Origin: Calocera cornea HHB12733
Taxonomy: Eukaryota; Basidiomycota; Dacrymycetes; Dacrymycetales; Dacrymycetaceae
Assembly (NCBI GenBank): GCA_001632435.1
Contig: KV423918.1
Coordinates: forward strand, 343,417 to 407,416
Direction of reading: 5' to 3'
Length of the DNA: 64,000 nucleotides
The notes under the pieces were generated by a model. It did not search any database. It saw nothing but the letters and a program-made list of their open reading frames with translations, and was not told the origin of the DNA. This document shows positions 1 to 64,000 of this stretch, piece after piece; positions within the stretch are counted from its first letter, which is position 1; each line of letters opens with the position of its first letter. The translations under genes were made by a program, and so were the position numbers.

Positions 1-129
1 CAGGTAACTTACAGGTATTGTACAATGGAGTTGAGTTCGGGAGCCGTAAGGCTACCGGCGCGCGGCCAGTGGTGGTGGCAATCGCTCCCAGCCGCACTGC
101 CGCGCACAGGCTACAACTATATCTCCGTT

Positions 130-840
130 TACTCCCATGTCCGCAACAGGGAGGAACTGCTTCCCTGGAGAAGTGTTTTGCTTCCTCTTGAGCGTAGTTT
201 GGCTCCCCATGACCGTATCACTTGGAAGCTCAATTCCGTCCAATCTTTGCTTCCGCTTGCGGAGCTTACTTCTGCCTTGTGGTTTGCTTCTGTTAAGCCG
301 ATGCAAACGGCAAATAGTGAAAGCCGAGGCAAACACAAGCCCAAGAGGCAAACTCTAAAGCGGAATTCAGCGTGAGAGTCGAAGTAAACCGCGGAGCGGA
401 AGCAGTTTTCATGTTAGGAAGCATTGTCCGGAAGTAGATGTACCTCGGAAGCAAATGGCCCATAGGAAGTACTCCTTTAGCAGAGGCACATTGCACCACG
501 GAAGTAAAGCTTTGAGCGGAGTGGAAGCCAATCTCAAAGGAGAATCAAATATTGTGACGGGAGCAAAGTCCACAAGGGCATGTTTCGGAAACAAACCACA
601 GGGAAAGCACGTCATTGACCGGAAGCAGCAACCAATCGAGCGGAAGTAGAATACCAGCCAGAAGTACAGCACCAAGGGGAGGCCAAGGGTGCCACGGAAG
701 TAAAGTATTAAGCGGAAGCAAGGTATCAGGCGGAAACACATGAACAGCCGGAAACAAACTGCAGGGGAAAACCCCACACGGAAACAATTCTCCAGGCGGA
801 AGCATATCATGAGGCCGACCACCCATCGGAAACGAAACTT
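130..840. repeat. Dispersed GGAAGYA motif array
   Basis: The stretch carries many short copies of CGGAAGCA, CGGAAGTA or CGGAAACA, spaced roughly 12-36 nt. Copies between about 390 and 840 read in the plus direction; those between about 130 and 300 read as TGCTTCC, the opposite direction, so orientation switches near 350. The minus strand of 409-966 is open for 185 codons and repeats Cys-Phe-Arg, but this follows from the motif period and is not taken as a gene. The same GGAAGCAA word marks both ends of the element at 24.2-32.0 kb, so this may be the end of a related element lying off the left edge. That link is inference. Confidence 0.6.
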
Positions 841-966
841 GAGGTTGGTACACTTGGTGAACCAACCTAGTGTTGTCGACGACTTTACTATCTCGCCATG
901 CATGCCGCTAGTTCTCACCATGTCCTTGCAGTGCATCTGATGCATCACATGCACTAATGCGATCAC

Positions 967-1572
967 TCAGAAAGCCTGGATCGGTGTATGACTATGTCCT
1001 CATCAATCATGATGCAAATACAGTAACTTGTCGGCGAGGCAATAACAGTACAATGAATATCCACATCAGGATTGTTGACGATCGCTCCCAAACCGTCGCC
1101 TGGACATCTTTCGTTGCGTGATAGGGGCGCCAGTGAGTGTTGCGAAACAGCATACAGTATGGTAAGGCGTGTGGAGAATTGGCGTTGCGATGGCTTGAGC
1201 GGTCATGGGTTTCTTCTGTCGTACACATACATGACATCGTCTGCGTGAGATTGGTAAAATTCGGTGTTGGAAGATAGGGAGGAATGATGTGGCGAAGGTA
1301 TCGAGTTGTTGTCCCGGGGAGGATCCTGTTTTGAGAGTCCGCCAGTGACAAACGTGGCGCATGTCAGGCGCTCCCAAGCGTGCGTCGGTGCCAAGTTGAC
1401 TTCTTGGTATCGACGGTCCAGCCAGGATTATATGTCGTCGTCTTCGTGGGTCTTCACTGCGCGCTGCTCGCTGCGGACCACGAGCTGCGCCGAACACGGA
1501 CCATCGCTGACGGCATGCTCCAGTCCGAGCGGCCAACGCAGTGGCATGTAAACCAGGCGCATTACGAGCTGC
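967..1572. other. Intergenic, nothing recognised
   Basis: Short overlapping open frames on both strands, none with family resemblance or matching splice signals. Probably the 3' flank of the VTT-domain gene. Confidence 0.5.
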
Positions 1573-3027
1573 TCACCGCTCCTCGCTCACAACCTGCTTA
1601 TAGCCCCACATTGCCTGCCAGCTTTCCTGAGCCCACATCATCCATGACCTGCGCCCAGTATTGTCCGCTTCGCTCTGGTCGCTCGCACCGGCAGGGTTCA
1701 GCCACCGCTTCACCCAGCCTTTCATCAACACAGGTGCGCCGCCCAACAGACTGAGCGAGACAAGCTTCAAAAGCACTCCGGGGCGGCGCAGGACCTCCGA
1801 GACAGAGTTTGCTGCGAGCCCACTGGTGCCTATGTCCACGAGGAGCGAGCCGATCTGAGCCGTGACGGCGCACCATGGAGCGCACCCGACGAGGCACGTC
1901 CAGAGGATGGTGCTGAACGGTGTCTGATGCAGGGCAGCATATATGTTGAGCAGCGACCATGGTGCAACGCCCGAAAGACGAAGGAGCACAAGGTGGTTCG
2001 GTGCTAGCCGGGGGAGGGCGAGGAGCGTTGGCTGGGAGGAGGAGAGCGAGAAGCTGGGGAGAAGAGGTACAGCGGGGAGTGTGAGTGCTGTGGCGAGCAC
2101 TGAACCCACGGCGGTGAGGGTGGTGAGGTACACAGTGGAGAGCAAAGGGGAGAGGAGGACACCCGTGAGCACATTGAGTACTATGCTCCCGGGGATGGAC
2201 CATGCATTGGACCACAGTAGTGCGTAGGCGAGGACGGCAAGGGTGTGGGCTCGTCCAGACCAGAGTTGCCCCGGCGGGGAGCTATCCGCGTAGGTCCGTA
2301 GCTGGGCGCCGAGCGCCGAGAGATCGTTGAGGGTGGTTGGGAACGCCGAAAGCCGCACCGGGAGGGAGTAGAGGGATCCGAGGAGGAGAGCGGTAGATAG
2401 GAAGAAGAGAGAGCCGAGGAGGAGCACGACAGAGGTGATGCGTGCACGGGTGAGCGGGCGGGAGGTGATGGCGAATGCCGCGCTCGTTGGGGACGAAGCG
2501 GGCAGAGGAAGAGAGGAGGCATCCAGTACGAATGGTGGCGGGGATGGTGGAGGTGTGAGGACATCGAGAGGGATGATCTGCACCAGGTGCGGGGTGAGCT
2601 TGACCGGGGCGATGGAGCGTTTCCGCTTGTGCGTAAGCATGCGACCGAGGGCGGCTCGCGTGCCAGTGACTGCGCCCAGGGCGGCCTCATACACACTGCT
2701 CGGGCGTTCGATGGCGAGCGCTACAGGAGGCAGGTCGTACGCCTCCTTGAGCAGGCCGGTCAGGCTGTCCTCCTCGTCCCGCTCACTCGGCGGGGACGGG
2801 GGCACGAGGGGCACGAGCGTGTACCCGATGCCCATGCCGTGATCGTCCTCCTGTGCCCGGCTTGTGGAGGGTGAAGGGTGATTGGCTGCGCCCGAGTTTG
2901 AGCGGGGCCGTGCGGAGGAGAGCTGGGCGAGTGCGAGCGGCTTGAGGGCGATAGAGGAGGAGCGGGCGCGGAGGGGGGAGGGGCGAAGGTAGTTGGATGA
3001 TGAGGACGAAGTCGAGGGGGGGTCCAT
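1573..3027 (-). CDS. VTT-domain (TMEM41/TVP38-like) membrane protein
   Basis: A single open exon gives 484 residues from the ATG at 3027; in-frame codons just upstream are not ATG. Residues 1-195 are Ser/Pro-rich and probably disordered and cytosolic. A hydrophobic segment lies at about 199-220, followed by a VTT (SNARE-associated Golgi protein) region at about 260-400. This contains the SIPGS motif near 280 that starts the re-entrant loop of TMEM41/TVP38 proteins, and a later LLRLSGVAPWSLLNIY stretch matching the second conserved block. Family members act in the ER/Golgi in lipid scrambling, autophagy or vesicle traffic. The long N-terminal extension is larger than in animal TMEM41. Family assignment is fairly sure; the specific role is inference. 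Confidence 0.75.
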   Translation of the reverse strand: MDPPSTSSSSSNYLRPSPLRARSSSIALKPLALAQLSSARPRSNSGAANHPSPSTSRAQEDDHGMGIGYTLVPLVPPSPPSERDEEDSLTGLLKEAYDLPPVALAIERPSSVYEAALGAVTGTRAALGRMLTHKRKRSIAPVKLTPHLVQIIPLDVLTPPPSPPPFVLDASSLPLPASSPTSAAFAITSRPLTRARITSVVLLLGSLFFLSTALLLGSLYSLPVRLSAFPTTLNDLSALGAQLRTYADSSPPGQLWSGRAHTLAVLAYALLWSNAWSIPGSIVLNVLTGVLLSPLLSTVYLTTLTAVGSVLATALTLPAVPLLPSFSLSSSQPTLLALPRLAPNHLVLLRLSGVAPWSLLNIYAALHQTPFSTILWTCLVGCAPWCAVTAQIGSLLVDIGTSGLAANSVSEVLRRPGVLLKLVSLSLLGGAPVLMKGWVKRWLNPAGASDQSEADNTGRRSWMMWAQESWQAMWGYKQVVSEER

Positions 3028-4714
3028 ATGCACAGGGAGAATGGAGGTTGGGGGGGGTGGACTAAGCCAGAGGAGGGAAAGGAAGGGGGGCGAAGATAAA
3101 TCGATGGACCGGATTAGCTGAGCGCTGAGTGTGTCGGGTGCCGGAGCGACTCCCGCTGACGGACGAGGGCTGCTGTCCGAATCCTGGGAATGTCCGGGCC
3201 AAGGGGGGTGCGGGTGGTGCTTGAGAATAGAGTCGCTCGGCCTGAACGGGCAGGCTTGTGTGTTCCAAGGGCGGCAGATGGGCGTGTGCGCGAATAATGG
3301 GCGTCGTGGGCGTCGGTGTCCGCCCTTGCCTTGTTCCCCTTTGCGTAAAAAGCAGCATCACATCGTTCGGCACTTGCGTCATGCTCCGGCCATACCCGCC
3401 GACCCATCTCCCGCCGCCCTCCCACCGCCCAGCCCGGCCCCAGGGCATCGCTTTCGCCTCCCAGCCCACCCGGCGGCCCAGGCAAGCCCCGGCACAAGAC
3501 CACGGTGCGGCTTACCTTATCCGCACTGCATGAGCTCAGCGCGCATGCGTGGGTGAAGCGACGATTGGATCGCGCGCCACCCGCCTGCCCTGCGGGGTAA
3601 CGCGCGGCCGATGACCGAGCGCCATCCACGCGCAACCATCAGCACTCGGTTGCTCCCGATGAGCTAAGGGTCCTGAGTCAGCGAATTGCAGCCCGCCGCG
3701 GGGGCACGCTCATGTGGGTACGCGTGGGACAGGCCGCCTCGCGCTCGGCCGGCCAAGCCGCGGTACCGACCAGACACCCCCCAAATTGCAAGGGATCTCA
3801 ATTATCAATTACAACCGTAAAACTGTATGAGTTATTAGAGGGAAGGCTGGTCCAGATTACAGATGGCTCGAAGATGAGTTTCAGTGAGGGCCGGGACAGA
3901 AGGTCCGCTCCAGCCCTGCAGTATACGGGAGCGGGTAGGAGAACGGCGAGGTGTTGCAGGCTCGCAAGGCCTTCGCTGACCGCCCAAGGCGGCGGTAGGC
4001 ATTACCGCGGTTCGCGTCATAAGCATCGCATCCAACATGGCATCTCACCAACATCACATTATGTACGGCACTATCATCATTATCATATTCGCGAGCCATG
4101 CATATCTTCTGTATCTAATCTTACAAGTATTACATGCTGCATTTTGTGCAGAGCCAGGAAGGTCAAGAATATACAGGAGGGGGTCGGTACCGAGGAAGGC
4201 TCACTGGAAGAAGATTCCGGACAAGGAAGCGGAGCGTAATACACGTCGCGACAAAGGCGGTTGCCATACCAAGTGCCTCTCCGGAACGCGTTTGAAACCC
4301 ACACAAAGGTTGCGAACCAGAAGATGTAAGATACGCGGTGATTGCACCTTCTGCCGCGCGAAAAGATCATACAGAAAATGGGGCTCGGTAGAATGCAGGG
4401 ATGTCGGGCTGAGAGCCCAAGGGGTCCGACAATTTAAAGACGCTGATGGCGTGGCAACCGGCGATCCTCGGACTCGATGGGAATGATCATTGCCACGGGT
4501 CGTTGTTCATCCACGCAGGTATGGGTTGGCTCGCGTGTGGAGCTGCCATCGGCACATTATGCCGAGCTGTTGTCGCATGTCTAGCCAGACTGGTAGGTGC
4601 GCTCCTCACGGGAGTTGACGTGTCTTGCATCGTGAGGATAGCCGCGCTCGCGCCGGTGTTCGGGGTCTGCCTGCTCATGCCGTTTGCCCGGGGTGGGATG
4701 GGCGTGCTGAGGTC
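3028..4714. other. Intergenic, no gene recognised
   Basis: About 1.7 kb. GC-rich near 3.0-3.8 kb, presumably the promoter and 5' UTR of the VTT gene, then mixed composition. Several open frames of 60-175 codons occur on both strands but overlap one another and show no domain or splice pattern. Confidence 0.5.
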
Positions 4715-7700
4715 CTAGTCCCACCCCGTTGCCAGCCTTGTCGAGGCACTGCCCGCCGCATTGGATCCAACGTTGAGGGTCGCCATGTCCTGGATGAATA
4801 CCGGTTCGGCGGGGAACATCGGTGCGTCCCATCGGATGTCCCGCGGTATCTCCCTTTGCGCCTGAGGATGCACCGGGTATTCTTCAAGGAAGACGTCGAA
4901 ATTGCATTGCATTTGGCTCGAGTAGGTGAACGTGGGCTGTCCAAAAGCGTCTGTTTCCCCGCTGGCGCCGGCGGACTGATACATTAATCCTAGCGCTTCA
5001 AGCAACTGTCGATCCCCCACCGGTTCGACATTGGAAGGGACGTAATGGGCTGGCGGTGGAGAGCTGTTCCGTAGCCTGAGCTCCCGTGTTTCAGGCCGGG
5101 AGCCGAGGCCGGTCGCCTCAGGAAGGGGAGGCATCCTTGGAGTGAAGTCCAGGTTTTCCGGGATGACGCCAATGGGCTGATCACGTGGGTCCGTACTATC
5201 ATCGCCCTGAGACCCGCGAAGCAGCTCTTCAATCGTCATGTGCAAATCTTTGGAGGCTTCATTTGGTGGGACTGTCGTATGATCCGACATGATCACCACC
5301 GCGCCTTCCGTCGGTGAAGTTCCGGACGAGCCTGGAACACGCGAAGGTGTTGATTCGAAAGAGGAGGGCGTTGGCCCCGAACACTTGGGATGAATGGGGC
5401 TCGAGGGCGCTTGTCGGACGGTATTGTGGAGTGCGTCCTGATGGGGGGGGCTATTTCCGTCCGTGGATGAGGTCGGTGGTCCAGCTGCTTGTCCGGGCGT
5501 TGTGTACAGTGCAAGAGAATATGCTGTGCTATTCTGACCTGACAGTGAGGGTCCACTTGGATCGACCGGCGTCTGCGGTATCTCGTGTTCCCCGTCGTGA
5601 GTAGGCGCGAGTACTGTCCGGGAGAGTTCGTCCGTAGCAGAGACCCCCCGCGTCAATGACCTACTGGCCGCCGTGCCGTTTGCAGCGACTGTGCGCGCTT
5701 TCTTGGGCGGCGGACCATCAAGACTTTGATGGAGAAGATCCTCTGCCTCTGTGGACCGCTTCCTCTTCGTTTTCGACAGGGCTTTACGTTTTCCGGTCGA
5801 TTTTCTTTTGGCCGTGTCCGCCCTATTGAACGAGAACTGGAGAGAGAAGCCGTGCGGGAGACCTTTATGTAGCTGCTGTCGTGTCGTGCTTGCATCGCCG
5901 ACACGGTAGAAACCATCGCTCAGCTTGCACAGGTGCTGACGCAATTGGCCCTGTTCATCATGGTCAGCTACCATATGACAGCGTGGAGTCTACGCAGACG
6001 CACCCGCCAGTCCCATTTTTTTTCTTTCGGCACATCCTTCAACCCGTCCAACCTAACGTATTCTTTCAGTGTTGGCCAACGTTCCATGCATTTTTGGTAG
6101 ATCTCGCTCAATTCGATCTTCTTATTCGGGTGACCCATTATCAACGTCTGAAGGATACGTGAGTGGGTGGTTGGGAAGCTGTGCACCCCATTAGTTTCTA
6201 GAAGCGGCCCAAATCCCCAGAGGTCTTTGGGTGGCATGTCGTGTACGGCTTTCCAGTAGTATGGGGGATATTTGCCATCGCGGGATTCTTGAACACGCAG
6301 ACGGAGTTCTCGGTCCCATTCTTCCTTCGTCGTGGGATTTGGGAGTAGCGGATAGACTCCACAGCTTTCACGCTCCTCTGCAGACGTGGCCTGCGAGGCG
6401 TCTCTCTCGCTAATGTCCGCCCCCTTAGCTTCCGGCTGGTACGGTAAAGGCGCGGGTGATGTATGCGCCATGGCCAACTTGAACTGGTCAGCTGCTGACG
6501 GGGAGGGCTCTGGCCCCGATGTCGAAGGTACAGGCTCCGATGTCGAAGGTACAGGCGCCGACATGGTTTCGGGCCGAGTGTGGTTTGTGATTACTCGAGG
6601 CTGGTACGATGTTCCTGCTGAGTCGGTAGGGGCGAAGTTTCGGGAGGGGCCAGATTCTGCATGCAGTGGAAGACCGCCCATTCCCTGTGCGGGGTCACTG
6701 AACGAGAGGTATTGAGGGGGTATGATAGGCGGAGGAAGCAGAGTGGTTGATGGAAGAGTTTGATCCCGCGTTGCTGTCATGGGGTAAGAAGGAGCGAGAA
6801 GCTCCACGTGGTGAGACAGAGCAACGGTCGATGGCTCCCACGGGCTCTGCTGCGTTATCACACCAGGCCCCTGAGGCGATGCACCTAGCGTGGGGATAGA
6901 GTTTGCAGGGGCGAAAGTGGCATTGCTAGGTGCTAGAGCAATCGGGGGCACTGGGGGCGGTGGTACTCTGCGACGGCGTCTTCTTCTGGGCTGAAGCTTC
7001 GCCATATCACTTTCAGCACGGGCCCACTGCTCATCCCGTCAGTTCATGCCAGTATAGAATTGTGGCAGACTCACTATGCCGAGACTGATCTCAAGATCCT
7101 GCCTGGAATCTCTCGCGTGCGCATCGGTCACTCCGGTCACTTCAGGCCATTCCGCAAATGGGGCCATATTCTGGGCGGGATGTAAGGGGGGCCAAAGAAT
7201 TGCATACTGAACACTGACCGGCTCGAACAAGGGCGGCACTGCTGAACCCATGCCAGGTGGAATCGCCCCATTCCCGAACGCATCCACTGTCGTGTTACTG
7301 CTCCCGACAACTTGTACGATCGCATCGCTCGGGATTGCGCAAGCACCCCAAGGGGTGGGCGTCGGCTCACGATCACCAAGCAACTGGAGGAGGTGACTGC
7401 TGCTGGGGACATCGACAGTCGGCATCGGTAATGATTCAGGCGCAGCCACAATTGGAGGTAGCACGTCGCCAAAACCGCTATTCTGTTGCAGGCCGGTGCC
7501 GAAGTAGTTCTGCGTTGAGGAACCAGCCTGCCTGTCAAGCTCGGCGAGGGCATCGAAGAGTTGTTGCTGCTGCCATGCCGCTGTAGGATCAACTTCATCC
7601 CGAGGGGCAGCAAGTAATAGTAGCGCGACAGAAATGATAGTGGATGGAGGCAGGGTTGGAAGGTCGAAGGCAGGCGGAGAGTTGTAGGGCTTTGACGTCA

Positions 7701-7860
7701 CGTTACGTGATCGTGGTGTACCACCTCGGCAGATGATGTCGCCGGCATCCTCGCCAACTGTCGAGGTGATCTGTCCGGAGGATGGAAGCGCTGGTCTGTA
7801 AAGTGTAGCGTAAGGTTGATGGCCAAAGAAGCCAGAGAAGGACGCACGATGAGCCGACAT
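4715..7860 (-). CDS. Large forkhead-like DNA-binding protein
   Basis: Three exons: 7075-7860, 6004-7026 and 4715-5950. Introns are 7027-7074 (GTGAGT, branch AACTGAC) and 5951-6003 (GTGCGT, branch GCTGAC). Together they encode about 1,014 residues. The in-frame codon at 7866 is TTG, so the ATG at 7860 is preferred. The second intron splits a winged-helix domain at about residues 545-640: SRILQTLIMGHPNKKIELSEIY resembles forkhead helices 1-2, WDWR ends exon 2, and exon 3 continues RQHLCKLSDGFYRV, aligning with the forkhead W..S.RH.LS...F.KV block. A basic KRKALSKTKRKR stretch follows, a likely nuclear signal. The rest is Pro/Ser/Thr-rich and probably disordered. It is presumably a transcription factor; the forkhead helix 3 is atypical. 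Confidence 0.65.
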
Positions 7861-8089
7861 TGGCAATGGCCATTACGGGAGGAGCTGATACAGCCATGCG
7901 CGGGCGTGTTCAGAACGATTGAGCGAGGGGGAAACAAAATGTGAGGGAGGAGAGGAGAGAAGAAGAGGGGGGGGGGGAGACGAGGGAGACCGAGGGGAAG
8001 GGGGAACAATAGCCGATTTAAAGAGGGCGACCCTCCCTCTGGAGGTCAAACAACCACATGTGATAGCGACGGAATCGAGGTGGATGAGG

Positions 8090-8534
8090 GTATGACACCA
8101 GTTTGCAGAAACGGCAACAGCGTCCAACGCCCCGGGCTTCTTCGGTGGAAACTGTGTTCGACGGGCTTCGCGGGTCTTCAACATAATAGCCATCAAATCG
8201 TGCCACACAGCCCGCGCGTGATAGGAGCCTCTGCTTCCTCCCTTGTGACCGCATGGGACAAACAAAGGGCTCAGTAATGTACGGTCCAGCGGAGATCATC
8301 AAACAGTTTTCAACAAGGTTCGGCAAACCTAATTGGTGAAGTACTGCGATGGCATGTGAGCAGCGAGGCGCAATGTTGGGTTGCTGAAGCGAATAATATC
8401 TATATCACGCGCGGGCTGTGTGGCACGATTTGATGGCTATTATGTTGAAGACCCGCGAAGCCCGTCAAACACAATTTCCACCGAACAAGCCCGGGGCGTT
8501 GGACGCTGTTGCCGTTTCTGCAAACTGGTGTCAT
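8090..8534. repeat. 135-bp inverted repeat with 175-nt spacer
   Basis: The left arm 8090-8224 and right arm 8400-8534 are reverse complements over 135 nt with three mismatches. Two of the mismatches would become G-U pairs in a minus-strand transcript. Both arms read the same amino acid string beginning RAGCVARFDGYY when translated outward, with two substitutions, so the unit may once have been coding. I do not recognise the sequence. It lies in the 0.9-kb divergent promoter between the forkhead gene and CTNNBL1. A foldback element or a captured inverted duplication could explain it. Confidence 0.9.
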
Positions 8535-8740
8535 ACTGGGGGGCGCTTTGTTTGGCTACAGAGCCAACAACCTTGCGCCCGCTGCTTGTGAAAGCTGAGT
8601 TGAAGCCGCGGGGGCTCCTAGCTTCAGGCGAGAAAGCGAACCGCGCCACTGACACGCTCTTTGGAGCGCGCGTCGGCGGTGAACCCTTGACCGCACCCAA
8701 CACCGTTGGCGCATCTGCCTGCATTACTTTATCTGGCGAG

Positions 8741-10992
8741 ATGGATATCGACAAGTTATTCAAAGCGCGTAGTCTTGTACCGGTCGCCGTTTGGGTGCTG
8801 ACGAAAGATGCATAGACCCATAATGTCCCGACTGGAGGGAACAAGCGCAAAATGCCCGAGCCACCGAATCCTGGTAAGCCACTCGTCGCCTATTCTGACA
8901 TCACCGTTCATCGCGCTGCAAGAGGTGCTAAAACGCATGCGAATGGCATCACCCGAGCGAACAGAGCCGCCATCAAACGGTCCAATACCCCCATCGCGAC
9001 AAACGAAGGGCCCAGCGCGGGTGGAGATCGAGGACGAGGACGAGGATGGGGAGGAGCGCGATGACGGCGAGTTTGCGCCTGGTGGCGATGCGGATTATTT
9101 CGCAGAGGAGGACGAGGAGGGGCGATTCTATGGAGGTGGATTGACAGGAGAGCAGAAGCAAATATTGGATATATTTGACCACGCGCAAGGGGAGGGAGCG
9201 ATTGACGTACGCAGGCTGCATCAGTTGAGCGGACATTCTTGCTCACAGCTTTCTTCAGCCCGAGAACGTTACCGCGCCTGCTGTGCGGCGGCTATCACAG
9301 AGGTTTGAGCGAGCTGCCAACAAGAACCAAGATCAGCGGTCAAAATATCCTGATGACCCGACGAAGTTCATCGATTCGGAAGCCGACCTCGACGCGGCAA
9401 TTCGCTCCTTGGTGCCTCTTGCCCAAGCCCCCGCCGTTGCGTATCCCGAACTCGTCAAGTCTGGTACGGTCGATCGTCTAGTAGGTCTGCTTGCACATGA
9501 GAACGTCGACATTGTCATTGCTGTCGTTGAAGTCATACACGAGATGACTGACGAGGATGTCGGAGAAGAAGCCGACGAGGACGAAGAGGACGAGCAAAAG
9601 AAGTCGGAAACCATGAAGATCATGGTTAATGCGCTAGTGAAGAGCTCCGCCCTGGAGCTGCTCGTGCAGAACCTCCCGAGATTCAACGAGGCCGAAGAGG
9701 CCGATCGGCAGGGAGTCTTCCACACTCTCGGTAAGCCCTGGCTTCGTAGCTTGATCTCGCCACATCCTAACTTGCTGGATCAGGGATCTTCGAAAACATG
9801 ATTGGCTTCGATCCACCGTTGTCGCGAGCTCTGGTCTCAGAAACCAGCATATTGAAGTGGCTGCTGGAGCGTTTGCAGACAAAGGGCTATGACGACAACA
9901 AGGGTTACGCTGCCGAGCTTGTCGCCATTATCTTGCAGAATAACCGAGAGAACCGACTAGAGTATGGCAAACTGGATGGGGTCGATATGTCTCTGAGGGT
10001 TCTCGCGGTATGTCGCAGTATCGACGACCTGCTGTGGATTACTCTGACGTGTTTGCAGCAATACCGAAAGAAAGATCCGGCAGAGGGCGACGAGACCGAG
10101 TTCATGGAAAACGTGTTCGACGCGCTGTGCTCTGCTCTCGCTGAAACAGAAATTAAGCAACTATTTGTGGATGCCGAAGGGGTGGAGTTGATGGTCATCA
10201 TGATGAAGTACGCCGGCGCCTTGCCTTAATCTGGAAAAGGTATCTGACGACGGAGCAGAGAGAAGAAGGTCACACACTCAAGGTCTATAAAGGTCCTCGA
10301 CCATGCCCTTTCTGGCCCAGCGGGAACAGCAGGCTGTGAGATGTTCGTGGATGCACTGGGCCTGAAGACACTATTCTCTGCGTTCATGGGCAAGGGCGAG
10401 AAGAAGAAGAAGGCAGCTGCAAGCGCGGGGGAGGACATCGCTCATATCCTCGGTATTATTTCGAGTTTGTTCACGAATCTTGCTTCCGACTCGCCAGCTC
10501 GGATACGACTGCTGGCGAAGTGGGTGGAGTCCGACTACGAAAAGGTCGCTCGACTGTCGGAGATTCGCGCCCATGCTCAGGCGAGGCTCGAGGTGGCTGA
10601 ACGCGAGATCGAGCAAGAGAAGGAGGATCTTGAATCAGACGGCGTAGAAATGGGTGAGGATGAAGAGATCGTCTGGTACCTTCGGCGGCTAGAGAGCGGT
10701 CTCGATGTTCTACAATTGGTTGATTACATCGGGGCGTGGATAAGCATGGAAGATGACGGCGTAAGTTTCCTGTCTTCTGGGCAAGGTCGGTCAAGCTGAA
10801 GTGTTTCAGGCGCGGGCGCGTATGCAAGAGCTGCTTCGAGAAAAGGGAAAGTCCTTTGAGGACATGGTAAAAGTGCTGATCAAATTTCATGATAATATTG
10901 ACGAGGAGGACGAGCACGATCCGCAATCCGACTCGCCGTCACAACGAGTCATTCTGGAGCAACTGATACCCTTCTTGGAAGCCTATGGCTGA
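8741..10992 (+). CDS. CTNNBL1: Beta-catenin-like protein 1, spliceosome-associated
   Basis: CTNNBL1 is an armadillo-repeat nuclear protein of the Prp19/CDC5L splicing complex. Eight exons are proposed with introns 8777-8815 (least certain, only 39 nt), 8874-8922, 9207-9258, 9731-9783, 10008-10058, 10208-10258 and 10761-10809; coding length is 1,908 nt, about 635 residues. The start MDIDKLFK followed by NKRKMPEPPNPE and VLKRMR matches the conserved fungal N-terminus. An acidic stretch and LTGEQKQILDI follow. The ARM region includes GLLAHENVDIVIAVVEV, LALLVQNL-like blocks, QNNRENRLEYGKLDG and KVLDHALSGP. A Lys-rich loop and YLRRLESGLDVLQ lie near the C-terminus. Length is slightly above the human protein. 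The ATG at 8808 was rejected as start because it skips the conserved N-terminus. Confidence 0.9.
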
Positions 10993-11066
10993 TACCAGAT
11001 GTGCCCGTATAGTGTTGTGGTGTTCATTAGCATGTAGTTCGGGTATCAAAATGTAGTCCATAGCGG

Positions 11067-12756
11067 TCATGAGCTCAACGCGGCCGAAGCGATTAGCATG
11101 TCGAGTGCGCCTTGCAGTTGCCGCAGCTCTCGTTGGAACTTCAGTTCCCCTTCGACTTTACGGTGTAATGATCGTAGTAACCTGTCAACCAATGGCGATT
11201 GGCCGATCACAGACCGATAGATATCTACCATGAACATCAGTCACTGATTATGGCCCCGTGATAGCGATGCACACCCAAAACGATAGCTGCAACGTCGCAC
11301 ACAGCATCACTGAATCGTGGGTCTGCCACGTGCTTCAGTAGGAGTCGAAGGACTGGTTCAAGAAAGACGTCGTCTCGTCCTGCTAGAGCGGCTCGGAGGC
11401 CGTCCCGCTGCACCAGTTCCTGGATGAGGGAGAATACAATCGTCGGTGTTTCCTAAGGTACATGAGTACAGGCGCTCTGCGTGCACACAGGGGATACTCA
11501 CGCTCTGCAGAACCGCATCCAAAGCAGCCCCGTACTGGAACTTCTTCAGCATGACATCGTAGCGCTTCAGCTTCTTCTTCTTCTGCTGGCGAATCTTGAC
11601 CTCTCCCTTCACTGCCGTTGGCAACGCAGAAGCTTTTGGCTTCGTCTTCCTTTCTCCGATCCGCTCCATTTCTCCGCCGAGAAAGTACTCGTATGCGCCG
11701 CTCCGCAGTGCCTCACGTTTCCGATCGTCCTCTACTCCCTCGCTCGCCTTTGGCTGCCTACGACGAATGGAGAAGCTTCCGTCGCTCATGCCCGCAGCAA
11801 GATGAGTGTCGTCCGGAGAGAGGGCAAGGGATAGTACCGGCGCTGGATAGCGCATTGAATGCACCACTCGGTAGCTCGCGACGTCGTACACCTTCACCAT
11901 CTGATCCAGCCCACCAGAGAGCACCCGCGAGCAGTCTCCATTGAATGCCAGCGAAGTTATGGTCTTTTGGTGATTTGACAGTGCGCGAAGGCATCTACCT
12001 CCCGCTACAAGGTCCCATACACGTAGTACGGGTCCCGAAGCGGAGAGTGCCAGTCCGCCAGAGGGGAACAGCAGTACATCCTCGACTGGCGCCTTGCATC
12101 GCATGACCATCTCCGAGCCGCCTGTGCGAGCGTCGAATAGTCGAATAGTGCCGTCGTACGAGCCGGAGAGAACGAGAGAGGGGTTGGAAGGGGAGACGAG
12201 TCCTGAGCGTACGTAGTCGGTGTGTCCACGGAAGACGGAGACGCATAATTGGGACGGGATGTCGAATAAGCGCACAGTCGCGTCGTCGGAGCAGGAGAGC
12301 AGGGAGGTGTTATCCGGCGAGAACTTTGTGACATGAACTGGCCTGATGCCTATAAGTCTGAGGTATGACGTGGGATGGTAGCAGGACGCACTGTTTGTGA
12401 TCGTCCAACGAACGAAGAATCGCCCTCGTGCCCATGTCAAACAACTGGATCAGCCCTGTATCATCACCTGCCACGACGAGCTTCCCATCTCCTCTGATAT
12501 GACCACTTCTCGCCACATCTTTGAACCTCGAGATTGTTTTGACGACCTTCTGCGTTCTGGGGGCATATATCTGCACCCTGGTCGATGCAGTTACGGCGTA
12601 CCGGTGCGGCCTTGAGGGAGAGAAGTGGACACAGGTGACGGGGGCGTGCTCCTTGACGAATACGGGTGACTTGAATCGCCGCCAGTAGCGCGACTCGGGG
12701 GAATGCTTTGCTGCAGCCCGGGGCTGGCGTTGAACGACAACGGGCTTGTAGTCCAT
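11067..12756 (-). CDS. UTP15: U3 snoRNP small-subunit processome protein UTP15
   Basis: UTP15 is a WD40 subunit of the t-UTP subcomplex needed for pre-18S rRNA processing in the nucleolus. Four exons: 12392-12756, 11502-12342, 11275-11452 and 11067-11224, separated by introns of 49, 49 and 50 nt. They encode 513 residues, close to the usual length of about 515. The start MDYKPVVVQ is followed by WD blades (for example HAPVTCVHFSP, GHTDYVR, NHQKTITSLAF, GGLDQMVKVYD). A basic linker and the UTP15 C-terminal domain follow: KKFQYGAALDAVL, ETPTIVFSLIQELVQRDGL, then DIYRSVIGQSPLVDRLL. Both the domain order and the C-terminal VIGQSP motif are diagnostic. Confidence 0.93.
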
Positions 12757-13227
12757 GTTTGGGGGAAAGGGAGCGATTGCGGTTAGGACGCCTGGCGTGA
12801 AGGGTCCTCATGAAATTTCATAGTCCCTTTTCACGTGATCTCGTTCATCCGTGGTATCGCGGTATCGCTTCGGCGAAGTTCGAGGAGACACGTTGAATGT
12901 ATTTTCGCTTATCTAACGACACAGTAAGCCCACTCGGGCGACCAAACGAATGGAGCAGAAAGGGGACTCGGAGAGCGAGGCACGAGCGGTGCTTCTAACA
13001 CTGTAGAAAACGAAGGAACATCATAAATAAAGGCAGATGGTGAAAAGAGCGAACGGCAGGCGCTCGCCATCGGCAGGAAGCGACACCGAGGGCATCATAA
13101 GCTTTGCCTGGACGGGAGCGCCAGAAACGAATGTAATGGGGATCGACGCAGAGTACTGCACGTATAGGAGAGGCAGGGGGTGTAGCTGATAAGTTCAGAG
13201 GTGAGGAAATCACGACCAAAGGGGGGA
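12757..13227. other. Intergenic, nothing recognised
   Basis: 470 nt between UTP15 (start side) and the end of the first CPL1-domain gene. It presumably holds the UTP15 promoter and the downstream 3' UTR. No other feature seen. Confidence 0.5.
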
Positions 13228-14215
13228 CTAGTATGCCTCCGACTGGAACATGTTAGATAGCATGTGATTTGGTGCGGGTGAGAAGCCACTGTCCGGTTCG
13301 AGGTCGGCTGCCGCACCCAGCGTCTGGGAATGTCCCGCGGACATGGGCGCGAGCCTCGCGCAGCTCGCCCCGTCGTCGCTCACCGTCCAGCCGGGCCGGC
13401 AGCGGTTCACCTTGCACCGCCCTGCCTCGCACTCGACGTCGCTCACGCCCTTGATCTGGGAGCAGTCCTGCCCGGTCACGGCCTCGTCGCCATACGGGAT
13501 GGCGCACCCGCCGCAGGACTCGAGTTCGACATCGGTATCGAGGCACTCGTAAGACCGCGCGCCCCAGTGAGACCACACACCGCACCGCTTCAGACCGAAG
13601 GAGCAGGTGGAGAGGTCACGCTTGCGCCAACCACCGGAGCCGGGCATGACGCACTTGCCTCCGCGTTTGATGTACGGCGCCTGGGCGAGTTAGGATTGGT
13701 AAGACATAGGATGCAGCAGAAGCGGGAGACAACGCACGTCGCAGGTGTACGAGCAAGGGTCTGTCTCTGTGCACACGGGGTTGGCGTGTGGTGGGTAGGA
13801 GCACTGTGAGGCACCGCCGGAGTTGTTGACCTACCGTCATAAGCTCAGCAGGCACATACATCTATATCCAAGGAAAGTTACCTCATTCGCGATCAAGTTG
13901 CGGACTTTGGCATTGGAAGTGTGTGCCGCCGCCTTGCGCGCAACGGGGTTGCTCTCCAAAACGGCTGCAGCATATTGTCAGTCGTTGTCCCGCCTTACGC
14001 AGAAGCTACAGGAGCAAATACATACCGTCGATGATGTTCAAGCACACACACTCCCTGAAAATGCCGAAATCGACCCCACCTACGAAAACTTCCATGTCGA
14101 CGAACGCGCAGATATCGATCTCGCCCCGCTTATCGGGAAGAGTTGCAGCTTGAACCGCGGGCGAGATGGAGAAGAGGAAAGGGAGGGAGAGCACAAGAAG
14201 TCCGAGCAGCTGCAT
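13228..14215 (-). CDS. Secreted CPL1-domain protein (paralogue A)
   Basis: Four exons: 14026-14215, 13882-13964, 13738-13830 and 13228-13680, encoding 272 residues. Introns are 13965-14025, 13831-13881 and 13681-13737. Residues 1-23 are a signal peptide (MQLLGLLVLSLPFLFSISPA). A short segment with CVCLNIID follows. Then comes a Cys-rich half with YPPHANPVC, KRDLSTCSFGLKRCG and the CPL1-like block SYECLDTDVELESCGGCAIP, GQDCSQIKGVSDVECEAGRC and RCRPGWTVSDDG. CPL1-like proteins are basidiomycete-specific and secreted; Cryptococcus Cpl1 is an extracellular protein linked to host interaction. The role here is unknown. It is a diverged duplicate of the gene at 15903-16803. Confidence 0.85.
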
Positions 14216-15902
14216 GGTGTTGTTGTAGGACTAGCGATACAGTAGGGGAAGCGGGACCGTTGGAGGGCGGACGGGCGGACAGGCGGATGTCCGGGCGGGT
14301 GGGCGGGCGGGCAGGGAAGGGAAAGGGAGCGGAGACCCGATGCATATTGCTGAGAGAGGGTCTTCATTCTTATACAGTGTCCGAGTTCAAGGACTTTCCA
14401 TGCCGGTATGATCTCCCCCGCCGAGTCCGAGAAGCGCTCCACGTAGCGGACAGTGGGAGCGAGCAGCGCCTGGACTGTGTGAAGAGCGCACTCGTGTCGT
14501 AAGCTGACACGCAAACTACGGCCAGGATATGTCGTGCAGAGAAGAACATCTCCGGATAGCATGTCTGCCTGCTGGCCCGGTGCGGTCTCGGTCTGATCTG
14601 AACCAGGGGAGTAATATCCAGATTCAGCAATGCCCAGCGAATGGGAGATCAAAGGCAGTTCATTCTCATCAAGCAGCCGCCAATATGCGCCCCATTACCG
14701 ATGAGTACCGGGAAGGCAGAGGACGGGGCAAGGAGGGGACCGAGCGAGTTGCACTCGGCGAGACCTCAGTCGTACGACCGGGTTATGTACCGCTGACGAC
14801 ATCGGCAGCACGGCCGTGAGAACTCGCGCGACGCTAGACCGCCGTCCGGGCGATCCTGCACAACAAGGGCAAATCGTGAGAGAACTTGGACAGACAAGCA
14901 GCGCGTGAGAATCGGAGCAACGCCGGCGTCGACAAGATACCGCCGATTCCAACTCTCGGCGTGCTTCTGCGCGACAGGAAGGAGAAGGAACGTGCCGAAC
15001 AAACGGGCTCAAGGGTTCCTTCCGCCGGGCGATTCCGAGCCAGGTTGTGGCGACGAGCCGCGGAAGGCAACCTTCCTGTCCCTGAGCGCAACTTCTTCAG
15101 TCTTGTCCCCTCGGCTCGCGACCTTCTCGACCGACCCAGGTCGCCGGCCGGAACGAGGGGAACGAGTGACGACGCGTTGACGTGTTGGACTCGTACAGCT
15201 TTCCCTTACCACCGGAGCCCCGGGCAATCGGGGTGGTTACGGCGCGATCCGCGGACCCTTTATACTGCCAAGCCATTAATGTATGCTTGTCCCAAGCAGG
15301 CGAAGAGAATATTGATGATGAAGCAATTGCCGATGACAATTCAAATGATGCATGCAGCCACAGAATGAGGCCACTCCTCTCGTACGGGGTTGCCCGATCT
15401 GGCACATCACCCGCTACTGCACAAGTAGAGAATCGGCATCGTCTTATTTTTTTGGGGATGAGGTAGTACACAGTACAATACGGGAAGGAAAGGTAAGGTA
15501 AGATGGTTCTGAGCCAGCGGACGGCCCTCGCCCAAGGCAGAGGGGTGGTCTCGTCAACAGAATGTCAAAGTAGTGTGCAGGCGCACAGGGCGCGGCCATA
15601 GGTATGCAAGGGTTTCTAAGCGCTAGGCGAGAAAAGAGCGGCGGGCCAGCGACGCCTTTCCCCCTGAGTAACGGAGGAAGGACGAGGCGAGACGAGGCGA
15701 AGCAAAATGCAAGGAGAATAGTCCGGGACCAGGCCAGAGGGGGTGGAAGTTGAAGGGCGGCCGCGCTGCAGGCGGACGGGCGAAGGTAAGGTGTTGTACA
15801 GCTGCTCAGGTGGAGCAAGCGATGCGATGCGAAGGCGAGGACGCGAGAGACTGAGGGCGAGGAAAGCAGGTGACCAGATTGGGAAAGTGAAAGTGTGGTG
15901 GG
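14216..15902. other. Intergenic between the CPL1-domain paralogues
   Basis: About 1.7 kb of GC-rich sequence. A run of GGGCGGAC-like tracts near 14270-14310 lies just upstream of paralogue A. Open frames on both strands overlap and show no domain. Probably promoter of A plus 3' flank of B. Confidence 0.45.
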
Positions 15903-16803
15903 TTATGCGCCAAGCACAAGCTGGGCGCCGACCTGCACGGCCACGCACGTCGTGCCGTCCTCGTTGAGGGTGAAGCCCTCGGCACAGCGAGACACACGGC
16001 ATGTGCCCTGGATGCACGCGACGTCGGATACGCCGGGGAGCGCGGTGCAGTCCTGGCCAGTGGGACGCATGCCGGGGAAGGGGATCACACAGCCGCCGCC
16101 TATCACAGAAGCAGGTTAGCAACGGTCCGGCTACTCCAGAGGGTGAGAGGAGGACGTACAGCTCTCAAGCGACGAGCGCGTGTCAACACACTCGTATGCG
16201 TTCACGCCCGACGGAGCACCGCACTTCGTGAAGCCGGCGGAGCACCGTCCGATGTCCCGGCGAGCAGCGCGCTTGGAAGAAGCGAGCACGCAGTTGCCGG
16301 CCTGCTTGTGATAGCCGGCCGGGCACGTGAAGTCGCAGGGGTTGGAGGCGGAGCAGACGGGCGAGGCACCGGTGGGGTAAGAGCACTGCTGGCCGTTGGC
16401 ATTGATCTGAGGAGTGTATATAAGATGGATGGCCTGACAGAGGTAAAGAGAAACGTACCTGAGCAGACAGGAATGCCTTGACATCGAGAAGGGAACCAAG
16501 GACATTCACGAGAGCGTTGACGGTGGCGTCCGCCTCCACGTTCGCGTCCAGGCCGAGGAACCCATCGAGAGCGCTGAGGCAGAGGCAGATCTTGAGGGGC
16601 GACAGATCGAGGGTGAGGATGCTGAGGACATTGACCGCCGCGGACAGGTTGACCTCGGCGCAAATGTCGAGGCCCTTTTTCTCGAGCACGCGCGGCTGGA
16701 CCGCGGTGCTGAGCATTTTGGGGTGGAGGGCAGCCGCCATCGCACCCGACGCGCCGAACACGGCGACAGTGAAGACAGAAACAAGGTTGCGGAGAGAGAC
16801 CAT
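15903..16803 (-). CDS. Secreted CPL1-domain protein (paralogue B)
   Basis: Three exons: 16459-16803, 16160-16406 and 15903-16099, encoding 262 residues; introns 16407-16458 and 16100-16159. Residues 1-24 are a signal peptide (MVSLRNLVSVFTVAVFGASG). A segment around KICLCLSALDGFLGL parallels CVCLNIID of paralogue A. The Cys-rich part holds QQCSYPTGASPVC, CDFTCPAGYHKQ, RCSAGFTKCG, then YECVDTRSSLESCGGC, spliced inside the Cys codon, followed by GQDCTALPGVSDVACIQGTC and RCAEGFTLNEDGTTC. The intron inside LESC is absent in paralogue A, so the copies differ in intron content. Extracellular; function unknown. Confidence 0.85.
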
Positions 16804-17913
16804 CTTGAATGTAGGGACTGTGTACTGGTTTTGGAGAGGGGACGCTGAAGGAGCGGTGTTTTGAAAGATAGTGGGTCTCGGAGAGAGTGTGGAGTTTTGG
16901 GTAGAGAACGAGGGGACGAGCCGGAGAAGGGCGAGGGAGGAGCCGGGAAACCTGAGAGGGAACTGTGGGTTGGAGGACTAGAGGGAGGCGCTTTGCTCAG
17001 GCTCTTATACATGACCACCACGGCGACGATAGCGCTGCGCCGGGGTTAATGAAACCTACATTGCGTTGTCATAATGTCGGTGCGGAATGCGTATTCGCCA
17101 TAGGGAATAGGGTTGGGGAATGTGCCGGTCATTTGAAGGGTGACCAGGAAAACAACATGTCAGAAAAGTTGGTCGACAGGAACCGGGAACGGCTGCCATC
17201 GGCACGATGCCACCCCAGACAAGGTGCGGCTATAGACCCAGGGGCCAAGGAATCACCGGTATTTCGACCGAGTCCGCCCATAGGTAGACAGAGCCATATC
17301 AGGCGCACGACATATCAGTTCCAGGGACAGGCATGCAATAGTCCAGAGTCGAGAGCATAGGCAAGGGAGGGAGGCGGGCAATGAAACCCTATTTCTCTCG
17401 TGAGCTTGCCGTCATCGAGCGGGTCAGGGTAGCGACCAGAGAGGCATGTGTGGCTGGCCCGAGTAGTCAAGAACTCGCGGCGTCTGGCTTCATTATTATT
17501 CATGGGCATAGTGTTCCATTCGGTCCCTTGTACAGCAGCAACCCATTCGGTCCCTTCTGTCCATTCGATCCCTTATGCCCATTCAATCCCTGGGCGATGG
17601 TAGACAGCCATACACGTAGAGGGTCCGGAAGCGAAACGGGGAGGAAAGCCCGAGGAAAAGTCGTGGGCGGCTCATGGGCAATAGAGTAGTCGCGCACGAG
17701 GTCACGATTCCGGAAGCAGACCCCCACCCAAGCTTCACTAATTTGGACCGGGGCATGTCTTCAGGGTTGGAACCCAACACACGAGCCATATCCTGGACTG
17801 CTCAAAAACCCATCTTCTTCTCCAATAGCCCGCCGCATTTGCACCCCAGACGGCCACGACGGGGCTAGCCAGCCGCAGAAGCATCGTGTGCCAATTAGCC
17901 ACAGCGCATAATC
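16804..17913. other. Intergenic, divergent promoter region
   Basis: 1.1 kb between the start of CPL1 paralogue B and the start of the ceramide synthase gene. Contains a small tandem repeat at 17515-17592 and otherwise no feature I can support. Confidence 0.5.
17515..17592. repeat. Degenerate 18-nt tandem repeat
   Basis: Four copies of CCATTCGGTCCCTT-like units; the last three follow each other at an 18-nt period, while a 12-nt insertion separates the first. Unit drift is C/T or G/A at one or two positions. No coding frame is supported. Confidence 0.7.
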
Positions 17914-19642
17914 ATGTCAGCCCCGCCTCCGAACAAGCCAAGCGCTCGAAGGCGCGCCAGTTCGATCGCGGAAAGGATTGACAGAATAGAGTGCGTCCGC
18001 TCCTCCCGGCGCCCATCTCCGGCCCTGTTACTCATCACAGATCGCGCACATACAGGCACGATCCCAATCACCACTTGACTGGAGCGTTCGTGTCTGACAC
18101 GTGAGCCCTAATTACAGTACCCTGGCGGCCATAACGCTCAGGTCATGCTCTGCTAGACCATCGGTGCCTGCCTTCCCGCCTCAGGACCCTACTGGCAAGA
18201 TCAAGCATGCGAAGCCAAAGCAAAAGGTCGCCTTTGCAGTCGATGAGAACAGCAAGTCTGCCGGGCTTTGGGAGGACTTGCGGACCATGCGATGGATGCG
18301 TGTTCCAGGTATGTTGGCTTCCCTGTCAAAGGTTGTTCACCATCGCTGATCTGTGGGGTCAGCATCGTCTGCCAAAATCCTGGGTGTGCCGATCCTACTC
18401 TGGCTCAACTGGCACTTCCTATCGTCACACCAGCCAAACCCTTTCTCTCATGTGATCTTCATTTCTGGCAGGATACCAGGGAGTTCGGATGATGATCCTC
18501 GGTATCAGAAGACCTATTGGGTTTGTTTTTGTAAGATCGGATCTTGTCGCAAGCTGATACGTCTGTCCCGCTGTAGGATCTTCTTTTCATTGCATACTAT
18601 GTCGTTGTATTCGCGTTCGTTCGCCAATCTCTCACTCTATACGTCCTCCGACCATTCGCACGATACTTCGGCATTCGAAAGGAAGGCAAGCTTGACAGGT
18701 TCGCCGAGCAAGGATATGCGATCATCTACTTTGGAGTCTTCGCGACTATGGGCATCGTAAGCACGATGCTGCAAGCTGCTTGTTTTTATTGACACATGTG
18801 TAATCTAGCTTGTTATGCGAAGCCTCCCAACCTGGTGGTTCCGCACGGAGTACTTCTGGATTGGTGCGTCTGAAGGTATCCCCACGGCAGCACGTGCTGA
18901 ACCGTCAGGTAGATTATCCCCACTGGGAAATGAAGCCTTTGATGAAGTGCTACTATCTTCTGCAGTCTGCGTACTGGCTACAGCAATTGCTGGTCATGGT
19001 CCTAGGTATAGAAAAGCCACGCAAGGATTTTGCAGAACTGGTAGCCCATCACATCGTCACCCTTTGGCTCATCGGCTGGAGCTACTTGGCCAATTTGACT
19101 TTCATCGGCAATGCCGTCTTTGTGACCATGGACTTCAGCGATATCTGGCTCAGCGTCAGTCGTCTCATTATGATTTCGTTCGACTGTTATGCTTAAGGCT
19201 GCGCTTAGTTTTCGAAGTGTCTGAACTACCTGAAGCTGGACCGGACCTCCTTGGTGTCGTTCGCCTGGCTCATCATCATTTGGACATATATGCGACATTT
19301 CCTCAACTGGAGGATCCTGTGGTCCGTTTGGACGGAGTTCGACCTTGTCGCCCCTCAGCACCGGTATTGGGATCCACCGACAGGTGCTTACCTGGCGCCC
19401 TGGATGAGATACCAGATCTTTGCTCCCATTGCTCTGCTCCAGGTTCTCATGTTCTTCTGGTCGTTCCTCATGTGGCGGATATTGTACCGGTATGTTTGGC
19501 TACCGATTCTCGGCCGTTCCTGCTCCAACTGATTGCCTGCAGCGCCGTCTTCGTCAACGTCATCGCAGATGATCGATCGGATGATGAAGAAGAGGATGAG
19601 CCTGAGTCCCCGAATGCAGAGAAGCTCGCCAAAGAGGATTAA
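17914..19642 (+). CDS. LAG1: Ceramide synthase, LAG1/LAC1 family (TLC domain)
   Basis: Ceramide synthases acylate sphingoid bases with acyl-CoA in the ER membrane. Nine exons are proposed, with introns 17991-18055, 18101-18141, 18309-18362, 18521-18576, 18757-18808, 18864-18912, 19155-19208 and 19490-19542; coding length 1,305 nt, 434 residues. N-terminus MSAPPPNKPSARRR, then DPNHHLTGAFVSD and WEDLRTMRWMRVP. The TLC domain follows with FRTEYFW, DYPHWEMKP, and the Lag motif HHIVTLWLIGWSYLANLT ending in VTMDFSDIWLS; the His-His pair and acidic residues needed for catalysis are present. The C-terminus is acidic (DDRSDDEEEDEPESP), as in fungal homologues whose tail is a casein-kinase-2 target. 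Confidence 0.93.
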
Positions 19643-19878
19643 CGTGTCCGGAAGGAGTTTCAACGGAAACCTGGATTTTGTTTTGCCCGAACTGACGTTC
19701 GTTACCGCCTCGTACTACAGTACAACCAATCGACTCTATACGTATTTAGGGCGATTGGTATATACCCCTATCATCTAATATACAGTCCCGACATCGCGCA
19801 CTTTCTTCCCAGTTGCGCTCAACAGCCACATCACGCGAAACCTAGCTCGTCCATGTTCTTCGAAACTGTGTTGCCGTA

Positions 19879-20680
19879 TCAATTGCCGCGTGAACCGAGG
19901 GAGCCGAGACGCGCGAGCGTGTCCTCACTGTTCTCTGCATCCTCTATGGTATCTGCCTGTGCAACCTGAGCGGCGATGAGCACTGCAGAACAGACGGCCC
20001 GTGGTTTCATGCTGCGTACCACTCGTAATACCGACTTCTTGGACGACTCCTGAATCTCCCCAGCAATGATCAGCTCGTCGAGAATCTGCGCATTCGTGTT
20101 AGTTCACGTGTCAAACAAATGGGCGGCGAATGCGTACTGCGTATGCCTTCTGGAAGTTGAAGATACTACAACTGGGTCAGACTCATGCTGATCGACGCTA
20201 CGCACACGTCACCACTCACAGATCCAGCTCGCAAACCTATATTACCATGAGCATCAACAGTCGCATTAGGGTAATATCGACTCACATTACCGAAATAACG
20301 ATCTAGCACTTCGACATATCTGTGTATTATCTCCAATGTTACAAGCTCGTTGTCTCCTTGGCTGATGCCGCAGACGAAGAAGAGAGACGCATATCGACGA
20401 TAGACGACCTTCGTATCTGTACATGCACATGTCAAACCTTCATGGGCCGCGGAATTGCACCACGCAACCGTACCTCTGTATTCAAGAAAGTTGGACATGC
20501 GAGTACGTCGTGCAAGGACCAGCTGTGTCACGTCCTTGACGATCTTCGACTTTGTCTTCGTGGGCATGGTAGCAAACCATTTTGCCAGGCGCACTTTCCC
20601 TATATGCAGCTCAGCTCTGTATCCTACAGCGACTCGTCATGCATACCTTGTCGGGAAACCAACAGGATATACTCAATCAT
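19879..20680 (-). CDS. APS1: AP-1 clathrin adaptor sigma subunit
   Basis: The small chain of the AP-1 adaptor acts in trans-Golgi/endosome clathrin sorting. Six exons: 20647-20680, 20474-20599, 20286-20416, 20220-20236, 20138-20165 and 19879-20085; coding length 543 nt, 180 residues. The protein starts MIEYILLVSRQGKVRLAKW and contains KDVTQLVLARRTRMSNFLEY, VVYRRYASLFFVCGI, LEIIHRYVEVLDRYFGN, VCELDLIFNFQKAYA and ILDELIIAGEIQESSKKSVL, all sigma-adaptin hallmarks. Two exons are only 17 and 28 nt. The C-terminal tail is about 20 residues longer than in animals and Ala/Asp/Ser-rich. Confidence 0.95.
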
Positions 20681-21021
20681 GATGGTGCTGGTATGGACGA
20701 GAGTGCATTGAGCCGGAGCCAAATGTTCCTGTCTCATGGGCGAGGCGCGTCGAGTGCGTCCGGGCGGCGAAGTTGCGAGTTGCTTCCCGTACTTCGTTTT
20801 CTATATCGGTCTCACTCTCGTTTGGCTATCTATTATTTTCCACGACGGGATACTCTCGGAGTATGGCCGCGGCATGTACAAAGCAGACATATGCATCAAG
20901 TGCGGCAATTTACAACAAGGAATGACGTGATATAGGAATTGGAGCACCAAAGACTGTGACATGTGGTTGGACCCATTGACGAACGACAAACAGACGAAGA
21001 TTAGAAAGTCACGATGGAGTT
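20681..21021. other. Short intergenic region
   Basis: 340 nt between the AP-1 sigma start and the end of the BTB-like gene. No feature recognised; contains the AP-1 sigma promoter by position. Confidence 0.5.
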
Positions 21022-22734
21022 CTACAGGTACCTGCCTGGACTCGCGGCTGGGAAGGTGGTTCTTGTCGGAGATGCTGGTCCTGCATTAGGGGAGCCTCCG
21101 TTCATTCGGCGCAGCCTTAATGCCTCGCTGAGCTTCTCCTTTGCGCGCCTCGCCTTTTCCTCCTCAGTCAGGCTACCTGTCAGCCTTGACATCGAGACTG
21201 GTTTTGCGGATGGTACGGCAATGATGCTCGGCGCTGATCCACGTCGCACCGACTCAAGTCTGAGCGATGAAGGAGGAACAGCCGGCAGCGGTCGACTCTC
21301 CAAGTAGGGGCTGGTCGGTAATCGATGCTGAGTCGGACGAGCTCGAGGGACCACAATTGACGGTGCTACGGAAGTCGGCGTGGGTGTTGTGGAAGGTCTT
21401 GGACGGGCAGAAGGCCTCGCATCACTATCTTCTGAAGACAACGGTGGGGTGGGGATGTTTCTCGCCGGGGGGAAGACTATGACGGTCTCGTTGTGCGAGG
21501 AGCTGAAGGAGGGTGTCGCGCTGGCGGCTGATGACACGGTTGTGGCAGGTAGATCCGACTCGGAGGAGGCAGGTGGCTCGGTCTCTTCCGCAATCGTCGC
21601 CTGCTTCGGCTTGACAAGTCCCGCATTCCGCAGCTCTGTCTCACACATCGCCTCCAGTTCTTCGAGGCCCAGCCAGCAGGCTTCGTCACGGAGGTCGAGA
21701 AGCGCTTCGAGCTTTGAGACGCCAATCATGGAAGTCGTCTGCGAGCGGGATGGAAGCTGAACAGCACGAGGCAGCGCTGGTAGATCGTTATGGGAGGACC
21801 TCGGCAAACGCAGATACGACAGAATGATGTGGTAAGGAGGAGAAGGTCGGTCGAGGAAGATATGAATGACTTCGCTTGGTACCTTTGGCGGGCCAGATGG
21901 AGGGCTGGGGCAAAGTGACAAGATGTACTGAGCTAGAAGAGACGGTCGCGATGTGAGTGTATCGATTGTCGTGCGCATTGTCATGCTTGACGTCTCGAGC
22001 GTGACCAGGCTATTCTTGCTATATGTCCCAGGGGGCGGTGGTCCAGCCAAAAGCTGAGGATCGAACGGCGGCAATGTGCTTTGCTCTCCAACGAGCCGGT
22101 TGAATGGGGCGATGGCACTGGGTGGGAATGACGGCGATGGTGGGATATCGTGCGCGCTGCGTTTGAGTGAGGATCGACGGGGAGTTGCAGTCATCTTCGG
22201 GCCCGTTCGAATCTGCAGCTGCGGTGGAGATCCACTGGCCTTTGAACGACTTGGGACTGAACCGGGCGACATTCTATCGGGGTTGCGGACATTCACCAGT
22301 TTCGCCCTCGAGACCGTTCCAGTGTACACCTCGGGGTCCATCAACGCCTGCTCGTACTCCTTCGACCTGACTGCTGGCTTTGGACTTTCGTCTCTTGTAG
22401 GCTTTGAGGAAGGAAGCGGTGGCAGAGCAGTAGAAGTAGTTGGAGGCGACGCCGGAGGAGTGGCGACCGTAGACTTCGGTTTGGCTCGCGGAGACTTGGG
22501 AGACTTCGAAGACTTGGGCGACCTCGCACTGCTGCTCGAATGAGTGGGCGACGCGGGCCTGCTTGGGGTAGTAGGAGAGCGAGAAAGCCAAGCCATCGCT
22601 TGATTGAAGAGCAGGGAGCGGGGCCGGGATGATGATGTTCGAGTGGAAGGTGTGTCGGTGGTTGGGGAAAATTCGCTGCTGCTACTTAACGATTGTGCAG
22701 CCGATTCGTAGCGACGTTGTACTGCTTCGGGCAT
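21022..22734 (-). CDS. BTB/POZ-like domain protein
   Basis: Single exon, 570 residues from the ATG at 22734. Residues 1-230 are Ser/Pro-rich with SPKSSKSPKSPRAKPKS-type repeats. A BTB-like fold is suggested at about 240-375: LVTLETSSMTMRTTIDTL, VIHIFLDRPSPPYHIILSYL (the F.DR.P..F..IL.YLR pattern) and LEALLDLRDEACWLGLEELE, the usual LL.EA.YLGL..L ending. The C-terminal third is again Ser/Pro-rich, ending in an EEEKARRAKEKLSEALRLRR helix. BTB domains mediate protein contacts, often to cullin ligases; the partner here is unknown. No other domain seen. Confidence 0.6.
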   Translation of the reverse strand: MPEAVQRRYESAAQSLSSSSEFSPTTDTPSTRTSSSRPRSLLFNQAMAWLSRSPTTPSRPASPTHSSSSARSPKSSKSPKSPRAKPKSTVATPPASPPTTSTALPPLPSSKPTRDESPKPAVRSKEYEQALMDPEVYTGTVSRAKLVNVRNPDRMSPGSVPSRSKASGSPPQLQIRTGPKMTATPRRSSLKRSAHDIPPSPSFPPSAIAPFNRLVGEQSTLPPFDPQLLAGPPPPGTYSKNSLVTLETSSMTMRTTIDTLTSRPSLLAQYILSLCPSPPSGPPKVPSEVIHIFLDRPSPPYHIILSYLRLPRSSHNDLPALPRAVQLPSRSQTTSMIGVSKLEALLDLRDEACWLGLEELEAMCETELRNAGLVKPKQATIAEETEPPASSESDLPATTVSSAASATPSFSSSHNETVIVFPPARNIPTPPLSSEDSDARPSARPRPSTTPTPTSVAPSIVVPRARPTQHRLPTSPYLESRPLPAVPPSSLRLESVRRGSAPSIIAVPSAKPVSMSRLTGSLTEEEKARRAKEKLSEALRLRRMNGGSPNAGPASPTRTTFPAASPGRYL

Positions 22735-23137
22735 TGTCGATATGCGTTTGAGTATGAGATGCGAGGAGCCGAGTATTGTGCAGACAAAGGACAGGAATTA
22801 TACGATGCGGCGGAGAGGGTCTGGATACAATGGCCTGTACAACGCACTGGCCCGGGTAGGGCAGATGGTACCAGGCGACAGAGCCAGTACCCGTCCGCAG
22901 GAGGACAAACGTCGTTTTATGAGACGGCGGGACCGACAAGCACCCTCAGACCGGTAAAACGTGGCTCGCGTGGTTGGGCGGTTCTCCATGGGTGAACAAA
23001 CAATAGAAACGCTTGATCACCACGCGGACAGAATAGAAGAAGGATGGTGGCTGTGGCACTTGATGCACAGGTCCGCGGCATTTCCTTCCGGCCTTTGTGA
23101 GCCGGCCTTGTTGTTCTTCGAGCACTCCACTTTCGAG

Positions 23138-23860
23138 ATGGCATCCTCTCTGACAACTTCATATCAAAAGTCACTCGCTGCTGCTCTCCAGCAGATATCT
23201 CCTAGCCTCGCTGCTCTTCAGAACGCGAAATTGCACGAAAAGGATGGCTTCGCCAACACTCTGACCTGTTCTCATTGCGGGTCGTTCCTAATCCCCGGGC
23301 AGGGCAGTATTCGGCTATCGCGGAAGACAAGACGACATCCCGCTGGCACAACAAGTCCCCGAATGAAGCTATCATGCCACGTGTGCTCGACAATTGATCT
23401 CAAACCCTTGTTTATCGATGCAGCGACGAAAGCTGCGTTCGAGCCGGCTAGGACGATCGGCAGACGTCGGAACGCCGCGTCGGCTGATGGCCCCGAAAGG
23501 ACAATAGCCTGGACCCTTCCCTTTAGCGATGTGTCGTCGACTCCGTCAACTCCCATAGCTCGGACCATGCGCGAGCTCTCAATTACCCCGGACTCCGGAT
23601 CCTCAACAGTGTTCACCCCGCCCGCCGTCCAACCGGCCAAGAGGCGATCCGAATCGACGGAGCGCCCTCCATCAGGCAATGCATCCACCGGTTCTTCGTC
23701 CGCCTTACCCTCTCCTTCCTCAACATCCAAAGGAGGATCGTCTCGGAAAAAGAAGAAATCCTCCTTGCAGGAGATGCTGGCGCGGAACCGACTTCAAAGG
23801 TTACAGAAGCAAGAAGAACGGGATCGAGGGGGGTTGCTCCGATTCCTTGATAGCGCCTGA
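23138..23860 (+). CDS. Rpr2/Snm1/Rpp21-like RNase P/MRP subunit
   Basis: Single exon of 240 residues starting MASSLTTSYQKSLAAALQ at 23138. The frame is open further upstream, but no earlier ATG gives a conserved start. A helical N-terminus of about 40 residues is followed by CSHCGSFLIPGQ and, about 45 residues later, CHVCSTI: the paired CxxC zinc ribbon of the Rpr2 domain in RNase P Rpr2/Rpp21 and RNase MRP Snm1. The C-terminus is basic, SSRKKKKSSLQEMLARNRLQ, as in Snm1. The long Ser/Pro linker suggests Snm1 more than Rpp21. The protein would help process tRNA or rRNA precursors in the nucleus. Assignment rests on the Cys pattern and length. Confidence 0.6.
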   Translation: MASSLTTSYQKSLAAALQQISPSLAALQNAKLHEKDGFANTLTCSHCGSFLIPGQGSIRLSRKTRRHPAGTTSPRMKLSCHVCSTIDLKPLFIDAATKAAFEPARTIGRRRNAASADGPERTIAWTLPFSDVSSTPSTPIARTMRELSITPDSGSSTVFTPPAVQPAKRRSESTERPPSGNASTGSSSALPSPSSTSKGGSSRKKKKSSLQEMLARNRLQRLQKQEERDRGGLLRFLDSA

Positions 23861-24234
23861 CTCAACTGTATTGGGATGTGTGAAACTACCCAAGAGCTTT
23901 TTACACCGTCCAGCAACGCGGTCTACTATATCGTTAGGTTGCATGCAGACCAAGTCTGCCAGCCATCGATGCCAATGATGTGCCGATGACGTGTTTTTCG
24001 TTCATCATCTCCATTCTGTATGATGTATCCATTCGCACTCGCAATGTCATTGCCCGTTCTTCAATGATGTGCATAATACATCACTTCTGCATCTGACACG
24101 ACTAATTGTTTTGCAGTGAGGCAGCCAATGTGTCAGGTTCTCACTCTGGAGCCAAGCATCAGAAGGCGGACCTGACTTGGGGGACTTCCAACCTTTGCTA
24201 CCGTTTAGAAACACGTTGCTTCCGCTCCCAATAG

Positions 24235-24281
24235 CGTCAGGGTATACGCGAGAAGGACACCGGAAGCAATTGGTGTCCTGG
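24235..24281 (+). repeat. Left 47-bp inverted repeat of the KDZ block
   Basis: It pairs with 31928-31974 in inverted orientation, differing at three transitions. It contains its own small hairpin, GGACACC and GGTGTCC around a 10-nt loop that holds GGAAGCAATT. Further GGAAGCAA copies follow inward at about 24301 and 24321. Confidence 0.85.
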
Positions 24282-24449
24282 TTGCACAGCCCGTGTCCCA
24301 CGGAAGCAACCAGACACATTTCGGAAGCAATCGGAGGCTAATCCCATTAGCGTCCGCTCAATTTTTCACGCCTTTTGCTTCTTCACTACCATCTGATTCC
24401 GCCATTCCGCCGGTTCCGGAGTTCCGCTGATTCCGGACCTGATTCGACA

Positions 24450-26874
24450 ATGCTTCTTTTGCACCTTGTCTCTGCACTCTGGCAACATGGCATTGCACTA
24501 GGCAATGTTACAGTTCAAACTATGATCCATTTCATGGTGTTGGTCACCCAATTCCAGCCTCTTATATCTCTGGTTGCTTGTCTTGACTTGAACCGGCCGG
24601 TCTTGATCCTACCCACCAATGTTACTGCCTTCCTTATGGAAACACTTGGTTTGGATCAGGAAGTCATTCATCTACTCTGGACCACTCTGCTGCCTGTTGT
24701 CTGGCAACAGGATCGACCTGGACATGAGCCTCAGCCATTGCCATTTACGGATCCCGTCCCAGCCATTCTTTCACATGGACCCTCACATGACCTGCATAAG
24801 TCTCTTCCTCACATATCAGTGCAACTTCTCATCTCCTCTGCGCTAGGTGTGGAAGAGTTCCTTCCACCTGTTCAAACATGTTTCCAAGCACTGTGCCAAT
24901 CCCCCAGTCGACTCACTGTTGCAAGAAGGCATGAAGCCCATTACTACACTGTTGGCAGAGGCATTCTTCCTGTCTACATTACCTCTCTTCGCTGCCGAAG
25001 TATGCTTTCTTTCTATGAACTTGATCACTTGATTCACGTCTTCCACACAGGCTGTGAAACCACCTACCACCTCAACTATTACAGACGCAAAGACTCCAGT
25101 AACATTGTTCATCGACACTACTACTCTGGACAACCTCAAGTACTTCAGGCCGAGAGTCATGTTCTAGTAGATGCTGCACTTGCTCATCTTTTTCGCTCCT
25201 TGCTCTTCCATTCTCAGTAAGTCAATACCCATTCCCGGAATCGGCGTATTTCCGGAAGCGGCGGTTACACGGCCAAAACCGCGATTCCGGATGTGTGGCT
25301 GATCCGGAATCGGCGTTTCTATGTGCAAACCGCTGGTTCCGGGATTGCGCCGATTCCGGAATACCCTTTCATAGTACTCATGCTGTTACAGGACAAGTGG
25401 CCAAGCAATGGAACGGATGTATACAGATGTCCTTGCCTCAAGTACATCCAACAATGGGAACCGGCCCACCTTAAGGCGCACATACCTGTGGGACACATTC
25501 TACCTTGATGCACTATTGCAACATCACGATGAACAAGGAACATCTCTCATCCTACCTGAGAACCCGGCTGGTGCAAAACCTTGGGGGGCCCAAAGGGAGC
25601 GGATTAAGGTGGCCCTACAAGAGCGCAACATCTTTATGGCAGGAACTGGACAGGAGTTCTATGCACATGCATGTGACAGCTGTGTGCGCATCACGGAACG
25701 CAATGGTGTCCCTGGTGAGCATGTATTGCTTTCTGCAATGTCACCGACACTCATATCAATAAGTGACACTGCAGGCTGCTGTAACTGATGGTGTAGCCAT
25801 TGGTCATTCCTGCTGCTCTGTTCACAACTGCCATGGTATCCTGCCCTCTGTCACTGCACGCTTCTGTGAAGAGCACAAGGCCCTCAACGGAATCTGTGCT
25901 ATTTCCGACTGCAACAAACCCGTTCAGGCCACCAAGCTCACATGCAACAATCCTGCACACCAGCAAATGCAAGAAGAGCGTTATCAGAAAGGCAAATCTA
26001 TGTTCAACCTCGCACAGCGCCTGGCCAAATACACACAATCCACCACACCGACCATATTCAACACCGGTACTTCACTCTCTTACGCCGATTCCGGGGTACC
26101 GGAATCGGCGGTTACAGAAGGTTACGCCGTTTCCGGGCTCAGCAACGATACCGACTCGCTCTTCCCCAATACTGACAACAATGGTCTTGAGGGCTTTCAA
26201 GGTGTTCAAACACTCCTCAAGGAAGCCAACCTTCTGTGTGATGGCAAAGGTGCACTTGGCAATCAGACCTTCAAAGCACGCTTCGGCCGATCTTACACCC
26301 ATAATGAGCAACTCATAGTCCGCCCTTGTGGTATCATTGTGGCCCGGGCTACATTCTATGGTGCAGAGTCTGTCTCTTCTGTTGCAGTAAGTTCATTTCA
26401 CCCTCTTTAGCGCTCCTGACTAACAGAGTCACTCAGGATATGCTTCAAGCTGTCTTCCCAACCAAAAACTCAGTTCCCGACATTCTCTTCTATGACAACA
26501 ATTGCCACCTGCGTCGTCATCTTAGGGCTCAACACTTGCACCATTTTGATGACATGGGCATGCCAGTCGATGTCTTCCACTTCAAATGCAAGCATAGCGA
26601 GAAGGACGACTATTGTGGACAACACTGCAACCCCCTCCTCTTCCCCGACATCTATGATGCAGAGTCAAAGACATGGTTCTTCAACTCCTCGGCAGCGGAG
26701 CAAACCAACGCATGGCTCAACAGGTTTTTGCCTATTGTGCATGACATGGACTCGGTCTGTTATGATTTCTTTCTTGATGAGATGATCAAGGAGCACAACC
26801 GCTTTGTCACAAGAAAGCTTGAGGACCAAGGCAAGCATCCCTTCTTGCAGCCATCGGAATGGCTCCAAAAGTAG
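24450..26874 (+). CDS. CxC5/CxC6 KDZ-transposase family protein
   Basis: Five exons: 24450-24999, 25051-25216, 25392-25714, 25764-26386 and 26437-26874; coding length 2,100 nt, 699 residues. A CxC5-like cluster is assembled across the first intron (PPVQTCFQALC, RGILPVYITSLRCRSCETTYH, HYYSGQPQVLQAESHVLVD). A CxC6-like cluster follows (GTGQEFYAHACDSCVRIT, AAVTDGVAIGHSCCSVHNC, ARFCEEHKAL, CAISDCN). The C-terminal KDZ part has THNEQLIVRPCGIIVARATF, LFYDNNCHLRRH and NSSAAEQTNAWLNRFLP...FFLDEMI. The DNN and AEQTN blocks match two acidic transposase positions; I could not place the first Asp, so catalytic competence is open. Intron 25217-25391 is 175 nt and packed with the CCGGAANCNGCG motif. The ATG choice follows the first conserved residues. 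Confidence 0.8.
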
Positions 26875-27084
26875 ATCCGGAAGCGGCGGTTTCCGGAAAC
26901 GGCGTAATCCCGAAGTGCATCGGCTTTACGGTACCAGGAACCACCAGAAGTTTCAGGAACCAGCGGAATCTACTTAGGGTCCGGAAACAGCGTTACAAGG
27001 GTCCATTATATTACCATTTTATTGCATTTTGGCTGTGACCGCGCCAGCCTGAAAATTCCTTTACCATTGCAGCCACCTTCCCAA

Positions 27085-28733
27085 ATGCTGCCACGCAACA
27101 AGCTTATGGTTGAGGGCATCCTGCAATACTGGGATGCCCATCCTGAGCTCATGAACTGTACCCGCGACTATGCCAACACTTTGTTCTGCGCCAGAGATGG
27201 TTGTGGGTTGAAGTTTACCAAAGTGGCTGTTGCCCGCAGTGATGAAAATTGGGGATCTTTGTGGACCAAGGTGTGCCCTCCTAACCTTCCAACCATCTTC
27301 TTCTGCTAATTGTAGTACCACAGTGTCCCTTTGGCCATGTGTTCCTCTGGGTCTCACAGAGTATGCCTTCGGACCAGCAAGCAGTCTTCCAGACCATTTA
27401 TCAAGGCATTGAACCCACATCACCTGGAGATCCTGGTTTCTCAGGAAGACCATCTCCATGGCATAATGGAGTTCCTGTGGGCGCTTTCTCTCGGCCCTCA
27501 GAAGGTCATACCCCAGTTAAAGGGTCCGGAACCGGCGGTTACTCCGGAATCGGCGGAAGGAATAGCAACCGCGGACCACTCCCCCCCAAAAAATCAGCGG
27601 CAGTCACTCCAACCCCTATTCGCGTCGGTAAACCACTTGACAAGGATTGGGCAAAGCAATATCAGGGAGCCCGCATCCGTCATGAAGATTCCCAGCGGAA
27701 GAAGGATGAGAGCAGTGAGGCTGAGAAAGAGTTGGCTCGTTTGTTCACCGTTGTCATTTTGCAGAAGGTGAGCTTCAATTCGGAATTGGTGTTTCCTTAT
27801 AGTTCCGGACCCGGAAGCGGCGTTTCTATAGGTAGAACCGCCGTTCCGGATCCGGATTCAGCGTTTCTTGCCAAGGAACCGCGGTTCCGGATCCGGATCC
27901 AGTGTTTCTTGCTAAGGAACCGCTGTTCCGGACCCGGAATCAGCGTTTCCTTTGATGGTGTTACGCCGATTCCGGATTACACTCTTTGCGATCTATCACT
28001 GCAGTCCAAGCACTAACGGTTTACTTAGGATGGTGAACCTATTGAGCTCCCCAACCTTGTGGCCAAAGGCAACCCACCCAACCTTCTGACTGACATGAAA
28101 GACTGGCTTCCCTCTGTTATTCAACGCATTGGTGCGGTCTGCAAAGTCAACACGGAGTCCAATGCATGGATGGTACCAGTACTTGACAAGAGTCGCCAGA
28201 AGTGGGTGGATATGGGTCCCGGCCAAAAAATCAAGGTGCAACACAATGAGCGCATTGTTTTGAGTGCTGGGGGTGTCTCCACCTCGTCTCCGGAGGTGGA
28301 GGAAGAGGTCTCACTTCTCCATCTCACGCCCCGCCCCAAACGACCAAACCCGAGTCCAGTGGAGCAACCCACCACCCCAAGCAAGAAGCCACGTGCAGCC
28401 TCAGTACTCACCATCTCATCTGATGATGAAACAGACACTCCAATTGCACTGGAACCTTTGCGCTGGAAACAATCTGATTGGCCCGGTAGGGACCAATTTG
28501 TTGTGGTTGCCGCCGGCTTGGCCGAAATACACAAACTGCACCAAGAGCACCCCAGAACTGCCCTGGTGAAGCTGTTTGCCACTGTTTTCCCGGGTAGAAC
28601 AGTAAATGCAAAAACACTCTCCCGTCACTATAACGCATGGAAGAAGGCCAGCAGCAACCTCGATAATTGGGCCGAAGCTTTCCCATCAGGACTATGGATC
28701 CGTTGGTACTCGACTCGCACAGACCACAAATGA
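27085..28733 (+). CDS. Hypothetical protein with GRF-like zinc finger
   Basis: Three exons: 27085-27270, 27324-27767 and 28029-28733, encoding 444 residues. Across the first intron the protein reads FCARDGCGLKFTKVAVARSD, then ENWGSLWTK and CPFGHVFLWVS. This C-x4-C, aromatic, C-x2-GH and F.W arrangement resembles a GRF-type nucleic-acid-binding zinc finger. The middle is Pro/Gly-rich and includes motif-encoded GSGTGGYSGIGG. The C-terminal region has KKPRAASVLTISSDDETD and a DWPGRDQFVVVAAGLAEIHK stretch I do not recognise. Intron 27768-28028 is 261 nt and carries about eight copies of the element motif. It is transcribed in the same direction as the KDZ gene, 210 nt downstream, so it may be element cargo or an accessory transposition factor. 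Confidence 0.65.
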
Positions 28734-29134
28734 GGTCTTTCTGGGAGTGAAGGAGCATACTGGGGGCTCGTGGGGCAGTAGCTAGAAATGCCCAAGTGGT
28801 TTGGTTTTGGTAGATAGTTGGTGGAAAGAAAAAGTGTGAAAACAAAACCCGGAAGCGGCGTAAGTCCGGAACCGGCGTAACACTGCAAACGGCGTATGCA
28901 GCGCCCGGAATCAGCGTATCTGATTCCGGATTCGGCGGAAGCAACCGGGTGCCGTTTCTGGGCTTCAGCTTTTGCGCTTCCGCTGCTTCCGGAATTACGC
29001 TGATTCCGGGCATATGTGTCAGCAATTGCTTCCGTGCCGCGTGGTGACCTCCACGTCGTCGCCCCTGTTGCCCGTTCGCGCTCTCCTCCTCTCATCTTCC
29101 ACCCAAACTATCCCCTCTCCCACTCTCTGTCAAC

Positions 29135-29348
29135 ATGGTCGAAACCCGCGCCCAGAAGAACGCTGCCGCTGCAGCTCCAGCTCGTACAACCGCCGCTTCC
29201 GGGCGTACCGCCGCTTCCGGACGTCGGCCCGCTGCGCAGAGCAAGGGCAAGGGCAAGGGCAAGGCTGACACGTCGTCGGACGACTCGGGGGAGAATGAGA
29301 AGGATGACGAGGATGAGGATGAGGATGAGGATGAGGATGAGGAGGAGG

Positions 29349-29381
<33 letters not shown>

Positions 29382-29885
29382 TGATCATCAAGGCGGAGTC
29401 CGAGTACGAGTCGTACGAGGATGAGGAGCCCGAGGTGTTCAGGAAGATGGGCACGGATATCGTGAGTCCGGAAGCGGCGGTTACCGGAATCAGCGGTTCT
29501 GACATTCGATGCAGGATCTTCAAGAGACCGGTATCAAGGTTGCGCATGGCGGCCGCAAGTTGCCCCCCGAGGAGGACTGCGATCCGATGGAGGTCATGTG
29601 CACTCGCTGCAAGGACAGCAAGCTCATGTGCTTCAAGGAGCGCTCGTCGAAGATCAAGGCGTGCTGGCATTGCTACAATGCCGCGAAGGCTTGCAGCTCC
29701 GCGCCCAAAGGTGAGTCCGGAATCGGCGTAAACCCGGAAACCGCGGTTCTGACATCGTATTAGATCGACGCGCAGGCCGCAAGGTGGGCCCTCCAAAGAC
29801 CCGCGGACGCCTTCAAAAGGCGATCGATAGCATCGACAAGAAGATCGCCAAGCTCGAGAAGCAGTTGAAGAAGGCACCCGAGTAG
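29135..29885 (+). CDS. Small Zn2Cys6-type protein A
   Basis: Three exons: 29135-29461, 29515-29710 and 29764-29885, encoding 214 residues. Basic, Ala-rich start, then a long Asp/Glu run (about residues 55-85). Exon 2 encodes CTRCKDSKLMCFKERSSKIK followed by ACWHCYNAAKAC, giving spacing C-x2-C-x6-C-x10-C-x2-C-x6-C, the fungal binuclear zinc cluster pattern. The C-terminus is a Lys-rich helix (KAIDSIDKKIAKLEKQLKK), probably a coiled coil. Both introns are exactly 53 nt, and apart from splice signals consist of the element motif. Predicted nuclear and DNA-binding. Paralogous to the convergent gene at 30433-31665. Confidence 0.75.
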
Positions 29886-30117
29886 TGGACCCGGAATCGG
29901 CGGTTGGAGATCCGGAATCGGCGTAAGAGCAAAACGGGGGCTCGAGGGGCGGTAGATAGAAATGCCCATATGAAGAAGTGTAATGCTAGCTAGTGCGGAT
30001 GAAAGAAAAAGTGTGAAAAGGCATTGTTAAGAGTGTAAAAGGGTGAAAAAAAAAAACTCGCGCTTTTTCGTGGACTTAGACGATAATTTTTTAAAATAGT
30101 CAAAAAAGATATATTAT

Positions 30118-30182
30118 GACACGACCGGGAATTGAACCAATTCATGAACCAATACACGTCTTAACCACTAGACTAAGACCGC
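30118..30182 (-). other. tRNA-like sequence with Pol III boxes
   Basis: On the minus strand, box A TAGTCTAGTGG and box B GGTTCAATTCC stand 27 nt apart. The D-arm pairs perfectly (GTCT with AGAC). The acceptor and T stems do not pair well, and the anticodon loop lacks U33, so this is not a working tRNA. A run of six T follows at 30102-30107, a Pol III terminator. A tRNA-derived SINE head or a decayed tRNA are the best readings. Confidence 0.55.
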
Positions 30183-30432
30183 TTTATAATTTACTAGTGC
30201 TGTAGCGTTGTATAAGTACGGTGTATAGTAAAGTTACGCTGATTCCGGATAGACTCTACCCGGAATCGGCGTTTCCGTAACTCCTTCTAAGTTCAATTTC
30301 CCATGTTTGCACACACTATTCAGATGGATTTTCACACGTTTTCTTTCAACCGCACTAACTATCCGTACACTTGAGGATTGAAACAACTATCTACTGTCAT
30401 AACGGCGAACCGCCGATTCCGGACCACTTCCA

Positions 30433-31665
30433 CTACTCCTCATCCGTATCCCTCGCCTTCCTCTTCAACTCCACGAGCTCCTTGCGACGGGCCTTCAGCT
30501 CCTTCAGCTCGGCACGGATCATCGACTTCGTCTTCACCGTCTTCTTGTTGCGAGCGCGGCCATCTATGAAATAGTGGGTCAGTAACCGCCGAATCCGGGG
30601 AACCGCCGTATCCGGCTCACCTTTCAAGCCCGTGTCGCAAACCACCTTGTTATTCTTGCAATGCCAGCAAGACTTGGTGGCCGCGCCGAGCTTCTTGAAG
30701 CAGAGAAGGCGGCGTTCTCTGCAATACTTGCACTAGAATAAAAGTTAGCTAAGTATAAACGAATCATAAAGAAACGACTTACGCGCACAGGCAAGTTCAC
30801 CGAATCCTCCTCGCTCGGTGGCTCACCACCCCACTTCGACTTCTGGATGCCGGGCTCGTCCAAGTCCTAAAAGAATGTCAGTTACGCCGATTCCGGAAAC
30901 CGCTGTATCCGGGGAAACACCGTTTCCGGGACTCACCGAGCCGTTCTCCCTGATCTTCCCATCATCAGACCTGGCCGCCCCCCCAGGCGTGGATGCCTCG
31001 TCGTCGCTCGGTTCAGGCGTAGGCGACGGGGGAATAGTCTTACGCGCAGCCTCGCGTCGCGCAGGGGGGGGCTTGGACGAGGGGCGAGGAGTGCGGCTGG
31101 AGCGGAGGGGGGGCGAAACCGAGCGGCCAGAGAGCCCGTCGAAGAGCGGATGACGTTCGGGGACGTCGTAAAAGACGCCGTTCTTCACGTCGTCGTCCGT
31201 CTTGCAAGTGGAGGCAGGCTCCATGTTGCCAGCGCGAGGATGCTCCTAGAAACAATGGTTAGAACCGCCGTATCCGGGAACCGCCGGTTCCGGACTCACT
31301 GTCCACGCCAGCCAGAGCATGCGGGCTCTGTCCCCGAGGTACCTGACCTCCTCGAAGGGCCAGGTGCCGATCTGGTCCGGATAGTCCGCCCAGAAGCTGA
31401 CAACAGCTTGCTGTCATGATTGTCAGTTAGGGTTATGGAGCAGGGTTGTTGGACTCACCCTGTAGGCACCCAGCTGGTCCTCATCCATGGCCCAAACCGG
31501 GCGGTGATCCGCACGCGACTCCCACTGCATCCCAACAGCCTTGCGTCTATCGCGCATGACCGCGAGCTCGGCCTTCGTGCGCTGGGGCCCGGAACCGGCG
31601 GAACGCCCGGAACCGGCGGTTGATCCAGTGCCAGTGCGGGAGGGTTGGCGAACGGCGGGCGGCAT
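30433..31665 (-). CDS. Small Zn2Cys6-type protein B
   Basis: Six exons: 31459-31665, 31300-31410, 30937-31245, 30783-30866, 30621-30732 and 30433-30563; coding length 954 nt, 317 residues. The N-terminus contains motif-encoded GTGSTAGSGRSAGSG. A conserved-looking ADYPDQIGTWPFEEVRYLGD follows, then a Ser/Pro linker. The zinc cluster is CKYCRERRLLCFKKLGAATK, then SCWHCKNNKVVC, with the same C-x2-C-x6-C-x10-C-x2-C-x6-C spacing as protein A. The tail is a basic helix (RAELKELKARRKELVELKRK). Introns 31246-31299, 30867-30936 and 30564-30620 consist largely of the CCGGAANCNGCG motif; 31411-31458 and 30733-30782 do not. Predicted nuclear. It is the longer relative of protein A, arranged tail to tail. 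Confidence 0.75.
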
Positions 31666-31927
31666 GTTGACAGATGATTTCAAAGTTGAGCAGAGAGAGA
31701 TGAGGGCAATGAGGAGAGGGGAAAGGTCGACGAGGACGAGGGTTGAGTCAGCGGCCTCGTGTTGAGCACATGGTGCACGGCCACTCGGCCCGCAGGGTTT
31801 GCGCCACCATGATTGGCTACACCCGGAATCGGCGTAATTCCGGAACCGGCGGAACATTTGAAACGGAATCAATTACTACTACGGAAGCAAATATACCTCC
31901 GGCGGAAGCAAAAAAGGCTCCGGTGTC

Positions 31928-31974
31928 CCAGGACACCAATTGCTTCCGGTGTCCTTTTCGCGCATATCCTGACG
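31928..31974 (-). repeat. Right 47-bp inverted repeat of the KDZ block
   Basis: Reverse complement of 24235-24281 with three transition differences, so the two copies are 94% identical. GGAAGCAA words lie just inside at about 31881 and 31905. Beyond 31974 the resemblance to the left flank stops. Confidence 0.85.
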
Positions 31975-32386
31975 GTACTCCTAATGTAACGCGCAATGTA
32001 TCTGGCTCCGATCACCTGCACACTTGCATGCATTCCGCACATTCCACCTGCGCTCGCCAGCAAACCCACGTCTGACGTACTGCAGCCCCTGGGCTACTAG
32101 GCACACTTCCCTTCAGTTGTGTGAATCAACAGTAGGACAGCCTCGGGCAGATCCAGCGGAGGCCAAAGTGCTATTTATCACCGGTGGGGCCGAAAGGACC
32201 TAAAGCTTGGAGTGAGGCACCTCATCGGCTGCAAGGCGGTACAGGATCCGGCTGACGACACAATAAGGCAGGCGCTTGCGTATATCGACTCGACTCGACT
32301 CGGCCGCCCAAACGCACCGCTTACGACGCTGCGTATCTTATCAACCGTGCACACCATATACTCGCTGATACCTGCGCGCCGAGACC

Positions 32387-32945
32387 ATGACCGAATGGGA
32401 CGCGAACGAGGGCGGGGATGACTGGGAGTACGAGCGGGAGAACAAGTGGTTTGCGGTGCGTGCGCAGGGCCCGGGCTGGCCCCTGTTCATCCCGAGCACA
32501 GCTGACGCAATGCATTCTCCAGGAACGGCCCGTAATTTCCGCCCCGGCGCCGGCGGCGCCAGCGCCAGACGAGCCCAAGATCCAGCCGTCGGACTCGGCC
32601 CTAGCCTCGAACCACGCGATCGTGTATGCGCTCCAGATCGCCCCGAACATCCTGCGCACGCGGTACGATGCGTTCGGCGAACTGGGCGTGCTGGGCTGGT
32701 GTGACGAGTTCCGCGAACTCATCGACGCCATCATCGAGACTGGCTTCGAGGGCGCCTTGTTCACCTCGACGCGCGAGGTCGCACTCAATACTTGCGGCCA
32801 GCTCCTCAGGCTCGATATAGACATCAAGATGCAGATCATCGTCATCTACCTTTCAGCCCAGGTTGCGCGGCTCCGACGGTTCCTGGATGGGGACTTGCAG
32901 TACGAGGATTACCCGGACTTATCGTTCCCCAAGCCAGGCGCTTGA
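32387..32945 (+). CDS. Conserved-looking hypothetical protein
   Basis: Two exons: 32387-32455 and 32523-32945, with an intron of 67 nt; 163 residues. The acidic N-terminus MTEWDANEGGDDWEYEREN leads through a Pro/Ala linker to a helical region (YALQIAPNILRTRYDAFGEL, DEFRELIDAIIETGF, ALNTCGQLLRLDIDIKMQII, ending QYEDYPDLSFP). I do not recognise a family. A weakly similar sequence lies at 35573-35986 on the other side of the FAD gene, so it may belong to a small local family. Confidence 0.6.
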
Positions 32946-33346
32946 TGCGGATTTCTCCTCTTTCCCGAGCTTGTGCATTGCATCTTTTTCTTACCGCTAT
33001 CTCCTGCATCTGTATGATTTAACACGTCCATTCCCGATCCCGATGTTTACCCGTAAATGTATACCGTCCTTCTCCTCGAGCCACCTGGCGTGCTTTAGCT
33101 TGCCGCTAGATGATATTCAATGATGAAGCCCCTTCTCGGTTCAGCATGCAGTTGTCGGACGCTGCCCGAAGAGCGCGACCGAATAGGGCCCACGACAAAT
33201 GTCATTGCGGTTACGACCGGTTGAACGATTTCACCCCGTTGTTAGCCGAGGCGCGAGATTCATCCCATTCCTTCGATCTTACAATGCGACTGTTCTGTCC
33301 CACCTTCGGCCGCAGCAGCGGCGTAATCATGTGCAATGACAATCGA

Positions 33347-35102
33347 CTACATCCTGACCTTGCGGTCCAGCCTTTCCTTGGTAATCTGGAAGCACTCGGG
33401 CAACTCGGTGTCTTCCCAAGGCCGCCCCAACATCATCATAGCCACGCCTCTTGCGCAGGTCGCGATACGCGCCATACCTGTGCAAAATCCGTAAGCGGAG
33501 CGCTCCAGGGCGTTGGGTGGCAGAATGCCTCTGATGGAAGACGCATACCGTGCCCATGAAAACCTGCGCAGACAAACTGGCCTTCTTTTCCGGGAAAGGC
33601 GCCTATGAAGGGCAGCCCATCTCCTGTCTGCAGAACGGGCGCTCAGCTGACCGGTCCCATTGCATATGCCGAGACGACTTGCATAGCCTTGGATGCCAGC
33701 CCAGTCGCGTTCGAAGCCCTCCCCATGCGCCTCTTCGCCCCAACCATCAAAGTTGTCTTTCATGACGTTTCGAAGGAGTTCCGTGATCGCTGGCATTACC
33801 TTGCTGTCGTCACAGTTGTTGATATGCGCATCCCGATAAACAAATTCGCCTCCACCCAAGATGACCGTTCCGTCAGCAGGCCGTTGGATTAGGTAGCTCG
33901 AGTCCTGCATGCACGCGTGTCGTCTGAGTTTGACCCTTTTGTCGGAGTATGACTACTTACCCCTCGGTGTTCGTACAGCGACATGGTGTGCGAGAGCATG
34001 TTCTTTCCCGAAAAGGCCTTTGTAGGGATGATTGACGAGCATTGTCCGTAATAGGGGACGATCTTCCCGACAAACTCGGGAAATATCGCTGACGCGTAGC
34101 CATTCGTTGCATGCAAGACCTTGCGCGTACGTATCGTGCCGCGGGGTGTGTCGATCATCCAGAATCCATCACCCGCGACGACTGAGGTAGCTGGAGTGTG
34201 GATTTGCAGGTTCAAGCCCATGGACATAGCCCGCTTTAGTAAGTGTGCCGTAAATTTGTAAGGGTAGAACGAGCCCGCTGGGAAACTGGCGGCTGCTTGC
34301 ACATTGACCAACCTAGTCGCCTGAGAATGCAGCATGAGGTCAGCTCAGACAAGAGGACATGATTCTCGCACCTCTTGCGCTGCCGCTTTGTCATCGATCC
34401 ATTCGACCTCATCTATGTTCCCACCATCCCTGATGAATTCATCATAGGAGCGTCGGAAATCGGCCTTGCAGTCATCAGTCATCATCGCATCGAATGAGCG
34501 CCCGCGCCAGAAATCGCAGTCGATCTAAATGCATTGTGAGCGCCTAGAATCTGTGTTGTCGCAACGGGCGCGTAGTCTTCGCGTCGAATCGAAGCCTGCA
34601 GCGACGGCGCACATTCTCATCTGAGACCAGTTTCTCAACGAGGTTCAGCGTGTCCATCTCATTCTTAAGGATCTGGACAAACTCGGTGATGCAGCACAGG
34701 TTGACTGGGTTGACTCGTCACCTTCATTGCCTGCGCCGCGCCGACGAGCTGTTTGTATGGCGAATAACCGCGGTAACAGTCTGGCCTGCAGTGTCCGCCA
34801 TTACAGGCGGTAGCGGCATTGACCGCCTCTCGAGCCTCAAGCATGACGACTCCATGGGGTAACTGGGGCTGGACCAACAGAGTAAAATAAGCCGCCAAGG
34901 AGCCAGACATGCCCGAGCCGATGATCACGCAGTCGGCCTGGACTGGGAAGGGCGCGGCATGGCCAATCAAGTCGCTTTGCCGAGCTCTGGCGGTCCAGAA
35001 GGAGACCGAAGGGTTTGTATGAGGGAGAGTGGCAGGTTTGGGAACGACATGGCTGCCTGTGGAAAGCGGGGCGAGGGTTGGAGCAACCTCCGACGCCATC
35101 AT
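33347..35102 (-). CDS. DAO-type FAD-dependent oxidoreductase
   Basis: Seven exons: 34722-35102, 34613-34672, 34372-34524, 33961-34320, 33683-33904, 33549-33627 and 33347-33477; coding length 1,386 nt, 461 residues. The dinucleotide-binding motif IIGSGMSGSLAAY lies at about residues 60-73, followed by LEAREAVNAATACNGGHCRP. Later blocks are FYPYKFTAHLLKRAMSMGL, VLHATNGYASAIFPEF, then DGLPFIGAFPGKEGQFV and GFHGHGMARIATCARGVAMM. This order fits the glycine oxidase/D-amino-acid oxidase (DAO) superfamily used for small amines or amino acids; the substrate cannot be told. Intron 33628-33682 must use a GC donor (GCAAGT) to keep the GYTGDGLPF block. No targeting signal is obvious. Confidence 0.85.
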
Positions 35103-35572
35103 TACGGTTGCGGTTCGGGAGAGTTATCGGCAGCGCTGTAAGGGACGCCAATCCATTGAATGACCGCGGCAGAATCAGCCTCCGAGGGTGTACAGCCTAC
35201 CGGTGGCTTCCGGGACGTTCTTCTTGTCAGACGCCTTCACTGCACCCATCAGAACAGTCTCAGTAATGGCGAAAAATGCATCATGAAAACGTGTTTTGCG
35301 AGCGCACGTATAATGCACAGCGGGTGATTTTCAATCTGATCATGCACGCTGCTGAATTGCCGCGGCCCGTTCGGGACCACGAACACGCCCCTTGTCCGCC
35401 CTCCGCTCTTTCCTCACCCCGCGCACAGCCTCGTCTCATTGCGGACGTCCGCATTTTCTCACTCTTTGCCGGCATGCTGGTCTGCTGGCCGCCTACAAAT
35501 ATTGGGAGTCCCTGGCTGGTCGAGCCCCGCTAACGCTGCCCACCAGTTTCGCCAGTCGTTCCCAGCTCGACT

Positions 35573-35986
35573 ATGTCAGGCTCCTCAAGCGCACCTTCTT
35601 CTCCGGTGTCCCCAAACATCGCGCGTATAAATGACGACATTTGCAAGCAGCTTGACCGGGCGCCTAGCGAACTAAGGCAGGCGTACCACGCGGCAGGATA
35701 CGGAGGTATGCACGAGTCCCTGCCCAAGAAATACAGACAGAGGCTCAGGTCAGCCTAAGGCGCGAACGAATGGGCCAGAACCTGGAAAGATCTCGTGGAT
35801 ACAATCTTGCGCATAGAGCAGTTCGGCCTCCTGACCGACGCGTCCCGGTCCAAGGCATTGAATGCCTGCAGCAAATGTCTCGTCCTGAGGATTGCGGTTG
35901 ACGACATTTACGCACACACCGACCGCCTTCGAAGTGTACTAGACCCCGGGACACGATACCTGGACTATCCCCCCGGCTGTTTGTAA
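35573..35986 (+). pseudogene. Stop-interrupted relative of the 32387-32945 gene
   Basis: An ATG at 35573 opens 61 codons that stop at TAA 35756-35758. The same frame then stays open to 35986. The second half, WKDLVDTILRIEQFGLLTDA to YLDYPP, aligns with FRELIDAIIETGFEGALFTS to YEDYP of the small gene at 32387, at roughly 30% identity including ALN.C. No intron with good signals removes the stop. A decayed paralogue is the simplest reading; a short real protein of 61 residues cannot be excluded. Confidence 0.45.
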
Positions 35987-38762
35987 CGATTTCGCAGAAC
36001 ATGTGCTCTTTGGCCACACGAAACGCTTACGAAACTCGCATGCGATTCTCCCCTCTGCTAATCCATCGTCATTCCATGGACACCCGTTTCACTCGACTCT
36101 CGGCCCATTCCATCCATATCATCACTTCGATACCATTCTCCGGCATTGCATCCTCTCCTCGAGATCCACGGCGAATGTTGTCGGAGCTCACAAACTGGGC
36201 TGCTGCTAGTAGCATACCGTGCCCTTGTCGTGTGACGATCGCTCCTCCTGCTCCTTTGTCATTTTCTTCCCTTGCGTTCTTTGGGTTTAGGGGGTTCAAC
36301 ATTTTGTATACGTATAACAGAATGCAATGTCAGCTTGAACCCTTATGACTAGATTTCGATCATTGATTTGATCTGGCATACACCGAACGTCGACGAAGGT
36401 CGGGCAGTTTGTTCACATGACCGATCCCGTTCCAATCGCAGGGCACGGGCCCACGTTGTCAAACCCGGCTGTGGTGTCTCGTCTTCTGATAGATCATACT
36501 CAAGGAACAAGCCCATATGTCCACTGTGGCAGGAGCCGACGAAGGTGTCGCGCGTTTTGGCATCAGTCGCGTCAGTGTTGGTGGCCGTCTTGACGGCCAG
36601 GACATCATCGCATGTCATCCGTCTGGGGTCGCTCTTGTCTACGCATGGCCTCATATTGTCGCACATGTGCGTATGTCACACGACTGCGGGGTTCGCGGGT
36701 ATAGGGATCCTCCTCGGATCGAGAGTGCGACGTGTTGCCCATGCATCCAGAGACGCGGCGGTAGACATATAGAAGATGGCCGTATAATCTTTCGCATGAG
36801 CAATGCATTCGAACGCGTTAGTACAGTGGCATGCGGCGCTTATTCATCAAGCACAATCACAGTCATAACAGGAAGGCGTCAGACGGCGGGAACTCGCAAT
36901 AGGCAGCAACTTTGGAGCCTCAGCCGAGCTTTGTGGAGCATCAGAACGTGTTGAAGAGGCATAGACAGTTCCCTTCCCCGCTTGACCAGCATCGCTTTGC
37001 GCAGGCTCATGTACCGCCATGATGTCCGCCAGAGTTCACACGGCATGTGCAGCGGACCGGCTACACGACGAGCAAGACTTAGGCGAACCAATGCACGGGG
37101 AAACGGCCAAGTGAGGGGCTCCGACGACTGGATGGCCATCGAACCTCAGTAATCGAGCAAGATATCAGCCCACGGTATGGTTGCCAAGATGATGGATATC
37201 AAGCGAGGCCAACAAGATATGCGCAACGAAAGAAGTGCATTATGCAGTAATTTCGCCACAACGGAATGAGAGCTTTGGGGAAGATCTGCTAGGGATTGGC
37301 CCCGATGCTTCCCTATTTCGTCTCATTTTTTTGCTCCCGTCAATGGTCTGTGCACACATTTTCGCGTCCATAAAATCAAGCGCGTCTGACGTCTTTGCAT
37401 GTTCACACACACCGCTATCCTTCCGCTATCCTTTCGTAGACGCTAACTGACGACATGTATCTTCTGTAGTCTTTGGTGAGTCAGCCTTTCTCTTCCGTGC
37501 TCGTGTACTATCGTCCATCTACGTGATGACCTTCACCTTCTCTTCCCCGGCTTATGCGACCATGCCGAGACGCAGAGCAGCGTTGGTTTCGCAACCTTCG
37601 CGCGCATCTTCGGGTGCATATTTAACACTTGCCAGTGTGACTTCGTCTGATTCTCTCACAACCATCGTCATCGTTTCAAGAGCCCGACTGACACGCGTTG
37701 CAAAGCTTGTATAGATACGATTTCACGTTTCCGACCTCGGCCGCGGCTTCAACGTCTCTTCGAGGTCAGTTCCTGCGTCTGCGTCGCGTTCATTTCGTTT
37801 CTCTGCCCTATGATGATGTCTATTCCGTCAAAAACTTCGCAGTTTCCACCCTAGCGCACCAAAGTCCTCGAGTAGTCCGCCGTTACACTCCCCCTCCCAT
37901 CGCGAAGCCGAACCCATGTGCTGAGCGCGGAGTGCGGGCCGGTTCCTCGGAACTGCGCTGCGGTGTGTGGCGCTCGGGGCAGCGTAATGCGGGTTTAATT
38001 GTCCTTCCTTGGAAGTCTGAGGGCATTTCTATAACTTATCTTGCATTGTTCATTCTTTGCGGCCTCGGTGCTGACGCAAGTTTTCATAGGCAATACTCGT
38101 TTGCAGGTTCGCGTATACCTCACCGCATGCGATCTAGGTGCCTGAGATATTTTCGCATTGATGAATGATCATATGTGTTTCATGATCGTGCCTTTGCGTG
38201 CCTTGCGGATCCCTCGCGGATCCCTCGCCGCTATGCATCTGCAGGAAATTGGTGATGGTGTGCGGTCTACCGCAACGGATGGTTCCGCGGAGATGGAGAT
38301 GCTGTAACCTTGCTGCGTGTTTACAACGATATCCACCATGGAGTCGAAACAGTTTTCCGAGGTTCACACCTCTGCGGTGATGCAAGCCCACATGCCTCGC
38401 AAACCTGACAATCGGCGATGGCAACCGATCATCGCCGCAGTTTCTTGATTTTCACGTGCTTGATCTCGGGCGGATAAGAAGAGCCATTTTATTGCCGTCA
38501 CTGCCTAACCTGAATACATAAGTCCCTACGTCGAACGCTTGAAGCACACTTGAAGACAGCCCAAGGGGAAGATGCAGTTGTGAAACAGAAATTGCGGTTT
38601 CGTAAATGGTCGTATGTACAAAGTAATAAGGTCATAAACCTGCAGTAAATCGAGGTGAAAATGGTGTCGAGGTTGCAAGAACGCAGAAGCGGGAATGTAG
38701 TTGCAGGGGTTGTACAGTTGATGCAAGTATCAGCGTTTAGATGGGTATCAGGTGTTGTTTTG
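35987..38762. other. Long intergenic region, no gene recognised
   Basis: 2.8 kb with a lower GC content than its surroundings. Open frames are short, overlapping and without domains. A branch-site/acceptor-like string followed by a donor occurs near 37448-37482, which could belong to a non-coding transcript or an unrecognised 5' UTR, but I cannot build a gene. A GGATCCCTCGC tandem occurs near 38207-38230. Confidence 0.4.
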
Positions 38763-41700
38763 CTAGTTGTCCCGTCCATTTACAGGTGGCGCTCCGCGGC
38801 TATAGCGATTCCAGTAATCCGCCGAGCTGAACGTGCCTGAGTTGTTATAGTAGCTTCCCCTCGGCGGCTGTGGTCCATATCCGCCCTGTGCACCATTCCC
38901 GTATGGTGCAACGGCAAAGGCCGAGCTGGGCGCGGGATCCGAGAACTTCATCCAATCCATGTTGGGCGCGGGGATCACACGGCGCGCCGCGGCGTTGGCG
39001 TCGGTCGTGCCAGAGCCAGAGCCGTGGGCAGCAGCAGCGCCGTTCGGAACTGCACTGCCGTTCGCCTGTCCAGACGAGATACTGAAGCTCGTGTAGTTCG
39101 ATCCGGCACCGGCCTTGGTCGAGGTGTTGCGTGTAACGGCAGCCGGTGTGGAGTTTGCTCCGCCCATCGCGGGGCGCTCGGGGCCTGGAGGCAGCCCTTG
39201 CGAGATGCTCCTCTCAAAGCCGCGCGAGCCAGTGCTAAGGCGGCGGCTCCTGAACTCGCCAACTGTGACCGGTCCGTAGCTCTGGCCCCTCTGGCTCGAA
39301 GATCTTGACGACGCAGTCAGCGAAGACGCCGGCACAGGAGTGTACCGCGGTCCATATCCCGACCAGGTGTTGTTGCCGTTAGGATAGGCAGGATGGCCGT
39401 ACCCTTGCTGCTGGTTAGATCCAGGTCGGGCACCATACGAGTAGTATTCGCTCGTGCGCGCGGCAGCGCTGAGCACCGAGTCGATTGACGTACTTCTTTG
39501 ACGAACGTACGGCGGCCGCTCCATGCGGGAGTAGCCCGTCGCAGGGCCGGTTGGTCTCGGGCGGGAGATGCTATCGGAGCTGATCCGACGTTGCCTAGGA
39601 TCGCTGTCTTGGGGACGGGTGCCATCCACGCTTGCCTGACGTACGCTCTCGGTGCGTGCACGCAGCTCCTGCGCCGTGCGGTCGTCCCAGCTCTTGCGCT
39701 CAGCCTCTTTCGCCTTGCCTCTAGCCTCGCTCTCCTTCCTCTCCAGCTCCTGGGCCTTCCCTCTGTCCTGAGCCTCCTTCTCCTTCCCGAGCAAGCTCCC
39801 CTTTCTGCTCCTATATCTGAGCAAGCCCATCCCTCCGTCCTTCTCGCCCTTTGCTTCCCTATCCTGGCGCATGAGCCGCTCGCGCTCCTCCTCAGCCTCC
39901 CGCTGCATCTGCCGCAGCTTCGCCACAGGCACATGCTGGGAGATGCTGCGCTTGCGCGTGACCTCAGCCGCGCGATCCCGCTGCCTCTCCCGCTCCTCAG
40001 CCTCCCGCTGCTGCTGCTTTTCCTTTTCCCTATCTCTTTGCTTCGCCTCAGGCTCCTTGAACTTCGTATGGCCATTCTGACGTCCTTGGTTGCCTTGACT
40101 GCCCTGGCTGCTCTGAGGTGCCTCGGCAGGCCCGCCAGCGGCAGCGTTCAGCACGCTCCGGCCCCAAGTCCCCATATCCGCCAGCGTCTGATAAGTCTCC
40201 TCCCTATCGCTCCCGCTCCCATTAGGATTGCCTTGTCCCTCACCCGGCGCAGGTCGCGAAACCACCGTCCACTCTTTGCCCATCCCACGAATTGTCTCCC
40301 CACTCATGTCGCTGTCTGTGCTCAACCCTCGGCGCAGAGCGCCGGGAGGGATCGCGTTAGGCGACATGGACCAAGTGAGGTAGGGCGGCTGCTGGTGCTG
40401 GTGCTGGGGTGGGAGAGATTGATGAAGCGGGTAGCCGTACGGCGCATTCGGCACGGGCGGGGAGGCCCACGGCGGTGGGGCCTCGACCGGGTGTGACCAG
40501 GACTGGTGCAGCTGGTGTTGCACACTGGCACACTGGCACGGGTAGCCGTACGGCGCATTCGGCACGGGCGGGGAGGCCCACGGCGGTGGGGCCTCGACCG
40601 GGTGTGACCAGGACTGGTGCAGCTGGTGTTGATGGAAGGGTGACATAACCTGCGGTTGGTGCTGGTGCTGTTGGTGCATCTGCTGGTGCTGCTGCATCTG
40701 CTGCTGATGGTGCTGCTGCTGCTGCATCTGCTGTTGTTGTTGTTGCTGCTGCTGCCACGGCGTGGGCACCTCCGGGACCTTCGGCGCCTCATCGGCCCTC
40801 CGCTCCCTCTCCCTCCTCTCCTTCTCCCTCTCCCTCCTAAAGCTCCTCCGGTACTCAATAGCACTCGAATGGTACTCCTCCTTCCCTCTGCCTTTATCCG
40901 ATTGCCCCTGGGGAAGGGGGTCCTTAGCAGGCGCGTGGAACACGTCGAACACGACTTGCGGGGCGAGGTCGCGCAGGGAGGTTGCGGAGAGGGAACGCTC
41001 GGAGCTGGAGAGCGGCTGCGCGGGTGGGCGTTTGGTGGGAGAGGCGGAGGTGGGCGTATGAGGGGGAGTGGAAGTGCTCGCGGTCGAGCGCGGGGTCGGT
41101 TGGTTTTCACCTGAGCGGCGGGCCGGGACATCCACAGGCTGAACGGGCTGCACCGGCGGTTGGACTGGAGGAGCTTGCACTTGCGGCTGCGAAACCGCCG
41201 CCGCCGCCGCCGCTACCTCAGCAACTGGTGCCGGTGCAGGCGCTGGTACGGACGCATGTTCGACCCTCTCCCGCTCCTTTTCCCTGTGAGGTCGCGAGAA
41301 GCTCCCGAAGATGCCCGCGAAGCTGCCGCTCCGCCTGCGAGCCTCGCGTGTGGGAGCAGCAGGCTGGAGGGTGCTTTGCTGCTGGGTGGGTTGGGCGGGC
41401 TGGGCCAGTTGGGGCTGGGCCAGTTGGATAGGCTGAGTCGGCTGCACGGGCGGAGCGTGGTGAGCTGCCTGTGCTTGGTGCGTCGGGCTCGTCTCGATAT
41501 TGGATATCGACCTCTGCCTCGCGTGCGCTGGCCTTCCCTCCTCCGCATGCGCATTCCCACCCGTAGGTGTAGACGGTCCAGTCGGGAAGGCGACTCCTTG
41601 TGCTTTTGTCGCTGCCTGCTGGGGGTACTGGGCGTGCTGAGGCTGTTGAGGCTGTTGAGGCTGTTGAGGCTGCTGAGGCTGCTGAGGCTGAGCCAGCTGC

Positions 41701-44700
41701 GCGCTCGCAGCGCTCGCCCGGGCCAGGAGCTCCGTCATGCTCGTGACGCTCCCCTCCTGCCCTGTCAAGCCTCCTCCCACCCGTCCCTCCAGCTCCCTCT
41801 GCTGCCCCTGCATGGCGAATGGCCCGTGGGCACGCTGCAGCCCCTGCGGGGTCTGCGGGCTCCCCGCAGTCCTCGCGCTCCCCACCTCGCTATCCGACCC
41901 GCTCGTATCCGGGTTCGCAATCATGAGCTTGCCCATGCTCCTCACGAGCTCCACATCGGGGCTCTCGCTCCGCTCCTCGCCGACTCCCTGCGGAGAACCG
42001 GGCGTGCCGGGTAGGAAGCCGGGCATGGTGCCTGTTTTGATCGGCGGCGGCTGTGGGTGCTGGGATTGGTGCGATTGGGTAGGGGTGTGGAGGAAGCTTG
42101 GCGAGGCAGAGGCGTTGGAGGGCTTGCGCGTGCGGCTCCCCGGGAAGATGGACAGCGCCCTGCCGAGAGCTTTGAAGAACCCTCCTCCGCTTCCCGGAGC
42201 CTGGCCAGCGCTGGCGGCGCTCCGCACGCTTGCTTCCCTCGAGTGCTGGGAGTAGCCTTTGCTGGGTGTGGTGTGTGCGGAGCCGGACACGGGGGGTTGG
42301 CGTCGTTGCTGCTGCTGAGGCAGCTCGGTACCTTGCGCGGCGGGGTGTTGTGTGCCGTTGGGGGCAAGCGGCGCAGAGGGAAGGGAAGGCGAGCCATGCA
42401 TGCTCCCGCCTGCCCCTCCCCCAGCTGTAGAATTGGCCGTCGTAGCCGTAGTCGTGCTCCCCGTGCCGACACTGGAGCCAGTTGCGCCCGAGGGGACGCG
42501 TGAGCTCGCGCGCCTGTTGGAGGCGAAGATGGACGAGCGGCGCTCTGCCTTGTCCTTGCGCTCTGGGGAGGAGGATTTGAGCGGCACAGATGAGGTGGTG
42601 GCTTTGGCGAGGAGAACGGGCTGCTTGCTGTTGGCGCTGCTGGAGAGGGGGAGGCTGTTGCCGTTGCTGATGGTGGTGGGGGCTGTGGCCGCGCTCGTCC
42701 CGTTGATGCTGCTCGCCCCCGGGGTCGAGGTGGTCGTCGTGGTCGATGTATAATTAGTCGCTGCCTTGCCGCCATCCTCGCTCCCGGCGCTAGTCCTCGG
42801 CGCGGCGGGCGCGGCAGCGAGACCAGCATCATACCGCTGTTGCGTCAGCGCGACCTGCCCGGGTTGGCCGAGCGCGGCGGGCACAGCCACCGGCGAAGGT
42901 CCGGTCGCCCCGGGAGCTTGGCCGAGGCTAGCAGCCCCTGAGGCCGATAACGAAGCGCCCCCCGATGTTGCTGCTATTGCCGGGTTGTTGTTGCCTGCGT
43001 GTGTAGCTTGGTTGGATATGCTGGATGCGGTCGGGGCGGGGTACAAGGGAGGGACGGGCTTGCGTTCCCCGCCTCTTGCAGGGCGCACGACCTCGAAGCT
43101 CGGCACCCTCGCGCGCGGCATCGGGCCCTGGCTCGTCGGCGCTTGAGCCGCGGTCGCGGTGGCCGTCGCAGGCGAAGAGGCAAGAACCAACCCCACCCTA
43201 CTCCCGCCCGGACTAGGCAAATGCAATCCCAGCGGATCCGCGCCCCTTCCCAGCCCACCCGAAACATCCGCCGCGCTCCCGTTCCCGTTGGCGAACTGGG
43301 CCAGCGCGGGGAAGTACTCGGACATCTGCGATTGCGGGCTCTGTAAGCTGCGCGGGGAGACGAAGGGCGAGCCGGCGGTGCTGGCTGTCGTTAGGAAGGT
43401 GTGTGCGGGGGAGGGCGGGATCGGCGGGTGGGGTTTGTCCGGGCTGGGGGTGCGGCGCTGTTGGGCGGGCGCTAGTGGAGCTGCTGCAGAAGCCGGTTGG
43501 GCGGCGGTCGGGCTCGCTGGAGGAGGCGGCTGCGGCTTCTCAGGACTGGCAGTCCTGAGTCCCTCAAACGCGCTCCTCACATCCTTGACCACCTGGGCCC
43601 CACCTGCTGCTGGTGCCTGTGCCCCCGGCGTAGCGACGATATGCGCCAACGGCCCCTCCCACCCGTCCTTGCTGTTTGTCCTTCCCCTCTCCGTGCCCCC
43701 CTCCGGCAGCCCATCAACAGGCAACTGCACGACCGCCTGACCCTGCGGGAGCACCTGCGGCTGCACGGCCGGGCTGACCACCCCGATCACACTGTGCCGC
43801 TTCCCCCACCCGGGCCTGCCCTCCGTCGCCGCCCTGCTTCCCATCCCCACCATCCCCCCGGGCGCAGGGCCAGAGACGCTGCTCCTCCTGCTTAGCGCGA
43901 GGCTCCCCCTCCGCCCGCTCTTGCTCAGTTTCCTGCGCACGGGCTGCAGGGGCCTACGCCCCTCTTCGCCAGCTGCACCATACGCTGATGAGGCGTACGT
44001 AGAACCACTCGCGGAGGGGGGTGAGGAGGTGAACAGCCCCAGGCCGAAGAGGGACTTCTTCCGCCCGCTGGGGCGCGCTGCCTGCGCCCGGAGCTCTCCG
44101 AAGAGGCGTTCACGGTCCTCTGCGTCTTCGAGCGCTGTAGCGAGCAGGTCTCCGACGCTCGGGCCGTCCAGCGAGATTCTGGACCTTCTGGCGGCCTGCT
44201 GCGGTGTAATGGTCGGCGGGGCGTTCGGGTCGTAAGGTGGAGTACTAGACGAAGGGTTGTTGGCCGTCGCTGGAAGGTCGATCTGCGATGCAGTGGTGCT
44301 CCGCGCGAGCGGAGAAGGGTTGACGGCGGAGTTGCGCCTCGAGCGCGCATAGGGATTCGTGGTCGGCGGTACCTATATGCGCGCAAATTAGCTCCCAATA
44401 CCCACATCATCCAATGCGAAAATGCCTACCTCTCTCTGCGACTCCCTCTGCGCCTGCTGCCCCGGCGGGCTGGCCGGACTAACCGGGCTGACCCTCCCGC
44501 TCCTCCCGCCCGGCGCTCCTCCCCTCGGCGTCGCCCCACCGCCCGCGCGCTTCCCGCCCCCAATGGCATTCCCCGTCTTCTCCAGCACGTCATAGGGCGA
44601 ATCATGGTGCCAGTGGCCGCCCCACGGGTCAGTGACGTCCAGCACGTCGACCTTGTCGACGGAGCGGTTGCGCAGGTGGTTGTCCATCACTTGCTCGGCG

Positions 44701-45973
44701 CGCGCTTCGTGCGAGAGGCGCGAGATGAGCGGCCGGTCCGCGGGGGGCAGGGAGATGGCCGACGCGTTCGAGAGGGTCGGAGGCCGCATGTGGTAGTTCG
44801 TGAACCCGCCTCTTGGTGGCGGGCTGGTGAGGGAGGTGGTGGACGGGTTGCGGTACGAGTACGAGGGGAAGGCGATGCTTCCTCCCGAAGCTGCGCGCGG
44901 GCGTGCGCTCGGTGCGGGAGGGGAGGAGAGAGAGGTGGTCGAGGCGTTGCGATAGGTCGGGAAGGCGATTGTGCCTTGGCTTGGAGGGGCATTTTGGCTT
45001 TGGACTGGTGTGGGTGGGTGGGAGGGTGCGGAAGGCTTAGACGGGGAGGGCGGTTGGGACTGCTGCTGCTGCTGTAGAGGTGTGGCAGCTGTAGAGGGGG
45101 GACGCGTAGGCGGCTGGGACGGCGCTAGCGGTACGCGGGTTGTTTGGGACGTAGGGGGGGACACCGACTGCCGGATCGCTGGCGTGGTCGTGCTCCTCGT
45201 CAAGACCTGGTCGATGCTCCTTCCCCTCTCCGCACCTGCCCCAGCGAGCACAGGGCTCCCCATCACCCCAACGGGGATGATCACCGGGCTTGCGACCCTG
45301 GCCGGTCCCACGCCAACGCCCGCCAACCCAGGGGAGGTAGTCGTCGCCCAGCTCTCTCGGGGCGACATCTGCACATATGCAGCGGCGGCCATGAGGTCCG
45401 CTTTGAGCGAGGGGGAGAAGGAGTATGGTGAGGTGGCGCGCGAGGAGGGGGATTTTGCGCGACCAGGAGCGGGGAGCGGGGAGGTGGATGCTGTTCGCGC
45501 TGAGGCTGGGGGTGGGGAACCGGCGGAGGAGGAGTTGGGCTTGCTTGGGCTGGTTTGACGCCCTCGTTGGGGTGTACTGATCCCACTGGTCTGCTTCTTC
45601 ACTGGACTCCCGCTCCTCTCTCTAGGTCCTTGCGGCCTCTGACCCTGTCTCTGCGAGGTGCTAGCGAGCTTCTCGACCGCCTGCGGGCGCGGTGCGGGAG
45701 TGGGGGTTGAGGAGGAAGAGGTTGAGGACGGGGTGAGGTCCGCTAAGGTTGGCTCGGGGGCGGTGGGGAGGAGGGAGCGGGCGAATCTCGCAAAGGCGCC
45801 TTTCTGTTCGCCTAGTCAGCAGGTGCTCGACAACAGTCACCAGAGCGCAAATGTGAGGAGTGGTGAGAGAGCTAGTGGGGGAGGTGGTACAAATAGGAGA
45901 GGAGGCGCACCTTCTTGACCGGGCTTGGGGCCGTTTTATTGGCCCCCGCGCTGGGCGGGTCGCGCGGTGGCAT
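38763..45973 (-). CDS. Giant low-complexity protein, function unknown
   Basis: Three exons: 45911-45973, 44430-45803 and 38763-44372, with introns 45804-45910 and 44373-44429; 7,047 nt, about 2,348 residues, start MPPRDPPSAGANKTAPSP. No catalytic domain seen. Most is Ser/Pro/Ala/Gln-rich and predicted disordered. A possibly folded patch near residues 480-560 reads RRSRISLDGPSVGDLLATAL then EDAEDRERLFGEL. Later come Gln/His-rich runs, an in-frame 93-bp repeat, and a charged helical stretch with EKEKQQQREAEERERQRDRA and LERKESEARGKAKEAERKSW. The C-terminus ends SADYWNRYSRG. It could be a polarity or cytoskeletal scaffold, but that is guesswork. The antisense strand also carries long open frames, caused by GC-rich composition. 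Confidence 0.75.
40428..40631. repeat. Perfect 93-bp direct repeat inside a coding exon
   Basis: 40428-40520 and 40539-40631 are identical by eye, with an 18-bp spacer, so the period is 111 bp (37 codons) and the frame is kept. Each copy encodes HQLHQSWSHPVEAPPPWASP and onward. Zero divergence points to a recent duplication. Confidence 0.9.
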
Positions 45974-48112
45974 GACTGGCACTCACTGGCACTGACCAGT
46001 CTGCCTTCTCAGCAGCACAGAAGCATGCGCCGACGCTGAGGTTGGGGCCGCGGCAGCGAACGGTCTGCTTTCGATAGCAGGCGATGTGGGAGAACCCGGG
46101 CCGGCCGAGGGGGCGGCTGGGAAGCGTGCTCGGGAGGGGATTGCCACGTTTGTGCTGCGAGATAACTGAAGGGGCGAGTGTGATTCTGCGCGGGTGAACG
46201 GTTTGCGGGCCTGCTGGCCCGTTGTGAGATTGATGGCGCTCGATGGAACGGGATGGTGACGTGGGTGAACTATTCTTGACCACTGTGCTGTGCTGTGCTG
46301 TATTGTGATAGAGTTGAGGTAAGCAGAGGCGGTCTCGGGTGCCGAGCAGGGTTGTGTCGGATGGCGAACCAAGTGCTGGGAGAGAGAGTGGGGATGCAGA
46401 TAACGAGCACTACTTGCGAGGCAACGCAGGGCGTGAGTCGAGTCGTGCGTGGGCAGAGCAACCACCGCCGGTGGCCCAAGCCAACGCAGCAGGCACGCGC
46501 GCGAGTGGCTCCCTTCCCTTCTCGTTCCCTTCCCCTTTCGTCTTCTCCCTCCTTCCAGCCCTGGCCAAGCCCCGGCGCTTCTTCTTCGCACGCGCACGCT
46601 ATGCTAGCGCTTGCTTCCCCGGGGCTGCCGGGCGAGAACGCGCAAAAACGCGGCCACGATTGATCCCGTAACAACACGCGTTGGTCACGTTCCTTTGGGG
46701 AGGGGAGGGGAGCCTGCATCAGGGCTCGGGAGCCGAGCGCGTCATGCCGAGTAGGATTATATTATTGTCTGGCATACGTTACGTCGTGACAAAGGACATT
46801 GTCATATTCCTATGATAAGGCCTGGGATGCTGACGCTGCTGAATACGAACAGCTGCAGGAGAACACGCCGGCCCACCGGCCCTCCCGACCGCCGGGTTTC
46901 CTCTCCTGCTGGAATGTGGAATGCCCTTATCGCCATCTGCCTGCCATCGCCATCGCCATCGCCATCGCCAACGCGCCCAGCCAGCGAGCGACACATTCCT
47001 CGCATTCCATCGCGTCACGTAACCTCCCAGCGACCAGGCTCCGTATCTCGCTCGCTCGCTCACTCCTATTCCATATCCGTATCTCTGCCACCCAGCGCTC
47101 GCCTCGTCCTTCTCTATTGTTTCGTTTCGAAACTACACGTTCTTGAAAGGTTCTAGATATCGCGCATCAGACCAACAACAGGGGTACCCGTCGCACGTTC
47201 CATCCTCGCATTGCAGAACATTCCAATCTTCCGAATTTCCCAGCTTCGCAGCGTCTTCTGACGATCCGACGCGCCCGACATACGTGTCTTTACATTACTG
47301 TACGTGGCTGCTGGAACGTAAGGACCGCGTACTGTAGATGCTGCGCTTGGGAGAACCTTGATAACCTCGCTACACGTCCTTCATCACTCTCGCAAGCTCC
47401 GCACGGAACTCGGGTACAAGAGAAGCGAAGCAGACCCGCGTATGGTCCCATCCAAAATCAGAGGTCGCCGCTTCCCAGCTGGATCCTGATCCTGCTCTAC
47501 ATGGCGGCGCCAGCGTGCCCAGTGCGTTCCGGAGTCTTCCCGCCTACCCTGCACTACCCCAGCCGTTGGGCCGCCGCACGCTCTCGCAGTCCTGCGGCAC
47601 GAGCGAAGCCAGTTGGAGAAGGCGGCGAAGCAGAGTCGCAGAGCCCTGAGCCCCGCTAGGCCCAGGCGGGAAGGTGCGTGCTTGCTGTTGCATGTACTTC
47701 AGGCTTGCATTGCTGGATGGGCAGGTCGGTGGGTACCCTTACGGTACAGATTGGGCTGAAGGGACAGCGAACAGGCGCGTTAGGTGGATGGTGGACGATG
47801 TCGATGTCGCCATCCCCGCCAGAAGGCTCGGGGTTTGTGGCCGACCGATTGCAGGCGCACAGAGCACAACTGCAACAATTGCGGAAACGGCAATGATGTA
47901 GATAAGATTGCAGATTGGACGGATTTACATGACATGCGTGCATCGGCGGCGGCGGCCTACTAGTTATAGTCATACGCGAGCGATAGAAGGGCAGGGCCGT
48001 ATATGGCCAGGCCGGTGGAGGAGCGGGAGCAGGAGCAGGAACATGCATATATGCGTGCGGTATGCGATAGCTGGGGATATGGGATAGATACTGCAAACCG
48101 GGGCGGAGGGGA
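45974..48112. other. Intergenic with short simple repeats
   Basis: 2.1 kb upstream of the giant-protein gene and downstream of the PA28 gene. A GCCATC hexanucleotide run lies at about 46945-46972 and a CTCG run near 47050. No supported gene. Confidence 0.45.
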
Positions 48113-49291
48113 TCAGTACAGCGCCTCGCGGTTGTTGCCCTTCGGTGCGCGGATCTGCAGTAGGTCAGCTTGCAGGGCATGAGATGGCAGGGTTAGGGAG
48201 GACGCGCCTTCGTTATGTTCTTGTGCAGAATGTCCATCAGCACGCAGTATATGCTCCGCAGGTCGACCAGGTTCTGCCGGATCGCAAAGAACGCCTTCTC
48301 GTCGTGCCTCCTCAGCGCCTCCTGCATCGGCGTCGGTCAGTCGTCTCGATGACGCGCGAAGGAACAAGCCTACGGCATAGTCAGGCAGATTGGGGTACTT
48401 GATCAGCTTGCTGCAGATCTTGGCGCGGTTCAGGTGGTACGTCTTGAGTCCGTCGAGCAGGTTCAGGCCGGAGTCTTGTGCGCGATGCAGCTCAGCGAGC
48501 ACCTCTACAATGCACATTAGCGCCTATACGCAAGGATCCACAAGGAAGTGACGTACGCTCTTGTACCTCCACGCCAAAGTTGTCGCCATCTTCCACTCTG
48601 CGTGTATGCGTCAGCTCCCGTTCCGGCCGACAATGGGCGCCGCGTACTTTGGCATCTTCAAGTTCACCCACAGCTTGACCTTGTCCTACGCGCGCCGTCA
48701 GCACACCTCCCGCATATATGCACATAGCAATACGCACCACGAGCGACACCAGCTGCTCAAACTCGGTCCTGAGCGCCTCCATCTCCCCCGTGACCTGCTT
48801 GTTCTCTGGCACGCTCTCAAGGTACTTGACCTTCCCCTCGTGGGCCTCGCCGTTCGCCTCGGCGCCATTTTCGAGCTTGCGCTTCTTGCTGGATCCGGCG
48901 GCAGGCGCGTGGGTCGAGCTGGACGGGATCGAAGGGGTCGTGACTACGGCCGCGCGAGAGAACTGGGAGGCGTGCAACGGGTGCGTCGGCGTCGTGGCGA
49001 TGGTGGTTACCAGCGCTTGGAGGTCCCTACAAAGAGGGCTGAGCTGGTGCGCATAGACAACTATTGTCACACTTACAAGACCTGAAGACTGTTAGAGATA
49101 ATATCATGCGAGACAACAACTATGCGCGTACCTTCTGAGGAAACAGCTCCCACACGATCCTCTCCGCCTCGTCCGCGACGCCGTCCTGGAACGCCTGCTC
49201 CCTCCCAGTCAGCATCCAAACCGATCCGATCCGCAATAACACGCACGTTCAGCTTCTCGGCGAGCTCGGCAGACAACTCTCTCTTGACCAT
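48113..49291 (-). CDS. PSME3: PA28 (REG) proteasome activator
   Basis: PA28-gamma forms a heptameric ring that opens the 20S proteasome, usually in the nucleus. Nine exons: 49247-49291, 49132-49194, 49077-49081, 48738-49026, 48648-48685, 48557-48597, 48374-48504, 48208-48321 and 48113-48154; total 768 nt, 255 residues, matching the usual 254. The N-terminal PA28-alpha part reads AFQDGVADEAERIVWELFPQ. A Lys-rich loop SSKKRKLENG follows, then the PA28-beta part DKVKLWVNLKMPKVEDGDNF, ELHRAQDSGLNLLDGLKTYH, KLIKYPNLPDYA, LRSIYCVLMDILHKNITK and the terminal REALY. Keeping the frame requires a 5-nt microexon at 49077-49081 and a GC donor at 48207. Assignment as the gamma type follows from length and the single gene. 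Confidence 0.9.
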
Positions 49292-50942
49292 GTTGATAGC
49301 GATGCAGTATAGGTATGTGGACGGGAAGTGGATGATCGCCCAAAGTGCACAGCAGAAATATGGTTTGTCAGGGACGTACGCGTGAGTGCGTGACGCGTCA
49401 TGATACTGTAGCTCTGTTCGTCTTGCCTCTTCCGGCGTCTTCTCCGATTGGAATCCGCCGTTTCTTACGCAATTCCTTTCGAGATGAAGTTCCGCACAGA
49501 TGTTGTACACCGCAGTACCGGCGTCCATTTGGTGTACAGGATATATATCCATTCAGTATTGGAGGCGTTAACGGTTACTGCGTCGTGTATCCTTGTTCGT
49601 CACCATTACTTAACTATTTCTCGTATTGGTTATGTTTCGACAAGTCGATCATCAGCGGCTGGAATGCACTGCATCAGTAATGGAATGTCAGCGGCACACC
49701 ATCTGTGGCAAGTCACCAAATCACAACCGGCCAGCGCCAACTGTACCTGCAAACGGGGCAATGTACTGTGACCCTTGGGCAGTATGCAACCTGAGAAATG
49801 TGGCAAGAAATTAACACCGCCGCTGAGGCGTACCATCGTTAGCCACCCCCAATCCGTTGGTGTCACCGACACATATCACAATCCATGCATTAAGCTGGCC
49901 GGTGGCAGCCAGTTGGGCAGAGAAGAGCTCAATGGCGCTGATGAAACAACCATGTGATGTTGATCCAGCACTACCACCTGGTTCAAGGCATTCTATATGG
50001 GGCCAGGGTCCCTTCTGTTTCATATTGGCAAAGACCTCAGCTGTTGGTGAAGTTGAGCAGAATTGCAGTTATGAGTGAGGGGGGCGAGACAGGGACGGTG
50101 GAGCCAGCCACTTTGTCATTGCTTCGAGAAGAGTGTTTAAGCGCTGTCAATCTGCTTTCTGGTCCTACCTTCGGCGGGAGTTCGGCCAGGCGAGGCACAG
50201 AGGGTGGTCCGAAAGCAGGAGCGGTCGCGTGAGAGCATGACGGCATGGAAGGGTCCGTGCCCCTGATTGACCAATCTCCATTCAGTAAATAGAGTTCCGG
50301 CACAGCCACCGAATGTGGGGTTGTTGACGGCGGTTCTGCGGAGGTACACCTCCACGATCCCATCACTGTGGCAGCAACTCTGTGTCTCCCAACTTGTTCC
50401 ACCCCGCAATTCGCGAGCAGTGGCGGTAGCTCGGCTGCATTCCTTCTTTATAGGCTGCACGTGGTGGGGCCTGTCCATCCGTCTGTGGGTCCCTTACCGT
50501 TGGGACATTCAGCTAGCGCTTGGTGACATCATTCTTGTCCAGTAAGTCCAGTTCGTTGTCGATGCTGAAAGGGGACCGCAGCCAACGTGTCCTCCCAGAC
50601 CGACCATAGCCTTCCCAAAAACGCGGTTCCGTCCAGTTATTCTACGTCAGCGGCGTGTCTCTCTGTCAGTGGCGCACTCCCCAGCTCCATCGGTCCCCAC
50701 CATCTGCCCAACCTCGACCAGGGAAGGCAGCATCGTTCCTGCTTCACCGAATTTAATATGCCATGAATTCATTCAAATAGATGGCTCCGTGCGGAGCCCC
50801 GCATTTTCCCCAGGTCGTGCACTGCTTCCTACCCCCGGCGAACAATTGTCTTAAGGCATCGCACTTTTGCCTGAATCCTGGCCTCGACCACCTACCATCA
50901 CTATCTTACTCAATAACAACTAAGTCAACAACAATCATCGAC
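49292..50942. other. Intergenic between PA28 and the MFS transporter
   Basis: 1.65 kb. Short open frames only. By position it holds the promoters of both divergently transcribed genes. No repeat or RNA recognised. Confidence 0.5.
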
Positions 50943-52725
50943 ATGGCGAACATCAACGAAAAACCCCATGTCCAGTACAACGAGGACGCAGACATGAACC
51001 GGGTGATGACCGGCGATTCTGAGACATTCCCACGCCATGACACCCTGGGCCGCACTCGCACCCAAACTGCCGGCGACGAATCCGAACAGTATGTGACCCG
51101 CATCACAACCAACTACGGTGGTCTCGTCAACGATGCCGCGGCGGCGACAAGTGCGGAACATAGAATGAGCATTGGGGATGCCCTTAGGCTTTACCCCAAG
51201 GCCGTGGGTTGGTCCATCCTCCTCTCCACCGCCGTCGTCATGGAAGGCTACGACACCAACCTGCTCGGGTCCTTCTACGGCTACCCCCAATTCCAAATGA
51301 AGTACGGGCAGCCAGTCGGCGACGGGACCTATCAGGTGACTGCACCCTGGCAGTCCGGCCTCTCCAACGGTGCTCAGGTCGGCGAAATTCTTGGCCTCTT
51401 CATCAATGGCATCGTTTCTGAACGCTATGGCTACCGAAAAGTCATGATGGTTTCGTTAATTGCTGTGATTGGCTTCATTTTCATCAACTTCTTTGCACCC
51501 AGCGTCGAGGTCCGTCCGTTTAACATCGATTATCAATATGAAGCTGATTGTGTCCTCTAAGGTCCTTCTGGTTGGAGAGATTCTTTGCGGCATCCCTTGG
51601 GGCGTCTTCCAGACCCTTACGACCGCCTACGCCGCCGAAGTGTGCCCCGTCGCTCTCCGCGCCTATCTCACGACCTACGTCAACCTCTGCTGGGTGATCG
51701 GCCAAATCATATCGTCCGGAATCCTCCGTGGCCTCCTCGGCCGCACTGACGAATGGGCCTACCGCATCCCCTTCGCCATCCAGTGGGTGTGGCCCGTCTT
51801 CATCTGCACCGGTGTCTTCTTCGCCCCCGAGTCTCCGTGGTGGCTCGTTCGCCATGGTCGCGTCGCTGATGCCGAGACCGCCCTCCGTCGCTTGACACGC
51901 ACCGGCACCGGGGTGGCCTTCGATGCCTCAGCCACCGTGGCCATGATGATCCACACCAACGAACTCGAAAAGTCGATCGTCGCCGGCACCTCTTACATCG
52001 ACTGTTTCAGGGGCTACGACCTCCGCCGGACCGAGATCGGCGCCGTCGTTTGGGCCATCCAAAACCTGTGCGGCAACGTCTTCATGGGCTATTCCACCTA
52101 CTTCTTCGAGCAAGCTGGCCTTTCGACCTCCTTCTCCTACGACTTCTCCATCATCATGTACGCAGTTGGCATGATCGGGACCATTTCCTCATGGTTCATG
52201 ATGGGCTGGTTCGGACGCCGCACGCTCTACCTCGCGGGTCTCGGAGCGATGTGCATTCTCATGTTCATCGTCGGCTTCCTTGCGCTCTCCGATTCCAACG
52301 GAGCCAAATGGGCGCTCGCCTCCATGGTCATCGTCTACACGTTCCTCTACGACTCCACCGTCGGCCCTGTCTGCTACTCCTTGGTCGCTGAAATACCCTC
52401 CACCCGTCTCCGCGCCAAGTCCATCGTCATCTCCCGCAACGTCTACAACATCGTCGGAATCGTCGTCTCCATCCTGGCCCCATATATGTTCAACCCAACC
52501 GCCTGGAACTGGCGCGGAAAGGCCGGCTTCTTCTGGGGTGGCTCATGCCTCGTATGCTTCATTTACTGCTTCTTCCGCCTTCCAGAGCCCAAGGGCAGGA
52601 CCTACGGTGAACTCGACATCCTCTTCGAGAGGAAGATCCCCGCTCGCAAGTTCAAGTCCACCGTTGTAGACCAGTTCCACGGCGATGCCAAGAGTGCTGG
52701 CTTCGAGCCGCCCATGCACGTGTAG
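50943..52725 (+). CDS. MFS sugar transporter, alpha-glucoside type
   Basis: Two exons: 50943-51509 and 51562-52725, encoding 576 residues. After a hydrophilic N-terminus of about 85 residues come 12 predicted membrane helices. Sugar-porter signatures are present: GYDTNLLGSFYGYPQF in helix 1, SERYGYRK in loop 2-3, PESPWWLVRHGR after helix 6, GWFGRRTLY in loop 8-9, and YSLVAEIPSTRLRAKS, resembling the PAE...LR.K motif. Sequence character (GDGTYQVTAPWQSGLSNGAQ) fits maltose/alpha-glucoside permeases such as yeast MAL11-type proteins. It sits in the plasma membrane and would import disaccharide with protons. The exact sugar is inference. The intron donor is GTCCGT, weaker than usual. Confidence 0.88.
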
Positions 52726-52920
52726 GCCCATCCCCCAACCAATCGTCCTCTAGAGGAAGAAAAGCCAATCGTTTTGTTATGGTATCTGAATCCGTTTGAA
52801 CTTCCAAGTGTCCAATAGCCTACTGTATCGATAGTAGTTTGCATATGCCATCACGTCCCTTCGCAATGAGATCATGATGTCCACATTAGCCCGTACCGAA
52901 CCCAACTAAACAATGAAGTA

Positions 52921-55231
52921 TCACCGAGCAGACAGCGGAGTATCCTGCGCTGTCTGAGCTTGTGGAGCACCTTCAACCCGTGACTGCATGACGAGACTGC
53001 TGGCCAGAACATTCAGCTTCCGCACCATCTCGCCTGCAGCTCCCGCTTCCTCGCAGCTACTCTCTCTAACTTGCTCCATCCATTCGACAGCTTCCCGCAG
53101 ACCTTCTGGTGAGTTTGAGTCAAGGATCGTTTGCGCCAGAGCGACAAGCGATTTTGCATAGTCTCCAATCGGCCGGTTGGATGTGGTGCAAGCGGTGACA
53201 ATTTTGCGATGGTAAGTTGCCGCGAGGTTACGATCGCCGTTCGAGTCGAGCAGGCTGGCAATGCGGGTGTACAGCTGTATCTGGTCGGCGTCATCCCCCA
53301 GCAATGCGCGCTTGAGACATTGTAAAGCATCAACAGGTCTGCTTATAGGTTAGCACTATCCAGGAGCAGGTCAGAGGTACGTGCCTCTTCAATGCGGTAT
53401 AGCAGGTCGCGAGGGCTTGCCACATGCGCGAGTCGTAAGGTCTACCACGGATCAGCTTGCATTCTCAAGATGAACGGTGTCGACCAACCTGAGTGCTGCT
53501 GCTCTCTGATAATAATGGAGAGAATACGAATACATGTCCAAGAGCTCGTATGTTTGGCCGAGGCCATACCAAGCTCTGTAGTCCTTCCTGTTGACATCTG
53601 TAACAACCCATCAGTAACCTACTTCCGATGACTTTTGTGATCACTCACCGACTGCCCTCCGGTATGCTTCGATAGCTGCCTGTGGATTCTTCATCTCTAC
53701 GTATTCATGCCCAACCAGCGTCCACGCCGCAATGTACGACTTGTCCAAGGTGAGAGCCCTTCGGAAGTACAAAACGGCTTTCTCGTGGTCGCCCCTCATG
53801 GAATGATAGTTGCCTGGATCGCAATCAGAATGTGAAAGCATACTGCACAGAAGACATACCGATGAGGCAACATACTTCAGGCCGATCTTTGTTGATCTTG
53901 ATCATCCGTCTGGCGACATCGCCAAGCTTGGTCGGCTTTTCAAGCACGTAAAGGACGTTCGAGTACACATCCATGTCGTCCACGCGGTTGGGATCGGCAG
54001 CCTGGATTTCATCGAATATCCTCTCTGCCTCCTCGCATTCTATAGTCAAGTATCAACGAGGTTATCCGTTGATCCTGAAAATGGCTTACCTCGAATGTTG
54101 AAGAACACCAAAGCCTTCTGCGCCTTCAGGAACGACGATAATGGGAAGCTCTCCAACAAAGTATCGACCGCCTCCACCGTATTTTCTAGAGTCGCGGTGA
54201 ACAGATCGACAGACATCTTGATCGTGAATATCCGCGTCATGAAGTGAGACGGCAGTAGTGCTTGCAGGCGGGTGAACTGTCATATTGTCAATGGCGCGGA
54301 GTCTAGCAAGGCGCTCGTGCGCACCTCTTCCGCACTATCAATGCACAGACCCAGCTGTAACCAGCATGACCAATTACACGGGTACGCTCGAATCGACAAG
54401 ATGAGCGCTTCGAGAGCTTCCGCTCGCTTCTTCGCCCGAAACAGCAGGATCCCTTTTCTTTGAGCCCATCATCAGCTCGGATCCCGGTCAAGTAGGTTTC
54501 ACTCACAGAAAGAGGAGGAATGGCTCGGATGGGGAACCTATGTCATTGATAAGATCGCTTAGTGCATCATTGACCGGAGCCGGGGTCCATTTTGATTTGC
54601 TGTCTGTACACCCGTCAGCACCGTGATCACGAGACAGTCTAGATAGACTCACATTGATCAGCATTCCATCGGTCGTCCGCATATTTATCGCTCATCTACT
54701 ATGATCAGACAAGCATTGATGTGCACGATCTGATCCTGCTCACGAGATATCTCGCGTATAGGCGCAAAAATCGCCCCAGGTTGCTCTTACAGCCCCTTAG
54801 CACATCGGCCGCCCTCAAGATCTCTCGTCTCGCCAGCAGCCCCTGTGCTCTCCGTATTACGTCGGGATCATCCTCATCCTCCCCGAGGTTGATAGGCGCA
54901 GCATCGTCCTCCGTAAGCTCCATCGCCGAGTCGGCGCTCAGGTTGGGATTGGATCCTGACGGTCGGATTGGTGTCGATGTTGATGCCAGGTGGAGAGGGA
55001 AGGAAGATCTGGCATTGTCTCGAGAAGCGTTTCGTACAGGGACAGTACGTCGAAATGAACAGGGGATCGCATTGAGTAATTCGGATGCCCTGTACACTGA
55101 TCAGCCCAGACTCGATGGAGTTGTCGGCGTCGGACGCACCAGTCAGCGGCCGTGGTCAGCCCGCGATCTGAGCAGTCATCTATCGATTTCCGTAGCTCAA
55201 CCACAGCATTGTATTGATCCACGGAGGCCAT
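52921..55231 (-). CDS. CDC23: Anaphase-promoting complex subunit 8 (CDC23)
   Basis: CDC23/APC8 is a TPR scaffold of the APC/C ubiquitin ligase. Eleven exons are proposed with introns 55090-55139, 54697-54743, 54604-54652, 54458-54506, 54277-54324, 54040-54089, 53814-53859, 53598-53648, 53442-53488 and 53339-53384. The start [20 protein letters not shown] is followed by ASELLNAIP and [10 protein letters not shown], then [20 protein letters not shown]. The TPR core has [60 protein letters not shown] and [15 protein letters not shown]. Intron 53339-53384 needs a GC donor. Exon 54653-54696 hits an in-frame TGA two codons before its donor, and total exon length is one base over a multiple of three, so the frame is broken there or the splice differs. 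About 608 residues if intact. Confidence 0.88.
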
Positions 55232-56074
55232 GGCACCCGTTTGTTGACAGGAAGTGCTTGTTGAGGGGGATATTTGTCGCCTGATGAACCCGTTGGGCTC
55301 GCAGCGACGTCGCGCCCATGCCAACCATGTTCACGCGACTTTCATATAACACTGCCACTAAAGTCCGATCGGGGTAAGATTTGAGCGCACGAGAGGAGGT
55401 TGTCTCTACACCGTGTTACGACCACTGTGATATCAAGGTATCTGTGCTAGTCGCCCTGTAGTTCCTGGTACATGTGTACCACTGTCGGTATACTACGCAA
55501 TACGAGAAGGGACCGTCCGTGGTCGCTCTTACACTCGCTGTTCCGTTTGCCGATCAAATGGGCCGGGCGCTAAGGACCTAAGCCTGTGGCAATATAACGG
55601 GCGTCGTTCGGTGGTTACGACTGATCCTGGCGGTGATGCCTTGAGTGGGGCGTATGTTCCTTGTTCTCATCTGTCCGGCGACATTATCTGGGGTCGGGTT
55701 GATCATTGATGGTTGGAACTGTACCGATCCGCCGCTCTGTAACCACCGGAGTGTTTTTCGATATCGGGTGCGCGTTCTGTAAGTGTATTTCCGCACAATC
55801 CGCCGCTACGAACCGTTGTTGCTGATTCTGAAGTCTGGGACGACCGTCGAGGGTGGCCAGATAGAAGACTTGAGAACAAAAGAAGCACCCACGCGACTTT
55901 CATTGGAGTCAAACACCGCCACGAGCAAAACGCGTGCAGGTCGCGTTGATAAGGCGCGGACGCGTTACTGCCGCGAAGCTGCCACCGGCCTTGCTGCTGC
56001 TGCATCCCTCAAGATCGCTGGAGAGCGTGTCGTCGATACCCAGAACGAAATCCCGATACCCTCCTATACCCGTC
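55232..56074. other. Intergenic, divergent promoters
   Basis: 0.84 kb between the starts of CDC23 (minus) and the small membrane protein (plus). No other feature recognised. Confidence 0.5.
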
Positions 56075-56698
56075 ATGGCACTCACGACCAGCAGCGAGCT
56101 TACCAAGCTCAATGATACCCTCGTCGCGGTGTCTTTCAGCTGCTTCGTACTGGCCGCGCTCGTGTCACTGTTGCAGCTGATCATCCAACATCTGTCAGAA
56201 ACAAGCAAAGAAGCTGCTTCTGCGCCGGCCGTCGAGTCATTCATTCTCAACAATGGTTCTGATAAAGCTGCTGTGGTCGACAACATGAAGGCAATCCCGG
56301 CCGACATCTCGAACGGCACGAATGGGGACAGCACGCTCGAGAGTATCCCCGAGCAGAGCTTCCCGAGCTTTGTCGACCTGAGTATGAGCTCGACCAGCTT
56401 CGCCAACTCTACCTTATCATCTGCCGACGAGCTGCTCCTTCGCCCAACGCAACCTGCCGGCAGCCTCAGCTCCTACCGAGAGCTGCAGAGGCGCAAGTCC
56501 TGGCTCGAGCTGCGCAAGTCTGTGCTGTTGAAGCAGGCGTCGAAGTTGGAGACGGAGGTGGAGGAGATTGGAGAGCAGGTGAGGGAGCTGAGGCTGGAGA
56601 GGGAGCGGATGAAGAAGGCGTTGAAGGCTAGTAGGAAGGAGTTGAAGGAGTTGAGGGACAGCTGGGATGAGATGCCGAAGAACGGTGCCAGGCGCTGA
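56075..56698 (+). CDS. Small membrane-anchored coiled-coil protein
   Basis: Single exon, 207 residues from ATG 56075. The frame is open upstream, but MALTTSSELTKLNDTLVAVS is the first reasonable start. A single hydrophobic helix (VSFSCFVLAALVSLLQLIIQ) lies at about residues 19-38. A Ser/Asn-rich middle and a long charged helix with ELRKSVLLKQASKLETEVEE and ELRLERERMKKALKASRKEL follow, predicted as a coiled coil over about residues 140-200. I do not recognise a family. Topology suggests a tail of cytosolic coiled coil on an organelle membrane. Confidence 0.6.
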   Translation: MALTTSSELTKLNDTLVAVSFSCFVLAALVSLLQLIIQHLSETSKEAASAPAVESFILNNGSDKAAVVDNMKAIPADISNGTNGDSTLESIPEQSFPSFVDLSMSSTSFANSTLSSADELLLRPTQPAGSLSSYRELQRRKSWLELRKSVLLKQASKLETEVEEIGEQVRELRLERERMKKALKASRKELKELRDSWDEMPKNGARR

Positions 56699-57338
56699 GA
56701 GGGCGCTGTATTGCATCATCCGCCGACAATCGCTTCATCGGTCATTTAATTCGGAAGCAGCCACTTTCATATGACTGGAGCCACCACTGGTACGAATTAG
56801 CGTTGTACTTTCTCTCAGATTGCATGTATTTCGCCACGACTGTTTCGGTACTTTATGATTTCTGTGTAGCTTGTACACCGGATTTGACGAACGAATTTAC
56901 ACCTTTTCTGACGTTCCATGCCTGCCGACGCACCGAAGCCGTTCACCCTGGCAAAAGTATAGAATAGTCTGCGCATTGAACCAACATTGGAGGTACAGCT
57001 GACAAGGGCAGCAACCATGAACATCAAGAACGTGAAGAGAGGATTGTGAACGAAACTGCGAAAATGTGTGCTCTATGGAGTACGCGTACTGTACATTCTG
57101 GTTCCACCGAGCCGCATGGGGGCGAATAGACAAGGGATTATATACCAACAAATTAGAGAGGTGCCGAAGGTATGTTGAAAGTACTGCTACTGAGGTAGGG
57201 TTGGGGTAAGCGCGTGCTGAGCGAATAGAGAGCGTGATGTACAACGGTGCGCGCTGGCGCGAGGGTAAACAACCGGCCTCAGTGGGAGGCGGGAATACAT
57301 GTGGAGGGGTATATGTACGTGGGACCGGGGCTGCCGCC
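56699..57338. other. Intergenic, convergent 3' ends
   Basis: 640 nt between the ends of the small membrane protein (plus) and the hydrolase gene (minus). Lower GC, no coding signal; probably both 3' UTRs. Confidence 0.5.
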
Positions 57339-60300
57339 TCACAGGTCCCGACTTACACACTCTTTTGCGATACTCTCGAGTGCCTCGACCATCACCGTCG
57401 CGTTCGTAAGGAGAGAATGGCCTGCCGACGGGACGAGCTTCACTTTGCAGTCCATCATGGCGCGCTCCATCCACCGTACGCTGTTAACGCTGATTTTCTC
57501 GTCCTTCTCGCCGTACCAGACGAGCACAGGGTGGCGAACGTCGGTGTAAGAGAAGCCCCAAGGCTTGGAGTCGCGCTCGAGTATGGCGAGCAAGTCTGCC
57601 GTGCCACCCTTGAGAGACTCGGCATGAGACGCACGGACCAGCGCATCGGCCAGGCTGATGGACTTTCCGGACGGCTTGAGCGAATGCGCAGAAGGGGTAG
57701 TGCTTGCGCGTTGAATCAATCCAGGAGCCATCAAGCTGGATTCATTATGACTGCTGTTCCTGGAGGTGAGCGAGATCGAGCGCCTGCCGAGACCGGCGCG
57801 CGGATTGATTGTGGGTGGGCCGTCGCTCTTCCTCGAAGGAAGTGTCCCGGTCATGGCATACTCTTCGAGGATATCGAACTTGATTCCGAGACCAACGTCG
57901 TCTTGTTCGATTGTCGGCAGGTTGAGAGAGGGTAGCGTGCTGGTGACGCTCATGATAGACTGTCCAGCATTGCTATGACGACGGCCGCTCATGAAGCTTC
58001 TATGACCTTTTCCGACGGTGGATGCCGCTGACGAGGGAGCCTTGGGAGAAGCGACCCCGTTCTTCCCACCACGGAAGATGCCCATGATGCCCTTGGAAGT
58101 CTTGTGCTTGATGACTCCCTTCGGGCTAACTTCTTTGGACGTGGGTGGAGTCGGTGGGATCGTTGGCAATGTCGTGATACCGCCAACCGTTGGCTGAAGA
58201 CTCGTATGGCTGCTGAAACGGCCATCAAAGTCGGCAAGGTCGTCGTAGTCACTGAACTGGAAGCTGGGTCGACTGTCAACACCGGTCGAAGTGCCGGTGG
58301 CGGCATTGTAGCCGATTCCTTGATACTGAATTGTCGGTGGCTTGCCGAGCATCCAGCCTTGGACCTTCCACTCTGCCGCTTGAGCAGTCTTGAGTAGCCC
58401 GTTCGGAACATACTTGAGCCACTTATAACCTGATAACGACATCAGTCACAATCTCACAAGATTTTCAACATGTTACACACCGCCTTCGACAGTCGTGCTC
58501 ACCCACGGCGCCAGCAGGTGGATGCTGCCCGAGACTCTCCTGCCGAGCCTCAGAGCGGTCGCGAGGCTGTAAGGCGCACCAGCCGAATGCGCGAGCATCG
58601 AGAATTCGCCAATGTCCATCGCGTCGGCCACCTCTTCCATCACAGCGGCCCACTCGAGCAGGCCGCGCTTCTCACCGGGCACATCGTCTGTCTTGCCGAG
58701 GCCCCAGCGGTCGACACATACGAGCCGGAGGCCGAGCGCCTCCGCCATCTCGTCATATAGGGCGACGATGTACCTCACGCAGCCGAGACCAAGGAAGACA
58801 AAAACTGGATGGCCGGTTGAACTGCCCACGTCGGCCAGAGATACGGTAAGACCACGGTGCGGGGACCGTTTGAGCGTAAGTAGCTTTGTGTACCTCGGTG
58901 AGCGGAGTTGCTGCGCAATAGCGAGGTTCTCCGAGCTTGCGCCTTTGACTGGGCCAGGCGGCAGCGGGAGGAAGCTTGACCCCGGCGGGAAGTTCGAGTC
59001 GATACTTGGCGAGTAGCTCTCGCTCATCGGGCCCTTGCCGCCAGGCAAGGATATCTCGCCATTGACCTGCACACGGGACTGCACCGCGCTGGCCGGCGGC
59101 TCAGAGCTCGACTTGGACTTGCCGTTCCCGTACGGCCGCGTCTCGCGCGCGGCGGTCTCGTCCTCCGCCAGCTGGAGCGTGCGGCGCACCTCCTCGGCGA
59201 TGGAGTCGAGCGAGGAGCGGTGGCTGAGCTCGCCTTCCTCTGCCGTCTCCTTCTGTGGGGCGAGCAGGCTCACTTTCGCAGGGGAGACGTTCTGGGGGGC
59301 GATGCTGGAGCGCGGGGAGCCGAAGGAGCTCTGCCGGTTGAGGGCCGCGCCGTGCGTGCGGATGATTTCGCTGATCGTGGGCGGGAGCGACTTCCTCGGC
59401 GTGCCGGGACCGGTGCCGGTGCCGGTCTCATACCCTGGCGAAGTAGGCGGGGAAGAAACCGACGGCGAGGGGAGCGGCTCGAGCGAGCTGCCAGAAGTGC
59501 GAATGGGCGCCGGCGTAGGGGCGGTAAGCCTGCGGGTGTCCCTCACCGGCAGGGCCGGCGGGGCGTTATCGGCCGGCGAGTCGCCCCTCCTGACGAGGGC
59601 ACCAAGATGCTCCAAGCTGCTGTTCCCGCCCTCCCGCCCCGGCACGCCAAGGCCGTAGATATCGCCCACGGGCTTGGAGCGGGGCATCCCCTGCTGGTCC
59701 TTGTCCCGGGGCTTCTCGCGCGGCTTCTGCGGGGTCTTCTGCGGGGTCGACGGCACCTCGCGGATATCGGGCAGGGGCGTGGGGAAGGGCATGCTGCTCT
59801 TCTTCGGTGCTTGCGGGAGGGCGACGCTCGGCACCGGCACGGCGGGGTAAGTAGGTGAGGCGGGTGAACCGGGGTCGTCCGACAGGTAGCGGAGGTCCGA
59901 CATAGACCGGTGCGTCACCGCGTCCCTCCGCTGTCTGGCAGGGACGTCTGATTCCTGCGCCGGTGCCGGTGCCGGTGCGACGGGGGCAGGGGCGGGGGCG
60001 GGCTCGCGCCGCCTATTACCGCTGCTCTTGGACTCCTTCCTCCTATGCCCGCCCTCCCTCTCCCGCTCACGTAGCACCTCCGGCTCCAACCCCCTCTCAA
60101 CACGATCGACCAGCTCTTCCTCCCTCCCCCCACCCACAGCGCCATCCCGTTTCTTCCTCTTCCTCACCGGCTCCGTAAGCTCCCGCTGCTTCAGGTGCTC
60201 GTCCCACTCCTCGCTCGCGGCGGGCTTGAGCCTGCTCCCGCTTCTCGAGTGGCCTGGGCCGGGACGGGCGGAGCCGGCGGTGTCCCAGTCGGACTTGTCC

Positions 60301-61655
60301 TTGCTCGCTGTGGTGCGCAGGCGCGAGCCGGGGCGCGCTGCGGGGAGAGGTTCCTCCCGCTCCCGCTCGTCCCTAGCAGCATCGCGCGCCCTGAGCCTGC
60401 TCGGCGCTCTCCCAGAAGAAGCAGCAGCAGCAGACTCCGTAGCCTGACTCTGGCTCAGCGCCGTCTCGCCCTCCAGCCTGCGCCTCTCCCTCCTCCGCTC
60501 CCTCTCCCGCTCTTTGTCCTTCTCCACCAGCCGGTCCCTCTCCCTAATCCTCTCCCTGCGCTCCCGGTCCTTGCGCTCCTTCCTCTCCCTCTCCCGCTCC
60601 CGCTCGCTCTCCCGATATCCCTGTCCCTGCCCGCGCTCCCGCCCGCGCACAGCAGCAGCCGCGGCCGCAGCAGCGCTCAGCTCGAGCTCCGCCTCCCGCT
60701 CCCGCTGCGCGTCGATCGAGTCCTCGCTCAGCGTGCGCGTCCTGATGCCCAACGTGACGCCCTCGGGCGGCTTGGGCAGCGGCGGCGCATACAGGTACCG
60801 TTCGTAGCGCGCGCGGTCCTTCTCCGCGCGCCGCCTGTGCTGGTTCTCCGGGCGATAGGAGACGGAGTCGGACAGGGAGCTGGCGCCGGGGACACCGCCG
60901 TTGAGCGAGTCGACCAGCGCGTCCATCGCCTCGACGCTGCTTGGGAAGGGGGCGGTGATCTTTGCCGGGTCGGGGAGGGCTGCGAGGACAGGTGTCGCGG
61001 GTATCGTCTCGGCAGAGGAGTCGGAGTGCTCTGATCGGTGCAGGGGTAAAGGTGAAAACGAGCTTCTTCCGGCTGAGCCTGACCCCGCCGAGCGGGCAGA
61101 CGGCGGCGGCTGGAGAGTGGTAGCGAGCCTGTTCCCCCAGTGGTCGTACTCGCCTCCCCTAGGCTGGGAGGGCGACGTCGGGGCGCTCGCGGCCCCCCTC
61201 TCGCGCATATACCTCCTATGCACAGGCGGGCCGTCCGACCTGAGCTCCGGGCTGTGCTTGAGCGCTCTGCCGCTCTGGCTCTGACTCTGGCTCCGCTCGC
61301 TCGTCCCCGCCGACACGCTCGTCATGCGCGAGTCGGACATGCGGGAGGTGCTGCGCGGGCTGTGACTCTGCGGGAGGTTCTTGTCCCCGTACGACATGCG
61401 GGGGGAGCCGAGCTGGCTCGCCGCCGGGGTGGAGATGGATGCCTGTGAGTTCGAGTTGGAGTTGGGGGACTTTGACCCCGAGCGCTCGCGCAGGGACTGG
61501 GTGAGCGAGGGGATGTCGAGTGTGTCCGGGGTGCTGCCGAGCCGGAAGTTGGTCGTGAAGCGTTTGAGGGAGGAGGTCGAGCGGCGGAAGGCGCCCCGCG
61601 AGCCCGACGGGTGGTCGTCCATCTCCGGCAGGAAGGACGTGTGCGAGGACGCCAT
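57339..61655 (-). CDS. Alpha/beta-hydrolase with giant disordered N-terminus
   Basis: Two exons: 58481-61655 and 57339-58429, intron of 51 nt, encoding 1,421 residues. Residues 1-890 are Ser/Pro-rich with a charged stretch (about 330-400) rich in Arg and Glu. From about 910 an alpha/beta-hydrolase begins: GHPVFVFLGLGCVRYIVAL, LRLVCVDRWGLGKTD, and the nucleophile elbow AHSAGAP near 1020, a variant of GxSxG with Ala in first place. A disordered insert of about 200 residues follows. The fold then closes with HPVLVWYGEKDEKIS (Asp near 1367) and VPSAGHSLL (His near 1396). The full Ser-Asp-His triad is present. Substrate unknown. The cap region is replaced by the long insert. Confidence 0.8.
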
Positions 61656-62919
61656 CGCGCGACGCGGGGGCTGTCAAGGGAGGCTCGGTTCGGGGTGCTG
61701 ATGCTGTGGTGTGGAGGAGCGCGCTGATGCGGGGGTATCGCGTGGTCGTGTGTGGTATGAGTTCCTAGCTGTAGATGTCCAAGGGCGTGACGACGGTGCT
61801 CTCCAGGCAAGGAACGTGGTGCGATGACGGTGGGTGCTCGATGGGCCAGGCCGAGGGCGGGGGGAAGTTCTCTATCCGCGTTCTGCTGATGGGGGGCGCG
61901 ATGGGTGGGTGGGTGCGCTGAACGCGCGTGGGTATCAAGGTTTGAGGGGGGATGGGGGTGGGAGTGGGGGTGGGTGCGGGTGCGGGGCTCGCAGGTCGTC
62001 GTCGTGGGTAGTGCGCCAGAGGCGTCGCGCACTCGCAGGCGGACAGTCCGCTCGCGGCAAAGGGCACCGTGCTCTTCGTGCAGCAGCAGTCAGCCTGCGA
62101 TGGCCTGCGCGGCTGCCGGGGACGGAGCAGACCCGTCGAAAGATATTTGCTCCCGGAAAAGAAGCGCTCTCGTGCACCAACAGGCAACTTGGTCTGCGTG
62201 TTACCCTATCCGCGACCGCCCCTCCCCTGCTCTGCAGGTGAAAAGAGGAGAGGGGCAAGGGTCCACCGCGTGCGCCGTATCCATGCCACCCGCGCCGGGT
62301 GGCTATCTCCCGCTCCATCTGATGCCCATCCGTCCAGCGTCCCCATCCAGCGCATCCACCGTGCTCGACCCCATGTAGCTCCTTCCCGGGCACGCAACGC
62401 CATGCATGCATGAAATACAGACCCGTTCTGCCCACTCCTTCGCCATCCTTCAGCGCCGTTCGCACCCGCGCCGCTGTACGCCGCGGCGCGGCGCGCGAGC
62501 CCAGGCACCCAGGCAGGCATGGAAAGTTCCCTATAGAAAGCGCGCAAAACGAAGGAAGGCCAGGATCACTGGGAACCCTGGCGGCACTGTTGCGAAGCAC
62601 CGAGCAAAGCTCCGTGAGTGCTTAAGGGCCGTCCCCTGGGCACTTGGAAGCCGCGCGTGGCTGGGATGTTCAGCGCCCCGAGCACTTGCTCGGGCGTGCT
62701 GAATACAAGTAGAATAGTGAACAGGCCAAGTACAGGCCTGTTCCACAGTGTAGACAGTAATTAATATCATTAACAAGAGACAGTACTAGAGGGGGGGAAG
62801 AAAAGCGCTTCAGGCGCGTTGAAGAAGTTTGAAGGACTGCCGGCCCGTCCTTGATGCACTTATTAGCATCTACATAGGTACAGTCAGTTAGTGCTCAAGG
62901 GACTGCTCCAACTGCTCAC
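61656..62919. other. Intergenic, no gene recognised
   Basis: 1.26 kb, very GC-rich near 61.7-62.5 kb, presumably promoter and 5' UTR of the hydrolase gene. Overlapping open frames on both strands have no domain support. Confidence 0.5.
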
Positions 62920-64000
62920 CTAATCGTCATCCTCGTCGTCCTCGTCGTCCTCGTCCTCGTCGTCCTCGTCCTCGTCGTCCTCGTCCTCGTCACCATCATC
63001 ATCATCCTCGTTCGCGTTCTCGCTGTCCATCTCCTCCTCCTCATCATCATCGTCCTCCTCATCTCCTCCTACACGTCCTGCACCCGCGGCCCCGCCCTGC
63101 CCGAAGCCTACCAAAGCTGCACTTGCTAGCTTCTGGCTCGCCTCCCCGGCCTTGGCGACCTTCTCAGCGCGTCGGCGCTCGCGCTCGGGCTTGATAGCCC
63201 TGTAGCGCTTGTTCTTCACGTACTGCTTGATCATGTCGCGAGTCGCCCAATCGTGCTTGTACTTGGCAAGCTCAGGGTACTTGAGGCGCGCCTGTCAAGG
63301 ATGAGTAAGTTACTCAGAGCAATCTGGGACTGCTTACCGCCTTGAAGACCTTGGCGAGGGTCTCTTCGTGCATGCTGAGCATGGTGTCGTTGGGCTGGAT
63401 GCCGTGCTGGATTGCAGCCATTCGAACGGCACCCTAGACAGTACATTAGTTAGGATAGCAAGCTCGATCACAGGCTTACCAGCATTTCGTTGTACTTGTC
63501 GCCGTCCTCCTCGAGTCCCATTGCCGTTTGGAGGTTGTACCCTCCTTCCTTTAGTCTCCCTGCCTGGCCAGGCGGCTTCGGGATGAGCGTGGCCGGCTGG
63601 TCGACCTTCTGCTTCTTCTTCTCTAGCTTGAGCTTCTTCTGCGTTTTGGTGAGTTGAGCTGCAACAGCGTCAGTAAGTGTCAGAGACGTGTTGAGGCACG
63701 TACCCTGCATGGAGAGCAACAGAGCCTGCATCTCCGCCATCTGCTTCTCCTTCTCGACCATCTGGTCCCTCAGCGTAATCTTCTTCGAGTTGATCTTGAC
63801 GAGATCGAGCGCGTTGTCGACATGCTTGCCTGGAAGCTGTCTCCGGCGCTTCGTGGCCGGCTGGATTTCTTCAACGTCGTTGGAAGGCAGGGGGCGCTTC
63901 TCGGTAGGCCATGTCGTGGCTGGCTCCTCATCAAAGCCATGCGCGGGTACGAAGAGGCCGGCGGAGCGGGAGCGGGAAAGGGGGAGGGGGAGAGGGGGAG
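62920..64000 (-). CDS. Hypothetical basic protein with acidic tail, 5' end missing
   Basis: Four exons are visible: 63704 to beyond 64000, 63480-63658, 63338-63433 and 62920-63291, with introns 63659-63703, 63434-63479 and 63292-63337. The N-terminal part is cut by the window edge. The visible protein runs through ATKRRRQLPGKHVDNAL, a coiled-coil-like VEKEKQMAEMQALLLSMQ, GYNLQTAMGLEEDGDKYNEM, then ARLKYPELAKYKHDWATRDM and KQYVKNKRYRAIKPERERRR. It ends in a run of about 55 mostly Asp/Glu residues, as in chromatin or nucleolar proteins. Family not recognised. Confidence 0.65.

Follow-up and report, generated by a model that had tools for sequence, protein, structure and literature searches.

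A dispersed motif array marks a KDZ-type transposon family of Calocera cornea and may be read by a zinc-cluster-like protein of the element itself

Within a 64-kb stretch of the Calocera cornea HHB12733 genome (the window, to whose numbering all coordinates refer), a 12-nt motif, CCGGAANCNGCG, is crowded into a single block, and the question is what, if anything, reads it. The original prediction placed about fifty copies, in both orientations and between sharp limits, in the spacers, introns and a few exons of four genes, and on each of these points it proved accurate. There are 40 exact sites in the window, all between 24408 and 31851 and none elsewhere, while 100 dinucleotide shuffles of the window contained a mean of 0.24 and a maximum of 2. 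Allowing one mismatch adds 10 sites inside the block and 6 outside; a second mismatch brings 12 more within it and 89 beyond it, which shows the motif to be sharp. The dispersed array analysed below (24408..31851) consists of the 40 exact and 10 one-mismatch sites, which occur on both strands. The motif has ten fixed positions, and its commonest form is CGG-AAN-CGG. Pairing is usual: for 39 of the 50 sites another lies no more than 22 nt away, and 14 neighbours sharing a strand are spaced 16, 17 or 18 nt apart. The distances, the orientations and the presence of coding sites rule out a simple tandem repeat.

The array lies inside a transposon, family A, which occupies 24229..31980 (7752 nt); its ends were placed from sequence common to several copies, whose flanks were compared. 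Terminal inverted repeats (TIRs) of 50 nt, 92% identical, lie at 24232..24281 on the forward strand and 31928..31977 on the reverse strand. The family's target-site duplication is 8 bp, as judged from cross-contig pairs of flanks, two of which agree at 8/8 positions and a third at 7/8. The left target-site copy in the window (24221..24228) has its partner on C241 (8/8), not at the window's own right end (2/8), and the right copy (31982..31989) has its partner on C89 (8/8, with an offset of one base). No such duplication was seen between the window's own flanks or at the copy on C185 (4/8). From these matches, the two flanks in the window seem to belong to two separate insertions. The genome holds near-identical copies of the element: C185 is full-length and 98% identical, C89 and C15 are 100% identical to it over 5062 nt and each cut by a contig end, and C241 and C275 are right parts. 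Family A has the cysteine domains, TIRs and 8-bp duplication of KDZ elements. A second sequence, CGGAAGCA, occurs at 9 places in the element, 6 of which lie near its two ends, which makes it a better candidate for end recognition than the dispersed array.

We modelled four genes in the element from splice signals and comparison with a sister family (family B, below), and all four models are open. The first, g1 (24450..26874, forward strand; 699 aa, five exons; database model P0001), is a KDZ-type transposase gene that matches CALCODRAFT_426677 of C. cornea. It encodes the domains CxC5 (96.8 bits, Pfam cut-off 26.9) and CxC6 (84.2 bits, cut-off 27.5), which are associated with KDZ transposases; among its Pfam matches at E up to 10, which are profile matches and not a core alignment, no KDZ core family is listed. 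The second, gX (27085..28733, forward strand; 444 aa, three exons), gave no Pfam match with its exons. The third, g2 (29135..29885, forward strand; 214 aa), combines a long acidic tract, a cysteine cluster, C-x2-C-x6-C-x10-C-x2-C-x6-C (29599-29694, forward strand), and a basic, helix-prone C-terminus. The fourth, g3 (30433..31665, reverse strand; 317 aa, six exons), has a cluster of the same kind at 30637-30732, also followed by a basic, helix-prone C-terminus. Zn2Cys6 proteins follow the pattern C-x2-C-x6-C-x5-12-C-x2-C-x6-8-C, and the spacing in g2 and g3 agrees with it, as does that in the relatives described below; the middle spacer is x10 in g2, g3, family B and C53, and a cluster is also seen on C253. 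Since the Pfam Zn_clus cut-off of 21 bits is not reached (g3 scores 7.2, and the family is not listed for the g2 piece), we call both proteins Zn2Cys6-like rather than members. Fold matches in the PDB were Zn2Cys6 domains in 22 of 26 cases, though weak, while a zinc-cluster profile found no match among PDB sequences, and no relatives of g2 or g3 were found in a large protein set. A search of the window for known RNA families and tRNAs found none, and no TET/JBP gene was seen in the element.

By these models, 20 sites fall between genes, 21 in introns and 9 in coding sequence, with the reservation that three sites in one exon segment of g1 may be intronic, since P0001 omits that segment. Thus 41 of the 50 sites fall in the 2719 non-coding nucleotides, and coding sequence makes up 5034 of 7753 nt. 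Sites are found in 7 of the 13 introns and are absent from the other 6. A g1 intron (25217..25391, forward strand) holds 5 and a gX intron (27768..28028, forward strand) 4. The five occupied introns of g2 and g3, of 53-70 nt, consist largely of a 5′ splice site, at least two sites, a branch-point-like sequence and a 3′ splice site. They are, on the forward strand, g2 intron 1 (29462..29514; 53 nt, 2 sites) and the g2 intron behind the zinc cluster (29711..29763; 53 nt, 2 sites) and, on the reverse strand, the g3 intron behind its zinc cluster (30564..30620; 57 nt, 2 sites) and two further g3 introns, 30867..30936 (70 nt, 4 sites, two of them overlapping on opposite strands) and 31246..31299 (54 nt, 2 sites). 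In these small introns 11 of 12 sites are sense-oriented, whereas larger introns have sites in both orientations and the coding sites of g2 and g3 are antisense.

The motif is confined to the element across the genome as well. Exact matches number 213, compared with 110 for a control in which the pattern is read backwards, and 128 of them lie in copies of the element. The 85 elsewhere, against 110 in the control, are background, so other regions do not share the density of the element. A close-pair pattern has 42 matches, 41 of them in family A copies, and the reversed control has none. Single-site and pair counts together rule out an even genome-wide spread; clustering in copies of a KDZ-type element, which the original prediction would have taken as support for an element-bound system, is what we see. 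Its description of the site as maintained gained no support from comparison of copies: in the C185 copy we found no conservation of sites above the rest, and they mutate at least as fast.

Related elements allowed us to compare the array between families. Searching the genome with the last g1 exon gave 25 matches, and the DNA around 12 of them was read; four of these KDZ places are family A. Two others, C1 and C72, are 98% identical to each other over 5.8 kb and make up family B, whose identity to family A in the last g1 exon is 72% and 61%, respectively. The A motif is absent from family B, which carries AACCGG 113 times in 8.6 kb of C1 and 66 times in 5.8 kb of C72, often spaced 10 or 12 nt; the same word occurs 24 times in the remaining 56 kb of the window and 11 times in the family A element, 7 of these within A sites. 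Genome-wide, AACCGG pairs number 110 compared with 29 in the control; C1 accounts for 50, and C72 for 25, of the 100 pair places listed. C1 also contains many unreadable bases. Stop codons in the C1 transposase match indicate that family B is partly decayed. A further copy, C185b, is 79% identical to B and more decayed, with a weak word signal (16.4, shuffle maximum 12.9).

Despite the different motif, the arrays of the two families occupy the same places. We compared 25 slots, using C1 for the transposase side and C72 for the g3 side; g2, the part of gX past intron 1 and the adjoining spacers are not among them. All 25 agree, 9 having arrays in both families and 16 in neither, with no A motif in any B slot (Fisher 4.9e-7, an optimistic value since slot borders were drawn after the arrays had been seen and few coding slots were expected to be filled). 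The comparison includes ten introns, of which four carry arrays in A and B alike and six are empty in both; lengths of about 50-70 nt are found among the filled and the empty ones. The family B counterpart of the g1 intron with 5 sites has 18 AACCGG. This exchange of motifs in conserved slots, together with the confinement to the element and the use of introns and spacers, supports the earlier proposal of an element-bound recognition site rather than a decaying tandem repeat.

A third motif accompanies a third zinc-cluster gene. On C253 this gene is open over the part read and has three introns there, of which the first and third each contain four CGGCA with a period of 9-10 nt and the second none; the first corresponds to g2 intron 1. 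CGGCA reaches 17.3 per kb in 2.6 kb of C253, compared with 3.4 per kb in the rest of the window. Of 33 three-in-a-row arrays in the genome (control, 12), 15 are on C253. Since the last g1 exon finds no transposase match on C253, this family (D) is known solely from one gene and its arrays. Another zinc-cluster gene, on C53, has three CGGCA in the intron behind the cluster, and we found no element-wide array there. In all five genes (g2, g3, and those of B, C253 and C53), the intron behind the zinc cluster contains its own family's motif alone. Families A, B and D each encode a Zn2Cys6-like protein, and CGG is common to their three motifs.

Five further KDZ copies, from three families (C238; C234 and the end of C7, 99.9% identical; C52 and the start of C7, 99.7% identical), show neither feature. 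No zinc-cluster pattern was found within the stretches fetched, which may cover only part of each element. In the four copies scored against shuffles, word scores were at or barely above the shuffle maximum: 8.4 for C238 and for C52, 8.0 for the C7 start and, with a maximum of 11.8, 12.1 for C234. We also considered C88 as a fourth KDZ family and rejected it, as its reading frames, by our own reading rather than a domain search, look like those of a Gypsy retrotransposon. This retrotransposon-like element has a dispersed motif and a reading frame with paired CX2CX6C.

The reading that we favour, with moderate confidence, is that the array is the transposon's address for its own DNA-binding protein, likeliest g2 and/or g3. 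Three observations point to such self-recognition: the arrays coat the element, they change as a set between families, and they accompany element-encoded zinc-cluster proteins. CGG is the triplet typically read, in pairs, by Zn2Cys6 proteins (PMC5559640). One or both of the Zn2Cys6-like proteins would read sites placed where variation in the sequence is tolerated (ahead of start codons, in spacers and introns, and in a few variable exon segments), and the scatter of sites would let the protein coat the whole length of the element. The likeliest use would be to activate the element's own chromatin, or to counter its silencing, in a sequence-specific manner, by analogy with VANC, which serves VANDAL elements. 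Anti-silencing or chromatin opening is preferred to simple promoter activation in view of the sites inside introns and behind genes, and to a role in transposition because the sites spread through the whole element and CGGAAGCA lies near both ends. In sister families the whole array is replaced by another CGG-containing motif, as would be expected of a protein and sites that change together. Silencing from which to escape probably exists, given the loss of CpG in families A and B and the methyltransferase-family matches in the genome (C104, C177). With their own motifs excluded, CpG observed/expected is 0.73 in A and 0.59 in B (0.31 in C185b), compared with 0.99 in the rest of the window. The loss does not follow the arrays, however: C253, which has them, is at 1.06, and among copies without them C52 is at 0.61 and C238 and C234 at about 1.0.

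Several other readings have to be weighed. Transposases of many elements bind repeated sites, and g1, with its two cysteine-cluster domains (or else gX), could bind the arrays for transposition, for example by folding the element or joining its ends. The divergence of g1 between families A and B does parallel the change of motif. We nevertheless regard this as unlikely, since sites extend over the whole element, including introns and regions behind genes, CGGAAGCA fits end recognition better, and the five other KDZ copies have no element-wide array. Next comes passive spread with no reader at all, in which slippage and gene conversion enlarge short repeats where the sequence tolerates them; this, too, we think unlikely. 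The nearly tandem introns of family D and C53, the general avoidance of coding sequence and the unspared sites of C185 are what it would predict, but family A and B sites keep ten fixed positions and stand singly or in pairs, in both orientations, with hundreds of bases between them, and corresponding introns are filled or empty in both families despite their different motifs. A host reader, either a host zinc-cluster factor or a system marking the element for methylation or silencing, could be suspected from the CpG within the motifs, the CpG loss and the methyltransferase-family matches; it is improbable in view of three motifs for three families in one genome, the background frequency of the A motif elsewhere and the expectation that a silencing target would be lost, not multiplied. 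The original prediction had offered a transposase, a zinc-cluster protein and a modification or silencing system as readers; the zinc-cluster protein fits best, given the two Zn2Cys6-like proteins and the shared CGG, a transposase is a candidate as well, and a modification or silencing system of the host is less likely, since within a single genome the motif differs from one element family to another. Finally, action of the sites in RNA, for example in the splicing of small introns, has the sense orientation of 11 of 12 sites in the small g2 and g3 introns in its favour and is very improbable, as sites of either orientation occur in larger introns, those in the coding sequence of g2 and g3 are antisense and a further 20 lie between genes.

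Beyond the single element, we tentatively propose, at somewhat less than even confidence, that a clade of fungal KDZ elements uses a self-addressing code, in which each family has its own zinc-cluster protein and dozens of matching sites in fixed slots, some introns being made up almost wholly of sites, families part by joint change of protein specificity and all sites, and the whole is an independent counterpart of plant VANC. The dispersed motif and paired CX2CX6C frame of C88 suggest that the tactic is perhaps used beyond KDZ. To our knowledge, transposon-encoded sequence-specific anti-silencing is known mainly from Arabidopsis VANDALs. If our reading is true, C. cornea would provide a second, unrelated case, in a fungus, and the strategy would be one that arises repeatedly. 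Families A, B and D would moreover form a natural series of protein/site pairs in one genome, and a way to test how the specificity of a DNA-binding protein and its dozens of dispersed targets evolve jointly; the short sites and small proteins would make such tests cheap.

Known systems share parts of this arrangement. The 12-bp motif bound by TnpA of the maize Spm/En element is likewise repeated in both orientations and read by an element protein, but its sites are subterminal, whereas those of family A span 24408-31851 of an element at 24229-31980. Cysteine spacing, a helix-prone basic C-terminus and repeated CGG link g2 and g3 and the A motif to Gal4, Put3, Hap1, Leu3 and Pho7, the last of which reads a 12-nt site, like the motif length in family A (PMC5559640); unlike these factors, g2 and g3 are below the Pfam cut-off, transposon-encoded and without relatives in protein searches. 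Fungal DNA transposons that carry TET/JBP dioxygenases (PMC12730594) similarly have an additional gene that may act against methylation, but there it is an enzyme gene, where the C. cornea element has a motif array. Like family A, Cryptococcus KDZ1-KDZ3 have TIRs and duplicate 8 bp of target sequence (4-8 bp in KDZ2 and KDZ3); they differ in having CxC1 domains and TIRs of greater length, and the available text of PMC12810828 does not mention arrays. Our searches of the open-licence literature found no KDZ element described as carrying motif arrays. The nearest likeness is VANC/VANDAL. VANDALs are kin to MULEs. PMC5735166 and PMC10398659 describe a short motif repeated through the non-coding parts of one family, different motifs in related families and an element-encoded reader, which in C. 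cornea would be g2 or g3; VANC sites are found in introns, between genes and in non-coding sequence at the termini, and related elements have different ones (PMC5735166). The VANDAL system belongs to plant Mutator-like elements, in contrast to a fungal KDZ-type element with a zinc-cluster-like protein, GC-rich motifs containing CpG, and sites in coding sequence too. We suggest that the C. cornea arrays work like the VANC system, and claim no kinship with it. The arrangement closely parallels VANC/VANDAL and differs from it in protein, superfamily and kingdom.

The two putative target-site copies that flank the family A KDZ-type transposon of the window (positions 24221-24228 and 31982-31989) agree with each other at only two of eight positions. 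Each of them is instead matched at another copy of the family: the left one is identical at all eight positions to the sequence that borders the contig C241 copy on its right, and the right one, with an offset of one base, is identical at all eight to the sequence that borders the contig C89 copy on its left. Since the flanks match those of C241 and C89 and not each other, the window seems to join the halves of two insertions, through misassembly or recombination. The left and right sides of the window may not be adjacent in the genome.

Within the element, differences from the family A copy on contig C185 are concentrated in one place, with 54 of 155 falling into two bins of 250 nt, one from 29979 and the other from 30229 (window 29979-30478). 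Next to these bins lies an inverted repeat with arms of 49 nt, at 29976-30024 and at 30324-30372. The surroundings of the first intron of the element's gX gene (27190-27350) encode cysteines and aromatic residues that we take to be reminiscent of a GRF-type zinc finger; the gX exons, searched separately against Pfam, gave no match.

The word CGGAAGCA is found close to both ends of the family A element (24217-24322 and 31882-31941), and also within the window's first kilobase (248-797). It further forms a cluster with a spacing of about 20 nt near the KDZ copy on contig C52, which belongs to another family (L049, 3234-3487), and may be a terminal recognition word common to several KDZ families. 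In the sister family B, AACCGG arrays lie on the flanks of an imperfect palindrome of about 700 nt (78%; L042, 7229-7924, on contig C72), which has a counterpart on contig C1.

Around the zinc-cluster gene on contig C53 (L055, about 4991-5160), no element-wide array was found. The intron behind the cluster carries three CGGCA copies with a 9-nt period, perhaps a relic. Two Tet_JBP matches, on contigs C49 and C100, scored 33.9 and 28.7 bits, both below the family cut-off of 34.9.

Finally, the reading frames of an element on contig C88 (L052, 10 kb) suggest a Gypsy-like retrotransposon. In this stretch CGATTCGA is enriched (14 copies against 1.04 expected), with a score of 23.4 compared with a shuffle maximum of 12.7, and a frame at 6724-7143 contains two CX2CX6C groups. 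This element may be a second example in which a dispersed motif is accompanied by its own reader.
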